A stretch of 48,271 bases of DNA from Prevotella sp. GTDB lineage: Bacteria > Bacteroidota > Bacteroidia > Bacteroidales > Bacteroidaceae. The translations under genes were made by a program, and so were the position numbers. The notes beneath the pieces were generated by a model. The model had not been told where the DNA came from, ran no database searches, and was given only the letters and a program-made list of their open reading frames with translations. This document shows positions 1-48,271 of the stretch, piece by piece. Location: contig JAFVHN010000070.1 in the NCBI GenBank assembly GCA_017474515.1, positions 1 to 48,271 of the forward strand, given 5' to 3'. The stretch's first letter is position 1. Every line of letters starts with the position of its first letter.

Positions 1-1650
1 CGCCTCAACCAGGTGGCCGTATATCCCGGCCAGGAGAAAACGATTGTAGTGGAAAACCAGGGCAAGGCGTTGAAGCCCGACGTGCGCAATGCCCAGACGG
101 GCAAGCGTGCCGGCAAGGTTCGGCTGCTGCGTCAGTCGAAGTCGCCGTGGTCGGGGAAGACCTACGCCGTGTATGCCCTTGAGGGCCAGCTCCCCGAGGG
201 CGACTATGTGGTGAAGGCCGGTGCCGGCGAGGTGCCCTTCGCCGTCAAGTCCAACGCCCTTCGCGAGCTGGAGCAGGCGGCCATCAAGGCTTTCTACTAC
301 CAGCGCACGGCCATGCCCATCAAGGAGCCTTACGCCGGCGTGTGGAGCCGTCCTGCCGGCCACCCCGACAACGTGGTCTATGTGCATCCCTCGGCGGCGT
401 CGCCGGGCCGTCCCGCCGGAACCGTCATCTCCTCGCCGGGCGGATGGTACGACGCTGGCGACTACAACAAATACATTGTCAACTCGGCCTTCACCATCGG
501 CATCATGTTGCGAAGCTATGAGCAGAACCGCGATTATTTCGACCGCCTGAAGGTCAACATCCCCGAGAACGGCAACCAGACGGCCGACGTGCTCGACGAA
601 ATCATGTATAACCTGCGCTGGATGCTCACCATGCAAGACCCGTGGGACGGCGGCGTCTATCACAAGCTGACCACTCCCAACTTCGAGGGCTTCGTGATGC
701 CTTCCGACTGCCACCAGAAGCGCTATGTGGTGCAGAAGGGCGTTTGCGCCAGCTACGACTTTGCCGCCGTGATGGCCCAGGCCGCCCGCATCTTCAAGGG
801 CAGCCGCGACTATCCCGGTTTCTCCGAAGAGGCCACCCGTGCCGCCCTTGCCGCCTATCGCTGGGCCGAGGAGCACCCCGAGGCTCTTTACAACCAGGAT
901 GCCATGAACAAGGAGTTCGACCCCGACGTGAGCACCGGCACCTACGGCGACTGGGACTCGCGCGACGAGCGCTTCTGGGCGGCCACCGAGCTCTTCCTGC
1001 TCACCGCCGACCCCTTGTTCGAGCGCGATGCCGCCTGCAACATGCCCGCCCGCTTCCACCTCCCCACTTGGGGCAATGTGGCATCGCTGGGCGTCTATGA
1101 GTGGGCCATCCTGAAGCCCGACACCGAGCAGGGCATGAGCGGCCGCCGCATGATGACGGCCTATTGCGACAGCATTGTGAAGACCACCGCCACGAGTTGT
1201 TTCCAGACGCCCTCGGGCAATTCTCCGCGCGACTTCTTCTGGGGCTGCCTGGCCGAGAGCTTCTGCGCCTCGGGCGTCACGCTCCTCCATGTCTATCAGA
1301 TGACCGGCGACGGCCGCTACCTGACGGCCGCCCAGCAGAATGCCGACTACCTGCTTGGCCGCAACGCCACCGGCTATTGCTATGTGACCGGTTTCGGCAG
1401 CCGTCCGTCGTGCCATCCCCACCACCGCCTGTCGTCGGCCGACGGCATAGAGGCCCCCATTCCCGGCCTCCTGGTGGGCGGTCCCAATCCCGGCCAGCAA
1501 GACATCAGCAGCGGCCTTAAATATCCGTCGAAGCAGCCCGACGAGTCATATCTCGACGAGGAAGGCTCGTATGCCAGCAATGAGATTGCCATCAACTGGA
1601 ACGCCTCGCTGGTGGCCCTGGCCGGATGGATTGACGCGGTGGCGAAATGA
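1..1650 (+). CDS. Glycoside hydrolase family 9 endoglucanase, 5' end cut by window edge
   Basis: The frame is open from base 1 (reads RLNQVAVYPGQEK), so the start and any signal peptide lie outside the window. The first ~85 residues look like the Ig-like CelD_N domain that precedes the catalytic barrel in many GH9 enzymes. The (alpha/alpha)6 catalytic domain shows the GH9 signatures: GGWYDAGDYNKY with the two acidic residues D151 and D154 (numbered from base 1) expected to activate water, a CHPHHRLSS substrate-binding motif near the end, and the C-terminal SNEIAINWNASLVAL, where E528 would be the general acid. The family cleaves beta-1,4-glucans (cellulose, mixed-linkage glucan, sometimes xyloglucan) by inversion. 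An extracytoplasmic location is inferred. The stop codon is followed at once by a low-complexity island. Family very sure, substrate not determined. Confidence 0.93.
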   Translation, partial: RLNQVAVYPGQEKTIVVENQGKALKPDVRNAQTGKRAGKVRLLRQSKSPWSGKTYAVYALEGQLPEGDYVVKAGAGEVPFAVKSNALRELEQAAIKAFYYQRTAMPIKEPYAGVWSRPAGHPDNVVYVHPSAASPGRPAGTVISSPGGWYDAGDYNKYIVNSAFTIGIMLRSYEQNRDYFDRLKVNIPENGNQTADVLDEIMYNLRWMLTMQDPWDGGVYHKLTTPNFEGFVMPSDCHQKRYVVQKGVCASYDFAAVMAQAARIFKGSRDYPGFSEEATRAALAAYRWAEEHPEALYNQDAMNKEFDPDVSTGTYGDWDSRDERFWAATELFLLTADPLFERDAACNMPARFHLPTWGNVASLGVYEWAILKPDTEQGMSGRRMMTAYCDSIVKTTATSCFQTPSGNSPRDFFWGCLAESFCASGVTLLHVYQMTGDGRYLTAAQQNADYLLGRNATGYCYVTGFGSRPSCHPHHRLSSADGIEAPIPGLLVGGPNPGQQDISSGLKYPSKQPDESYLDEEGSYASNEIAINWNASLVALAGWIDAVAK

Positions 1651-1779
1651 ATATAATTAGGAATGAGGAATTAGGAATGAGGAATTATTTCATCCCAATT
1701 CCCAATTCCCAATTCCCAATTCCTAATTCCTAATTCCTCATTCCTCAGTCCTCATTCCTCATTCCTCATTATTCAAGCA
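1651..1779. repeat. Low-complexity island, GGAATTAGGAATGA type, folded back on itself
   Basis: Words of the type GGAATTA and GGAATGA repeat from about 1656 to 1687. The complementary words (TAATTCC, TCATTCC, plus a CCCAATT variant) run from about 1695 to 1770, so the spacer can form a long imperfect hairpin. It begins directly after the GH9 stop codon and ends about 10 bases before the next start. It may serve as a terminator or attenuator; that is inference. The same word family returns at 45384-45580. Confidence 0.85.
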
Positions 1780-2442
1780 ATGACATTAAGTTTTATCATC
1801 CGCATCAGCGTGGCGGCCCTCCTTGGCGGCATCATCGGCCTCGACCGCGAATACCGTGCGAAGGATGCCGGTTTCCGCACCCATTTCCTGGTGGCCCTGG
1901 GCAGTGCGCTGTTCATGGTGGTGTCGCAATTCGGCTTCGGCGAGGTGGTGGGCCATGTGGGCATCCGCCTCGACCCGTCGCGCGTTGCCTCCCAGGTGGT
2001 GTCGGGCATCGGTTTCATCGGCGCCGGCACCATTATCTTTCAGAAACATGTGCTCAAGGGCCTCACCACGGCCGCCGGCATCTGGTGTACGGCGGCCATC
2101 GGTCTGGCCTGCGGTTCCGGGCTGTTTGTGCTGGCATCGGCGGCCACCTTCCTGGCCCTGCTGTGCCTCGAGGCATTCAATTTCTTCCTCCACCGTTTCG
2201 GCGCCCGCACGGTAAGCATCACGCTGACGGCCCCCTCCAAGGAGAATGTGGGAAGAGTCATCGATGTGCTTGAGCGCGCCAACGTGAAGATAGGCACCTA
2301 CCACATGGAGCGCGTGACAACCGCCGACGGGCACCACTACACCGTTCAGATGGACCTGCGCGTAAGGCGCGAGAGGTACATCGCCCGCCTGCTGGAACTG
2401 ATGCGCGATTTCGATGGCGTGAGCATCGAGAACGTGGAATAA
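1780..2442 (+). CDS. MgtC/SapB family membrane protein
   Basis: A 220-residue protein that matches the MgtC/SapB family in length and order: about four hydrophobic segments in the first 135 residues (RISVAALLGGIIGLDREYR, then THFLVALGSALFMVVSQ, VVSGIGFIGAGTIIF, and a Gly/Ala-rich pair), followed by a soluble C-terminal domain of ~75 residues with an ACT-like look (VSITLTAPSKENVGRVIDVL). The GLDRE and GIGFIGAG motifs are family hallmarks. MgtC proteins sit in the inner membrane and are tied to magnesium limitation and virulence in some pathogens; most environmental homologues have no proven role. The start ATG follows the low-complexity island by 10 bases. No Bacteroidetes-type promoter was seen upstream, so it may be read from the GH9 transcript. 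Confidence 0.9.
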   Translation: MTLSFIIRISVAALLGGIIGLDREYRAKDAGFRTHFLVALGSALFMVVSQFGFGEVVGHVGIRLDPSRVASQVVSGIGFIGAGTIIFQKHVLKGLTTAAGIWCTAAIGLACGSGLFVLASAATFLALLCLEAFNFFLHRFGARTVSITLTAPSKENVGRVIDVLERANVKIGTYHMERVTTADGHHYTVQMDLRVRRERYIARLLELMRDFDGVSIENVE

Positions 2443-2487
2443 GGGCCCGCAATTTGCCTCTGGAAGGTGGATAGCAATATAGGCAGA

Positions 2488-2697
2488 AATTGGTAAAAAA
2501 TCTTGACAAAATGGCAAATTTTTGGGTTGTTTTGTAACGTGTTGATAATCAGTGGGTTTAAAATCGGCTGAGGTTTGACCGCAAATTGAGGGGAGAGATT
2601 TGCCAAATTGAAGGTAGAGAATTGGCAAATTTCTCCCCTCAATTTGCGGTTAAACTTTTTTATGGACGTAAAAAACGTTGAAAAATCTTGACAAAAC
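2488..2697 (-). repeat. Palindromic ~210 bp element, copy 1 (minus orientation)
   Basis: The ends carry the same word in direct orientation, AAAAATCTTGACAAAA (about 2495-2510 and 2681-2696). In the middle an inverted repeat begins TTTGACCGCAAATTGAGGGG (from 2574) and closes with CCCCTCAATTTGCGGTTAAA (ending about 2654). Between the arms are two inverted TTTGCCAA words. An asymmetric stretch with GTTGATAATCA and GTTTAAAAT lies on the left. Four further copies exist in this window. Confidence 0.88.
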
Positions 2698-2747
2698 AGG
2701 CGCTTCGCTAAATGATAATTGCTAAATGATAAAGCCGGCGGCAGTTG

Positions 2748-2812
2748 TAGGAGCCGACGCTATAGGAGCCGACGCTGTAGGAGCCGACGCCTCCGAGCGT
2801 CGGAGTAACTAT
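2748..2812. repeat. GC-rich palindromic repeat with a 15 bp unit in triplicate
   Basis: TAGGAGCCGACGCTA and close variants occur three times head to tail (2748, 2763, 2778). The last copy runs into CTCCGAGCGTCGGAGTAAC, so CCGACGC pairs with GCGTCGG across a six-base loop. It belongs to the repeat family also found at 3020, 3092, 3329, 16184, 16479 and 16872. Confidence 0.85.
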
Positions 2813-3019
2813 ATTTCGCCCCTTGTTCTGCCGAATTTGCAATTCGCGGTTTTCCGTAGGGACATACTTTATGTATGTCCGAAATCACCTGAGAACATCC
2901 GAAAACACGTGATAATGCGGGGCGGGCGGACATACATAAAATAAGTCCATACGCGCATTTTTGTTCTGCCAGATAATTCAGTTGAGCGGGGGAAATTCGC
3001 CTGAACGGGTGCCGAATCG

Positions 3020-3120
3020 TAGGAGCCGACGCAATAGGAGCCGACGCCTCCGAGCGTCGGAGCAACTATATTTTGCCGAGCAATAATATATACTCCGACG
3101 CTTGGAAGCGTCGGCTCCTA
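3020..3120. repeat. GC-rich palindromic repeats, two facing units
   Basis: The first unit (3020-3068) has TAGGAGCCGACGC twice, then CTCCGAGCGTCGGAGCAAC. The second unit (3092-3120) reads ACTCCGACGCTTGGAAGCGT followed by CGGCTCCTA and forms a CGACGCTT/AAGCGTCG hairpin. The units face each other around an AT-rich centre, like a bacterial interspersed mosaic element. No transposase of the REP-associated kind is in the window. Confidence 0.83.
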
Positions 3121-3202
3121 TCGTATCGGTAACTATATTTTGCCGAACAAAAAAGTAAAGTTAGTCCGACTTTGTTCTGCCGAATTTGCAATTCGGCAGA
3201 AG

Positions 3203-3272
3203 TGAGTATCAGCATTTTCAATGCGAAATAAATAGTGTCTTGCGTATCTCGGATTACAAATCCTGATACTCA
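3203..3272. repeat. 70-base inverted repeat, possible structured RNA or hairpin
   Basis: TGAGTATCAG (3203-3212) is exactly complementary to CTGATACTCA (3263-3272). Inside the right half, GGATTACAAATCC can form a small stem of its own. No function is recognised. It sits about 300 bases ahead of the next gene, well upstream of the proposed promoter, so it is not part of that gene's leader. Confidence 0.5.
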
Positions 3273-3328
3273 TGGCAGGCGAATTGCAAATTCGCCTGAA
3301 CGGGGGTTTCGCCGCACAATAATATATA

Positions 3329-3371
3329 GTCCGACGCTTGGAAGCGTCGGCTCCTTATCGGCTCCTATCGT
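3329..3371. repeat. GC-rich palindromic repeat
   Basis: TCCGACGCTTGGAAGCGTCGG followed by CTCCTTATCGGCTCCTATCG. This is a nine-base hairpin of the same family as 3092-3120, with the outer GGCTCCT word duplicated. Confidence 0.8.
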
Positions 3372-3491
3372 ATTTCCGAACGGAATAGATGATTTGGAAA
3401 CAAATATCGCGTATGGGCAACAATGTCAATACTTTATGTTAAGTAGTGCAAAAAAATCCGTTGCAAAGGGGTGAATATGGAAAAAAAGTGC

Positions 3492-3499
3492 TAACTTTG
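3492..3499 (+). promoter_or_regulatory. Probable -7 element (TAACTTTG) for the L7/L12-like adhesin gene
   Basis: TAACTTTG fits the Bacteroidetes -7 consensus TAnnTTTG, and the preceding region is A-rich. No good TTTG lies at the usual 19-22 bp spacing (the nearest TTGC, at 3461, is 28 bp away), so the call is moderate. It would leave a leader of roughly 75 bases. Confidence 0.5.
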
Positions 3500-3579
3500 G
3501 GGTGTTCGAATTACAAAGCCTGTGCACAAAAAAGAATAATATCCCCTAAATAACTAATTATCAACCAATAAGAACTATT

Positions 3580-6500
3580 ATGGAAAAGAAATTTACATTG
3601 TTGCTCCTTGCCTTTCTGGCAATGGCGTTCACGATGCGTGCGGCCCAGCCGCCTGCCGTGCAAAGTATGGAAACGCCCACGTGGAAGGTAACGCTGTTGG
3701 AAATTGGCTCCAGCAAGACGTCAGTCATCCAGGTAGTGAGAAACCATACCGGCCTGGGGCTTATGGAAGCCAAGAGACTTGTGGAGTCGGCGCCCTGTGT
3801 CGTCTTGGAAAACTCCATGTACGAGCCCGCCAAGAGTTTCTACGATGACCTGATTGCTGCGGGAGCCACCGCCGAGCTCACCGACACCGACCCTGGGGGC
3901 GCCACCAACCTCGGTTGGTGCGTTGACCTGTTGGCAGTCGGCAATTCCACCGCTGCCGTCATAGGCGTTCTCAGGAACGAGTTAGGCCTCGGCCTTATGG
4001 AGGCCCGCGAACTCCTCAACTCCCTCCCCGTCAACCTGCTCTACAACGTGTCGCGTGCCCCTGCGCAGAGCCTTTACGACAAACTTGTGAATGTGGGCGC
4101 CCAGGCCAGCATGTACCAGCTGTCGATGACCTTGACGGCACCCACCGACCTGAATGTCAGCGACATCCTGGGCACCAAGGCCACCGTGGGCTGGCAGAAA
4201 GGCGGCACCGAGAACAAGTGGATGATAAGATACGGCATTCCCGAATTTTCCGGCGGTTTTGTCAACCTCACCTTTGATTTCGAGGACAATACCTTGCAGG
4301 GATTGACGCGCATTGACGGCGACGGCGACCATTTTAGCGTAGACGCAGTCAATTCTACCCCCCATGGCGGCGATCACGGCTTGATATCGTGGTGGGGCGA
4401 TGTTACCACCGACAACTGGGCCGTGTTGCCGAAGGTGCCGCTTGGCGGCGAACTGCGCTTCTGGGCTTACTTGGGTGGCTCGGAAGACGAGGCTGTGACG
4501 GTATGGGTTTCCACCACCGGCAACACCAACCCTGCCGACTTCACGCAGGTGTCGGAGGCCATGGTGCCCTCTGCGCCGAAAACCTATGAGGAGTTTGTGG
4601 TGGACCTCAGCGCCTATGCCGGACAGGAGGGCTACATTGCCATCCGCCACACCGACCCGGAAAAATTCAGCGCTTTTTTCGACGACATCACTTACTCCCT
4701 TGAAAGCTCCTTCACCGTTGACAACTGGATGTCGGCGAGGGACATCACTCAAACCTCAACCCAGATTTCGGGCTTGAACCCCGAGACCACATACGCGGTG
4801 CAGGTGTGCGCCACGCAGGGCGACAACATCAGCCCGTGGACCGACGCTGAATTGTTTACGACAAAAACGATTCTTCCACCTCATGACCTCAAGGCCATCG
4901 TGCAGTCGCAGACCGCGGCGAGGCTGGAATGGGAGCCGGGCGGCGAAGAAGACTACAGCATAGTGCGCTGCTGGAAAGACGAGACCCTCTATGATTTTGA
5001 GCGCAGAATCACCTCCGACTGGACATTGACCGATGCCGACGGCGACAGCTATAACTGGAGGCAATACGACGATAATGACGTTCCCCACAGCGGCATTGCC
5101 TACATGTACTCTTGGGGAAGGACCGGTGTTGACAACTGGCTCATCCTTCCCAAGCGCGAGCTGGGCGGGCTCTTTACCGTCTGGGCACGCTGTTATTATT
5201 ATTCCTCTAAGTCCAAATTCGCCATCTATGTGTCAACCACCGGTAAAAATCCGGAGGATTTCACGCAGGTTTCGGATGTTATTGTCGCCGACGATGTCTA
5301 TCGCAATTATTTTGTCATGCTCAACGCCTACGACGGCCAGGAGGGATATGTGGCCATCCGCCACTTTGATTGCGAGACCACGCTGGTGGTTGACGACATC
5401 GGCGTGATACCGGCCGACCAAATCAAGGCCTTCCAGACCGACATGCAGCAGGCCACCTTCAGCACCCTGGAGGCAGACACGCCCTACTGCGCCACGGTGC
5501 AGGGCATAGCCGCCGACAACAGCTTCAAGACCCCCTGGGCCGATGTCATCTCCTTCAGGACCATGGGCGACGTGGTGTTCATGACCGACGGCAACTGGAA
5601 CAACCCCGCATGCTGGTACAACAACCGCGTGCCGCCCGCAGGCAGCAATGTCACCATCAATGCCAATGTGACTATTCCCGCCGGCTACCTGGCCGACGTG
5701 AATACGCTGACCGTGGCTGAGAACGGCCGCGTCATCGTTGCCGACGGCGGACAGCTGAAGCTTGTAAGCTCTAACAGCGACAAGTTTGTGATGCAGAAAC
5801 AAATCCAGGCCAACAAGTACTACTATGTGGGCTGGCCGATGTCCAACGGCGGCCGCATTCCCGACGAAATGCTGGAGGGCAACTACACCCTTGAAACTTT
5901 CAACCAGGGCAAGGGCTGGCAGCGCGCAAGCTTCAACAGCACACTCCGCGGCTTCCAAGCCTACCGCTACTCCAACGACCACGCGCTCACCATCGAGGTG
6001 GAGGGCCAGCCCTACTTCAACTACACGAGGAGTTACTCTCTCTCGTACAACAGCAGTGCCTCCACCTGGCAGGGCTATAACTTCGTGGCAAATCCCTTCC
6101 CCAGCGAGTGCTACGTGACCGAGGACTATGCCGGCACCACGGCGCGGCCCTACTGGCTGATGAACGCCCGCGGCGAACTGGAGCCCGCCTCAGGCCCCAT
6201 AGCACCCCTGCAGGGCTTCTTCGTGAAAGCCAGTGACAGCAACGACATTCTCTACTGCACCACCAAAGTGCCGCAGTACACCGACCCCATCCAGACGCCT
6301 GAGAACCTGACGGCCACCGTGGACCGCAACACCGCCAAGCTCAGCTGGACCGGCCACGACGAGCACAGGTGGAACATCCGCTACCGCGAGGCCGACAACG
6401 GCACCTGGCAATATTGGGACTTTGAGGACGGCACCATGCAGGGCTGGACCTCGCTCGATGCCGACGGCGACGGTTATGGATGGAATTGGTCCCTCAGCTA

Positions 6501-7164
6501 TTATTACTCCCACGGCGGGGATTGTCTTCTTTTCTCCAAATCTTACACTGGCACCGACGACTACCTCATCTCGCCCAAGCTGACACTGGGCGGCGTGTTC
6601 TCCATGTGGGTGAGGGGAAGTTCGAACAAGGAGCATTTCACCGTGTATTACTCGAAGAACAACTGGAACACGGCGCAGTTCAGCCAGGCCTCGCAGGAGT
6701 ATGTGCATGGTACGAGCGCCTACCGGCAGTATTCCATTGACCTAAGCGACATGGATGCCACAGGGCAGGGATACATCATCGTGCGCCACCACAACAGCAC
6801 AAAGGGCAACAACCTTTGCATCGACGACATTTCCTACCTCCTCTACCCCGAAACGGGATATGTGGAAGCCGGGGAGTGGCAGTCGAAAGGCGTACACAGC
6901 AATCCCTTCCGCCTCACCGGGCTGAAGGAGCACACCAAGTATGATGTTCAGGTGCAGGGCATCTTCGCCGGAGAGGGCAGGGTGAGCGACTGGAGCGACA
7001 TTGTGCAGTTCACCACCGCCGGCGGACAGCCCACGGGCATCGTCGATGCTCAGCAGGTGAGCGACAACGACGAGTGGTACTCGGTTGACGGCCAGAAGCT
7101 CAACCAGCGGCCCACCAAGCGCGGACTGTACATTCACAACGGGCAGAAGGTCGTGGTGAGATAA
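3580..7164 (+). CDS. Exported protein with two L7/L12-like domains and nested Fn3/cleaved-adhesin modules
   Basis: A 1194-residue secreted protein. Residues 1-22 are a signal peptide (KK, hydrophobic core, AAQ). Residues 34-101 and 112-181 each match the C-terminal domain of ribosomal protein L7/L12 (VIQVVRNHTGLGLMEAKRLV and VIGVLRNELGLGLMEARELL). Three modules follow (about 186-430, 432-665, 905-1150). In each, a fibronectin type III domain begins with its first strands (for example APTDLNVSD...TVGWQKGG), is interrupted by a ~160-residue cleaved-adhesin/choice-of-anchor-J domain (FDFEDNTLQGLTRIDGDGD...NWAVLPKV...GYIAIRHTD), and then resumes (ISGLNPETTYAVQV...FTT). Residues ~665-900 are a beta-rich region of the kind found in surface proteins. 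The tail (residues 1165-1194: WYSVDGQKLNQ, RGLYI, GQKVVVR) is like that of the two LRR proteins downstream. Likely surface-exposed or released; ligand unknown. Transcribed alone. Confidence 0.85.
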   Translation: MEKKFTLLLLAFLAMAFTMRAAQPPAVQSMETPTWKVTLLEIGSSKTSVIQVVRNHTGLGLMEAKRLVESAPCVVLENSMYEPAKSFYDDLIAAGATAELTDTDPGGATNLGWCVDLLAVGNSTAAVIGVLRNELGLGLMEARELLNSLPVNLLYNVSRAPAQSLYDKLVNVGAQASMYQLSMTLTAPTDLNVSDILGTKATVGWQKGGTENKWMIRYGIPEFSGGFVNLTFDFEDNTLQGLTRIDGDGDHFSVDAVNSTPHGGDHGLISWWGDVTTDNWAVLPKVPLGGELRFWAYLGGSEDEAVTVWVSTTGNTNPADFTQVSEAMVPSAPKTYEEFVVDLSAYAGQEGYIAIRHTDPEKFSAFFDDITYSLESSFTVDNWMSARDITQTSTQISGLNPETTYAVQVCATQGDNISPWTDAELFTTKTILPPHDLKAIVQSQTAARLEWEPGGEEDYSIVRCWKDETLYDFERRITSDWTLTDADGDSYNWRQYDDNDVPHSGIAYMYSWGRTGVDNWLILPKRELGGLFTVWARCYYYSSKSKFAIYVSTTGKNPEDFTQVSDVIVADDVYRNYFVMLNAYDGQEGYVAIRHFDCETTLVVDDIGVIPADQIKAFQTDMQQATFSTLEADTPYCATVQGIAADNSFKTPWADVISFRTMGDVVFMTDGNWNNPACWYNNRVPPAGSNVTINANVTIPAGYLADVNTLTVAENGRVIVADGGQLKLVSSNSDKFVMQKQIQANKYYYVGWPMSNGGRIPDEMLEGNYTLETFNQGKGWQRASFNSTLRGFQAYRYSNDHALTIEVEGQPYFNYTRSYSLSYNSSASTWQGYNFVANPFPSECYVTEDYAGTTARPYWLMNARGELEPASGPIAPLQGFFVKASDSNDILYCTTKVPQYTDPIQTPENLTATVDRNTAKLSWTGHDEHRWNIRYREADNGTWQYWDFEDGTMQGWTSLDADGDGYGWNWSLSYYYSHGGDCLLFSKSYTGTDDYLISPKLTLGGVFSMWVRGSSNKEHFTVYYSKNNWNTAQFSQASQEYVHGTSAYRQYSIDLSDMDATGQGYIIVRHHNSTKGNNLCIDDISYLLYPETGYVEAGEWQSKGVHSNPFRLTGLKEHTKYDVQVQGIFAGEGRVSDWSDIVQFTTAGGQPTGIVDAQQVSDNDEWYSVDGQKLNQRPTKRGLYIHNGQKVVVR

Positions 7165-7186
7165 TTCATGTTCCTCTTGCAAGCAT

Positions 7187-7277
7187 AAGGAGTTTAGGAG
7201 TTTAGACATTAGTTTTGTTCGGTGCCTGATGAAATGAGCACGACAACAGTATTGTCTAAACTCCTAAACTCCTTTTT
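7187..7277 (+). terminator. Long-stem hairpin made of AAACTCC-type repeats, possible terminator
   Basis: The 22-base arm at 7187-7208 (AAGGAGTTTAGGAG...) is perfectly complementary to 7253-7274 and the stem is followed by a short T run. The loop of ~44 bases is long for an intrinsic terminator. It starts 22 bases after the stop codon of the adhesin-like gene. Hairpin certain, terminator role inferred. Confidence 0.5.
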
Positions 7278-7332
7278 CTTGCAAATGAGCACGACAACAG
7301 TATTGTCTAAACTCCTAAACTCCCAAACTCCT
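7232..7332. repeat. Direct repeat of ~40 bp, GTCTAAACTCCTAAACTCC type
   Basis: AAATGAGCACGACAACAGTA plus TTGTCTAAACTCCTAAACTCC occurs twice, 51 bases apart, and then degrades into CCCAAACTCCTGAACTCC. The word family recurs at 39320-39360, 40555-40680, 44840-44876 and 47965-48010. Confidence 0.85.
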
Positions 7333-7416
7333 GAACTCCTTACTTAATAATAATGTGCCCTCGATTCTTTTTATCTTTTTAACTTTTCACCTTTTTCCTT
7401 TTTCATCATTTCTTTG

Positions 7417-7424
7417 TACCTTTG
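7417..7424 (+). promoter_or_regulatory. Probable -7 element (TACCTTTG) for the helicase-nuclease gene
   Basis: TACCTTTG matches TAnnTTTG and lies 60 bases before the start codon. The -33 region is T-rich without a clear TTTG, so strength is uncertain. Confidence 0.5.
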
Positions 7425-7483
7425 TAGCCATTCTATAAAATTTCCGCTGCAACGCGTTTGCAGAAGATAAATATCTACGACCC

Positions 7484-10400
7484 ATGGAAAGAGAGTTGAC
7501 CCTTAGAAAAAACAAGATGGGCCGGCTGGTTTTTGAAAGCCTGCCCTCCGTGAATTATGCCATGATGCAAAATGGCGTGCAGGCCTGCCTGCGCTGCATT
7601 GTTGACAACCAGGACGCTGCCGACTGGCAGCAAGTGGTGGTGAGCGTCGGCGGGGAGATGGTGCGCCGATCGGAAGTACACCTCGACCTTGTGCCGCGCG
7701 GCACCATGGTGGAGGTGGACTCGCTGAAGGTGGAACCCGAGTTGGAACGCATCATTGGGCTCACCGAGGGCGTGAAGACCATTTTCACACTCCAACTTTC
7801 CGTGGGCGGAGAGGTGCAGGTGCAGGAAGACATTGACCTGGAACTGCTGCCCTTCGACCATTGGCCCGGGGCTTCCATCATGCCCCACCTGCTGGCCGCT
7901 TTCGTCACGCCCAACCATCCTGCCCTCTCCACGGTGGCCGTGGAAGCGTCGAAGTTTATGGAAAAATGGACGGGCAGCCCGTCGCTCGACGCTTACCAGA
8001 CGCAGGACCGCAACCGCGTGCGCTTCCAGGTGGCCGCCGTCTATGAGGCCTTGCGCTCGCAGGGCATTATCTACAGTGAGCCGCCTGCCAGTTTTGAGCG
8101 CAACGGGCAGCGCGTGAGGCTGTCGAACCGCGTGCTTACGGAGAAGATGGGCACCTGCATTGACACGACGCTGCTCTTCGCCTCGGTGCTCGAGAGCATC
8201 GGCATCAATCCCGTGGTGGTCATCCTCAGGGGGCACGCACTCGTGGGGGCATGGCTCACCGAGCAGTTCTATTCGCAAGATGTATGCGAAGACGGCACCT
8301 ACCTGCTCAAGCAGTCGGCCGACGGCATTCACAACATGGTGCTTGTGGAAACCACCAGCATCACCGACAACCATCCTGCAGACTTCGAACAGGCCGTGGA
8401 CAGCGCCGAGCAGTCCGTGCGCGACGAGAATGCCTTTGTATGCTTCATCGACATCCACCGCTGCCGCCTCGACGGCGTGAAGCCGCTGCCCCAGATCGTG
8501 GAGGGTACCGACGGCACATTGTCGTTGAAAAACGAAACCGACCCCCACGAACACGCCACCGAGAACATTCGCCAGTACGACCACTATGCCCTGCACCTCG
8601 ACGACAACGGTGCCGAGGTGACCAAGCAGACCATCTGGGAGCGCAAGCTGCTCGACTTCTCGCTTCGCAACAACCTCATCAACTGCAAGCTCGGAAGGAG
8701 GGTCATTCCTTTCGTCACCTTCGACATGGACAAGCTTGAGGACAACATGTTCGCCGGCGAGGACTATATCATTCAGCCCTATCCACAGAAAGCCCTGTCG
8801 CCCACCGAAAACGGCATCTTCGACAGCAAGTTGCAGGCCTCAGGGCTCAGGGACATGGTGGGCGAGGAAATCAGGAACAACCACCACCTGGTGTCGTATC
8901 TCACCGAGTCTGACCTGGCCGCTGCGCTGAAATTCGTGTACAGGGCCTCGCGCAACTCGCTGGAAGAAAACGGCGCCAATACGCTCTTCCTCGCCATGGG
9001 CCTGCTCAAATGGTATGAAAACGAAAAAAGCGTGGTGCCGCGCTTCGCCCCCATCCTGCTCATGCCCGTAGATATCATCAGGAAAAGCGGAAACAACTAT
9101 GTGATAAGGACGCGCGACGAAGACACCATCCTCAACATCACGCTGGTGGAGCTGCTCAAGCAGCAGTTCAAAATCAACCTCACTTCGCTCGATGTGCTGC
9201 CCGAAGACAAGCAGGGCGTGGACGTCAACCTCATCATGGCCACCGTGAGGGAAGCCGTGAAGAACATTGCCCGGTGGGACGTCATGGAAGAGTCGATGCT
9301 CGGACTGTTCTCGTTCAACAAGTTCGTCATGTGGAACGATATCCACAACAACGCCGACGAACTGAAGAAAAACGAGGTGGTGCAGAGCCTCATGGAAGGA
9401 CGCGTGAAACTGGCCTCGGCCGATGATGTGGTGGATGCCCGCGAGATTGACAAGAAGGCGCAGCCCAAGGACTTCGCCATTCCCGTGGACGTGGACTCCT
9501 CGCAGCTGGAGGCCGTCGTGGAAAGCGGACGAGGCAGGAGCTTCATCCTCTACGGCCCGCCGGGAACGGGCAAGAGCCAGACCATCACCAACATGATTGC
9601 CAACGCCCTCTACCAGGACAAGCGCGTGCTCTTCGTGGCCGAGAAAATGGCGGCCCTTGAAGTGGTGCAGAAAAGGCTGGCGAAAATCGGCCTCGACCCC
9701 TTCTGCCTGGAACTCCACTCCAACAAGGTCACCAAGTCGCATTTCCTCACGCAGATGCAGAAAGCTCTCAACGTGACGCGCATCAAAGAGCCCGAGGATT
9801 ACAAGGCCATGAGTGACAAACTCTATGCCCACCGCCAGCAGCTCATTGAATACATCGAGAAGCTGCACAAGAAGCAGCCATCGGGATTCTCGCTCTACGA
9901 CGTCATTTCGAGCTATCTCTCCATCGAGGGCGATGAAATCAGGCACCATCTGCCCAGCCCCGGAACCCTCAGCGCCGAAAAACTGGCCAAGTGGGTGGAG
10001 GACATCGAGGGCCTCGACACCGTGTTCCAAATTACCGGCCAGCCCGCCGACCATCCCTTGCGCGGCCTTCAGCCCAAGGGTTTCCAAGCGCAGACGGCAC
10101 AGCTCATCCGCCAGCACCTGGAGCAGTTCAAGAAAGACTTTGCCCAGGCACGGCAGAAAGCCGAGGCCATGCCCGTGGAAATAAGCATGGGTGACAAAGA
10201 CGTGGCGTGGGCCGAGGAACTCCACAAGGCCACACAGCAATTGCCGCCGCAGAACCGCGCCGATTTTGTGAAGCTCAGTGCCGATAGCGTGCAACAGGAG
10301 TGGCAGACGGTGAGCGACAAATGGTTCCTGCCGCGCTTCTTCGCCAAGCGCTCCTTTATGAAGAAAATGAAAATCTTCGACAGTGGCGCCTCTTTTGCCG

Positions 10401-13057
10401 CCGTGCCCGAGCTTATCGACACTCAGCGGCAGTTCAATAAAATTGTCAGCGACTATTGCATGCGCCATAATGCCGACCTTGCGGCCACCCAGGAGAAACT
10501 CGCCTCCGACGAGGGCATCGGCAAGATGGAACAACTGGCGCAGGCCATTGCCAAGGTGAGGCAGACCGAAGGCAAGCTCGCTGAGCACGCCACCTTCGAC
10601 CTGGCCCACGAAAGCCTGATGTCGGGCGGTGCCAACAAGCAGTCGCGCCTGGCCACCATCAACAGCCTGGCCGACCAGTGGATGGGTGCCCTCCACTTGA
10701 TAAAAGACTGGACGTTGTGGACCGACCGCAAGACGGCCCTCGAAAACGATGGCCTTAGGTGCCTCACCGACTATATTGAAACCGAGGACGTTACGCCCCA
10801 CCAGGCTGCCGAAGCGCTGAAGAAAGGCCTTTACCACCTTCTTACGACCGACATCGTGGAGAAAGACCCCGAGCTGGCACGCTTCAACGGCCTGCTCTTT
10901 GAACAACTTGTTGACAAATACAAAGAGGAAACCTATCTTTTCCAAGACCTTTCCAAGAAAGAGCTCTATTGCCACCTGGCCGCCCGCATACCGTCGCAGA
11001 CGATGGCCGCCACCGCCAATTCCGAAATGGGAATTCTGAAACGCAATATTGCCAACGGCGGCCGCGGCACCAGCATCCGCAAAATCATCGACCAGATTCC
11101 CACGCTCCTGCCAAGGCTCTGTCCCTGCATGCTCATGAGCCCCATTTCGGTGGCGCAGTACATCGACATGGGCGGCGAGAAGTTCGACCTCGTCATCTTC
11201 GACGAAGCATCGCAGATGCCCACCAGCGAGGCCATCGGCGCCATTGCCCGCGGTAAGGCCCTCATCTGCGTGGGCGACCCCAAGCAAATGCCGCCCACCA
11301 GCTTCTTCGCCACCCAGCAGGTGGACGAGGACGAGGTGGAGATAGACGACATGGAGAGCATCCTCGACGATTGCATCACGCTGTCGATGCCCGGACATTA
11401 CCTTTCGTGGCACTACCGCTCGAAGCACGAGTCGCTCATTGCCTTCTCAAATCTTCAATATTACGAAGGCAAGCTCCACACCTTCCCCTCGGTCGATGAC
11501 CGCACGCGCAAGGTGACGCTCGTACAAGTGGAAGGCACCTACGACAAGGGCCGCACGCGCTCCAACGCCGCCGAGGCACGCGCCATCGTCGATGAGGTGT
11601 TGCGCCGCCTGCAAGACCCCGAACTCTCGAAGCGAAGCATCGGCATCGTCAGTTTCAGCAAGGTGCAGCAGAACCTCATTGAGGACATTCTCATTGAGGA
11701 ACTGGCCAAGCATAGCGACCTCGAGCAGAAAGCCTATGGTTGCGAGGAGCCCATCTTCATAAAGAACCTGGAAAACGTGCAGGGCGACGAGCGCGACATC
11801 ATCCTCTTCTCCGTGGGCTATGGCCCCGACAAGCAGGGACATGTGAGCATGAACTTCGGTCCCCTCAACAACGAGGGCGGCGAGCGGCGCCTCAACGTGG
11901 CCGTCAGCCGCGCACGCTACGAGATGATGGTGTTTGCCACCCTGCGTGCCGAGCAAATCGACCTGAAGCGTACGCAGGCCAAGGGCGTGGAGGGCCTCAA
12001 GAAATTCCTCGAGTTTGCCGCCACCGGGCAGATTATCTCCGCCATGCCGGCCCAGACCGCTCAGCAGGCCATGGAAAAAGAGTCGCAAGAGCACGCCGAC
12101 CTGGTGAGCCTCGTGTCGGAAGAACTCATCAATAACGGCTACGACGTTCAGACCAACGTGGGCCGATCGCAATTCAAGATAGACATTGCCGTGGTGTCGC
12201 CCGACAATCCCGACGAATACATCCTCGGCATTCTCTGCGACGGCCGCAACTACTACGAAACGAAGACCACTCGCGACCGCGAAATCGTGCAACCCAACGT
12301 CCTCACGGGCCTCAAGTGGAACGTCATGCGCGTGTGGGCCGTTGATTGGTACGAGCGCCGCGAGGTGGTGATGGACCGCATCATGAAGCGCCTCGACGAC
12401 ATTCAGAACAACGTTCACCTTGAGCAGGCCCCCTCCGAGGCCGTCAAGGAGCGGGTGAGCCACGCCTTTGCCGTGCCTCAGGAAGAAGCGGTCCCCGCTC
12501 CCGCCAACGACCGCCAGCGCTCCTACCAGCGTGCAAAACTCGACACCACCAAGCTGAAGTTTGACGAGCGCAACCGTCAGCTCTACGACCGTGCCTCCGA
12601 GCGCGTCAGGCGTTTGCTTGCCGCCGAGCAGCCCATCACCAACCAGCTTATTTACAAGCGCATGGCCGAATATTTCGGCATTACCCGTGCCGGACAGCGC
12701 GTGCAAGCATACATCGACGGCATGTTGCGCGTCAATGGCTGGCGCGACCCCCTCAGCACCAGCGACACCGCCATCTGGTGGGCTTCCGAGGAAGCCGCCG
12801 ACGGCTTTAAAATCTATCGCACGGGCGGGGAGCGCGACGCCGCCGACATCCCCGTGGTGGAGGTCATCAATGCCGTTCACCACGCCATAGAGCAGAACAT
12901 CGCCCTGCCCCTCGACGACCTCAAGCGCACCGTGGCCACGCTGATGGGCTTCACGCGCCGCGGCGCAAAAATCGACGCCCTCACCGAGCAGGCCGTGGGC
13001 ATCATGCTGCGCCAGGGCACCATCGTCGATAACGGCGGACGACTTTCGTTCAAGTAA
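7484..13057 (+). CDS. DUF4011-type SF1 helicase with PD-(D/E)XK nuclease and DUF3320 domain; candidate defence protein
   Basis: A single 1857-residue cytoplasmic protein. Order of parts: an N-terminal beta-rich region; a transglutaminase/protease-like fold (residues ~180-260, MGTCIDTTLLFASVLE with C225 and GHALVGAW with H251); a DUF4011 segment (WERKLLDFSLRNNLINCK, ~380-560); a superfamily I helicase core with Walker A GPPGTGKSQT (K697), Walker B DEASQ (D1240, E1241), GDPKQMPPT, and motif VI NVAVSRAR (R1476, R1478); a Vsr/MTES_1575-like PD-(D/E)XK nuclease (FKIDIAVV with D1567, ILCDG with D1586); and a C-terminal DUF3320 domain (~1690-1855). This domain order is one I recall being reported as a stand-alone anti-phage system; that was not checked here. 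All helicase and nuclease motifs look intact. Own promoter upstream, strong terminator downstream. Confidence 0.85.
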   Translation: MERELTLRKNKMGRLVFESLPSVNYAMMQNGVQACLRCIVDNQDAADWQQVVVSVGGEMVRRSEVHLDLVPRGTMVEVDSLKVEPELERIIGLTEGVKTIFTLQLSVGGEVQVQEDIDLELLPFDHWPGASIMPHLLAAFVTPNHPALSTVAVEASKFMEKWTGSPSLDAYQTQDRNRVRFQVAAVYEALRSQGIIYSEPPASFERNGQRVRLSNRVLTEKMGTCIDTTLLFASVLESIGINPVVVILRGHALVGAWLTEQFYSQDVCEDGTYLLKQSADGIHNMVLVETTSITDNHPADFEQAVDSAEQSVRDENAFVCFIDIHRCRLDGVKPLPQIVEGTDGTLSLKNETDPHEHATENIRQYDHYALHLDDNGAEVTKQTIWERKLLDFSLRNNLINCKLGRRVIPFVTFDMDKLEDNMFAGEDYIIQPYPQKALSPTENGIFDSKLQASGLRDMVGEEIRNNHHLVSYLTESDLAAALKFVYRASRNSLEENGANTLFLAMGLLKWYENEKSVVPRFAPILLMPVDIIRKSGNNYVIRTRDEDTILNITLVELLKQQFKINLTSLDVLPEDKQGVDVNLIMATVREAVKNIARWDVMEESMLGLFSFNKFVMWNDIHNNADELKKNEVVQSLMEGRVKLASADDVVDAREIDKKAQPKDFAIPVDVDSSQLEAVVESGRGRSFILYGPPGTGKSQTITNMIANALYQDKRVLFVAEKMAALEVVQKRLAKIGLDPFCLELHSNKVTKSHFLTQMQKALNVTRIKEPEDYKAMSDKLYAHRQQLIEYIEKLHKKQPSGFSLYDVISSYLSIEGDEIRHHLPSPGTLSAEKLAKWVEDIEGLDTVFQITGQPADHPLRGLQPKGFQAQTAQLIRQHLEQFKKDFAQARQKAEAMPVEISMGDKDVAWAEELHKATQQLPPQNRADFVKLSADSVQQEWQTVSDKWFLPRFFAKRSFMKKMKIFDSGASFAAVPELIDTQRQFNKIVSDYCMRHNADLAATQEKLASDEGIGKMEQLAQAIAKVRQTEGKLAEHATFDLAHESLMSGGANKQSRLATINSLADQWMGALHLIKDWTLWTDRKTALENDGLRCLTDYIETEDVTPHQAAEALKKGLYHLLTTDIVEKDPELARFNGLLFEQLVDKYKEETYLFQDLSKKELYCHLAARIPSQTMAATANSEMGILKRNIANGGRGTSIRKIIDQIPTLLPRLCPCMLMSPISVAQYIDMGGEKFDLVIFDEASQMPTSEAIGAIARGKALICVGDPKQMPPTSFFATQQVDEDEVEIDDMESILDDCITLSMPGHYLSWHYRSKHESLIAFSNLQYYEGKLHTFPSVDDRTRKVTLVQVEGTYDKGRTRSNAAEARAIVDEVLRRLQDPELSKRSIGIVSFSKVQQNLIEDILIEELAKHSDLEQKAYGCEEPIFIKNLENVQGDERDIILFSVGYGPDKQGHVSMNFGPLNNEGGERRLNVAVSRARYEMMVFATLRAEQIDLKRTQAKGVEGLKKFLEFAATGQIISAMPAQTAQQAMEKESQEHADLVSLVSEELINNGYDVQTNVGRSQFKIDIAVVSPDNPDEYILGILCDGRNYYETKTTRDREIVQPNVLTGLKWNVMRVWAVDWYERREVVMDRIMKRLDDIQNNVHLEQAPSEAVKERVSHAFAVPQEEAVPAPANDRQRSYQRAKLDTTKLKFDERNRQLYDRASERVRRLLAAEQPITNQLIYKRMAEYFGITRAGQRVQAYIDGMLRVNGWRDPLSTSDTAIWWASEEAADGFKIYRTGGERDAADIPVVEVINAVHHAIEQNIALPLDDLKRTVATLMGFTRRGAKIDALTEQAVGIMLRQGTIVDNGGRLSFK

Positions 13058-13071
13058 GACCAACGACCGTT

Positions 13072-13087
13072 GGCGGCCATGGCCGCC
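13072..13087. repeat. Perfect 16 bp palindrome just after the helicase stop
   Basis: GGCGGCCATGGCCGCC lies 15 bases beyond the stop codon and 13 bases before the terminator stem. Role unknown. Confidence 0.5.
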
Positions 13088-13099
13088 GGTCACCATGAA

Positions 13100-13147
13100 A
13101 GTGCCGGGAAACCTTCCACGCCGAGGGTTTCCCGGCACTGTTTGTTA
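13100..13147 (+). terminator. Intrinsic terminator of the helicase-nuclease gene
   Basis: GTGCCGGGAAACC (13101-13113) pairs perfectly with GGTTTCCCGGCAC (13126-13138), plus one flanking A-T pair, around a 12-base loop. TTTGTT follows. It isolates the helicase gene from the M16 protease gene. Confidence 0.85.
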
Positions 13148-13277
13148 TATATCTTCAAATCGGGAGCTCGGACAAAAGCTCCCTTTTTCGTCAGGACTCC
13201 CGAACTCCAAAAAACAAATCCGCCCCGCCTTTTTAATACCGAGAAATGATGATTTTTAAGGCCGGGGGCGCGAAATC

Positions 13278-13310
13278 TTGCAGACATTCACCGGCCGTTT
13301 CGTAACTTTG
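13278..13310 (+). promoter_or_regulatory. Promoter of the M16 protease gene (TTG - 22 bp - TAACTTTG)
   Basis: TTG at 13278-13280 and TAACTTTG at 13303-13310, spaced as in Bacteroidetes promoters. The inferred start of transcription lies about 25 bases ahead of the ATG. Confidence 0.7.
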
Positions 13311-13341
13311 CACCGTATAATCATCAAAACACTATAAGAAC

Positions 13342-16164
13342 ATGAAGAAAACATTGACCCTGTTTTTCGCCGCCCTTTGCGCCCTTCCGTTATTGGCGCA
13401 AGGCGTAACGAAGCCGCTGCCCCAGGACCCTTCCATCAGGAAAGGGCAGCTGAAGAACGGCCTTACCTACTACATCCGCCACAACGCGCAGACGCCCGGC
13501 GTGGCCGAGTTCTACATTGCCCAGCGCGTGGGAAGCATCCTTGAGGAGCCGCGGCAGCGCGGCCTGGCCCATTTCCTGGAGCACATGGCCTTCAACGGCA
13601 CCAAGCATTTCCCCGGTGCCGAGGGAAAGGCGGGATTGCGGGAGTGGTGCGAGAGTGTGGGCATCAAGTTCGGCACCAACCTCAATGCCTATACCAGCGT
13701 TGACCAGACCGTCTATAACATTTCGGCGGCACCCGTCACCAAGGCCGGCGTGGCCGACACCTGCCTGCTCATCCTCCACGACTGGAGCCACTACCTGTTG
13801 CTCAAGGACGAGGAAATAGACAAAGAGCGCGGAGTCATCCACGAAGAATGGCGCACCCGGCGGGCGGGAATGGCCGTGCAGCGACTCATGGAAGAGGCCA
13901 CACCCGTCATCTATAAGGGCACCAAATACGAGGACTGCCTGCCCATAGGCTCCATGGACGTGGTTGACAATTTCACCTACGACGCCTTGCGCGACTATTA
14001 CAACAAATGGTACCGCCCCGACCTGCAGGCCATCATCGTGGTGGGCGACATCGACGTTGACCAGATGGAGCAGAAAATCCGCCAGCTATTTTCCCCCATT
14101 CCCATGCCCCGCAACGCCGCCCGCCGCGAGTATTTCCCCGTTTCCGACAACCAGCACCTCATCGTCTTTGCCCGTGCCGACAAGGAGCAGCCCACCTGCA
14201 ATTTCACCCTCTACATGAAGCGCGACGCCACGCCGCGCCAGGAGCGCAACCGCGAGCAATATTACCGCGACGCCTATGTGGGCTCGCTTGTCAAGGCCAT
14301 GCTCACCGACCGCCTGCACGACCTTGCCCAGTTGCCCGACCCGCCCTTCATGTCGGCCTCCGTGCGCGACGGCTCCTTCTTCGTGAGCAACACCAAGGAC
14401 GCTTTTTCCGTGGTTTCCACGTTGAAAATCGACAACGTCAGGCGAGGCATACTGGCCGCCATCGGCGAGTGTGAACGTGCCCGCCAGCACGGTTTCACCC
14501 AGGCCGAGCTCGACCGCGCCAAGGCCGAGGAGCTGCGCATTGCCGAGAACAAATATGCCAACCGCGACAAGTCGCGCAACCGCCACTTTGTCAACGTGTG
14601 CCTGAACAATTTTCTTGAAAACGAGCCTATGCTTTCCGAGAACGACGAGCTGAGGCTGGTGAAGCAGCTGGGCCAGGCCGTCACCCTCGACGAGGTGAAC
14701 CGCGCCACCCGCGAAATCATTACCGACCGCAACCAGGTGGTCACCTTCTACACCCCCGCAAAAAACGGCTTCATCCTGCCTTCCGACCAGGAAATAGAAA
14801 GCCTCGTCTATACGGCCCAGCAACAGCAATATGAGCCTTACACCGAAAAGCCCGTGCCCACGCAACTCCTTTCGCAACTGCCCGCCAAGGGTTCGGTGGT
14901 GGCCGACGAGGCTTCTACCAACGGCTACCGCCATTTCACGCTGAGCAACGGCATGCAGGTCTATGCCCGCACCACCGACTATGAGGCCGACCGCATCACC
15001 ATGCGCATGTTTTCACTTGGAGGGCAGAGCCTCTATCCCGACAAGGACGATGCCAGCATGTCGTATATCGCCAGCGTGGTAACGGCCAGCGGTGTGGGCG
15101 ACTTCACCGGCACCGAGCTCGACAAGGCCCTGGCCGGCAAGACCGTCCGCGTGCAGCCCTTCGTGGGAACCGAAACCGAGGGCATACAGGGCAGTTGCAA
15201 CGCCCGCGACCTGGAAACCATGTTCCAGCTCACCCACCTCTATTTCACCGCCCCGCGCCGTTCCGACGACGTGTTCCAGGGGCTGATGGCCAAGCAATCC
15301 TCGTTCCTCACCAACCGCGATGCCAATCCCAAAGTGACGTTCAGCGACTCCTTGGTGAGCATCCTCTATGCCAACCACCCGCGCATGTTGCCAATGAAGA
15401 AGGAGCGCCTCAAGGACGTCAGCCTCGACCGCATCATGCAAATCTACCGCGAGCGCTTTGCCAATGCCGGCGACTTCTACATGATTCTGACCGGAGCCGT
15501 GGACATGGAAACGCTGAAGCCGTTGCTCGAAAAGTACATGGCATCGCTGCCCGACCAGGGGGTGCGCGAGCAGACCATTGACCGGAAAACCGACATCAGG
15601 CCCGTGGACGAGGTCCACATCTTCCGCCGCCAGCAGACCACGCCGTCGGCCTTCACCAACATCTTCTACACCGCGCCCATTGCCTGCACTGCCGAAAACG
15701 ACTTGAAACTGAGCGTGTTGTGCCAGCTTATGCGAATGGTTTACACCGAAAAGGTGCGCGAGGAAAAGGGCGGTACCTACGGAGTGAGCGTGGAAGGCTC
15801 GCTCACCAAGTTCCCCAACGACGAGGCGCTCATGAAGATTGAGTTCCGCACCGACCCCGACAAGTACGAGGAGCTCATCCCCATCATCTACGACCAGCTG
15901 GAGCTGATGGCCAAGAACGGGCCGTCGGCCGAGAACCTGGCCAAGGTGAAAGAGTATGAGCAGAAAGCCTACGGGCAGAACATCGTGACCAACGGCTATT
16001 GGGACTATGTGAAATACCACGAGCTGCGCGAGGGCATTGACTTCGACCACAACTACCGTCAGCTGGTGGACGGCCTCACCGTGGAAGCCATCCGCGACTT
16101 CTGCGCCCAGCTGTTGCAACCGCGCCACCGCATACAGGTCACCATGTTGCCCGAAAAGGAATAA
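13342..16164 (+). CDS. Exported M16 family zinc metalloprotease (PqqL-like, two-lobed)
   Basis: A 940-residue peptidase with a signal peptide (MKKTLTLFFAALCALPLLAQ). The inverted zinc motif HxxEH is present as H77-F-L-E80-H81, with the third ligand in VIHEEW (E168 or E169). That makes the N-terminal half catalytic. The C-terminal half (from about residue 530, YRHFTLSNGMQVYARTTDYE) is the inactive M16_C-type partner lobe, with the usual EEKGGTYGVSV motif near residue 815. Length is typical for single-chain PqqL-like enzymes in Bacteroidetes, which degrade peptides in the periplasm. It has its own promoter. After the stop a composite repeat begins within about 20 bases. Confidence 0.92.
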   Translation: MKKTLTLFFAALCALPLLAQGVTKPLPQDPSIRKGQLKNGLTYYIRHNAQTPGVAEFYIAQRVGSILEEPRQRGLAHFLEHMAFNGTKHFPGAEGKAGLREWCESVGIKFGTNLNAYTSVDQTVYNISAAPVTKAGVADTCLLILHDWSHYLLLKDEEIDKERGVIHEEWRTRRAGMAVQRLMEEATPVIYKGTKYEDCLPIGSMDVVDNFTYDALRDYYNKWYRPDLQAIIVVGDIDVDQMEQKIRQLFSPIPMPRNAARREYFPVSDNQHLIVFARADKEQPTCNFTLYMKRDATPRQERNREQYYRDAYVGSLVKAMLTDRLHDLAQLPDPPFMSASVRDGSFFVSNTKDAFSVVSTLKIDNVRRGILAAIGECERARQHGFTQAELDRAKAEELRIAENKYANRDKSRNRHFVNVCLNNFLENEPMLSENDELRLVKQLGQAVTLDEVNRATREIITDRNQVVTFYTPAKNGFILPSDQEIESLVYTAQQQQYEPYTEKPVPTQLLSQLPAKGSVVADEASTNGYRHFTLSNGMQVYARTTDYEADRITMRMFSLGGQSLYPDKDDASMSYIASVVTASGVGDFTGTELDKALAGKTVRVQPFVGTETEGIQGSCNARDLETMFQLTHLYFTAPRRSDDVFQGLMAKQSSFLTNRDANPKVTFSDSLVSILYANHPRMLPMKKERLKDVSLDRIMQIYRERFANAGDFYMILTGAVDMETLKPLLEKYMASLPDQGVREQTIDRKTDIRPVDEVHIFRRQQTTPSAFTNIFYTAPIACTAENDLKLSVLCQLMRMVYTEKVREEKGGTYGVSVEGSLTKFPNDEALMKIEFRTDPDKYEELIPIIYDQLELMAKNGPSAENLAKVKEYEQKAYGQNIVTNGYWDYVKYHELREGIDFDHNYRQLVDGLTVEAIRDFCAQLLQPRHRIQVTMLPEKE

Positions 16165-16183
16165 CATCGACCTGGCCTACGCA

Positions 16184-16268
16184 ATAGGAGCCGACGCTTC
16201 CAAGCGTCGGAGTAACTTTTTTCCGTTGAGATTAGTTACTCCGACGCTCGGAGGCGTCGGCTCCTACA
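16184..16268. repeat. Double-hairpin (BIME-like) GC-rich repeat
   Basis: TAGGAGCCGACGCTTCCAAG continues to GCGTCGGAGTAAC; after ~17 bases the near-exact reverse complement follows, GTTACTCCGACGCTCGGAGG to CGTCGGCTCCTA. It can fold as two small hairpins or as one hairpin with 32-base arms and only a few mismatches. Confidence 0.87.
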
Positions 16269-16478
16269 GTGTCTGCTCCTACTGATTCGGCACCCGTTCA
16301 GGCGAATTTCCCCCGTTCAGCTGAATTATAAATTCGGCAAACAAAAATGCGCGTAGGGACATACTTTATGTATGTCCGCCCGCCTCGCATTATCAAGTGT
16401 TTTCGGACATACATAAAGCATGTCCCTACGGAAAACCACGAATAGAAAATACGCCAGAACAAGGAGCGAAATATATTT

Positions 16479-16580
16479 ACTCCGACGCAATAGGAGCCGA
16501 CGCTTCCAAGCGTCGGAGCAACTTTTTTCCGTCGAGATTAGTTACTCCGACGCTCGGAGGCGTCGGCTCCTACAGTGTTG
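16479..16580. repeat. Double-hairpin (BIME-like) GC-rich repeat, second copy
   Basis: Nearly the same ~85 bp unit as at 16184, again with TTTTTTCCGT and GAGATTAGTTACT between the arms and CTACAGTGT after it, preceded here by an extra TACTCCGACGCAA. Confidence 0.87.
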
Positions 16581-16630
16581 GCCGACTTTATCATTTGTCA
16601 TTTAGCGAAGCGCAAGCGCAAGCGCCTCCC

Positions 16631-16842
16631 TTTTGTCAAGATTTTTCAACGTTTTTTATGCCCATAAAAAAGTTTGACCGCAAATTTCGGGGAGAGATCT
16701 TGAAGATCGAGGAGAGAAATCTTGAAGATTTCCCCCCGAAATTTGCGGTCAAACTTCAACTGATTTTAAACCTTCTGATTATCAATACGTTACAAAAACA
16801 GCCCAAAATCTGCTGTTTTGTCAAATATTTTTACCAATTTTA
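16631..16842 (+). repeat. Palindromic ~210 bp element, copy 2 (plus orientation)
   Basis: Starts TTTTGTCAAGATTTTTCAAC and ends TTTTGTCAAATATTTTTACC. The core arms are GTTTGACCGCAAATTTCGGG and CCCGAAATTTGCGGTCAAAC. The two internal words here are ATCTTGAAGAT and AATCTTGAAGATT, unlike copy 1. GATTATCAATACGTTACAAA lies to the right of the core. Confidence 0.9.
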
Positions 16843-16871
16843 ACCTATGTCCTTACCCGCCTGTTCCAAAG

Positions 16872-17030
16872 GGACCGACGCGTTAGTGACCGACGCGTTA
16901 GGAGCCGACGCTTCCAAGCGTCGGAGTAACTTTTCTTGTTCGGAGAAATATAGTTACTCCGACGCTCGGAGGCGTCGGCTCCTATAGCGTCGGCTTCTTT
17001 GACATCGGCTCCTTTGACATCGGCTCTTGT
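16872..17030. repeat. GC-rich double hairpin with degenerating satellites
   Basis: GGACCGACGCGTTAGTGACC and GACGCGTTAGGAGCCGACGC lead into a third BIME-like unit (to about 16984). After it GGCTCCTATAGCGTCGGCTTC and twice TTTGACATCGGCTC follow, which look like decayed copies of the GGAGCCGA word. Confidence 0.8.
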
Positions 17031-17092
17031 ATCTTCGGTCCCCGAACTCTTTCATCATGTGAAAGCTGAATTAACCGATTTTTTCAAAAACA

Positions 17093-17124
17093 TTTGTCGG
17101 TTTCATGAAAAAACCGTACCTTTG
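17093..17124 (+). promoter_or_regulatory. Promoter of the BspA-like gene (TTTG - 20 bp - TACCTTTG)
   Basis: A full match to the Bacteroidetes consensus: TTTG 17093-17096 and TACCTTTG 17117-17124. Transcription should start near 17131, which rules out the in-frame ATG at 17105 and supports the ATG at 17150. Confidence 0.8.
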
Positions 17125-17149
17125 TGCCTGCAAACACAAAATTATAATT

Positions 17150-20100
17150 ATGAGAAAAATCAACCAATTCATTACGCTTGCGGTGCTGCTTGTATTGATG
17201 GCATCGCGCGCCGCCGGACAGACCTACACTTACGACGTCTTCAACTATGAACTCAATGAGGCGGGCAGCGAGACCTATGCCTACATCACGGGCCTGGCCT
17301 ACATCTCCTCGTCGGTGAGCAACATCACCATTCCCGGTTCCATTGAGCACAACGGTGTCAGCTATTCCACCGTTATCGCTCCTAACGCCTTCAAGGGCTG
17401 CACCAACCTTACCGACGTTAAGGTGAGCTATGGCTGCCGCATCATCTTCAGCAATGCCTTCAATTTGTGTGTCAGCTTGAAGACATTGCGCCTGCCGAGC
17501 AGCATCACGGCCGTTTACGACCACATCGTGAACGGCGCGGCGCAGAACGGCCTTACCGTCTATTCAGCCTTGAAACCTGAGACCAACACCCACTACGGCG
17601 CCTGGAGCGGCATCCCAAAGAACAAAAGCCGCTTCTATACCTATTGTGAAGACGTGAGAAGCCAGTTTGAATCGAACACCGAGTATTCCAACAACTTCTG
17701 CGAGATACTGACGGAGAGCACACCCCAGTATTGCTTCGACTACTCCAACACGCGCGGGCAGAAGCAATGCTACGTCGTCACCAAGCCCTCCACGACAACC
17801 ACCGACGGTGAGATGATGCTCATCGGCACTATTCCAGAGTTGGGAAAAGACATGGAGGTGGGCATCGACAATACCGGCTATATGTTTGCCGACTATCAGG
17901 TGACGGGCCACAAGACTTACGTCACGCAGGTCATGGCCCGTGCTTACTTACAGAGAAACGCTACCAAGTTCTCGTGCACCAGCAGCAGGCTGAAGGAAAT
18001 AGGCCGTGATGCCTTCCGCCAATGCCACAACCTGCAGAGCGTTGACATCGATGCCTCGCAGGCCACCATCGCCATCGGGGCTTTCTGTGAGTGCGAGCAA
18101 CTGAAAAGCGTCAAGGTGAACACCCGCGAAATTGGCGACTACGCTTTTTGGGACTGTTACAACATGGAAGAGCTGACGCTCGAAGAAGGCGTGGAAAGCA
18201 TCGAGGGATATTCTTTCGCGGATTGCGGCTCGCTGACGGAGCTGAACATTCCGGCATCGCTCAAAACACTGATTAGTTATCGGGTTGACTATAATGCGTC
18301 AACGAGCTATTATACCTATGGCGGTTTCCGCGATTTGCTCAACCTGAAGAAAATAACGGTGGCTGAAGGCAATACGGTATTTAGTTCCTTTGACAACGTT
18401 CTTTACAACAAAGCGAAAAGCACCATGCTGTTTTGTCCATGCAACATCGACATCATCCCCACTTTCCCGGAAACACTGTTGGATATTGAATTTTCGGCTC
18501 TCTTCGGTATTCGTAATAAAAACTGGAAGGTGTTGGAGATACCCTACGGAGTGAGGAATATATGGTCGCACGCCATCGACAGTCCGTTTTTTCAATACAT
18601 CAAGACACCTTCCACCGCACACGTTGACCCAATGGGCATTATATTCAATTACGATTGCAACTGTAATCATGAGGCAACGGTGTGCCTTGGCAAAGCGGAG
18701 TATTCGTTTACCGAGAACAACGTATTGAATTTTGTCTATAACCCCGGAAGACTGTATGTTCCAGCCGGCGACCACCAGCCGGCGACCATTTCTGGCCATG
18801 CTGCCTTGAAACGGAATTTCGACAATTATTACGACGATGAAGTAATCAATATCACCTACGGCGCCTACGACGTGCTGACCGAGTACGGCATCCCCCTGCT
18901 GCTCGACAAGGAAACGAAGACGGCCAAGGTGGTCTATGGCCGTTTCGACAAGGACTACACGGCGATGCTTTCGGGAGATATTGTCATTCCCCAATCCTAC
19001 GAATATCGCGGCTACACCTATACCGTCACCGCCATCGACATGCACGCCTTTGAGGGGAACCAGAACATCACCTCGATTACGATTCCCTCAACGGTGACTT
19101 CTTTCATCGGCTCCACCAGCATGCAGTATGAAGGGGCTGAGGAAGACGGATGCCAGTTCAAGACCTGCATCAGTTTGAGAAATGTCAATCTGCCGAGAAA
19201 TATCACGAAAATTCCCAACAACTGCTTCTATGCCAACAAACTCAGTGAAATGCGACTGCCCTACGGCATTGACAACATCGGCTATAAGGCGTTTGCCAAA
19301 AACCCGGAGCTTATTTCGCTTTTTGTGCCCAGTTCCGTCAAGGAAAGGGGCAGTGTTGACCAGACCTTCATCGATGATTGCTCAAAGCTGAACAACCTCT
19401 ACATGAATACCACGCCCGACGTGGTGCTGTTCAGCGGCTCCAGCTTCTTCCCCAATGTAAAGACAAGTTGCAGGCTGAGAGTGCCCGTGGGGAAATATAG
19501 CTCTTTCTACATCGCGCAAGGGTGGCGGCACTTCAATACGATAAAAAGCGGCAGCTATGACTTTTCTTATTCCGGAGGTGGCGTATATAGCGTGAAGAGC
19601 ATGGGCTCTAACGGCAATCCCGGACAGGTGGTCAAGGTGTTTAACTGTGACGACGATGGCAGTTATAACAGCGGTGGAATTGGCGTGCCAATCAACATCC
19701 CCGAGACGGTGAGCGACAGCTGGGGACGGACCTTCAAGGTGGTGGAACTGGGCGACTCGTGCATGGCTGGGTCGCATCGCTCCACATCGGTTACCATTCC
19801 CGCCACGGTGCAAAAAATTGGCTCGCAGGCCATGAAGGACATGACCTTGTTGCAATCCGTCACCACAAAGATGACCACCCTGCCGAATATGGGCACCAAC
19901 GTGTGGCAAAATGTCAACCAGGCCAACGTGCAGCTCTTCTTCCCCGAAGGCATGTATGAGGCTTACAGCACCGCTTCCCAGTGGAAGAATTTCTACATCG
20001 AGGAGCCGCTGACAATCTATGACCTCACGGTGAACGACACGAAGGTGACCAGCGTGAACCGCTCCAACATTCCCGTTACCAGCGGCCATGCCAGCTATGA

Positions 20101-20845
20101 CCATGTGACGAAAACGCTGACGCTCAACAATGCCGTCATCGATTGTGCGGCACGCGGCGAGGAGGTTGCTCCCCTTATTAGCAACATCGACGGGCTGACC
20201 ATCAACTTCGAGGGCAACTGCCGCATCACGGGAAGTTCGGTGGCTGCATTGGCGCTTTGGGGAACCTCCACCACGCTCAACGTTACGGGCAACACGGTGA
20301 TAGAAGCGAAATACGGCGTCACGGGAAATCCGTCCGACGGCTACAGCCTCGACGGCATCGTATGCAATGGCAACGTCACGCTGACGGGCGGCGGAAAACT
20401 CACCATCGATGTTGATTGCGACGGCATCTACAACTATGGCAGGTTCATCGTCGATGACGTATTCCTTGAGGTGCAAAGCAGCGATCGAACGGCATTCTCG
20501 AAAGGAGAACTGAGGCTGAATCTGAGAAATACCGGCAGTCTGGCATTGAAGGGGCACACTGGCGCAATGAAGAACTGCTCCTTCGCCTCATATTATGACT
20601 TTGTCGTTATGGAGCCCATCGGTGCCAGCTACAGCTACTGGGTAGGATTTGTTGATACCAACGGAAACCTCATCACGGACAGGTGGTTGATTCTCAGCCT
20701 TCCACAGACGCCCACTGGTCTTCCCTCTGCCTCCTCTGAGTCCTCTGAGCCCTCTGTGCTCTACAACCTTCAGGGCCAGCGCGTGAACCAGCCACGGCAG
20801 CGCGGCGTTTACATCCGCGACGGCAAGAAGGTGCTGGTGAAATAA
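17150..20845 (+). CDS. BspA-like secreted leucine-rich-repeat protein
   Basis: A 1231-residue protein. The start was placed at the ATG that follows the promoter and begins a good signal peptide (MRKINQFITLAVLLVLMASRAAGQ). Most of the chain is BspA-type LRR_5 repeats of ~23 residues of the form IGxxAFxxCxxLxxVxIPxSV, for example IGRDAFRQCHNLQSVDID and IGDYAFWDCYNMEELTL, in several blocks between residues 60 and 930. Residues ~957-1165 form a different beta-rich domain (YDLTVNDTKVTSVN, LTLNNAVIDC, GIYNYGRFIVDDVFLEV) that is shared with the next gene's N-terminus. The tail YNLQGQRVNQ...RGVYIRDGKKVLVK resembles the tail of the adhesin-like protein at 3580. BspA proteins of oral Bacteroidetes bind host proteins and other bacteria; binding partner here unknown. 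33 bases separate it from the next gene, so a two-gene operon is likely. Confidence 0.88.
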   Translation: MRKINQFITLAVLLVLMASRAAGQTYTYDVFNYELNEAGSETYAYITGLAYISSSVSNITIPGSIEHNGVSYSTVIAPNAFKGCTNLTDVKVSYGCRIIFSNAFNLCVSLKTLRLPSSITAVYDHIVNGAAQNGLTVYSALKPETNTHYGAWSGIPKNKSRFYTYCEDVRSQFESNTEYSNNFCEILTESTPQYCFDYSNTRGQKQCYVVTKPSTTTTDGEMMLIGTIPELGKDMEVGIDNTGYMFADYQVTGHKTYVTQVMARAYLQRNATKFSCTSSRLKEIGRDAFRQCHNLQSVDIDASQATIAIGAFCECEQLKSVKVNTREIGDYAFWDCYNMEELTLEEGVESIEGYSFADCGSLTELNIPASLKTLISYRVDYNASTSYYTYGGFRDLLNLKKITVAEGNTVFSSFDNVLYNKAKSTMLFCPCNIDIIPTFPETLLDIEFSALFGIRNKNWKVLEIPYGVRNIWSHAIDSPFFQYIKTPSTAHVDPMGIIFNYDCNCNHEATVCLGKAEYSFTENNVLNFVYNPGRLYVPAGDHQPATISGHAALKRNFDNYYDDEVINITYGAYDVLTEYGIPLLLDKETKTAKVVYGRFDKDYTAMLSGDIVIPQSYEYRGYTYTVTAIDMHAFEGNQNITSITIPSTVTSFIGSTSMQYEGAEEDGCQFKTCISLRNVNLPRNITKIPNNCFYANKLSEMRLPYGIDNIGYKAFAKNPELISLFVPSSVKERGSVDQTFIDDCSKLNNLYMNTTPDVVLFSGSSFFPNVKTSCRLRVPVGKYSSFYIAQGWRHFNTIKSGSYDFSYSGGGVYSVKSMGSNGNPGQVVKVFNCDDDGSYNSGGIGVPINIPETVSDSWGRTFKVVELGDSCMAGSHRSTSVTIPATVQKIGSQAMKDMTLLQSVTTKMTTLPNMGTNVWQNVNQANVQLFFPEGMYEAYSTASQWKNFYIEEPLTIYDLTVNDTKVTSVNRSNIPVTSGHASYDHVTKTLTLNNAVIDCAARGEEVAPLISNIDGLTINFEGNCRITGSSVAALALWGTSTTLNVTGNTVIEAKYGVTGNPSDGYSLDGIVCNGNVTLTGGGKLTIDVDCDGIYNYGRFIVDDVFLEVQSSDRTAFSKGELRLNLRNTGSLALKGHTGAMKNCSFASYYDFVVMEPIGASYSYWVGFVDTNGNLITDRWLILSLPQTPTGLPSASSESSEPSVLYNLQGQRVNQPRQRGVYIRDGKKVLVK

Positions 20846-20878
20846 TAGAAAAAATAAAAAGAACGATTGTTTACTAAA

Positions 20879-22792
20879 ATGTTTTTTGACATGACACATT
20901 ATCATTCTTCCCGCTCCTTGCGGCTGATGATGTTGTCGGCACTGCTGATGCTGGCCGGCATCTCTTCTGCCGAGACCTACTTTGGTTTCAAAATAGGAGG
21001 CGTGCCGGTGACCAGCAACAACCTTGGCGGCCTTGTAGGAGACCACATCAAGCGATGTGACCCCAGCAAGCCGTGCTACGTCTGGTACGACCGTTTTGAC
21101 AAAATTGTAACGCTTGAGAATGTGAAGATAGAGCGCACGGGCAGCGACAACCGCGCCATCTTCAACGAATCTTGCGAGGGACTGATAGTAAGGCTTGTGG
21201 GCAAGAACTATCTCTCGTCCGAAAGTGCGGCCCCCGTGCGCCTTCAGAGGAACACCACATTGTGGCTCGTCGGCGACAGCGTTACCATTGTGGGCGGCTC
21301 AGAGGACGGCATTTACATCACCAACCATAGCACCCTTGACATAGTGGGCGACGCTCCGCTCACGGTGACGGCCACCGGCAGCTCAGCCATTGAGGGCAGC
21401 GACGCAAACACCAGGGCCACGGTGAACTTCATGTGCGGCGACGTTATCCTGGAAGGCAAGAAGGGCGACCTGGTGGATGTCAACGCCACTTTCAACCAAA
21501 GCTACTCCCTGTTTGACAAACCAACGGTGACGCCGCGCTGCATGGTGACGATGAAGCCTTCGGACAACTATTCCCAGCCCAGCGTGCAGAACAGTCCCAT
21601 CACACTGTATGGCACTCCCGCCTCGCTCATCCTTGCACCCTGGGGAGCCACCGTCGGCGGCAACAGCATTATTATCAACAATGTGAAAGTCTATGGCAGC
21701 GACATCATCATCGGCAACCGCTATGTGGCCCTTCTTACCGAAGACTATTTCCCCGACAAGAAATTCCGCGAGCAGCTGTTGGCCAAATTCCCCCAGCACT
21801 ACATTACCGAGGACGACGTGAACCAGTGTACTTCGCTCAACCTCAGCGGGAAAGGCATTCTGTCGCTAACGGGCATCGGCTATTTCACCGCCTTGACATC
21901 CCTGCAGTGCCAGCTTAACAATGGCATGGGAACGCTCGACCTGTCGGCCAACACCGCACTTTCCAGCCTCAACTGCGTAGGTTGCACCCTTACTTCGCTC
22001 ACCTTGGGCGCAAATAAGAACCTCAAGACACTGGACTGTTCGAGCAATCAGCTCAGCACGTTCGACATCAGCGGCTGCACGGGGCTTAGCGTCCTGAACT
22101 GCGCAAACAACAAACTGACGGCTTTGTCACTGACAACCAACAAGAACCTTACGAGACTGGACTGCAGCGACAATCAGCTGCCGTCGCTCAACGTGAGCAA
22201 GTGCAAGGCGCTTACCGAGATTGCCTGTTATAACAACAAGTTCACCTCGCTCAGCGTCACCGGCCTGCCCGTGCTTAAGGTTCTGAACTGTTCCAACAAC
22301 CCGCTTCTGAAAACCTTCAACTGCTACGAAAATCCCCAGCTTTCCACGCTGTCGATGTGGGGCATGGCAAAGCTTGAAACCTTCGACTGCCACGGATGTG
22401 CGCTGACCTCGCTGACCATTCCCTCCACCTCGTCGCTTCGCCAGCTGACCTGCTATCAGAACAAAATCAGCGGAACGGCCATGAACTCTCTGGTGCAGCA
22501 ACTGTACAACCGTAGCGGCACCACCACCGGGCAGTTCGTCGTGTGGGCAAATGCCGACGGCGAGCAGAACGCCATCACTGAGCAGCAGGCACTGGCGGCC
22601 ATGGAAAAGAACTGGAACGTGGTTGACAATAACGGCTCGCCCATCTACGATTTCACGCCCACCGCCGTTCCTTCCGTTCCGTTGTCAACGCAACAACCTG
22701 AACCCCAGTACAACCTGCAAGGTCAGCGCGTAAACCAGCCGCAACGGCGCGGCATCTACATCCGTAGCGGCAAGAAGGTGGTGCTGAAATAA
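20879..22792 (+). CDS. Secreted leucine-rich-repeat protein, partner of the BspA-like gene
   Basis: About 637 residues from the ATG at 20879. The ATG at 20891 is equally possible and gives a tidier signal peptide (MTHYHSSRSLRLMMLSALLM...SSA). The N-terminal ~250 residues are a beta-helix-like domain (VTLENVKIERT, LWLVGDSVTIVGGSEDGIYI) homologous by eye to the C-terminal domain of the preceding protein. From about residue 317 come ~20-residue leucine-rich repeats of the internalin-like type LxxLDCSxNxLxxLxxSxC, with a conserved Cys in most repeats. The tail YNLQGQRVNQ...RGIYIRSGKKVVLK is almost the same as its neighbour's. Probably cell-surface and co-expressed with the BspA-like protein. A terminator follows. 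Confidence 0.85.
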   Translation: MFFDMTHYHSSRSLRLMMLSALLMLAGISSAETYFGFKIGGVPVTSNNLGGLVGDHIKRCDPSKPCYVWYDRFDKIVTLENVKIERTGSDNRAIFNESCEGLIVRLVGKNYLSSESAAPVRLQRNTTLWLVGDSVTIVGGSEDGIYITNHSTLDIVGDAPLTVTATGSSAIEGSDANTRATVNFMCGDVILEGKKGDLVDVNATFNQSYSLFDKPTVTPRCMVTMKPSDNYSQPSVQNSPITLYGTPASLILAPWGATVGGNSIIINNVKVYGSDIIIGNRYVALLTEDYFPDKKFREQLLAKFPQHYITEDDVNQCTSLNLSGKGILSLTGIGYFTALTSLQCQLNNGMGTLDLSANTALSSLNCVGCTLTSLTLGANKNLKTLDCSSNQLSTFDISGCTGLSVLNCANNKLTALSLTTNKNLTRLDCSDNQLPSLNVSKCKALTEIACYNNKFTSLSVTGLPVLKVLNCSNNPLLKTFNCYENPQLSTLSMWGMAKLETFDCHGCALTSLTIPSTSSLRQLTCYQNKISGTAMNSLVQQLYNRSGTTTGQFVVWANADGEQNAITEQQALAAMEKNWNVVDNNGSPIYDFTPTAVPSVPLSTQQPEPQYNLQGQRVNQPQRRGIYIRSGKKVVLK

Positions 22793-22819
22793 CCCGGTTT
22801 TAGTCCGAATCTCCCTGTC

Positions 22820-22857
22820 ATCCCCATCGTGCAGACGGCACGGCGGGGATTTTTTCG
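22820..22857 (+). terminator. Intrinsic terminator after the LRR gene pair
   Basis: ATCCCC-AT-CGTGC pairs with GCACG-GC-GGGGAT (one internal mismatch) around a short loop, followed by TTTTTTC. Confidence 0.75.
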
Positions 22858-22981
22858 GCCTCTCTCAGGCTTTCTTTTCTCTCCACTCAAATGCTGAGCC
22901 GTTATTGCCGACAGGCTATTACCGGCAAGATGAATTGCTGGTGAATTTTGTTGACCATTTTGCTCTGAGCAAGACCTCTGA

Positions 22982-23195
22982 TTTTGTCAAGATTTTTCAT
23001 GGTTTTTTGGTTACTCCAAAAGGCCTGACCGCAAATTGAGGGGAGAGATTTGCCAATTCTCTCCCCTCAAACTGCCAATTCTCTCCCCGAAATTTGCGGT
23101 CAAATCAAAGGTGATTTGCAAACCACTGAAATTCAACGAGTTACAAACATCGTGTAAAAACTGCATATTTTGTCAAAAATTTTTACCATTTTTGC
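22982..23195 (+). repeat. Palindromic ~210 bp element, copy 3 (plus orientation)
   Basis: Begins TTTTGTCAAGATTTTTCATG and ends TTTTGTCAAAAATTTTTACC. The arms are CTGACCGCAAATTGAGGGGA and CCCCGAAATTTGCGGTCAAA. The internal words are TTTGCCAATTCTC and ACTGCCAATTCTC. It lies between convergent genes. Confidence 0.9.
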
Positions 23196-23247
23196 CCATC
23201 CCGCTATCCGTCGTCAGACACCCCAAAATTTATGACCGATTTGGGAT

Positions 23248-23291
23248 AAAAAAAAAGCCCGCAGACGGCGCGTGGTGGCCGTCTGCGGGCT
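23248..23291 (-). terminator. Intrinsic terminator of the outer-membrane protein gene
   Basis: AGCCCGCAGACGGC (23256-23269) pairs perfectly with GCCGTCTGCGGGCT (23278-23291) around eight bases. Nine A residues on the plus strand give the minus-strand transcript a U tract. It begins 26 bases beyond the stop codon. Confidence 0.92.
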
Positions 23292-23316
23292 ATGGGATAT
23301 AGATTCCGGCAATGGC

Positions 23317-23961
23317 TTAGAACCTGAAGGTGACGTAAGCTCTCATGCCGTTGAATTTCGTCTTGAGCCTGTCGCCATCGTCGTTGATGCCTTCCAGCTC
23401 AATGGGATAATGCTTGGCGTCGCCCCAGCGACTCTCGATGCCCACTCCGATAACTCCGAAGGAGAGCGATGCGCCGCCCACGAACATCGATGCGTAGTTC
23501 ACGCTGATGTCGTCGCCGGCGTAGAGAGCCGAACAGGTGGGGGCATAGCGGAAGTAGCCGTGGATGTTAAGCTCTTTGACGGGAGTGAACGTGAGCGACG
23601 GTCCCACGCCCATCGACACTTCTGCCTCGTGCAGCACCTCTTCCTTGTCTTTCTTCTCCTGCTTGCTGCCGGGAATGTTGTGGTTGGTGTAGTTGATGTC
23701 GAACCATGTGGCGTCGATACCGAACTTCATGAAACCGCCGATGGGCTTCTTGTGCAGGTAGAATGTCTGGCCGACGGTGAATCCGGCTCCCCATTCGCTC
23801 TTGATTTCGGGCCACCGGGGTGACTGGTCAATCTTCGTCTGCACGTAGTTCAGGTTGATGTAATGGTTACGAGTGGGCACGCGGCGGCGCCTCGACTGCG
23901 AGAAACTGGTCATGCAAACTGCCAGCAGGCAGATGATGATGAAGAATTTTTGCTTGTTCAT
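23317..23961 (-). CDS. Small outer-membrane beta-barrel protein
   Basis: 214 residues with a signal peptide (MNKQKFFIIICLLAVCMTSFSQ). After a basic linker SRRRRVPTR the chain alternates polar and hydrophobic residues in strands (HYINLNYVQTKI, WGAGFTVGQTFYL, FMKFGIDATWFDINY, VSMGVGPSLTFTPV, ASLSFGVIGVGIESRW) and ends with the terminal phenylalanine (MRAYVTFRF) expected of BAM-inserted barrels. An eight-strand barrel of the PorT/OmpW-like size class is likely. No partner gene gives a clue to function. Monocistronic, with a probable promoter at 24024-24031 and a strong terminator. Confidence 0.8.
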   Translation of the reverse strand: MNKQKFFIIICLLAVCMTSFSQSRRRRVPTRNHYINLNYVQTKIDQSPRWPEIKSEWGAGFTVGQTFYLHKKPIGGFMKFGIDATWFDINYTNHNIPGSKQEKKDKEEVLHEAEVSMGVGPSLTFTPVKELNIHGYFRYAPTCSALYAGDDISVNYASMFVGGASLSFGVIGVGIESRWGDAKHYPIELEGINDDGDRLKTKFNGMRAYVTFRF

Positions 23962-24023
23962 AGTCTTTACTGTTTTGTTTGTTATTATCGTTTTGTTTCT
24001 TTACTGATTTTAGTATTTGGCTG

Positions 24024-24031
24024 CAAATTTA
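24024..24031 (-). promoter_or_regulatory. Probable -7 element (TAAATTTG) for the outer-membrane protein gene
   Basis: Read on the minus strand, TAAATTTG lies ~62 bases before the start codon. No perfect TTTG occurs at the usual spacing. The region 24032-24216 between the two divergent promoters is AT-rich and shows nothing else. Confidence 0.45.
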
Positions 24032-24216
24032 ACTAAAAATGTTTAATTATCCACCATAAGATGTGAAAAAAATGCCAAATGGCCTGCTTTTTGGGTGAAA
24101 TGCAGGGAAATCGGTGATGAGTGCATCTTTTTCCCGTCCTGTTGGCTTTGTCGCGGTGCCTGTTCAGCCGAAGGCTTGCAAAAGGAAATGTAAAAACAAT
24201 GTTTTTCTTCCAATAA

Positions 24217-24248
24217 TTTGGAGATTTGGAATTTATTTATTACTTTTG
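24217..24248 (+). promoter_or_regulatory. Promoter of higBA (TTTG - 20 bp - TACTTTTG), touching the start codon
   Basis: TTTG 24217-24220 and TACTTTTG 24241-24248 fit the consensus exactly. Only four bases (CAGC) separate the -7 element from the ATG at 24253, so the transcript should begin at or very near the A of the start codon. Confidence 0.75.
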
Positions 24249-24252
24249 CAGC

Positions 24253-24606
24253 ATGAATGAAAGAATAAGAAGTGCAGCATACACGAAGGATTTTGAAGAA
24301 TACTATCAAAGCCTATCTCAGAAAGTAAGGCTTAAGTATGACTATGTGTTTGAAATCATGTTTACTAAATATGTGGTCAGTACGAAATTTGTCAAGCGTC
24401 TTGAAAACACAGATTTTTACGAAATGCGGGTGTCATTGGGCAACAACGAGTATCGCACTGTGCTCTTTACGATTGATGCGGACAGTTTTATAGAATGTAA
24501 AAAGATATTGATACTCAATTCCTTTGTTGAGAAAAGTTCAAAACAATATGCTGCGGAAATAAGAAAAGCAGAACGATTGTTAAAAGAATGGGAGAATAGC
24601 TTATGA
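24253..24606 (+). CDS. higB: HigB/RelE-family toxin of a type II toxin-antitoxin pair
   Basis: 117 residues from the ATG directly after the promoter; an in-frame upstream ATG at 24226 would lie inside the promoter. The sequence has the RelE/ParE-superfamily look of phage Gp49-like HigB toxins: AYTKDFEEYYQSLSQKVRLKYDYVFEI, KRLENTDFYEMRVSLGNNEYRTVLFTID (the usual central strand block with Glu, Arg and the Arg-Thr-Val-Leu-Phe run), then LILNSFVEKSS and a lysine-rich C-terminal helix. Such toxins are ribosome-dependent mRNA endonucleases. The toxin gene precedes the antitoxin, as in higBA, and overlaps it by four bases (ATGA). Codon use is more AT-rich than the neighbours, which suggests acquisition. 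Confidence 0.88.
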   Translation: MNERIRSAAYTKDFEEYYQSLSQKVRLKYDYVFEIMFTKYVVSTKFVKRLENTDFYEMRVSLGNNEYRTVLFTIDADSFIECKKILILNSFVEKSSKQYAAEIRKAERLLKEWENSL

Positions 24607-24914
24607 TAAAGATTAGTGAAGAAAAATGGGCAAAGTTGCCAAAGATTGACGACCGGCTTGAAGAAAAATACGGGCCGGTGGGTTCACCGTCGCGTAAAGA
24701 ATTTCAGGCTAAAGCAGAGGCCTGGTATTACGCCGAACTGCTGCGCGATGAGCGCAAACGGCAGAAACTGACGCAACAGCAGCTGGGCGACCGCATCGGC
24801 AAGAAGCGCGAGTACATTTCTTCCCTTGAACAGGGAAAGACCGACATGCAGCTCTCCACGTTCATGCTGATAGCCAACGCGTTGGGGCTCAGGTTCTCAT
24901 TGGTGGTGGGATAG
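24603..24914 (+). CDS. higA: HigA-like antitoxin with XRE-type HTH
   Basis: 103 residues. The C-terminal half is a clear HTH_3 domain (LRDERKRQKLTQQQLGDRIGKKREYISSLEQGKTDMQLSTFMLIANALG). The N-terminal ~45 residues (EKWAKLPKIDDRLEEKYGPVGSPSRKEFQAKAEAWYYAELL) probably wrap the toxin. It should neutralise HigB and repress the promoter upstream. Start and toxin stop overlap (ATGA), so the two are translationally coupled. Confidence 0.88.
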   Translation: MIKISEEKWAKLPKIDDRLEEKYGPVGSPSRKEFQAKAEAWYYAELLRDERKRQKLTQQQLGDRIGKKREYISSLEQGKTDMQLSTFMLIANALGLRFSLVVG

Positions 24915-24939
24915 GAAGTTCACATTAAATCACACCGCC

Positions 24940-25122
24940 ATGAAGACAGCCATCATGCGCAACATCATTACCGGGGCCGAGCGGCGCGTTCACCTCACGT
25001 TGGACCATCCCGCCGTGCAGTGCGGCATTGCCGTCTGGGTGGACGACGAGGGCCGTGCCTATTTCCCCGAGGACGTGCAGAACCCCTTCTACGAGCTGCG
25101 CGACGTGAACGACACCCCATGA
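24940..25122 (+). CDS. 60-residue protein of unknown function, coupled to the helicase gene
   Basis: Not recognised. It is basic at the N-terminus and acidic at the C-terminus (MKTAIMRNIITGAERRVHLT ... VWVDDEGRAYFPEDVQNPFYELRDVND). No signal peptide, no membrane segment, no cysteine pair beyond one Cys. GC content and codon use match the helicase rather than the toxin-antitoxin pair. It starts 25 bases after higA, and its stop codon overlaps the helicase start (ATGA), which argues that it is real and made together with the helicase. It could be a small partner or regulator of it; no function can be assigned. Confidence 0.65.
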   Translation: MKTAIMRNIITGAERRVHLTLDHPAVQCGIAVWVDDEGRAYFPEDVQNPFYELRDVNDTP

Positions 25123-27782
25123 GCGCGCCGGAGCAAGCGAAACACTATGACCCGTGGCAGCAACAGGTGATTGATGCCACGGGCGGATACCATCTTGTGC
25201 TGGCTGCACCCGGATGCGGAAAGACCGAGGTGCTGGCTGAGCGCATACGGCGAGCCGCAGAAAGGGGCATCGCTTTTGACGACATGCTCTGCCTGACCTT
25301 CACCAACCGTGCCGCACGAAGCATGGCCGACCGCGTGAGGAGCATGTCGCAGGGAGTGGAGGGCCTCTATGTGGGAAACATCCACCGCTACTGCTCAAAA
25401 CTGCTTTTCGAGCAGGGCATCATGCCCGTGGAGTCGTCGGTCATTGACGAGGAGGACAGCATCAGCATCCTGGCAGACATCATGAACGGCGACGAGCTGA
25501 AAATGCTTGCCGACACCCGCCAGCGCCACCGTTGCAGCCAGGCCGTCAACCTCTCGCATTTCATGCACCAGTATCGTGGCAATTACAGCCGCGAGCTCAT
25601 CGTTCATGCCGATGCCGTGGAGCCAAAGGCCATGAAGGCCGTGTGCGACATCCTGCGACGGCCGTACACCCGGCAGGGTATCGCCCAGATATATGCCGAC
25701 ATCGAAGAACTGGCACCCCTGAAAGAACTCAGCCTGCGCGACGACACCCGCGAGCTGGTGCAGATGATGTGGGCGGCAAAGCGATATACCGACTACAAAC
25801 GGCAGCACGACCTGCTCGATTTCGAGGACCTGCTGCTCAGGGTTTATGAGCTGCCGGAAGGGCAGTTGAGAAAGTACCACTGGATTCAGGTGGACGAAAT
25901 TCAGGACCTCAACCCCCTGCAAATTGCCATCATCGACCGCTTCACGGCCTCCGATGAGGCTTTCACGGTGATGTATTTGGGCGACAACCAGCAGGCCATT
26001 TTCTCGTTTATGGGCGCACAGATGCAGACCCTTCAGGCATTGTTCAGCCGCTGCCACCCCGAAACGGGCATCCACCACCTCAGCCGCAACTACCGCTCGC
26101 CGCGATATTTGCTCGACATCTTCAATGAATATGGAAAAACGGCGCTCGGCATCGACCCGCGGCTGCTTCCGCAAAGCGACGACAACGCCGCCCACGAGCC
26201 GGAAGACCTGCAGATACTGATGAGCGACAACAACATTGACGAGGCCAACGACGTGGCGCAACTCGTGGCCGACCTGACGCGGCAACACCCCTCGCAGACC
26301 ACCGCCGTCATCGTGAGCTATAACAGCGAGGCCGACGAGATGAGCGCGGCACTCAAGGCCGTTGGCGTGGAACATTTCAAGGTGTCGGGGCGCGACGTCT
26401 TTTCCGAACCTGACGTAAAAATGCTGCTCGCCCACGTCAGCGTATTGTGGAACAGCCGCAATTTCATTGCATGGTCGAGGCTGCTGACAGGCTTGAAAAT
26501 CGTGGCCTCTCACGCCGCCGCCCGAGAATTTGTGAGAAAGCTTATGAACACGGCCATGAACGTAAGCGACCTGTTGCGCACCGACGGCAAAACCGCCCTC
26601 ATGCACTTCGTGGAAGCCTACGCGCAGAGCGACATCATCGTGTTCGACACCGAGACCACGGGGCTTAGCATTCTTGACGACGACATCGTGCAGATTGCCG
26701 CCGTGAGGCTGCGCCGGGGGCAAGTGGTGGCCGGGCCGTTCAATGTCTTCATAGAGAGCCGCCGCGACATTCCGCCCATGCTGGGTGACCTGCCCAACCC
26801 CCTAATTGAGGAATATGGCCGCCAACCCCACACCGCGCCTCGCGACGCCTTTGCCGCTTTCCTCGACTTTGCCAAGGGCGGCGTGTTGCTGGCCCATAAT
26901 GCCACTTTCGATTATCACATCCTTGACAACAACCTCAGGCGACATTGTGGCACGGACGACCTGCGGCTGTTGCATCCCTTCTGCCTCGACTCACTCGAAA
27001 TCATCCGCCTTTTGTCACCACGCCTGAAGAGCCACAAGCTGAAAGACCTGCTCGCCGCCTTCAACCTGGAGGGGCAAAACTCCCACATGGCCGACGACGA
27101 CATCATGGCCACCGTGAGCCTGGTGCGCCATTGTTATGAACAAGCTCAGCACTTCTTGCCACTTCAACGCGAAATCCTCGACACCCACCGGCGTCTGGCC
27201 GTGAAGTTCCGTGCCGCCTATTTGCCGCTCTATGACCACGGCTGCGACATGCTTCACCGTGCTTTTCCCGAAGACGAGCCGCCTGCGCTGGTCACCGAGC
27301 TGGCCTACGCCTACAACTGGCTGAAGGAGCACAAGTTCATTCACCCCGTGGAAAAACTCCAACACCTCATGGCATATCTGGCGCAAGACGTGGTGGAACG
27401 CGGGGAGCGCACGCTCGCCGAGCAGCTGCAGCACCACTTGGCCGACATCAACACCTACAAGGAGAGCGACCTTTGCGGCAGCACCAGCATGACCGAGCGC
27501 GTCTTCGTGAGCACCGTTCACAAGGCCAAGGGGCTGGAGTTCGACAATGTGGTGATTTACGACGTCACCGACGGCAACTATCCGGGCTTTTTCACGCGCC
27601 AACATCCCGGACGGATGGAAGAAGAACGTCGCCGCTTCTATGTGGCCATCAGCCGTGCCCGCCGCCGACTGTTCCTGGCCTGGAGTGCCACGAAAATCAA
27701 CCAATACGGACGTGTGTTCAGCACCCATCTGTCACAGTTCACTCTCCCCATCCAGCGTTTCTTCCTCATGCGCCGCGCCTGA
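25119..27782 (+). CDS. UvrD/PcrA-like SF1A helicase with an inserted DEDDh 3'-5' exonuclease domain
   Basis: 887 residues from the ATG that overlaps the preceding stop; the frame is open further upstream but that stretch is the shadow of the small gene. Helicase motifs: Q-like PWQQQVIDA, Walker A APGCGKT (K35, T36), motif Ia TFTNRAA, motif II VDEIQD (D259, E260), motif III GDNQQAIFSFMGA, motif IV HLSRNYRSP, motif V VSTVHKAKGLEFDNVVI, motif VI VAISRARR (R846, R848). Between motif IV and V, around residues 505-690, sits a DnaQ/RNase T-like exonuclease with all DEDDh residues: D510 and E512 in FDTETTG, D598 in NATFDYHIL, H656 and D661 in HMADDD. One chain therefore can unwind and degrade DNA. 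A DNA-repair or recombination role is likely; a defence role is possible. A terminator follows. Confidence 0.9.
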   Translation: MSAPEQAKHYDPWQQQVIDATGGYHLVLAAPGCGKTEVLAERIRRAAERGIAFDDMLCLTFTNRAARSMADRVRSMSQGVEGLYVGNIHRYCSKLLFEQGIMPVESSVIDEEDSISILADIMNGDELKMLADTRQRHRCSQAVNLSHFMHQYRGNYSRELIVHADAVEPKAMKAVCDILRRPYTRQGIAQIYADIEELAPLKELSLRDDTRELVQMMWAAKRYTDYKRQHDLLDFEDLLLRVYELPEGQLRKYHWIQVDEIQDLNPLQIAIIDRFTASDEAFTVMYLGDNQQAIFSFMGAQMQTLQALFSRCHPETGIHHLSRNYRSPRYLLDIFNEYGKTALGIDPRLLPQSDDNAAHEPEDLQILMSDNNIDEANDVAQLVADLTRQHPSQTTAVIVSYNSEADEMSAALKAVGVEHFKVSGRDVFSEPDVKMLLAHVSVLWNSRNFIAWSRLLTGLKIVASHAAAREFVRKLMNTAMNVSDLLRTDGKTALMHFVEAYAQSDIIVFDTETTGLSILDDDIVQIAAVRLRRGQVVAGPFNVFIESRRDIPPMLGDLPNPLIEEYGRQPHTAPRDAFAAFLDFAKGGVLLAHNATFDYHILDNNLRRHCGTDDLRLLHPFCLDSLEIIRLLSPRLKSHKLKDLLAAFNLEGQNSHMADDDIMATVSLVRHCYEQAQHFLPLQREILDTHRRLAVKFRAAYLPLYDHGCDMLHRAFPEDEPPALVTELAYAYNWLKEHKFIHPVEKLQHLMAYLAQDVVERGERTLAEQLQHHLADINTYKESDLCGSTSMTERVFVSTVHKAKGLEFDNVVIYDVTDGNYPGFFTRQHPGRMEEERRRFYVAISRARRRLFLAWSATKINQYGRVFSTHLSQFTLPIQRFFLMRRA

Positions 27783-27976
27783 GAGTCTTTCTTTAGAAAT
27801 AGTCCGTGGGAAAACCGTGAACAATCTTTACAAAGTCCGCAGCTTGTATCTATTGATATTATTTTCCGTAGATTTGTTATATATTTACGGAAAAAGTCGT
27901 ACCCGTGTGCCATCATTCAAACGATATATGAGTCTATTCTTAATATAAAAAAATAAAGGCGTCCGCAAATATTTTT
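27783..27976. other. Intergenic stretch with one weak hairpin
   Basis: TTTTCCGTA (27862-27870) pairs with TACGGAAAA (27886-27894) around 15 bases. Otherwise AT-rich and without recognisable signals. Confidence 0.4.
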
Positions 27977-28010
27977 AAAGGCTTGGCACAAAAAGTGCCA
28001 AGCCTTTTTT
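27977..28010. terminator. Bidirectional intrinsic terminator between convergent genes
   Basis: AAAGGCTTGGCAC pairs perfectly with GTGCCAAGCCTTT around AAAAA, with TTT after it on the plus strand and an A/T-rich flank on the other side. It serves the helicase and, on the minus strand, the fructose-bisphosphatase gene. Confidence 0.9.
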
Positions 28011-28048
28011 GATGGGAGTTATGGGAATAATGGGAAAGGGGGTGGAGG

Positions 28049-30052
28049 CTAACGCTTTTCCTTGATGATGCCGTGGCGATAGGCATAGAGCAGTTGGCGC
28101 AGGTCTTCCACCTGCTTTTTGAGCTCCGTGCCGATGTCGGTGTCGGCCACGTGCATGCGGTGGGCGGTCATTTCCACTATCTGCGTGGTGCTCTTGATGT
28201 CGTTGCCCGTGCGCACGGCATCCTCCTGGCTGGTAAACGGCTCGTGCTGAACAAGTTGGAATCCGCGCGAGTGGTAAACGAGCGTGTAGCCCGCAATGCC
28301 GGTGGTCTTGTGGTAGGGTTGCGAAAAACCGCCGTCGATGACCATCAGGCGGCCGTTGGCCTTGATGGGGTTCTCGCCGTCGGCGGCATGCACGGGCACA
28401 TGGCCGTTGATGATGTGGCGGTTGGGGCCTTCCACCTCGAAGGCATCAAGGATATGGTCGCACACGGCCTCGTCGTCGCGTAGCTTGAAGTAGTTGCCCT
28501 TTTCCTCCTTGTGCGTGGCTTTGTCGGCAATGAAATATCGCTCGAAGGTGGCCATTTTCGATTTGTCGAAGAGGATGCTGTCGGGTCCGCACCAGAGGTA
28601 GAGGAAATAGTCGATGCCGTATTGCCGCTCTTCGGCGTCGGTATCGCCCTGGAACGCGGAACGAATGAGCATTCCCGTGTAGTGCATAAGGTCCTTGCCG
28701 CTATATTTGCGGTCTTTGTAGAGCCGCACCTCCTTCAGCGTTCCGTCGGCGTTAAGCGGGCACGAGGCATGGTAGAGCAGGTTGTGGTTGATGATGCTAT
28801 ACATGCAACCGTGTGATAGGATGAGCTTGATGTGCTTGCGCAATTTCTCGTTGTTGGTAAACGAGTGGTGGAGGCGAAGCATGAGCTGCTCCTCCTCGGG
28901 CGTGAGGCGCGTGGGGTCGTCCTCGTGCCCCTGGATGGTTGGGAAGAGGCACGACGTCATGGGATAGGTGTTGCCCTCAACGGTGCACGTCTTGGCCTTG
29001 AAGTCGATGGCGCTGAGCAGGTCGCGGTCCTCCATTTCCCACTCGGGGTGGCGGTGGAAGAGCTGTGCCTCCACCTTGAATTGCAACACGGCAATGGCCT
29101 TGTGCATCATGGCGGTGAGGCGCGCGCCCTTTTCGTCCAACAGTTCGCTTCCGCCGTTGGTCTTGGGCATGAACTCGGTGCAGGGGTCGTCGGCATAGGT
29201 CTCCATGGCAAAGGTTGCCAGGGGCACAAGGTTGATGCCGTAAGCCTCCTCGATGGTGGCAAGGTTGGCATATCTCAGCGACAGGCGAATGACGTTGCAG
29301 ATGCAGGCGTCGTTGCCTGCGCTGGCCCCCATCCATAGGATGTCGTGGTTGCCCCATTGAATGTCCCAGTTCTTGTATCGCTTGAGCATGTCGAGGATGA
29401 GGTGTGCCCCCGGCCCGCGGTCGAAGATGTCGCCCAGGATGTGCAGCTGGTCGATGATGAGGCCCTGAATGACGTCGCAGATGGCCACTATGAAGTCGTC
29501 GGCCCGCCCCGTGTCGATGATGGTGTCGATGATGCCCTTCACGTAGTCGGCCTTGTCGCTGTCCTCGGTGCGCTCGTGCAGCAATTCCTGAATGATGTAG
29601 CTGAAGTCGGGCGGCAGCGACTTGCGAACCTTCGAGCGGGTGTATTTCGACGACACGTCGCGGCACACTTTTACGAGCTGATGGATGGTGATGTGGTACC
29701 AGTCGGCCATGTCGGTTTCTGTTTGTTTCACCAGTTCCAGCTTCTGCTCGGGGTAATAGATGAGCGTACACAGTTCACGTTTCTCGCTCTCCCTGACCTC
29801 GTTGCCGAACAGTTCGTTCACTTTTCGCCTGATGTTTCCCGAGGCATTTCTCAGCACATGCTGGAAAGCGGGGAAGGCACCGTGAAGGTCGGCCAGGAAG
29901 TGCTCGGTGCCCTTGGGCAGGTGGAGAATGGCCTGCAGGTTGATGATTTCGGTGCTGGCCTGGGCAACGGTGGGAAACGAGTTGGACAGCAGCTCCAAAT
30001 AGCGCTTGTTTTTCTCCACAAGGGCGGAGGTGATTTTCAGTTCATCGTTCAT
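28049..30052 (-). CDS. fbp: Fructose-1,6-bisphosphatase, class III
   Basis: 667 residues, the usual size for the class III (Firmicutes/Bacteroidetes-type) enzyme, which is unrelated to class I FBPases. It carries metallophosphoesterase motifs: LADLHGAF, ILGDIFDRGPG and WGNHDILWMGA, with a late HGCMYSIINHN and NGHVPVHA. It hydrolyses fructose-1,6-bisphosphate to fructose-6-phosphate in gluconeogenesis in the cytoplasm. The start MNDELKITS follows a short A/T-rich leader; no consensus promoter was found on the minus strand upstream. A palindromic ~210 bp element lies 170 bases upstream. Confidence 0.94.
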   Translation of the reverse strand: MNDELKITSALVEKNKRYLELLSNSFPTVAQASTEIINLQAILHLPKGTEHFLADLHGAFPAFQHVLRNASGNIRRKVNELFGNEVRESEKRELCTLIYYPEQKLELVKQTETDMADWYHITIHQLVKVCRDVSSKYTRSKVRKSLPPDFSYIIQELLHERTEDSDKADYVKGIIDTIIDTGRADDFIVAICDVIQGLIIDQLHILGDIFDRGPGAHLILDMLKRYKNWDIQWGNHDILWMGASAGNDACICNVIRLSLRYANLATIEEAYGINLVPLATFAMETYADDPCTEFMPKTNGGSELLDEKGARLTAMMHKAIAVLQFKVEAQLFHRHPEWEMEDRDLLSAIDFKAKTCTVEGNTYPMTSCLFPTIQGHEDDPTRLTPEEEQLMLRLHHSFTNNEKLRKHIKLILSHGCMYSIINHNLLYHASCPLNADGTLKEVRLYKDRKYSGKDLMHYTGMLIRSAFQGDTDAEERQYGIDYFLYLWCGPDSILFDKSKMATFERYFIADKATHKEEKGNYFKLRDDEAVCDHILDAFEVEGPNRHIINGHVPVHAADGENPIKANGRLMVIDGGFSQPYHKTTGIAGYTLVYHSRGFQLVQHEPFTSQEDAVRTGNDIKSTTQIVEMTAHRMHVADTDIGTELKKQVEDLRQLLYAYRHGIIKEKR

Positions 30053-30522
30053 GGCTCAAATATTGTATTTTTGAATGATTGGAGTTTGGGAATATTCTGG
30101 GGTGATGTGGTTTGTTCGGTCAACTTTTCCCATCGGTTTTTTTGCTAAATACGCTGTTCGGGAAAGAACTTTTTTAGCCCTTTTTGGGGGATAGGCAAGT
30201 TGGTTACTGAGGGGGATAGAAATTGTGAAAAATCTTGACAATTTTGCCGATTTTTCAACGATTTTGTAACTTCTTGAAAATCAACGGGTTTAAAATAGCC
30301 CGTGGTTTGACCGCAATTTTCGTTGGTCAAACTGCCAAATCTCTCCTCGAAAACTGCCAATTTTCTCCCCGAGAATTGCGGTGAAACTCTATTTCGTTCA
30401 AAATTTTTATGAAAAATCTTTACAATCATTTCATTGGAAAATCAAAATTTCGTTGTTTGTTTTCTATGGGAAAAGTTTGAGGGGAATAAAAAGAGATTTT
30501 GCCCTGACTTCAACGTCGTTGG
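30053..30522. other. 470-base intergenic region holding element copy 4
   Basis: Apart from the palindromic element, the stretch is AT-rich. No clear promoter for the fructose-bisphosphatase gene or terminator for the glycosyltransferase gene was seen. Confidence 0.5.
30221..30427 (-). repeat. Palindromic ~210 bp element, copy 4 (minus orientation, more diverged)
   Basis: Ends TGAAAAATCTTGACAATTTT and ATGAAAAATCTTTACAAT in direct orientation. Core arms GGTTTGACCGCAATTTTCG and CGAGAATTGCGGTGAAAC. The internal words AAACTGCCAAATCTC and AAACTGCCAATTTTC match each other. GTTTAAAATAGCC to the left as in copy 1. Confidence 0.85.
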
Positions 30523-31686
30523 TCATTGGATGTTGATGGACAGCAGTTGTTTTTTTATCAGGTTGGCGGTATTGTCGTTTCGCGGTTCAATGGGCATGTA
30601 GCCTTCCTCCAGGCCGAGGCTTTCCTGGAGTATCTGCAAAAGGCGCGCGGTGAACTTGGTGAGCTTGAGCTTCTGAAGCATCCGCGAAAGTTTGTCTTCG
30701 TCGTAGTCGTTGAAACGCAGGAGCGCGAACAGCTGTGCCAAGTGTCGTCGCGACAGGCTTTGGCGGCGCAGGTGGTGCTGAACATTGATCAGCAGGTGGC
30801 AGATGGCCATTTCCGTTTCCGACGGTTTCTCGTCTTGCCGCAGGTGGTCGATGGTGCTCTTGGTCTTGATGGCGTGGCGTGCCGACAAGTGGTCGGTGGG
30901 CAGCAGGCCGTCGGGTTTCTGAAGTTTTTGCGGAAAGCGGTCCACCTGGTCGGTGACGATGCCGTCGAGGCTGAATCCCAGCCGCCGCGCGCCCTCCTTC
31001 ACATAGTCGGCAATGTGCTCGTCGCCGGCGTGTATGAGCACTTTTCGCCAGTCGTCCTCGCTGAAAAGGCCGAACATTTCGGGCGGCGCGGTCAGGAGGC
31101 TCTGGTGGCCCTCGGGCGTGATGCCCTGGCGCAGCAGGATGTTCTCGGCCGTTTTCTCGTCGGCGGTCATCAGGCGGAAGGTGTTGCTGTCGATGACTTT
31201 CTGATAGAGAGTCACCATCTGTGCGGCCATGCGCCCGGGGTTGGTGCGGTTGGTGTAGAGGCTGTTCATGACGAGGGCCAGGCGCGGGTTCCACGCCAGC
31301 TGCTCCATTCGCCGCTGTTCCATCTCGCTGTCAACCTGTACGGCATCGGCCTGTCTTACAGCCTTTTCCACGCTTGCCATGCGTTTCACGTCGTTGGCCA
31401 TGCGTGAAGCCTTCCATACCCAGGGCATCAACGAACCGTGTAGCGAGAGCACCACGGGCAGTCCCCGCTGCTCGGCCCATGTGAGCATCCTGGCCGCCGA
31501 CATGCTCCAGCATCCGTGAATGTGGATGATGTCGGGGCGCGTTTCCTGCACGGCCTGCCTGAACTGCGCCGGAGAGGTGGTCAGGGTGGCATCGGCAAAC
31601 TTGTCCATGCTTTCCAAAAGCAAGGACAGGTAGTCGGCCAGCAGGCCGGAGTGTTGCTTCTTGGGGATGTAATGCAGAATTTTCAT
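30523..31686 (-). CDS. Glycosyltransferase-like protein with only the N-terminal GT4 half recognisable
   Basis: 387 residues. The first ~180 resemble the acceptor-binding half of GT-B family 4 enzymes (MKILHYIPKKQHSGLLADYL, DIIHIHGCWS, VVLSLHGSLMPWVWK, ADAVQVDSEMEQ). The C-terminal ~200 residues do not show the donor-binding half: no GRLxxxKG-like strand and no ExxxxxxxE nucleotide-sugar motif, but instead a helical, charged region (SEDDWRKVLIHAGDEHIADYVKEGARRL, SRRHLAQLFALLRFNDYDEDKLSRML). It may be a catalytically dead or re-purposed protein, or a pseudoenzyme partner of the GT2 protein encoded 42 bases upstream. Cytoplasmic, no signal peptide. Membership of the lysA-GT2 operon suggests co-expression. 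Confidence 0.6.
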   Translation of the reverse strand: MKILHYIPKKQHSGLLADYLSLLLESMDKFADATLTTSPAQFRQAVQETRPDIIHIHGCWSMSAARMLTWAEQRGLPVVLSLHGSLMPWVWKASRMANDVKRMASVEKAVRQADAVQVDSEMEQRRMEQLAWNPRLALVMNSLYTNRTNPGRMAAQMVTLYQKVIDSNTFRLMTADEKTAENILLRQGITPEGHQSLLTAPPEMFGLFSEDDWRKVLIHAGDEHIADYVKEGARRLGFSLDGIVTDQVDRFPQKLQKPDGLLPTDHLSARHAIKTKSTIDHLRQDEKPSETEMAICHLLINVQHHLRRQSLSRRHLAQLFALLRFNDYDEDKLSRMLQKLKLTKFTARLLQILQESLGLEEGYMPIEPRNDNTANLIKKQLLSINIQ

Positions 31687-31728
31687 GGGCTTGGCCAGGA
31701 GGGACGGCCGTTTGATTGCGTTGACGGG

Positions 31729-32949
31729 CTACAGCTTATGACTGATGAAGTCGTACTTGTCGGCCCGGCGGTACTTCATCTTGTAGTAAAGGAAACGCCA
31801 TGCCAGCGACCACTCGTAGGGTACCAGCTTCCATGCGGGAATGTGGAGGCTGAAGGGCCGGGTGGCTTTCTTTGCAAAGAACGTTCTCATGGCGACGGCG
31901 AAAACGAGTGCCACGGCACCGGCTGCCGCCACGCACCAAGGCCTGATGTCGCCCTTGCCAAGGGTGAGCGCCCACGCCGTTCCGCCTGCCAGGGCTGCCA
32001 CGGAGAGCAACAGGCAGAGGTGCAGGAACAGTTGGTCGGCCAGCAGCGGAAAGCGGTGGCGCAGGGTGCGCTTCAGATGCTGCCGTGTTTCCATATAAAA
32101 TAGGTGGTGGTTCACCCAGTCCTTTCTCGTGGGGTCGTCGGCCGTCATCCACGCCGTGGGGAAGGTCTCGGTGGCGGTATTCCCTTTTTGGGCAAACTTG
32201 TTCACGATGAAATCGTATTCGCCGCGAATGTATTTCATGTTTCCCTCGAAACTACGGCCTTCAATGAACATGGTTTTCCGGAACATCAGGTTGCCGGGCT
32301 CGGAGCGGTAGGCCGTGCGGCGCTGTGCCTCGCGCAGGGTGTATCGCTGGAAGAAGAAGCGCTCAAAGTGCTTGTAGTCACTGGCTTCGTCCTCATAATT
32401 GGCATAACCCATCACCATGTCGGTGCCGTCCTGGCAGTTGCGTGCCATGGTTTGCAGCCACTGTGTGGATGCGGGATGACACGACGGCTCGGTGAGCAGC
32501 ACCCATTCGTTCTTGGCCGCTTTCACTCCGAGGGTGATGGCCAGTTTGTTGTGGCTCATGTATCGCGCTGAGGGCGGCACGAAGGTGGTGTAGAGGTGGC
32601 CGTACTTGTGCTTCAGCTGTTTCAGCACGTCGTCGGTGTCGTCTTCGCTCTTGCCCTCCACCACGATGACCTCAAATCCCGGCGCATAGTCTTGTGTCAG
32701 GATGGCCGGCAGGTGGCGTTCCAGTTCGCGGGCGCTGTCATGGGCATAGATGACCACCGACAGCGGCGGAAGCTGTGCTTCGGGTTGTTGCGCCGATTCG
32801 CCTTCCGCGGCATCGTTGTCGGCAGACCGTTCCTCGGGCTGGTCCGACAGCCGCAGCTTGCGGAAAAACACGCTGACGAAGGGCGTGGCAATGCCCAGGG
32901 CCAGCAACAGCCCGCAGAGAATGATGGTCGGGGTGTAGGAAGTAATCAT
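31729..32949 (-). CDS. Membrane-bound family 2 glycosyltransferase
   Basis: 406 residues. An N-terminal membrane segment (TIILCGLLLALGIATPFVSVFF) and an acidic linker precede a GT-A fold (LPPLSVVIYAHDSARELERHLPAILTQDY, FEVIVVEGKSEDDTDDVL, NEWVLLTEPSCHPAS). A hydrophobic hairpin (LFLHLCLLLSVAALAGGTAWAL and PWCVAAAGAVALVFAVAM) lies near the C-terminus. The usual DxD-type acidic motif is replaced by TEPS, which is common in some bacterial GT2 subgroups but leaves the donor open. It likely adds a sugar to a lipid-linked or surface glycan at the inner membrane. Its start codon abuts the lysA stop with no gap, so it is co-transcribed. Confidence 0.8.
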   Translation of the reverse strand: MITSYTPTIILCGLLLALGIATPFVSVFFRKLRLSDQPEERSADNDAAEGESAQQPEAQLPPLSVVIYAHDSARELERHLPAILTQDYAPGFEVIVVEGKSEDDTDDVLKQLKHKYGHLYTTFVPPSARYMSHNKLAITLGVKAAKNEWVLLTEPSCHPASTQWLQTMARNCQDGTDMVMGYANYEDEASDYKHFERFFFQRYTLREAQRRTAYRSEPGNLMFRKTMFIEGRSFEGNMKYIRGEYDFIVNKFAQKGNTATETFPTAWMTADDPTRKDWVNHHLFYMETRQHLKRTLRHRFPLLADQLFLHLCLLLSVAALAGGTAWALTLGKGDIRPWCVAAAGAVALVFAVAMRTFFAKKATRPFSLHIPAWKLVPYEWSLAWRFLYYKMKYRRADKYDFISHKL

Positions 32950-34107
32950 TTAGAAATCTTCTGTTATATAACCTTGTGGCATCCGGCGGCAATTATAGCG
33001 CGAGGCCATTATTTCGCCGTAGGCACCGGCACTTCTCAGGGCGATGAAGTCGCCGCGGTGGCAGCGGTTCAGGTCGATGGCCTTTCCGAAAACGTCGCTC
33101 GACTCGCAGATGGGCCCCACCACGTCGTAGGTTTCCAGCGGTTCGTCGCTTGAAATGTTCTCAATCTTGTGGTAGGCGTTGTAGAGCGCGGGCCTGATGA
33201 GGTCGGTCATGCCGGCATCGACGATGGTGAATTTCTTCGTGGCCCCTTCTTTCACATAGAGGGTGCGGGCGATGAGCGTGCCGCACTGTGCCACGACGGC
33301 CCGCCCCAGCTCGAAGTGGAGCTTCTGGCCCGGACGTAGTTTCAGGAAGTGGGCGTAGGTGTCGAAATATGCCTTGAAATCGGGAATGGGCACGCGGTTG
33401 GGATGGTTGTAGTCCACGCCCAGGCCACCGCCCACGTTGATGCTGTCAACCTTCACATGGTGCCGGTCCAGCGTGTCTTGCAGGTCGTTGATGCGGTTGC
33501 AGAGGGCTTTGAAGTCGCCCATGTCGAGGATTTGGCTGCCAATATGGAAATGGAGGCCGGTGAATGTCACGTTCTCCAACTCGGCCGCATAGTCTATGAC
33601 GGCCTCCATGTCGCGCATGGCGATGCCGAATTTGTTCTCGGCCAGGCCCGTGGTGATGTTGGCATGGGTGTGGGCACCCACGTTGGGGTTGATGCGGAAG
33701 GCCACCCTGGCCACCTTGCCTTTTTCGCGGGCCAGCTGGTTGATGACCTCCAGTTCGGGAATGCTTTCCACGTTGAAGGCCAGGATGTCGAGGTCCAGGC
33801 CGAGGTTGATTTCCCAGTCGCTTTTTCCCACGCCGGCAAAGACGATTTTCGAGGGGTGGAAGCCCGCCCTCACCGACGCCTCGATTTCCCATCCGCTCAC
33901 GCAGTCGGCTCCCAGCCCTGCCTGGCAGATAATGTTGAGCACCTTGGGATTGGCATTGGCCTTGATGGCATAGTGCACGCAGAAACCCTCGTGGCGGTTG
34001 GCCTCATCGTTGATGGCGCGCAGCGTCTGGCGCAGCAACCCGCTGTCGTAGTAATAAAACGGCGTGGGATACTGGCTTAACTTCTCGATGGGGAATTTTC
34101 CTTTCAT
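32950..34107 (-). CDS. lysA: Diaminopimelate decarboxylase
   Basis: 385 residues of an alanine-racemase-fold PLP enzyme. PLP lysine K49 lies in HYAIKANANP, the glycine-rich phosphate-binding loop in INVGGGLGVDYNHP, and the catalytic Cys in GPICESSDVFGK. It removes CO2 from meso-diaminopimelate to give L-lysine, the last step of the pathway. It lies 24 bases downstream of lysC, so the first and last enzymes of the route are made together. Full length, no oddities. Confidence 0.96.
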   Translation of the reverse strand: MKGKFPIEKLSQYPTPFYYYDSGLLRQTLRAINDEANRHEGFCVHYAIKANANPKVLNIICQAGLGADCVSGWEIEASVRAGFHPSKIVFAGVGKSDWEINLGLDLDILAFNVESIPELEVINQLAREKGKVARVAFRINPNVGAHTHANITTGLAENKFGIAMRDMEAVIDYAAELENVTFTGLHFHIGSQILDMGDFKALCNRINDLQDTLDRHHVKVDSINVGGGLGVDYNHPNRVPIPDFKAYFDTYAHFLKLRPGQKLHFELGRAVVAQCGTLIARTLYVKEGATKKFTIVDAGMTDLIRPALYNAYHKIENISSDEPLETYDVVGPICESSDVFGKAIDLNRCHRGDFIALRSAGAYGEIMASRYNCRRMPQGYITEDF

Positions 34108-34131
34108 GTTTCGGGTCCTTTGTGACGGCGC

Positions 34132-35451
34132 TTATTTATTAAATAAGGTGTCGCTGAGGCTTTGCAGGGCGCGCTTCTTGTCGGCCTCCTTGATGAGGAA
34201 CGATATGTTGTAGTTGCTTCCGCCGTAGGAAATCATTCTCACGGGAATGTTTTTCAACGCATCGGTGGCCAGTGTCTCAAATCCCACGTTGCTCCAGTCG
34301 AGGTCGCCCACCACGCAGATGATGCACATGTCGGTGTCAACGGTCACGGTGCCGTATTTCTTCAGCTCATCAACGATTTCGCTCAGGTGAGCGTCGTTGT
34401 CGATGCTCATCGACACGCCCACCTCCGACGTTGCCACCATGTCGATGGCCGTCTGGTAGCTCTCGAAGATTTCAAACACCTTGCGCAGGAAACCGGTGGC
34501 CAGGAGCATTCGCGAGCTCTTAATCTTGATGGCAATGATGTTGTCCTTGGCAGCCACGGCCTTTATCTTGCCGCGCATGGTGACGTTGTCGATGATGGTG
34601 CCGGGGGCATCGGGCTCCATCGTGTTTTTCAGCCTTACGGGAATACCGGCGAACTTGGCGGGCTGAACGCAGGTGGGGTGCAGGATTTTTGCTCCGAAAT
34701 AGGCCAGCTCGGCAGCCTCCTCGAAGTGCAACTGCCTGACGGCCTCGGTCTTATCGACCACGCGCGGGTCGTTGTTGTGCATGCCGTCGATGTCGGTCCA
34801 AATCTGTATCTCCTCGGCCTCCAGGGCGGCACCCACCAGCGATGCGGTGTAGTCGCTTCCGCCGCGCTGAAGGTTGTCCACCTCGCCGTAGGCATTGCGG
34901 CAGATGAAGCCCTGAGTGATGTAAATCTGGTAATCGGGGTTTTCCTCCATCACCTTTTTCAGCTTCTCCTTGATGTAGGCGGGGTCGGGCTCGGCGTTCT
35001 TGTCGGTGCGCATGAAGTCGAGGGCCGACAGGAGCACGGCGTTCACGCCTTTTTCCTGAAGATAGTTCACCACCATGTTGGTGCTCATGATTTCGCCCTG
35101 TGCCACGATGCTCTTTTCCTCGAAACTGGTGAACAGGTCTTTGGTGAACGAGCGCAGGTATTGGAACTCGGCCTTCAGGAACTCGCGCGTCTTCTGCCGC
35201 CATTCCTCGGTGTCGTAGAGGTTGTCCACATGTTCCATGTAGATTTGTTCCAGGCGGTTGATGACATCGTTGGCACCCTCCGGGTTCTTTTTGTAAAGGT
35301 AGTTGGAGATTTCCACCAGCGAATTGGTGGTTCCCGACATGGCCGAGAGCACCACGAAGGTGGGTTCTCCGCTCTTGGTAATCAGTTGCGACACGTTTTT
35401 CATGCGCTCGGGCGAGCCTACGGAAGTGCCGCCGAATTTCATTACTTTCAT
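34132..35451 (-). CDS. lysC: Aspartate kinase (monofunctional)
   Basis: 439 residues. The amino-acid-kinase signature KFGGTSVGSPERM is at the N-terminus, RGGSDYTASLVGAAL and WTDIDGMHNNDPRVV lie in the middle, and a pair of ACT domains (~300-439, IKIKSSRMLLATGFL and ICVVGDLDW) sits at the C-terminus for feedback control. There is no homoserine dehydrogenase domain. It phosphorylates aspartate, the entry to lysine, threonine and methionine synthesis. The A-rich leader (11 consecutive T on the plus strand) just ahead of the ATG is typical of Bacteroidetes translation starts. Confidence 0.96.
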   Translation of the reverse strand: MKVMKFGGTSVGSPERMKNVSQLITKSGEPTFVVLSAMSGTTNSLVEISNYLYKKNPEGANDVINRLEQIYMEHVDNLYDTEEWRQKTREFLKAEFQYLRSFTKDLFTSFEEKSIVAQGEIMSTNMVVNYLQEKGVNAVLLSALDFMRTDKNAEPDPAYIKEKLKKVMEENPDYQIYITQGFICRNAYGEVDNLQRGGSDYTASLVGAALEAEEIQIWTDIDGMHNNDPRVVDKTEAVRQLHFEEAAELAYFGAKILHPTCVQPAKFAGIPVRLKNTMEPDAPGTIIDNVTMRGKIKAVAAKDNIIAIKIKSSRMLLATGFLRKVFEIFESYQTAIDMVATSEVGVSMSIDNDAHLSEIVDELKKYGTVTVDTDMCIICVVGDLDWSNVGFETLATDALKNIPVRMISYGGSNYNISFLIKEADKKRALQSLSDTLFNK

Positions 35452-35508
35452 AGCAGTGGTATTTTTTTTTTGTTGTTTATTGGCTTGTATATAATAACTT
35501 GAGGGAGG

Positions 35509-36216
35509 TCAGTCTTCGTCCTCCTCCATCATTTCAAGTTTGTTGAAATGCTCGGTAACGTCTTTTATCACATTGTCCTTGCATCGATAGACGATGCCGG
35601 GGAACTTGTCGAGAATGGGCAGGTTGTGGGTTGACATGACCACGGCGGTGCCGGTCTGGCTGATTTGCTTGAGCAACCCCACGATGTTGGCCGCCGTTTC
35701 GGGGTCGAGGTTGCCCGTAGGCTCGTCGGCAATGATGACCTTTGGGTGGTTGAGAAAAGCGCGGGCAATGGCGATGCGCTGCTGTTCGCCGCCCGAGAGT
35801 TCGTGCGGCATCTTGTTCTTCTTGTCGGTCATGCCCACCATGTTGAGCACTTCGTCGATGCGCTCCTCGCGTTGTTTGCGGTCTTTCCATCCGGTGGCCT
35901 TCAACACGAATTGAAGGTTCTTCAGCACCGTGCGGTCGTGGAGCAGCTGGAAGTCCTGGAAGATGATGCCCATGTCCTTGCGCAGTGCGGGAATGTCGCG
36001 GCGCTTGATGGTCATAAGGTTGCGCCCCAGCACCTCGGCCTTTTCCGCCGACTCAATGTCGAGCTCGCAATAGGTGGTCTTCAGCATCGAGCTCTTTCCC
36101 GAGCCCACCTTTCCTATGATATAAACGAACTCTCCCTCGTCAACGTGGAAGTTGATGTCTTTCAAAACGCAGACGTCGTCTTGGAATATCTGCACGTTCT
36201 TGTAGTCTATCAGCAT
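35509..36216 (-). CDS. ftsE: FtsE-like ABC transporter ATPase
   Basis: 235 residues from the ATG beginning [11 protein letters not shown]; the frame is open 13 codons further but that part lacks family similarity. Walker [10 protein letters not shown] (a V replaces the usual P/S), Q-loop FQDFQLL, signature [15 protein letters not shown], Walker [14 protein letters not shown]-loop STHN. FtsE works with the membrane protein FtsX to switch on cell-wall hydrolases at the division site. No ftsX is in the window; separate locations occur in Bacteroidetes. It sits 47 bases downstream of hisIE, the gap holding a small CCCGGC/GCCGGG hairpin (36235-36251), and is probably co-transcribed with the his genes. 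Confidence 0.88.
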
Positions 36217-36263
36217 GTTGTATCTGTTTACGGTCCCGGCCCGATGCCGGGTCATGTTGTTTC

Positions 36264-36911
36264 TTATTCCATTTCTCCCTTGCTTTTTGCCTGCCGCCGC
36301 TTTTTGTCCCAGTCGGGATTGTGGCGCATGGCCAGCTGTTCGGCCACGTCTTCTATGCGCAGGCCGTTCGAGGTGAGGAGCACCACGAGGTGGTAAATCA
36401 TGTCGGCCGCCTCATAGACCAGTTTCTCCTTGTTGCCGGCCACGGCCTCAATGACGGTTTCCAGGGCTTCCTCGCCCACTTTCTGCGCCTGTCGCCCTAT
36501 GCCGTCCTTGAACAGCTTGGTGGTGTAGGAGCCTTCGGGCATTTCCTCACGCCGTTTCTCAATGAAGTCCTGAAGCTCGGTGAGGAAGAGCAGCGGGTTG
36601 CGCACGTTGTCCTCGCCCCAGCAGGTGTCGGTGCCCGTGTGGCAGGTGGGGCCGTCGGGATGCACCTTGATGAGCAGCGTGTCGTGGTCGCAGTCGTTTT
36701 TGATGTCAACCACGTTGAGATAGTTGCCGCTCGTTTCGCCTTTTGTCCACAGGCACTGCCGTGTTCGGCTCCAGAAGGTCACCTTTCCGCTTTCCACGGT
36801 CTTGTCGTAGGCTTCCTGGTTCATGAAGCCCAGCATCAGCACGTTCCGCGTTTCGGCGTCTTGTATGATGGCGGGCACCAGCCCGTTTTGTTTTTCAAAA
36901 TCTATCTTCAT
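36264..36911 (-). CDS. hisIE: Bifunctional phosphoribosyl-AMP cyclohydrolase / phosphoribosyl-ATP pyrophosphatase
   Basis: 215 residues. The N-terminal HisI part (1-~115) has VTFWSRTRQCLWTKGETSGN and the zinc and magnesium sites in DCDHDTLLIKVHPDGPTCHTGTDTCW. The C-terminal HisE part (~118-205) is helical with KVGEEALETVIEAVAGNKEKLVYEAADMIYHLVVLL. It catalyses steps 2 and 3 of histidine synthesis. It lies 24 bases downstream of hisF. Confidence 0.96.
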   Translation of the reverse strand: MKIDFEKQNGLVPAIIQDAETRNVLMLGFMNQEAYDKTVESGKVTFWSRTRQCLWTKGETSGNYLNVVDIKNDCDHDTLLIKVHPDGPTCHTGTDTCWGEDNVRNPLLFLTELQDFIEKRREEMPEGSYTTKLFKDGIGRQAQKVGEEALETVIEAVAGNKEKLVYEAADMIYHLVVLLTSNGLRIEDVAEQLAMRHNPDWDKKRRQAKSKGEME

Positions 36912-36935
36912 GCTAAAAGTGATATGGTAAAAAAG

Positions 36936-37700
36936 TTATTCCCTCACGTTGATGCCCTCGCTACGCAGGTAGCGCTTGAGCTGTGGGATGGGAATTTCGC
37001 CGAAGTGGAACACGCTGGCGGCCAGCGCAGCATCGGCTTTCCCCAGTGTGAACACGTCGCGGAAGTGCTCCTTCTTTCCAGCCCCTCCGCTTGCTATGAT
37101 GGGAATCGAGAGGCGGTCGGACAGCATGGCCAGCGTTTCGTTGGCATAGCCTTCCTTCACGCCGTCGTGGTTCATGCTGGTGAAGAGAATTTCGCCCGCG
37201 CCGCGCTCCTGTGCCTCGTGCGCCCAGTCCATCAACCTCAGTTCCACGCGCTCGCGTCCTCCTTTCACATAGCAGTGCCAGCCGTCGTCGTCGAGGCGTG
37301 CGTCGATGGCCACCACGCACACCTGGCTGCCGAAGCGCCGTGTGATTTCGTCGATGAGCGCCGGCCGGCGTATGGCCGCCGAGTTGACGCTCACCTTGTC
37401 GGCGCCGGCATAGAGGAGCCGCTCCACGTCCGACAGCTCGTTGATGCCGCCGCCAACGGTGAAGGGGATGTTAATCTCGCGAGCCACCTGCGTCACCATG
37501 TCGGTGAAGGTCTTGCGCCCCTCGTGCGAGGCCGTGATGTCGAGAAACACCAGTTCGTCGGCACCGGCATCGCTATACGCCTTGCCCAGTTCCACCGGGT
37601 CGCCGGCCTGGCGCAGGTGGATGAAGTTGGTGCCTTTCACCGTCTGCCCGTCCTTCACGTCGAGGCAGGGAATAATTCGTTTTGCCAGGCTATGTGTCAT
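36936..37700 (-). CDS. hisF: Imidazole glycerol phosphate synthase, cyclase subunit
   Basis: 254-residue (beta/alpha)8 barrel. Catalytic Asp in [15 protein letters not shown] and the second Asp in CVVAIDAR. Phosphate-binding TVGGGIN and [11 protein letters not shown]. It uses ammonia from HisH to close the imidazole ring. Its start overlaps the hisA stop by four bases. Confidence 0.97.
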
Positions 37701-38446
37701 TTCACCGGAATTTGAGGGTTGTTGGGGTTGAAGGCGGCCATGAGTCGGGCCGTGTCAATGCGCCCTTCGTAGAACGCCTTGCCGAAGACCACGGCGGGAA
37801 TGCCTTCCCGCTCCAGCGTGAAGATGTCGTCGGTAGAAGACACGCCGCCGCTGGCTATGAGGTGCAGGCCCGGGAAGGCCTCCATGATTTGCTTGTAGAG
37901 CGATATGGCGGGCCCGGCCAGCGTGCCGTCTTTCGAAATGTCGGTACATAGCACGCGGCTGATGCCCAGCCGGGTGTAATGGCTGAGGAAGGGCAGCAAC
38001 TGGAGTTGCGAGTCTTCTTTCCAGCCGTTGATGCTCACCATGCCGTCCCTGACGTCGGCTCCCAGGATGAAGCGGTCGGGGCCATAGGTCTGGAGCCACG
38101 CCTCGAAATGTTGCGGCTCGGTCACGGCCATGCTGCCCACGGTAACGAGGTGTGCCCCGTTGTCGAAGGCCAGTCGCAGGTCGTCGTCGCTCTTGATGCC
38201 TCCGCCGAAATCTACCGTCAACGCCGTCTGGCTGGTGATGCGCCGCAACACGTCGGCATTGACGATGTGGCGAGCCTTGGCTCCGTCGAGGTCCACCACG
38301 TGGAGCCGCCGGAAGCCCAGGGCCTCAAATTGCCGTGCCACGGCCACGGGGTCGTCGCCGTAAACGGTCTTGCGGGCATAGTCGCCCTTGGTCAGCCTGA
38401 CGCACTGGCCGTTGATGATGTCGATGGCGGGAATGAGTTCTATCAT
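37697..38446 (-). CDS. hisA: ProFAR isomerase (HisA)
   Basis: 249-residue (beta/alpha)8 barrel related to His[17 protein letters not shown] with the catalytic Asp, [28 protein letters not shown] with the second catalytic Asp, and [11 protein letters not shown]. It performs the Amadori rearrangement that precedes the HisF/HisH step. It lies 22 bases downstream of hisH. Confidence 0.97.
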
Positions 38447-38468
38447 TCTATGGTTGGGGTTGATGTTA

Positions 38469-39083
38469 CTAAAGGGAAGGATGCCCTAAGATGCCTTCGC
38501 CGAGGAAGTTCGACAAAATCCGTTCGCCCACCTTCCCGCTCTTTTCGGGATGGAACTGGCAGGCGTGGAAATTGCCTTTCGACAGGGCGGCGGAGTAGGG
38601 CAGTATGTAGTCGGCGGCGGCAATGGTGTCGGCGCACAAGGGCACATAGTAGCTATGTACGAAATAGACGTAGGGCCGCTCGCCCAGGCCCTGCATGAGT
38701 GGCCCTTGTAATTGCTTCAGCTCGTTCCACCCCATGGCGGGCACCTTGTCCTCATGGCGCTGGGGGCGGAAGCGCCGCACCTCCGCGTCGAAGATGCCGA
38801 TGCAGTCCACGTCGCCCTCTTCCGAGTGGCGGCACAGCAGTTGCTGGCCTATGCAGATGCCCAGCACGGGTTGCCGCAACTGGCGGATGACCTCCACCAG
38901 CCCGTGGCTGTGAAGGTATTCCATGGCCCCGCGCGCCTCGCCCTGTCCGGGGAAGACCACGCGGTCGGCCTTCATCAGCTCGTCGGCATTGTCGGTGAGC
39001 AACGGCTCCACGCCCAGGCGCCTCAGCGCATTGACCACCGAATAGACGTTTCCGGCATTATATTTTACGATTGCTACGTTCAT
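38469..39083 (-). CDS. hisH: Imidazole glycerol phosphate synthase, glutaminase subunit
   Basis: 204-residue class I glutamine amidotransferase. Nucleophile Cys in VLGICIGQQLL, and His/Glu of the triad in CQFHPEKSGKVG. NAGNVYSVVNALRRLG at the N-terminus is typical. It forms a complex with HisF and supplies ammonia. It is the first gene of the his cluster here. The upstream spacer is made of low-complexity repeats that reach to within ~8 bases of the ATG, and no promoter of the usual type was found. Confidence 0.96.
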   Translation of the reverse strand: MNVAIVKYNAGNVYSVVNALRRLGVEPLLTDNADELMKADRVVFPGQGEARGAMEYLHSHGLVEVIRQLRQPVLGICIGQQLLCRHSEEGDVDCIGIFDAEVRRFRPQRHEDKVPAMGWNELKQLQGPLMQGLGERPYVYFVHSYYVPLCADTIAAADYILPYSAALSKGNFHACQFHPEKSGKVGERILSNFLGEGILGHPSL

Positions 39084-39087
39084 TACT

Positions 39088-39378
39088 TTTAAGTGAAAAG
39101 TGAAGAGTGAAGAGTGAAAAATTTGCTACCGCCGTTTTAAAGTGAAGAGTGAAGAATTTGCTACCGCCGTTTTAAAGTGAAGAGTGAAAAGTGAAAAGTG
39201 AAAAATTGAAAAGGTGAAAAAGGCTTACGTAGTAAATCATAATTCATCATTAAGAACTCATAACTAAAATGCTTTGTCATTTGTCATTTAGCGTAGCGCA
39301 CCATTTGCCGTCATCAGTAACGTCTAAACTCCTGCACTCCCAAACTCCTAAACTCCCATTTTCAATTTTTCACCTTTT
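39088..39378. repeat. Composite low-complexity island between purU and hisH
   Basis: Three blocks can be told apart. AGTGAAGAGTGAAAA words with AATTTGCTACCGCCGTTTTAA inserted twice (39090-39220). A stretch with GTCATTTGTCATTTAGCGTA (39276-39300), the same linker as at 2700 and 16590. Then GCCGTCATCAGTAACGTCTA followed by AACTCC words and TTTTTCACC (39308-39378). No gene is supported. Confidence 0.85.
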
Positions 39379-40242
<864 letters not shown>

Positions 40243-40291
40243 TATGTGTATGAAGCTTTGCTTTTTTTAATCCTTATTCTGTTTGTGGCTG

Positions 40292-40322
40292 CAAAGTTAC
40301 GAATAAACGAGTGAAATGCAAA
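40292..40322 (-). promoter_or_regulatory. purU: Promoter of purU (TTTG - 19 bp - TAACTTTG on the minus strand)
   Basis: On the minus strand TTTG (40319-40322) and TAACTTTG (40292-40299) are spaced by 19 bases, ~50 bases ahead of the start codon. It forms the proximal unit of the 76 bp tandem repeat. Confidence 0.8.
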
Positions 40323-40480
40323 AGGAAAACTTGTTTTCTTTTCATTTCCGAGTGCAAGTAACTTATTTAAAGTTACGAATAAACGAGCGCAGAGCAAAAG
40401 GAAAACTTGTTTCCTTTTCATTTCCGAGTGCAAGTAACTTATTTAAAGTTACGAATAAACGAGCGCAGAGCAAAAGGAAA
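40293..40480. repeat. 76 bp tandem repeat (about 2.5 copies) that multiplies the purU promoter
   Basis: Units begin AAAGTTACGAATAAACGAG at 40293, 40369 and 40445; the third copy breaks off after AAAAGGAAA. Each unit carries, on the minus strand, TTTG and TAACTTT at the same 19 bp spacing. Only the unit nearest purU has the final G of the -7 element; the two distal ones read TAACTTTA. GTAACTT/AAGTTAC forms a small inverted repeat at the first unit junction, and the sequence at the second junction is the same. Confidence 0.9.
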
Positions 40481-40746
40481 CCATTTCTTTTTTATGCCGA
40501 GGGCGGGTTATTTGTTCAAGTTTCACATTCGCTTAACTTCTTGGAGTTACAGGAGTTCAGGAGTTACAGGAGTTCAGACAATAGTTCTGAAGGCTCCCTT
40601 TTCTTCAGTTTACAGTGGCGCAGACCTTTTTCAATGTTTCACCTTTTAAATTGGAAGTATTGTCTGAACTCCTGAACTACAACAACTTGAAAGTTGAATA
40701 ATTTGTTGTGAAACCGTATGAAAAATGAATGTTTCTTACAATCCGA
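40481..40746. other. Spacer with GGAGTTACAGGAGTTCAG words
   Basis: GGAGTTACAGGAGTTCA occurs twice (about 40541-40575), and GTCTGAACTCCTGAACT lies near 40661-40676, in inverted orientation. Together they could form a hairpin. No gene is supported. Confidence 0.6.
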
Positions 40747-40957
40747 TTGTAAAGATTTTTCATGGGCCTTTTAAGCCCGTTTATGGTTTGACCGCAAATT
40801 TCAGGGAGAAATCTTGAAGTTTGAGGAGAGAGATTTTGAAGTTTGACCACCGAAATTTGCGGTCAAACTTCGGCCTATTTTCAATATGTTGATAATCAAC
40901 AAGTTATAAAATTGTCAAGATTTTGCCAATTTTGTCAATATTTTTTACCGTTTTTTA
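40747..40957 (+). repeat. Palindromic ~210 bp element, copy 5 (plus orientation)
   Basis: Begins TTGTAAAGATTTTTCATGGG and ends TTTTGTCAATATTTTTTACC. Arms GGTTTGACCGCAAATTTCAG and CCGAAATTTGCGGTCAAAC. Internal words AATCTTGAAGTTT and GATTTTGAAGTTT. TGTTGATAATCAACA to the right is a perfect small palindrome. It lies between divergent purU and the mannosidase genes. Confidence 0.9.
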
Positions 40958-41099
40958 GGCGGTGAGGGGAGGAGCGACTTTCAAATTGAAAGCAACGGAT
41001 GGGCGCGGAAGATGGGGTGGGGGACTGGCCGCAGCCCTCCGGGAAGTGAGAAAACAAAAAAAACTTCGTCGCACAGGCTGATAATTCGGGAATTATGCC

Positions 41100-41107
41100 T
41101 AAATTTG
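41100..41107 (+). promoter_or_regulatory. Probable -7 element (TAAATTTG) for the mannosidase operon
   Basis: TAAATTTG stands 19 bases before the ATG. The -33 position has GCTG rather than TTTG, so the promoter may be weak or need an activator. The leader would be very short. Confidence 0.5.
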
Positions 41108-41126
41108 CAAAAAGAACAGAATAGCA

Positions 41127-43328
41127 ATGAAGAAATACGCCAATCATTACAATAAGGGCGGCGGCAACCTTGTAGGGAAATGTGCCTGCCTGCTGGCCGC
41201 CGGGTTGCTGCTGGCCTCGGCGCCGGCCCTGGCCGGAGAAGGGCCGGAGGGACTCGTAAGATATGTGGACCCCACGATAGGCACGGGCGGCCACGGCCAC
41301 GTGTTCCTCGGCGCCAACGTGCCCTTCGGCTTCGTGCAGGTGGGGCCCACCATGCCCACCCGCGGATGGGACTGGTGCTCAGGCTATCACGCCAGCGACT
41401 CCGTGCTCTTGGGCTTTGCCCACACCCACCTCAGCGGCACAGGCTGCGGCGACCTGGGCGACATCAGGCTGCTCCCCGTGGGCGACAGGACAACGCGCGA
41501 AACCCTGTTCAGCCATGCCGACGAGACCTGTCGCCCAGGCTATTACGCGCTGACCATCAACGACAAACAAGGACGGCACATCAAGGCCGAAATGACCGCC
41601 ACCCTGCGCACGGCCATCCACCGCTACACCTTCGACCCGCGGCAAGACACGGCCCGCGTGCTCATTGACCTGGAATGGGGAACGGGGTGGGACCGCGTGA
41701 CCGATTGCCACATCGCCCAGACCTCACCGCGCAGGCTCGAGGGGTGGCGACACTCGAAGGGGTGGGCCGACAACCAGAAACTGTTCTTCGCCATGGAACT
41801 GTCGCAGGACGTGATGTTGGAAAAACTCAATGCCGACTCGCTGGTGCTACTTTCGTGCCCCAACAAACGGGGAAAATCCCTGCTGGTGAAAGTGGCCCTT
41901 TCGGCCGTGAGCACCGACAACGCATGGCGCAACATGAAGGCCGAGAACCCGAAGTGGCGGTTTGACAAAGTGGCCGACCAGGCCACCCGCGACTGGGAAC
42001 GGCAACTACGGAAAATCAGCGTGAAAGGCGGCGAGACGGAGAAAACCATTTTCTACACCAGCCTCTACCATTCGATGGTGGCGCCGTCGGTGTTTTGCGA
42101 TGTCAACGGCGAATACCGAGGCTCCGACGGGCAGGTGCATTACGCCGATTTCACCAACCTCACCACCTTCTCGCTCTGGGACACCTACCGCGCCTGGCAT
42201 CCGCTGGCCACGCTCATTCATCCGGAGATGCAACGCGACATTGAGCACACCATGACCACCATCTTCCAAGAGCAGCAGACATTGCCCGTGTGGCACCTCA
42301 TGGGGTGCGAAACCAACTGCATGGTGGGATGCCCGGCCTCCATCGTGCTGGCCGACCTCATACTGAAGGGCCTGGCCGACAACCCGTTGCTGGCCACCCA
42401 TGCCATGCAGCACTCCACCGGCTCGCATCGCCGGGCCCACCGCCTGCTCTGTGAGCACGGATACATTCCCTACGACCTCGACAACGAAAACGAGAGCGTG
42501 GGGAAAGGGCTGGAATATGCCATCGCCTACGGGTGCGCTGCAAAGGTTGTTGACAACAAGGAATTGGAACGGTTGGGCCAGTCGTATCGGAAATACTTCG
42601 ACACGGCATCGCACTTCATGCGCGCCGTGGACAGCAAAGGCACCTTCAGGCCCGGCCTCGACCCCTTTGCCGCCGAGCAAAACGGCATCAAGGACTACAC
42701 CGAGGGCAACGCCTGGCAATACATCTGGCTGGTGCCGCACGATGTTCACGGCCTTATCGGATTGTTCGGGTCGGAGCGGGCTTTCGTGGAAAAACTCGAC
42801 TCGCTGTTCACCGTCAACGGCGACCTGGGCGAGGGTGCGCCGCCCGACATCAGCGGACTGATAGGGCAATATGCCCACGGCAACGAGCCCAGCCACCATG
42901 TGGCCTATCTCTACAACTATGCCGGACAGCCGTGGAAGACGGCGGAGCGCGTCAGGCAAATCATGACAACCCTCTACCACACGGGCATCGACGGGCTTTG
43001 CGGCAACGAGGACGTGGGGCAGATGTCGGCGTGGTATATCCTCTCGGCCATGGGAATGTATCAGGTGGACCCCGCCGGCGGAAGGTTCGTGCTGGGCTCC
43101 CCGCTTTTCGACGAGGTCACCATGCAGACCGGGCACGGGCGCACCTTCACCGTGAGGGCCACTGGAAACAGTAAGGAAAACATCTATATTCAATCGGCAA
43201 GGCTCAACGGAAGGCCTTACACACGGTCGTACATCGACTTCAACGACATCGTGGCCGGAGGAACGCTGGAGCTCATCATGGGCAACCGGCCCTCGGACTT
43301 TGGCACCAGGCGGGAGGACAGGCCATGA
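41127..43328 (+). CDS. Glycoside hydrolase family 92 alpha-mannosidase
   Basis: 733 residues with a long signal peptide (hydrophobic core CACLLAAGLLLASAPALA). Family marks: VRYVDPTIGTGGHGHVFLGA and PFGFVQVGPTMPTRGWDWCSGYH at the start; FSLWDTYRAWHPL in the middle; WHLMGCETNCMVG, with the Glu expected to be the general acid; and near the C-terminus GNEDVGQMSAWYILSAMGMY, where the Asp pair of most members is here Glu-Asp. GH92 enzymes are calcium-dependent, inverting exo-mannosidases, most often alpha-1,2. The overlapping GH125 gene points to mannan or high-mannose N-glycan as substrate. Periplasmic or surface location expected. Confidence 0.93.
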   Translation: MKKYANHYNKGGGNLVGKCACLLAAGLLLASAPALAGEGPEGLVRYVDPTIGTGGHGHVFLGANVPFGFVQVGPTMPTRGWDWCSGYHASDSVLLGFAHTHLSGTGCGDLGDIRLLPVGDRTTRETLFSHADETCRPGYYALTINDKQGRHIKAEMTATLRTAIHRYTFDPRQDTARVLIDLEWGTGWDRVTDCHIAQTSPRRLEGWRHSKGWADNQKLFFAMELSQDVMLEKLNADSLVLLSCPNKRGKSLLVKVALSAVSTDNAWRNMKAENPKWRFDKVADQATRDWERQLRKISVKGGETEKTIFYTSLYHSMVAPSVFCDVNGEYRGSDGQVHYADFTNLTTFSLWDTYRAWHPLATLIHPEMQRDIEHTMTTIFQEQQTLPVWHLMGCETNCMVGCPASIVLADLILKGLADNPLLATHAMQHSTGSHRRAHRLLCEHGYIPYDLDNENESVGKGLEYAIAYGCAAKVVDNKELERLGQSYRKYFDTASHFMRAVDSKGTFRPGLDPFAAEQNGIKDYTEGNAWQYIWLVPHDVHGLIGLFGSERAFVEKLDSLFTVNGDLGEGAPPDISGLIGQYAHGNEPSHHVAYLYNYAGQPWKTAERVRQIMTTLYHTGIDGLCGNEDVGQMSAWYILSAMGMYQVDPAGGRFVLGSPLFDEVTMQTGHGRTFTVRATGNSKENIYIQSARLNGRPYTRSYIDFNDIVAGGTLELIMGNRPSDFGTRREDRP

Positions 43329-44731
43329 GAAAACGCACCGTCACCCTTCTGGCCGCCTGTCTGCTTACTTTTCTTCAGGCCAGGGCCGCCATCGAAAGCC
43401 TGCCCGCCGACAAACTGGTGAGCCGGCGGCCGCCCGTGGAGCAACGCCTGTTCCGCTCCACGGCAGTGGAAAAAAAGATTGAGGAGGTGAAAAAACGGCT
43501 CAAGGGCTGGGCACACCTGGCATGGATGTTCGAGAACTGCTACCCCAACACCATCGACACCACCGTGCATTACCGAAAGCAGGGCAACGGCGACGACGAC
43601 ACCTTTGTCTATACCGGCGACATCCACGCCATGTGGCTGCGCGACTCTGGCGCCCAGGTGTGGCCATACGTGGCGCTGGCCAACGACGACCCGCAACTGA
43701 AGGCCATGCTGCGCGGAGTCATCTTGCGCCAGCTGAAATGTATCGTTGAAGACCCTTACGCCAATGCCTTCAACGACGGGCCGACCGGAAGCGAGTGGGA
43801 GAGCGACTACACCGACATGAAACCTGGGCTGCACGAGCGGAAATGGGAAATCGACTCGCTCTGCTTCCCCATCCGCCTGGCGTGGTTCTACTGGACGACC
43901 ACGGGCGACAGCTCCATCTTCGACACAAGGGAATGGCGGGAGGCCGTGGCGGCCATTTTGAGGACTTTCCGCGAGCAACAACGCAAGGACGGCAACGGCC
44001 CTTACCGCTTCATGCGAAAGACGGAGCGGGCGCTCGACACCGTGCAGAACGACGGATACGGACATCCCGTGAGGCCCTGCGGACTCATAGCGTCGATGTT
44101 CAGGCCGTCGGACGATGCCTGCACATTCCCCTTCCTCATTCCTTCCAACCTCTTTGCCGTGAGCATCTTGCGAAAACTGGCCGTCATGGACAGCCGGTTC
44201 TCACAAGAGAGCCAAGCCCTGGCCGACGAAGTGGAGGCCGCCGTTTTCAAATACGGCATTGCCGACCATCCCAAGTACGGGCGCATCTTTGCCTACGAGG
44301 TGGACGGGTTTGGCAACCACCTCTTCATGGACGATGCCAACGTGCCGAGCCTGCTTTCGCTGCCCTATATCGCCGACATCAGCCGGGACGACCCCGTTTA
44401 CCAGAACACGCGGCGCTTCGTGCTCAGCACCGACAATCCTTATTTCTTCCGAGGCACGGCGGCAGAGGGCATCGGCGGACCGCACATCGGACCGGGGTAC
44501 ATCTGGCCCATGAGCATCATTATGAGGGCGCTGACGGCCAACAACAGGGCGGAAAAGGAACAATGCCTGAGGTGGTTGGAAAACACCGACGGGGGGACGG
44601 GATTCATGCACGAGAGCTTTTGGCAGGACAACCCCGCACGGTTCACGCGAAAATGGTTCGCGTGGGCCAACTCCCTTTTCGGTGAACTGGTCGTCAACAT
44701 GGCCGATGAAGGGGTTTTTAGTGAAGAGTGA
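43325..44731 (+). CDS. Glycoside hydrolase family 125 exo-alpha-1,6-mannosidase
   Basis: 468 residues with a signal peptide (MRKRTVTLLAACLLTFLQARA). It has the GH125 (formerly DUF1237) order: FENCYPNTIDTTV, FVYTGDIHAMWLRDSGAQVWPY, YANAFNDGPTGSEWESDYTDMKPGLHERKWEIDSL, GLIASMFRPSDDA, EGIGGPHIGPGYIWPMSIIM. Members are metal-independent and remove alpha-1,6-linked mannose, complementing the GH92 enzyme; its start overlaps the GH92 stop (ATGA), so the two are made in step. The last three codons (Ser-Glu-Glu) and the stop are formed by an AGTGAAGAGTGA repeat word, so the natural C-terminus may have been altered by the repeat. Confidence 0.93.
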   Translation: MRKRTVTLLAACLLTFLQARAAIESLPADKLVSRRPPVEQRLFRSTAVEKKIEEVKKRLKGWAHLAWMFENCYPNTIDTTVHYRKQGNGDDDTFVYTGDIHAMWLRDSGAQVWPYVALANDDPQLKAMLRGVILRQLKCIVEDPYANAFNDGPTGSEWESDYTDMKPGLHERKWEIDSLCFPIRLAWFYWTTTGDSSIFDTREWREAVAAILRTFREQQRKDGNGPYRFMRKTERALDTVQNDGYGHPVRPCGLIASMFRPSDDACTFPFLIPSNLFAVSILRKLAVMDSRFSQESQALADEVEAAVFKYGIADHPKYGRIFAYEVDGFGNHLFMDDANVPSLLSLPYIADISRDDPVYQNTRRFVLSTDNPYFFRGTAAEGIGGPHIGPGYIWPMSIIMRALTANNRAEKEQCLRWLENTDGGTGFMHESFWQDNPARFTRKWFAWANSLFGELVVNMADEGVFSEE

Positions 44732-44880
44732 AAAGTGAAGAGTGAAGAATTTGCTGCCGCCTTTTTTAAAGTGAAGAGTGAAGAGTGAAAAATGAAGAGT
44801 GAAAAATTGAAAAGGTGAAAAGGCTGCCGTCATCACTATCGTCTAAACTCCTAAACTCCTAAACTCCTGAACTCCAAAAT
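44720..44880. repeat. Composite low-complexity island after the GH125 gene
   Basis: AGTGAAGAGTGAAAAGTGA words with TTTGCTGCCGCC inside (44720-44800), then AATTGAAAAGGTGAAAAGG, CTGCCGTCATCACTATCGTC and three TAAACTCC words. Same block order as read on the minus strand at 48075-47955 and partly at 39090-39378. No promoter seen ahead of the following gene. Confidence 0.88.
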
Positions 44881-44910
44881 AATAATATAAACATCTTAAA
44901 AGAAATAAAT

Positions 44911-45390
44911 ATGGAAAAACTGATTATCAATTCTTACGATGAGTTTGCCAGCCACCTGGGCGAAGAACTCGGGCACTCCGACTGGCTTGAAGTGGACCAG
45001 GAGCGCATCAACCTGTTTGCCGATGCCACCCTCGACCACCAGTGGATTCACGTCGATGTGGAGCGTGCGCAGCGCGAAAGCCAATACAAGAGCACCATTG
45101 CCCACGGCTATCTCACCCTCTCGTTGTTGCCGTATCTTTGGAACCAGATTATCGACGTGCGCAACATCAAGATGCAGGTGAACTACGGCATGGACCAGAT
45201 GCGCTTCGGCCTGCCCGTTGTCACCGGCAGCCGCATTCGCCTGGTCACCAAGCTCCACAACATTGCCGACCTGCGCGGCATCTGCAGGGCTGAAATAAAG
45301 TTCACCATCGAGATAGAGGGGCAGCGAAGGCCGGCCCTCGAGGGCATCGCCTCCTTCCTCTATTATTTCAATAAACAGAAATCGGAATGA
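44911..45390 (+). CDS. MaoC-like (R)-specific enoyl-CoA hydratase / dehydratase
   Basis: 159-residue single hot-dog fold. The hydratase-2 motif is visible as FADATLDHQWIHVDVERA (Asp and His expected to be catalytic), followed by STIAHGYLTLSLLPYLW, which lines the substrate tunnel. The C-terminal strands (CRAEIKFTIEIEGQRRPALEG) complete the fold. Members hydrate (R)-3-hydroxyacyl-CoA thioesters. The natural substrate is unclear. Cytoplasmic. The final codons and stop (AAA TCG GAA TGA) run straight into GGAATGAGGAATTAGG repeats, so the last residues may be repeat-derived. Confidence 0.88.
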   Translation: MEKLIINSYDEFASHLGEELGHSDWLEVDQERINLFADATLDHQWIHVDVERAQRESQYKSTIAHGYLTLSLLPYLWNQIIDVRNIKMQVNYGMDQMRFGLPVVTGSRIRLVTKLHNIADLRGICRAEIKFTIEIEGQRRPALEGIASFLYYFNKQKSE

Positions 45391-45580
45391 GGAATTAGGA
45401 ATGAGGAATGAGGAGTTAGGAATTAGGAATGAGGAGTTTGGAATGAGGAGTTAGGAATGAGGAATTAGGAATTAGGAGTTAGGAATGAGGAATTAGGAAT
45501 TAGGAATGAGGAGTTTGGAATGAGGAATTAGGAATGAGGAATGAGGAGTTTGGAATGAGGAATGAGGAGTTGGGAATGAT
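45384..45580. repeat. Low-complexity island, GGAATTAGGAATGAGG type
   Basis: About 25 head-to-tail copies of seven- to eight-base words (GGAATTA, GGAATGA, GGAGTTA, GGAGTTT). The stop codon of the MaoC-like gene is part of the first word. Unlike the island at 1651 there is no complementary arm. Confidence 0.9.
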
Positions 45581-45599
45581 TGCCGACAATCAGATGGCG

Positions 45600-46001
45600 G
45601 CAGCAATTTTTTCACTCTTCACTCTTCACTTTAAAAAATGGCGGCAGCAAATTTTTCACTCTTCACTCTTCACATTTCACTTAAAAAGGCTTTTCACTTA
45701 AAAAGGCTCTTCGCATTTTATTTGTTTTAATTTGTGGAAATAATTAGTTATAATTCGTTCAAATTTGTTTCAAAGAAAAGACCAATTTAGTTTAGAGTTT
45801 TTAGTTACGAATTATTTCGTTGCATTTTTTCTACTTGAAGCGGGTGATGGCGGCAGCAAATTTTTCACTCTTCACTCTTCACTTTTCACTTAAAAGGCTC
45901 TTCACATTTTATTAGTTTTAATTTGTGGAAATAATTAGTTGTAATTCGTTCAAATTTGTTTCAAAGAAAAGACCAATTAGTTTAGAGTTTTTATTTACGA
46001 C
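45600..46001. repeat. Two ~190 bp direct repeats with TCACTCTTCACT words
   Basis: GGCGGCAGCAA, TTTTTCACTCTTCACTCTTC and a ~105 bp AT-rich segment (from about 45724 and again from 45915, spacing 191 bases) occur twice. The second copy ends in the last codons and stop of the TPR gene; the first copy ends in a mimic of those codons (minus strand Ala-Thr-Lys-stop at 45812). The tail of that gene has therefore been duplicated or captured. Confidence 0.85.
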
Positions 46002-47942
46002 TTATTTCGTCGCCAATTTTTCATTCTTAAACCGCTCGCGCAGCCTATCATCGAAGTCCTGCGGCCTCCCGTCGGTCCTGAACACCTTTTTCATCAAGGA
46101 GCGGCGTTTCTTGGCTATAAAGGCGTAATTCCTCATCATGATGTTTGCGATGGCCGACGGAGTGAAGTCGAGCAAGAGCAGCAGGCAGATGTCGTATTCC
46201 TCGTCGCTCAGCCGGAATTTGTTGCGCAGCAGGGTCCTCAATGTCGGGTTCTCCGCCTCCATGGCGGCATGGAGCTGCTGCCATTCGTCGTCGGTGAGAC
46301 TGTCTGAAGGATGCTGCACCGCGCGGCATACCTTTGCGTAGATGTCGGTGCTGAAGACATTGTTGAAGACAGGGGCGGCCACCGGCTGTGCCGCCTCATA
46401 TTGTTCTATGCGCCTGTGCATCAATGCCGCCAAGGCCTTCTTTTCCTCTATCTCCGTTTCCATGTCGCCGAGTGCGCGTTGAAGATCGCGGATGCTCGAC
46501 TCCCGGCTGTGCAGTTGTCCGCGCAGCTCTTTCATCTTGTCGTTCTTCAAAGCTAACGACCGCTTCTTGTTCTCAAGGTCATGCGACATCATGCCCACCT
46601 GCTCTTGGTATGCTCTTGTTGTTTCCTCATACTTTTTCTCCAGGCTTGACAGCTGTTTGAGCGTGGTGTCCAATTCTCGACGGTCGGCCAAGTACATGTC
46701 GCGCATGGCGGAAAGCTCGGCCTTTTTGTTTTTGAGCCTGCGCCGGATTTTCCAGAACAGGAAGGCCAGGACAGCCAGGAGCACCAGGAACCCTGTCAGG
46801 AGAATGGCGAGGCGTTTCTCGGCACGTTCCTTCTTGACCTGGCTGGCCTGTGCCTGCATCACGCTGCGCGTGTAGTCGTATTCGGCTTTCATCTGAAGCA
46901 TGCCGTCCGCCTCCGCGCGGCTGTAGGCTGAGTCGTTCAGCTGCCCCGACAGGCGCAGGTACTTTGCCACAGAGTCGTTCCTTCCCCTCGCCTCGTAAAC
47001 CCGCGCAAGACCCTCGCAGGCCGCTATGTGGTCGTTCAAATTCAGGCCGTCGCGCTGCAGGCGGCGGAAATAAATCTCCGCGGAATCCGGCTTGTGGACG
47101 GCCATGTAGTACATGCCCTTGTTGTAATAATAGATTTCATGGCCCTCAAGGGCGGTGCCGTCGGGAAGAACGAACCCCGAGCTGTCCTCGTAGATGGCGA
47201 GAAACTGGCGTGCCTTGTCGGTCTGTCCCAACGACAACACGGCGCTCACGCTGGAACCCATAATCATGGCAGCATAATCGTTATTTCCCTTTTCTCTGAA
47301 ATAGCGGATTTCTTTTTCGCGGATGGACATGGTGGTGTCAAGTTGCCCCAAAAACTCGTATGCGTTTGCCCGCAGAGTTGAATATATATGGGCAGTTAGT
47401 GTGTCTTTGTCTTTTAAGCTATATCGCTCCGCTGTCTCAAGAGCCTTTATATCATAACGTCGGAGGGCTTTATTCCTGAAAATCTTTGATGTCTGGGAAT
47501 AAACACGAGAAAGAAGGCCGAAGTCCGCGTCTGGCATGGTGGTGTCAGCCTTGGCCACGGCTTCCAGGTATTCCTGTAGGGCGGCGGGACTCTCGCCCAT
47601 GTCGGCATAGGCACGGCCAAGCAGGTAGTGGGCAAGCACCTGCTCGTTGGGCGTGCCGTGGCGGTCGAACCATTTTGTCAAGAGCAGGGGAATACTGTCG
47701 GAACGGAACACCGTGTCGCATTTGTTCATGCCCTGCTGCCGCAACAGCAGCCACCGCATGCGCTGCCCCTCCGTCATGGCCGTGCTGTCCTTCGTCGTGA
47801 TGTTGAGCAACAGGCCGAGGGCGGAGTCGGGCCGCGTGTCCATCAGCGCGGCAGCCTGCTCCATGGCCACCCGCGCCGGCTGGTTCTCCACGCACGCCGT
47901 CAGCAGCAGAAGCGTCAAGATGACTGGGAAAACACGTTTCAT
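46002..47942 (-). CDS. Membrane-anchored TPR protein with coiled coil and LuxR-like DNA-binding tail
   Basis: 646 residues. The N-terminus is a lipoprotein-type signal with lipobox L-T-A-C (C17). Residues ~25-370 are TPR-like helical repeats (AHYLLGRAYADMGESPAALQEYLEAVAKAD, IYYYNKGMYYMAVHKPDSAEIYFRRL). A single membrane segment (378-398, LAILLTGFLVLLAVLAFLFW) and a basic stop follow, then a long coiled coil (401-510), and at 575-622 a helix-turn-helix resembling LuxR tails (LSDEEYDICLLLLLDFTPSAIANIMM, then KKRRSLMKKVF). TPRs would be periplasmic and the tail cytoplasmic, so the protein could pass a signal from outside to DNA. Such TPR/HTH regulators are common in Bacteroidetes; target unknown. 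Confidence 0.78.
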   Translation of the reverse strand: MKRVFPVILTLLLLTACVENQPARVAMEQAAALMDTRPDSALGLLLNITTKDSTAMTEGQRMRWLLLRQQGMNKCDTVFRSDSIPLLLTKWFDRHGTPNEQVLAHYLLGRAYADMGESPAALQEYLEAVAKADTTMPDADFGLLSRVYSQTSKIFRNKALRRYDIKALETAERYSLKDKDTLTAHIYSTLRANAYEFLGQLDTTMSIREKEIRYFREKGNNDYAAMIMGSSVSAVLSLGQTDKARQFLAIYEDSSGFVLPDGTALEGHEIYYYNKGMYYMAVHKPDSAEIYFRRLQRDGLNLNDHIAACEGLARVYEARGRNDSVAKYLRLSGQLNDSAYSRAEADGMLQMKAEYDYTRSVMQAQASQVKKERAEKRLAILLTGFLVLLAVLAFLFWKIRRRLKNKKAELSAMRDMYLADRRELDTTLKQLSSLEKKYEETTRAYQEQVGMMSHDLENKKRSLALKNDKMKELRGQLHSRESSIRDLQRALGDMETEIEEKKALAALMHRRIEQYEAAQPVAAPVFNNVFSTDIYAKVCRAVQHPSDSLTDDEWQQLHAAMEAENPTLRTLLRNKFRLSDEEYDICLLLLLDFTPSAIANIMMRNYAFIAKKRRSLMKKVFRTDGRPQDFDDRLRERFKNEKLATK

Positions 47943-48157
47943 AGGGCAAATAAAATTTTTTAAACTGAAGTTTAGGAGTTTAGGAGTTTAGAAGTTTAGG
48001 AGTTTAGACGATAGTGTGGAGGCGCAGCCTTTTCACCTTTTCAACCTTTCACCTTTTCACTTTTTAAGAAAGTGGCACCCGGATGCGCGGCGTAGCAGAT
48101 GAGTGAAATTCCAATCCTCTTCCGCGCAGTGCCGGGTACACACTCTCAACTAATCAT
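47943..48157. repeat. Composite low-complexity island upstream of the TPR gene
   Basis: AGGAGTTTAGGAGTTTAG words (47968-48007), GACGATAGTG, then CAGCCTTTTCACCTTTTCAA. Read on the minus strand this is the block order seen at 44780-44880. About 48076-48157 is unique sequence in which nothing is recognised. Confidence 0.8.
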
Positions 48158-48271
48158 TCATCTTGAAATCACTTTCCTCGTCACTCCGTCCTTCCTGACG
48201 ATGTTCACTCCCCTCTGCAAGCCCACGCCGCCTGCACGTCCCTTCGCCGACAAGGCGCCGTCGGGGCGGTA
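48158..48271 (-). CDS. C-terminal end of a secreted protein, cut by window edge
   Basis: The last 37 codons of a minus-strand gene that continues beyond the window. It reads YRPDGALSAKGRAGGVGLQ, then RGVNIVRKDGVTRKVISR and TGA. The Gly-x-Asn-Ile-Val-Arg...Asp-Gly...Lys-Val pattern is a very common end of exported Bacteroidales proteins and is a variant of the tail seen in the proteins at 3580, 17150 and 20879. Nothing can be said of the rest of the protein. Confidence 0.7.
   Translation of the reverse strand, partial: YRPDGALSAKGRAGGVGLQRGVNIVRKDGVTRKVISR

What the first reader, a model, noticed from the sequence alone, without database searches (positions are those of the whole stretch)
3679..4122. 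Two ribosomal L7/L12-like C-terminal domains at the head of a secreted protein
Directly behind a signal peptide, residues 34-101 and 112-181 carry the L7/L12 CTD pattern, including TGLGLMEAKRLVESAP in the first, which is nearly the E. coli TGLGLKEAKDLVESAP. Several positions used by the ribosomal domain to contact elongation factors (Lys, Ile, Arg of the first helix, Lys of the second) are kept in copy 1 but mostly lost in copy 2. The ribosomal fold has apparently been duplicated and exported as a binding module. I know of no described function for this outside the ribosome.
Basis: partly seen in the sequence, partly recalled or inferred. Interest (0 to 1): 0.85.

Follow-up and report, generated by a model that had tools for sequence, protein, structure and literature searches.

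The report
Ribosome stalk domains on exported adhesins
A gut Prevotella protein that is made for export carries two copies of a small domain otherwise known as the tip of the ribosome's factor-catching stalk, and relatives show that this domain has become a reusable building block of exported, adhesin-like proteins.

Summary
ORF 3580-7164 (1194 aa) has a signal peptide ending at AA^Q and two PF00542 (bL12 C-terminal) domains, at residues 36-100 (67.1 bits) and 115-177 (41.1 bits; cut-off 25.9). Cleaved-adhesin/choice-of-anchor-J repeats, fn3 and a 42-residue tail follow; the tail has the motifs published for short type IX secretion signals of Prevotella intermedia.

I collected 28 exported-type genes with this module, in one to four copies and at varying positions, one of them before a GH8 domain. 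It was found in 15 of 398 sampled genomes of the genus and in nine genomes of five other genera of the family. No exported form turned up in the order or phylum samples beyond the own genome.

The exported domains keep core positions but lose ribosome-invariant lysines (K70 in 25 of 48; K100 in 1 of 48) and fall outside the branch of the sampled rplL. In copy 1 of window-type proteins the conserved half has moved from helices 4/5 to strand 2-helix 6-strand 3 plus DTDP.

Most likely a ribosomal fold was co-opted as an extracellular recognition or spacer module; the ligand is unknown. Ten literature searches, three of them partly blind, showed no exported L12 domain.

The parts
3580..7164 (+). 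Gene for the 1194-aa exported protein (stop codon included)
   Evidence: Open frame; relatives of the whole protein, with three L12 copies instead of two, in three named MAGs
3580..3645 (+). Signal peptide, predicted cleavage AA^Q (residue 22/23)
   Evidence: Own heuristic scan, SignalP not available; Gln at +1 agrees with the Bacteroidetes Q-rule (PMC5837995, abstract start)
3685..3879 (+). bL12 C-terminal-like domain, copy 1 (residues 36-100)
   Evidence: PF00542, 65.8-67.1 bits
3883..3894 (+). DTDP extension directly behind copy 1, invariant in 5 of 5 window-type proteins
   Evidence: Alignments
3922..4110 (+). bL12 C-terminal-like domain, copy 2 (residues 115-177), more diverged
   Evidence: PF00542, 40.4-41.1 bits
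4729..4842 (+). Fibronectin type III domain, best stretch (residues 384-421)
   Evidence: PF00041, 56.3 bits for the protein, two stretches
4993..5400 (+). Choice-of-anchor J domain, best NCBIfam stretch (residues 472-607); three stretches in the protein
   Evidence: NF038128, 182.1 bits
6421..6834 (+). Cleaved-adhesin domain, best Pfam stretch (residues 948-1085); three stretches in the protein
   Evidence: PF07675, 108.9 bits
7036..7161 (+). C-terminal tail of 42 residues, PT/GI..WYSVDGQKL..RGLYIHNGQKVVVR, probably a short T9SS signal
   Evidence: The last 45 residues recur at the end of 8 further ORFs among five stretches of the same genome; cleavage site PT/GI and motifs B, D and E as described for P. 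intermedia short CTDs (PMC11969387, passages; compared by eye)

Best explanation
The protein is an exported, adhesin-type multidomain protein of a gut (probably rumen) Prevotella. [quoted passage not shown] Its two N-terminal domains have the bL12 C-terminal fold but have left translation: they belong to a set of exported L12-like domains that is shuffled between surface proteins. The fold is kept as a compact, stable recognition module. In copy 1 the conserved surface is no longer the helix 4/helix 5 face that catches translation factors but the strand 2-helix 6-strand 3 side with its DTDP extension, which probably contacts a new partner: another domain of the same protein, a cell-surface protein or a glycan. 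Shown: the domains, a signal-peptide-like N-terminus, the companions, the distribution in the samples and the conservation shift in copy 1. Inferred: the fold (from homology), T9SS export, the binding function and the ligand.
For: Domains and companions. Export: the signal-peptide heuristic is positive in 24 of 28 exported-type genes; the four negatives (L153, L167, L170, L171) have an unfetched, cut or unclear start. SprA_N scores 769.2 bits in the own genome. The tail recurs at the end of 8 other own-genome ORFs and has the PT/GI site and motifs of P. intermedia short CTDs (PMC11969387, passages). In 61 family genomes, those matching the body-plus-tail profile carry SprA in 32 of 34 cases, the others in 6 of 27 (Fisher p 4.5e-9). 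Reusable module: 28 genes; Pfam was run on 27 of them, with PF07675 over cut-off in 15, carbohydrate-binding Cthe_2159 in 2, GH8 in 1, dockerin in 2 and LRR in 3. Function changed: in 48 exported domains K65 22, K70 25, K84 29, K95 15, K81 13, K120 8 and K100 1 are kept, against 99-101 of 101 ribosomal domains, while P91 is kept in 48 and A83 in 45. Face moved: in copy 1 of five window-type proteins, invariant positions are 8 of 28 in helices 4/5 and 16 of 29 behind them. With the near-copy L035 left out, 0 of 4000 random ribosomal sets, and 0 of the 2186 with similar identity, were as extreme. Separate from rplL: the 40 ribosomal rows lie on one side of a branch (support 72/87).
Against: No structure could be predicted and no ligand or expression data are available. 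The NCBIfam run listed no T9SS tail model for the protein. The shift of the conserved face is not general: it is absent in copy 2 of the same proteins (6 of 28 against 4 of 29) and in clade J with six members (658 of 4000 random sets as low). The random sets draw from unrelated lineages, whereas the clades are close kin. Helix 4/5 positions I/V69 (45 of 48) and K/R73 (43 of 48) stay conserved, and 10 of 28 genes keep all five factor-face residues in at least one copy, so old-face binding is not excluded for relatives. A 65-residue domain resolves a tree poorly: the exported domains need two label changes, not one; only 2% of 200 bootstrap trees have them in one group; and nine of the 36 (L148, L151-L153) sit nearest the ribosomal side. 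G159, 100% complete, has tail matches but no SprA.
Confidence: 0.55

Rival explanations
1. The domains are a passive spacer or stability unit: a small soluble fold that holds the adhesin domains away from the surface or helps them fold, with no ligand of its own.
For: Copy number varies from one to four and position varies between proteins. Copy 2 is little conserved across window-type proteins. The four body relatives read in the own genome have no L12 match (one of them is cut at its N-terminus by the contig end).
Against: Copy 1 of window-type proteins has a conserved, partly polar and aromatic stretch (LEN..Y.PAK..YD and DTDP), more constrained than a spacer would seem to need.
Confidence: 0.25
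2. The domains still catch translation factors: they dock on EF-Tu or EF-G that is displayed on, or released from, other cells or the same cell.
For: 10 of 28 genes keep K65, I/V69, K70, K/R73 and K84 together in at least one copy, and 16 of 28 keep K70, K/R73 and K84. Surface EF-Tu is reported in other bacteria (PMC6822514, search listing and abstract start).
Against: The window protein has neither K70 nor K81 in either copy. K65, K70 and K84 are kept in only 22, 25 and 29 of 48 exported domains, against 101 of 101 ribosomal ones. In copy 1 the conserved face lies elsewhere.
Confidence: 0.07
3. The domains act inside the envelope during export, as a removable leader or a handle for a periplasmic chaperone or the secretion machine.
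For: In the window and its orthologues they lie directly behind the signal peptide.
Against: In other proteins the domain lies in the middle or just before the tail, and none of the eight other own-genome ORFs with the tail has an L12 match.
Confidence: 0.08
4. Assembly or gene-calling artefact: an rplL fragment joined to an adhesin gene.
For: The genome is a draft of 118 contigs in which no rplL was found.
Against: One uninterrupted frame; the same plan, with three copies, in three named MAGs; both copies differ from the rplL sampled here.
Confidence: 0.02

Closest known systems
Ribosomal protein bL12 (L7/L12), C-terminal domain, PF00542 / 1ctf
   Same: Domain length, core positions (V68, L80, A83, L86, P91, A103, G114) and the GLGL.EAK.LVESAP stretch; significant profile and sequence matches
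   Different: No L12 N-terminal domain among the Pfam matches, a signal peptide in front, adhesin domains behind, invariant lysines lost, neighbours not rplJ or rpoB
bL12-domain proteins of phages (PMC6375957; passages and section 10 read)
   Same: A bL12 domain at varying positions inside larger, unrelated proteins of up to 724 aa; homologues exist without it
   Different: According to the paper those domains keep residues that contact elongation factors, and one was found in ribosomes; the passages seen do not describe them as exported
HTH-ClpS/ribosomal L7/L12-domain membrane proteins (PMC12419801; passages read)
   Same: A domain of this fold class fused to other domains outside the ribosome
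   Different: Single-TM proteins with the domain on the cytoplasmic side, beside a Lipocone gene
Cleaved-adhesin / choice-of-anchor J proteins of Bacteroidota
   Same: Three such stretches, fn3 domains and a C-terminal tail in the window protein
   Different: The four body relatives read in the own genome have no L12 match
Non-exported L12-domain proteins of other Bacteroidales families (L141-L144) and a 104-aa one (L154)
   Same: PF00542 outside rplL, sometimes in tandem
   Different: No signal peptide seen, some with membrane segments by eye; domains of L141-L143 form their own branch and L154 sits near the ribosomal ones, in a weakly resolved tree (L144 was not in it)

Membership tests
PF00542 domain family (bL12 C-terminal domain) | Profile match above the curated cut-off | tested here: met
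   67.1 and 41.1 bits against 25.9
PF00542 domain family (bL12 C-terminal domain) | Alpha/beta fold of 1ctf | not testable with these tools
   Structure prediction switched off; only a sequence match to 1ctf, E 1.4e-8
Ribosomal protein bL12 (functional) | N-terminal dimerisation domain that binds uL10 | tested here: not met
   No such family among the 11 listed for the whole protein at E up to 1; a signal peptide stands there
Ribosomal protein bL12 (functional) | Invariant K65, K70, K84 of the factor face | tested here: not met
   Copy 1 has K, Q, K; copy 2 has T, G, R; ribosomal domains have Lys in 101 of 101 at each
Ribosomal protein bL12 (functional) | Gene beside rplJ and rpoB | tested here: not met
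   Neighbours are MgtC and a DUF4011 helicase
T9SS cargo | Sec signal peptide | tested here: met
   Own heuristic scan; SignalP was not available
T9SS cargo | Long C-terminal sorting domain (TIGR04183 type) | tested here: not met
   Not among the four NCBIfam families listed at E up to 1; this is one of two published kinds of signal
T9SS cargo | Short CTD of the P. intermedia kind: PT/GI site, motif B (Tyr, Gly, basic), GxYI, basic end | tested here: met
   Window tail PT/GI...WYSVDGQKL...RGLYIHNGQKVVVR, 42 residues, against the description in PMC11969387 (passages); compared by eye, not with their HMM
T9SS cargo | T9SS present in the genome | tested here: met
   SprA_N 769.2 bits; other components not searched
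Cleaved-adhesin / choice-of-anchor J protein | Profile match above cut-off | tested here: met
   PF07675 108.9 bits (cut-off 21.4), NF038128 182.1 bits (cut-off 30)
ClpS-like adaptor | N-degron binding pocket | not tested
   Considered from recall; PMC12419801 names a joint ClpS/L7/L12 domain (passages)

The most novel reading that the evidence does not exclude
Exported stalk domains that still act as factor catchers: L12-like domains on a surface adhesin dock on elongation factors displayed on or leaking from neighbouring cells, so that a translation contact has become a cell-cell adhesion contact. The window protein is at best a weak case (K70 lost in both copies), but ten relatives (L033, L035, L036, L080, both L038 genes, L147, L149, L166, L169) keep the five factor-face residues in one copy.
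Probability: 0.06. Interest if true: 0.9.

Novelty: new variant of a known kind. Interest (0 to 1): 0.6.

Why it matters
bL12 is a textbook ribosomal protein whose C-terminal domain is thought of as dedicated to catching translation factors. A set of exported versions of this domain, shuffled into adhesins, a glycoside hydrolase and very large surface-type proteins of gut Prevotella and relatives, shows that a core ribosomal fold can be recycled as an extracellular module, and it offers a testable case of how a binding face is replaced. There is a practical side as well: the NCBI equivalog model for L7/L12 exceeds its cut-off on at least five of these proteins, so they may be named as 50S ribosomal proteins.

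Tried and rejected
Matches below the PF00542 cut-off in ORFs of 253-264 aa were read in three loci (L042, L043, L044) and are SDR-type dehydrogenases by their look (recognised from recall). They were left out, as were other sub-cut-off hits, most of them unread. A first regular-expression search for the domain in the fetched loci failed and was replaced by a profile. tblastn against plasmids (51 records, 20 listed) and phages (16 records) gave no annotated feature other than L7/L12 (plus an sRNA label in two phage rows); unannotated places were not read. A TANFOR link for the ~4800-aa proteins was considered; TIGR02542 was not among the families listed for L151 and the idea was dropped. The genome-collection scan with the body of the protein gave four loci, all of which belong to proteins with L12 domains in the copies that I read.

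For clade M no identity-matched ribosomal set existed. G159 has tail matches without SprA, and G184 and G156 matched the body-plus-tail profile outside the tail only in the rows listed, so the 32-of-34 count is not purely the tail. The 101 ribosomal domains are the best-scoring loci, not a random draw.

Full report
OBSERVATION. The ORF at 3580-7164 on the + strand encodes 1194 residues. Pfam finds PF00542 (bL12 C-terminal domain) twice; the two segments, scanned alone, score 67.1 and 41.1 bits against a cut-off of 25.9. The same two places are the only PF00542 matches in the draft genome G000 (3.5 Mb, 118 contigs, 88% complete); its rplL was not found, presumably because it is missing from the draft. 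Against solved structures the pair matches L7/L12 or bL12 chains only (15 distinct sequences at E up to 0.01), among them 1ctf at E 1.4e-8. The N-terminus looks like a signal peptide with Gln after the predicted cut, as the Bacteroidetes Q-rule would have it (PMC5837995, abstract start). Behind the domains lie three cleaved-adhesin/choice-of-anchor-J stretches, fn3 and a short tail.

NEIGHBOURHOOD. Upstream are a GH9 enzyme at the window start and MgtC; downstream is a DUF4011 helicase. ARAGORN found no tRNA gene in the window. Two further window ORFs (17105-20845 and 20867-22792, both leucine-rich-repeat proteins) end in a similar tail (E 2.8e-6 and 1e-5).

RELATIVES. With PF00542 I searched 150 and then 398 genomes of the genus and 201 of the family, and with a profile of exported domains 89 of the order and 99 of the phylum. 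Each sample includes G000. All genomes of the family sample with more than one match (G000 aside), and one odd single match, were searched again for places; so were 22 of the genus sample. Weak single matches in the genus sample (E above 1e-5) were mostly not read. The exported type (long ORF, above cut-off) was found in 15 of 398 genus genomes: G000, G017, G018, G061, G084, G085, G141, G583, G585, G612, G668, G717, G745, G746, G763. G676 was left out because its 790-aa protein has no signal peptide by the scan. In the 201-genome family sample the exported type was found in nine genomes of five other genera (G215, G226, G263, G264, G277, G290, G302, G305, G347) besides G000. Many of these genomes are incomplete, so the counts are lower bounds. 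In the order sample five other genomes had more than one match: four in proteins without a visible signal peptide (G383, G408, G412, G416) and one in a second 125-aa frame that I did not read (G401). In the phylum sample no other genome had a second match. Named relatives of the whole protein are three Prevotella/Prevotellaceae MAGs, one from water-deer rumen by its title and one called RUG14668. The host is therefore probably a rumen-type Prevotella; the window's own species is not known.

ARCHITECTURES. I collected 28 exported-type genes; the G305 gene was seen only in part and is not among them. Of these, 24 pass my signal-peptide heuristic; the other four are L153 (start not fetched), L167, L170 and L171 (start unclear or cut). 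By the script's patterns 16 end in the short GxY..GxK tail, four in a dockerin-like end, and eight in neither; of these eight some are cut or end oddly. Copy number per gene runs from one to four. Pfam was run on 27 of 28 (all but L153): PF07675 over cut-off in 15 (window, L033, L035, L036, both L038 genes, L039, L080, L145, L146, L149, L150, L169, L170, L172), Cthe_2159 over cut-off in L147 and L168, GH8 in L040, Dockerin_1 over cut-off in L150 and L167, LRR in L151, L152 and L173. The domain stands behind the signal peptide (window, L033, L040, L149, L167, L173), between other domains (L038, L145, L146), before the tail (L034, L037, L147, L168, L171) or at the very end (L151, L152, L153). 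It is therefore a mobile module, not part of one fixed protein.

EXPORT ROUTE. The genome encodes SprA (769.2 bits). The tail recurs at the end of eight other ORFs in the five stretches of this genome that were compared, and none of those ORFs has an L12 match. Its last 42 residues, with the two before them, read PT/GIVDAQQVSDNDEWYSVDGQKLNQRPTKRGLYIHNGQKVVVR, which fits the short T9SS signals described for Prevotella intermedia: about 40-55 residues, cleavage at PT/GI, Tyr and Gly in motif B with a basic residue, GxY followed by Ile, basic end (PMC11969387, passages; compared by eye). In that paper 48 of 80 predicted cargo have short signals, and five short-signal cleavage sites were determined. 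In 61 family genomes, 34 matched the body-plus-tail profile and 38 had SprA; 32 had both, 2 only the first (G159, G184), 6 only SprA, 21 neither (Fisher p 4.5e-9). Related genomes are not independent, and the profile also contains adhesin domains. The NCBIfam run listed no T9SS tail model.

WHAT CHANGED IN THE DOMAIN. Forty-eight exported domains were compared with 101 ribosomal ones, the latter being the best-scoring loci of four searches (a first pass with 36). Core positions stay: P91 48/48, A83 45/48, I/V69 45/48. Ribosome-invariant lysines go: K84 29/48, K70 25/48, K65 22/48, K95 15/48, K81 13/48, K120 8/48, K100 1/48. Cys92 appears in 27/48 against 4/101. Ten of 28 genes keep K65, I/V69, K70, K/R73 and K84 together in at least one copy; the window protein does not. 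PMC6753160 states that the C-terminal domain binds IF2, EF-Tu, EF-G and RF3 through a conserved, positively charged site in helices 4 and 5 (passages); which single residues count is recalled.

A MOVED FACE IN COPY 1. Among the five window-type copy-1 domains (window, L033, L035, L036, L080), 8 of 28 positions are invariant in 63-90 (helices 4 and 5) and 16 of 29 in 92-120 (strand 2, helix 6, strand 3), followed by an invariant DTDP. Random sets of ribosomal domains lean the other way (mean difference +0.13 to +0.15). With the near-copy L035 removed, the window-type value (-0.23) was not reached by any of 4000 random sets, nor by any of the 2186 with similar identity. Clade D (0 of 4000; 0 of 828 identity-matched) and clade M (1 of 4000; no identity-matched set) lean the same way; clade J with six members does not (658 of 4000). 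Copy 2 does not either. These are small sets of related sequences, so I read the result as a strong lead for copy 1, not as a rule for all exported domains.

ORIGIN. In a tree of 82 domains (40 of the 101 ribosomal, 36 exported, 6 non-exported; 67 columns, few for so many rows) the ribosomal rows lie on one side of a branch with support 72/87, as in 75% of 200 bootstrap trees. The exported ones need two label changes, and nine of them (L148, L151-L153) sit nearest the ribosomal side. The window's copies lie in an unresolved fork among exported domains; copy 2 is a long branch and its place is unsure. One or several origins of the exported domains are both possible.

LITERATURE. Ten searches of the open full-text library were answered; none of the listed papers was seen to describe exported bL12 domains, but most were seen only as listing lines, three searches were partly blind to the spelling L7/L12, and most subscription papers are not held. 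Closest are PMC6375957 (passages and section 10): bL12 domains at varying positions in phage proteins of up to 724 residues, with homologues lacking the domain; PMC12419801 (passages): an HTH fused to a ClpS-ribosomal L7/L12 domain on the cytoplasmic side of a membrane protein; and PMC8283722 (passages): one cyanobacterial orthocaspase listed with Ribosomal_L12. In the passages seen of a 2024 review of extraribosomal functions of bacterial ribosomal proteins, bL12 is credited beyond the ribosome only with autoregulation in complex with uL10 (PMC10931766).

CONCLUSION. The finding is real and is more than one odd gene: a set of exported bL12-like domains is used as a building block by Prevotella and near relatives. 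Its most likely role is recognition at or beyond the cell surface, with a new contact face in copy 1; a pure spacer is the main rival.

Noticed in passing
window 3580-7164; L080, L151, L167, L173: The NCBI equivalog model TIGR00855 (50S ribosomal protein L7/L12, cut-off 84.4) scores 88.8 on the window protein, 115.9 on L080, 122.7 on L151, 98.2 on L167 and 166.3 on L173, so automatic annotation may name these surface-type proteins as ribosomal. Other members scanned (e.g. L034, L038, L040, L147) score below it.
   Followed up: partly
window 2450-3560: The 1.1-kb gap before the gene is dense in direct and inverted repeats (seven direct families of 16-58 nt, 13 inverted pairs), of unknown nature.
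   Followed up: no
L141-L144 and L154: Proteins without a visible signal peptide, some with membrane segments, carry one to three L12-like domains in other families of the order and as a 104-aa protein in G202: a second, non-exported extra-ribosomal group.
   Followed up: partly
L165 2682-5051: A 790-aa protein without a signal peptide by the scan, with a C-terminal domain close to rplL (78.8 bits), which looks like a later capture of rplL.
   Followed up: no
L151, L152, L153: Proteins of about 4800 aa (L151 and L152 with signal peptide and leucine-rich repeats; L153 start not fetched) end in three, four and one L12-like domains.
   Followed up: partly
L040 5767-7395: A signal peptide, one L12-like domain and a GH8 catalytic domain in one frame cut by the contig end; here the L12-like domain stands where a binding module would be expected.
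   Followed up: no
window 25020-27782: UvrD-type helicase whose C-terminal part holds an RNase_T exonuclease domain at residues 540-701.
   Followed up: no
exported domains (28 genes), position 92 in E. coli bL12 numbering: A cysteine directly after the invariant proline in 27 of 48 exported domains against 4 of 101 ribosomal ones; role unknown.
   Followed up: no
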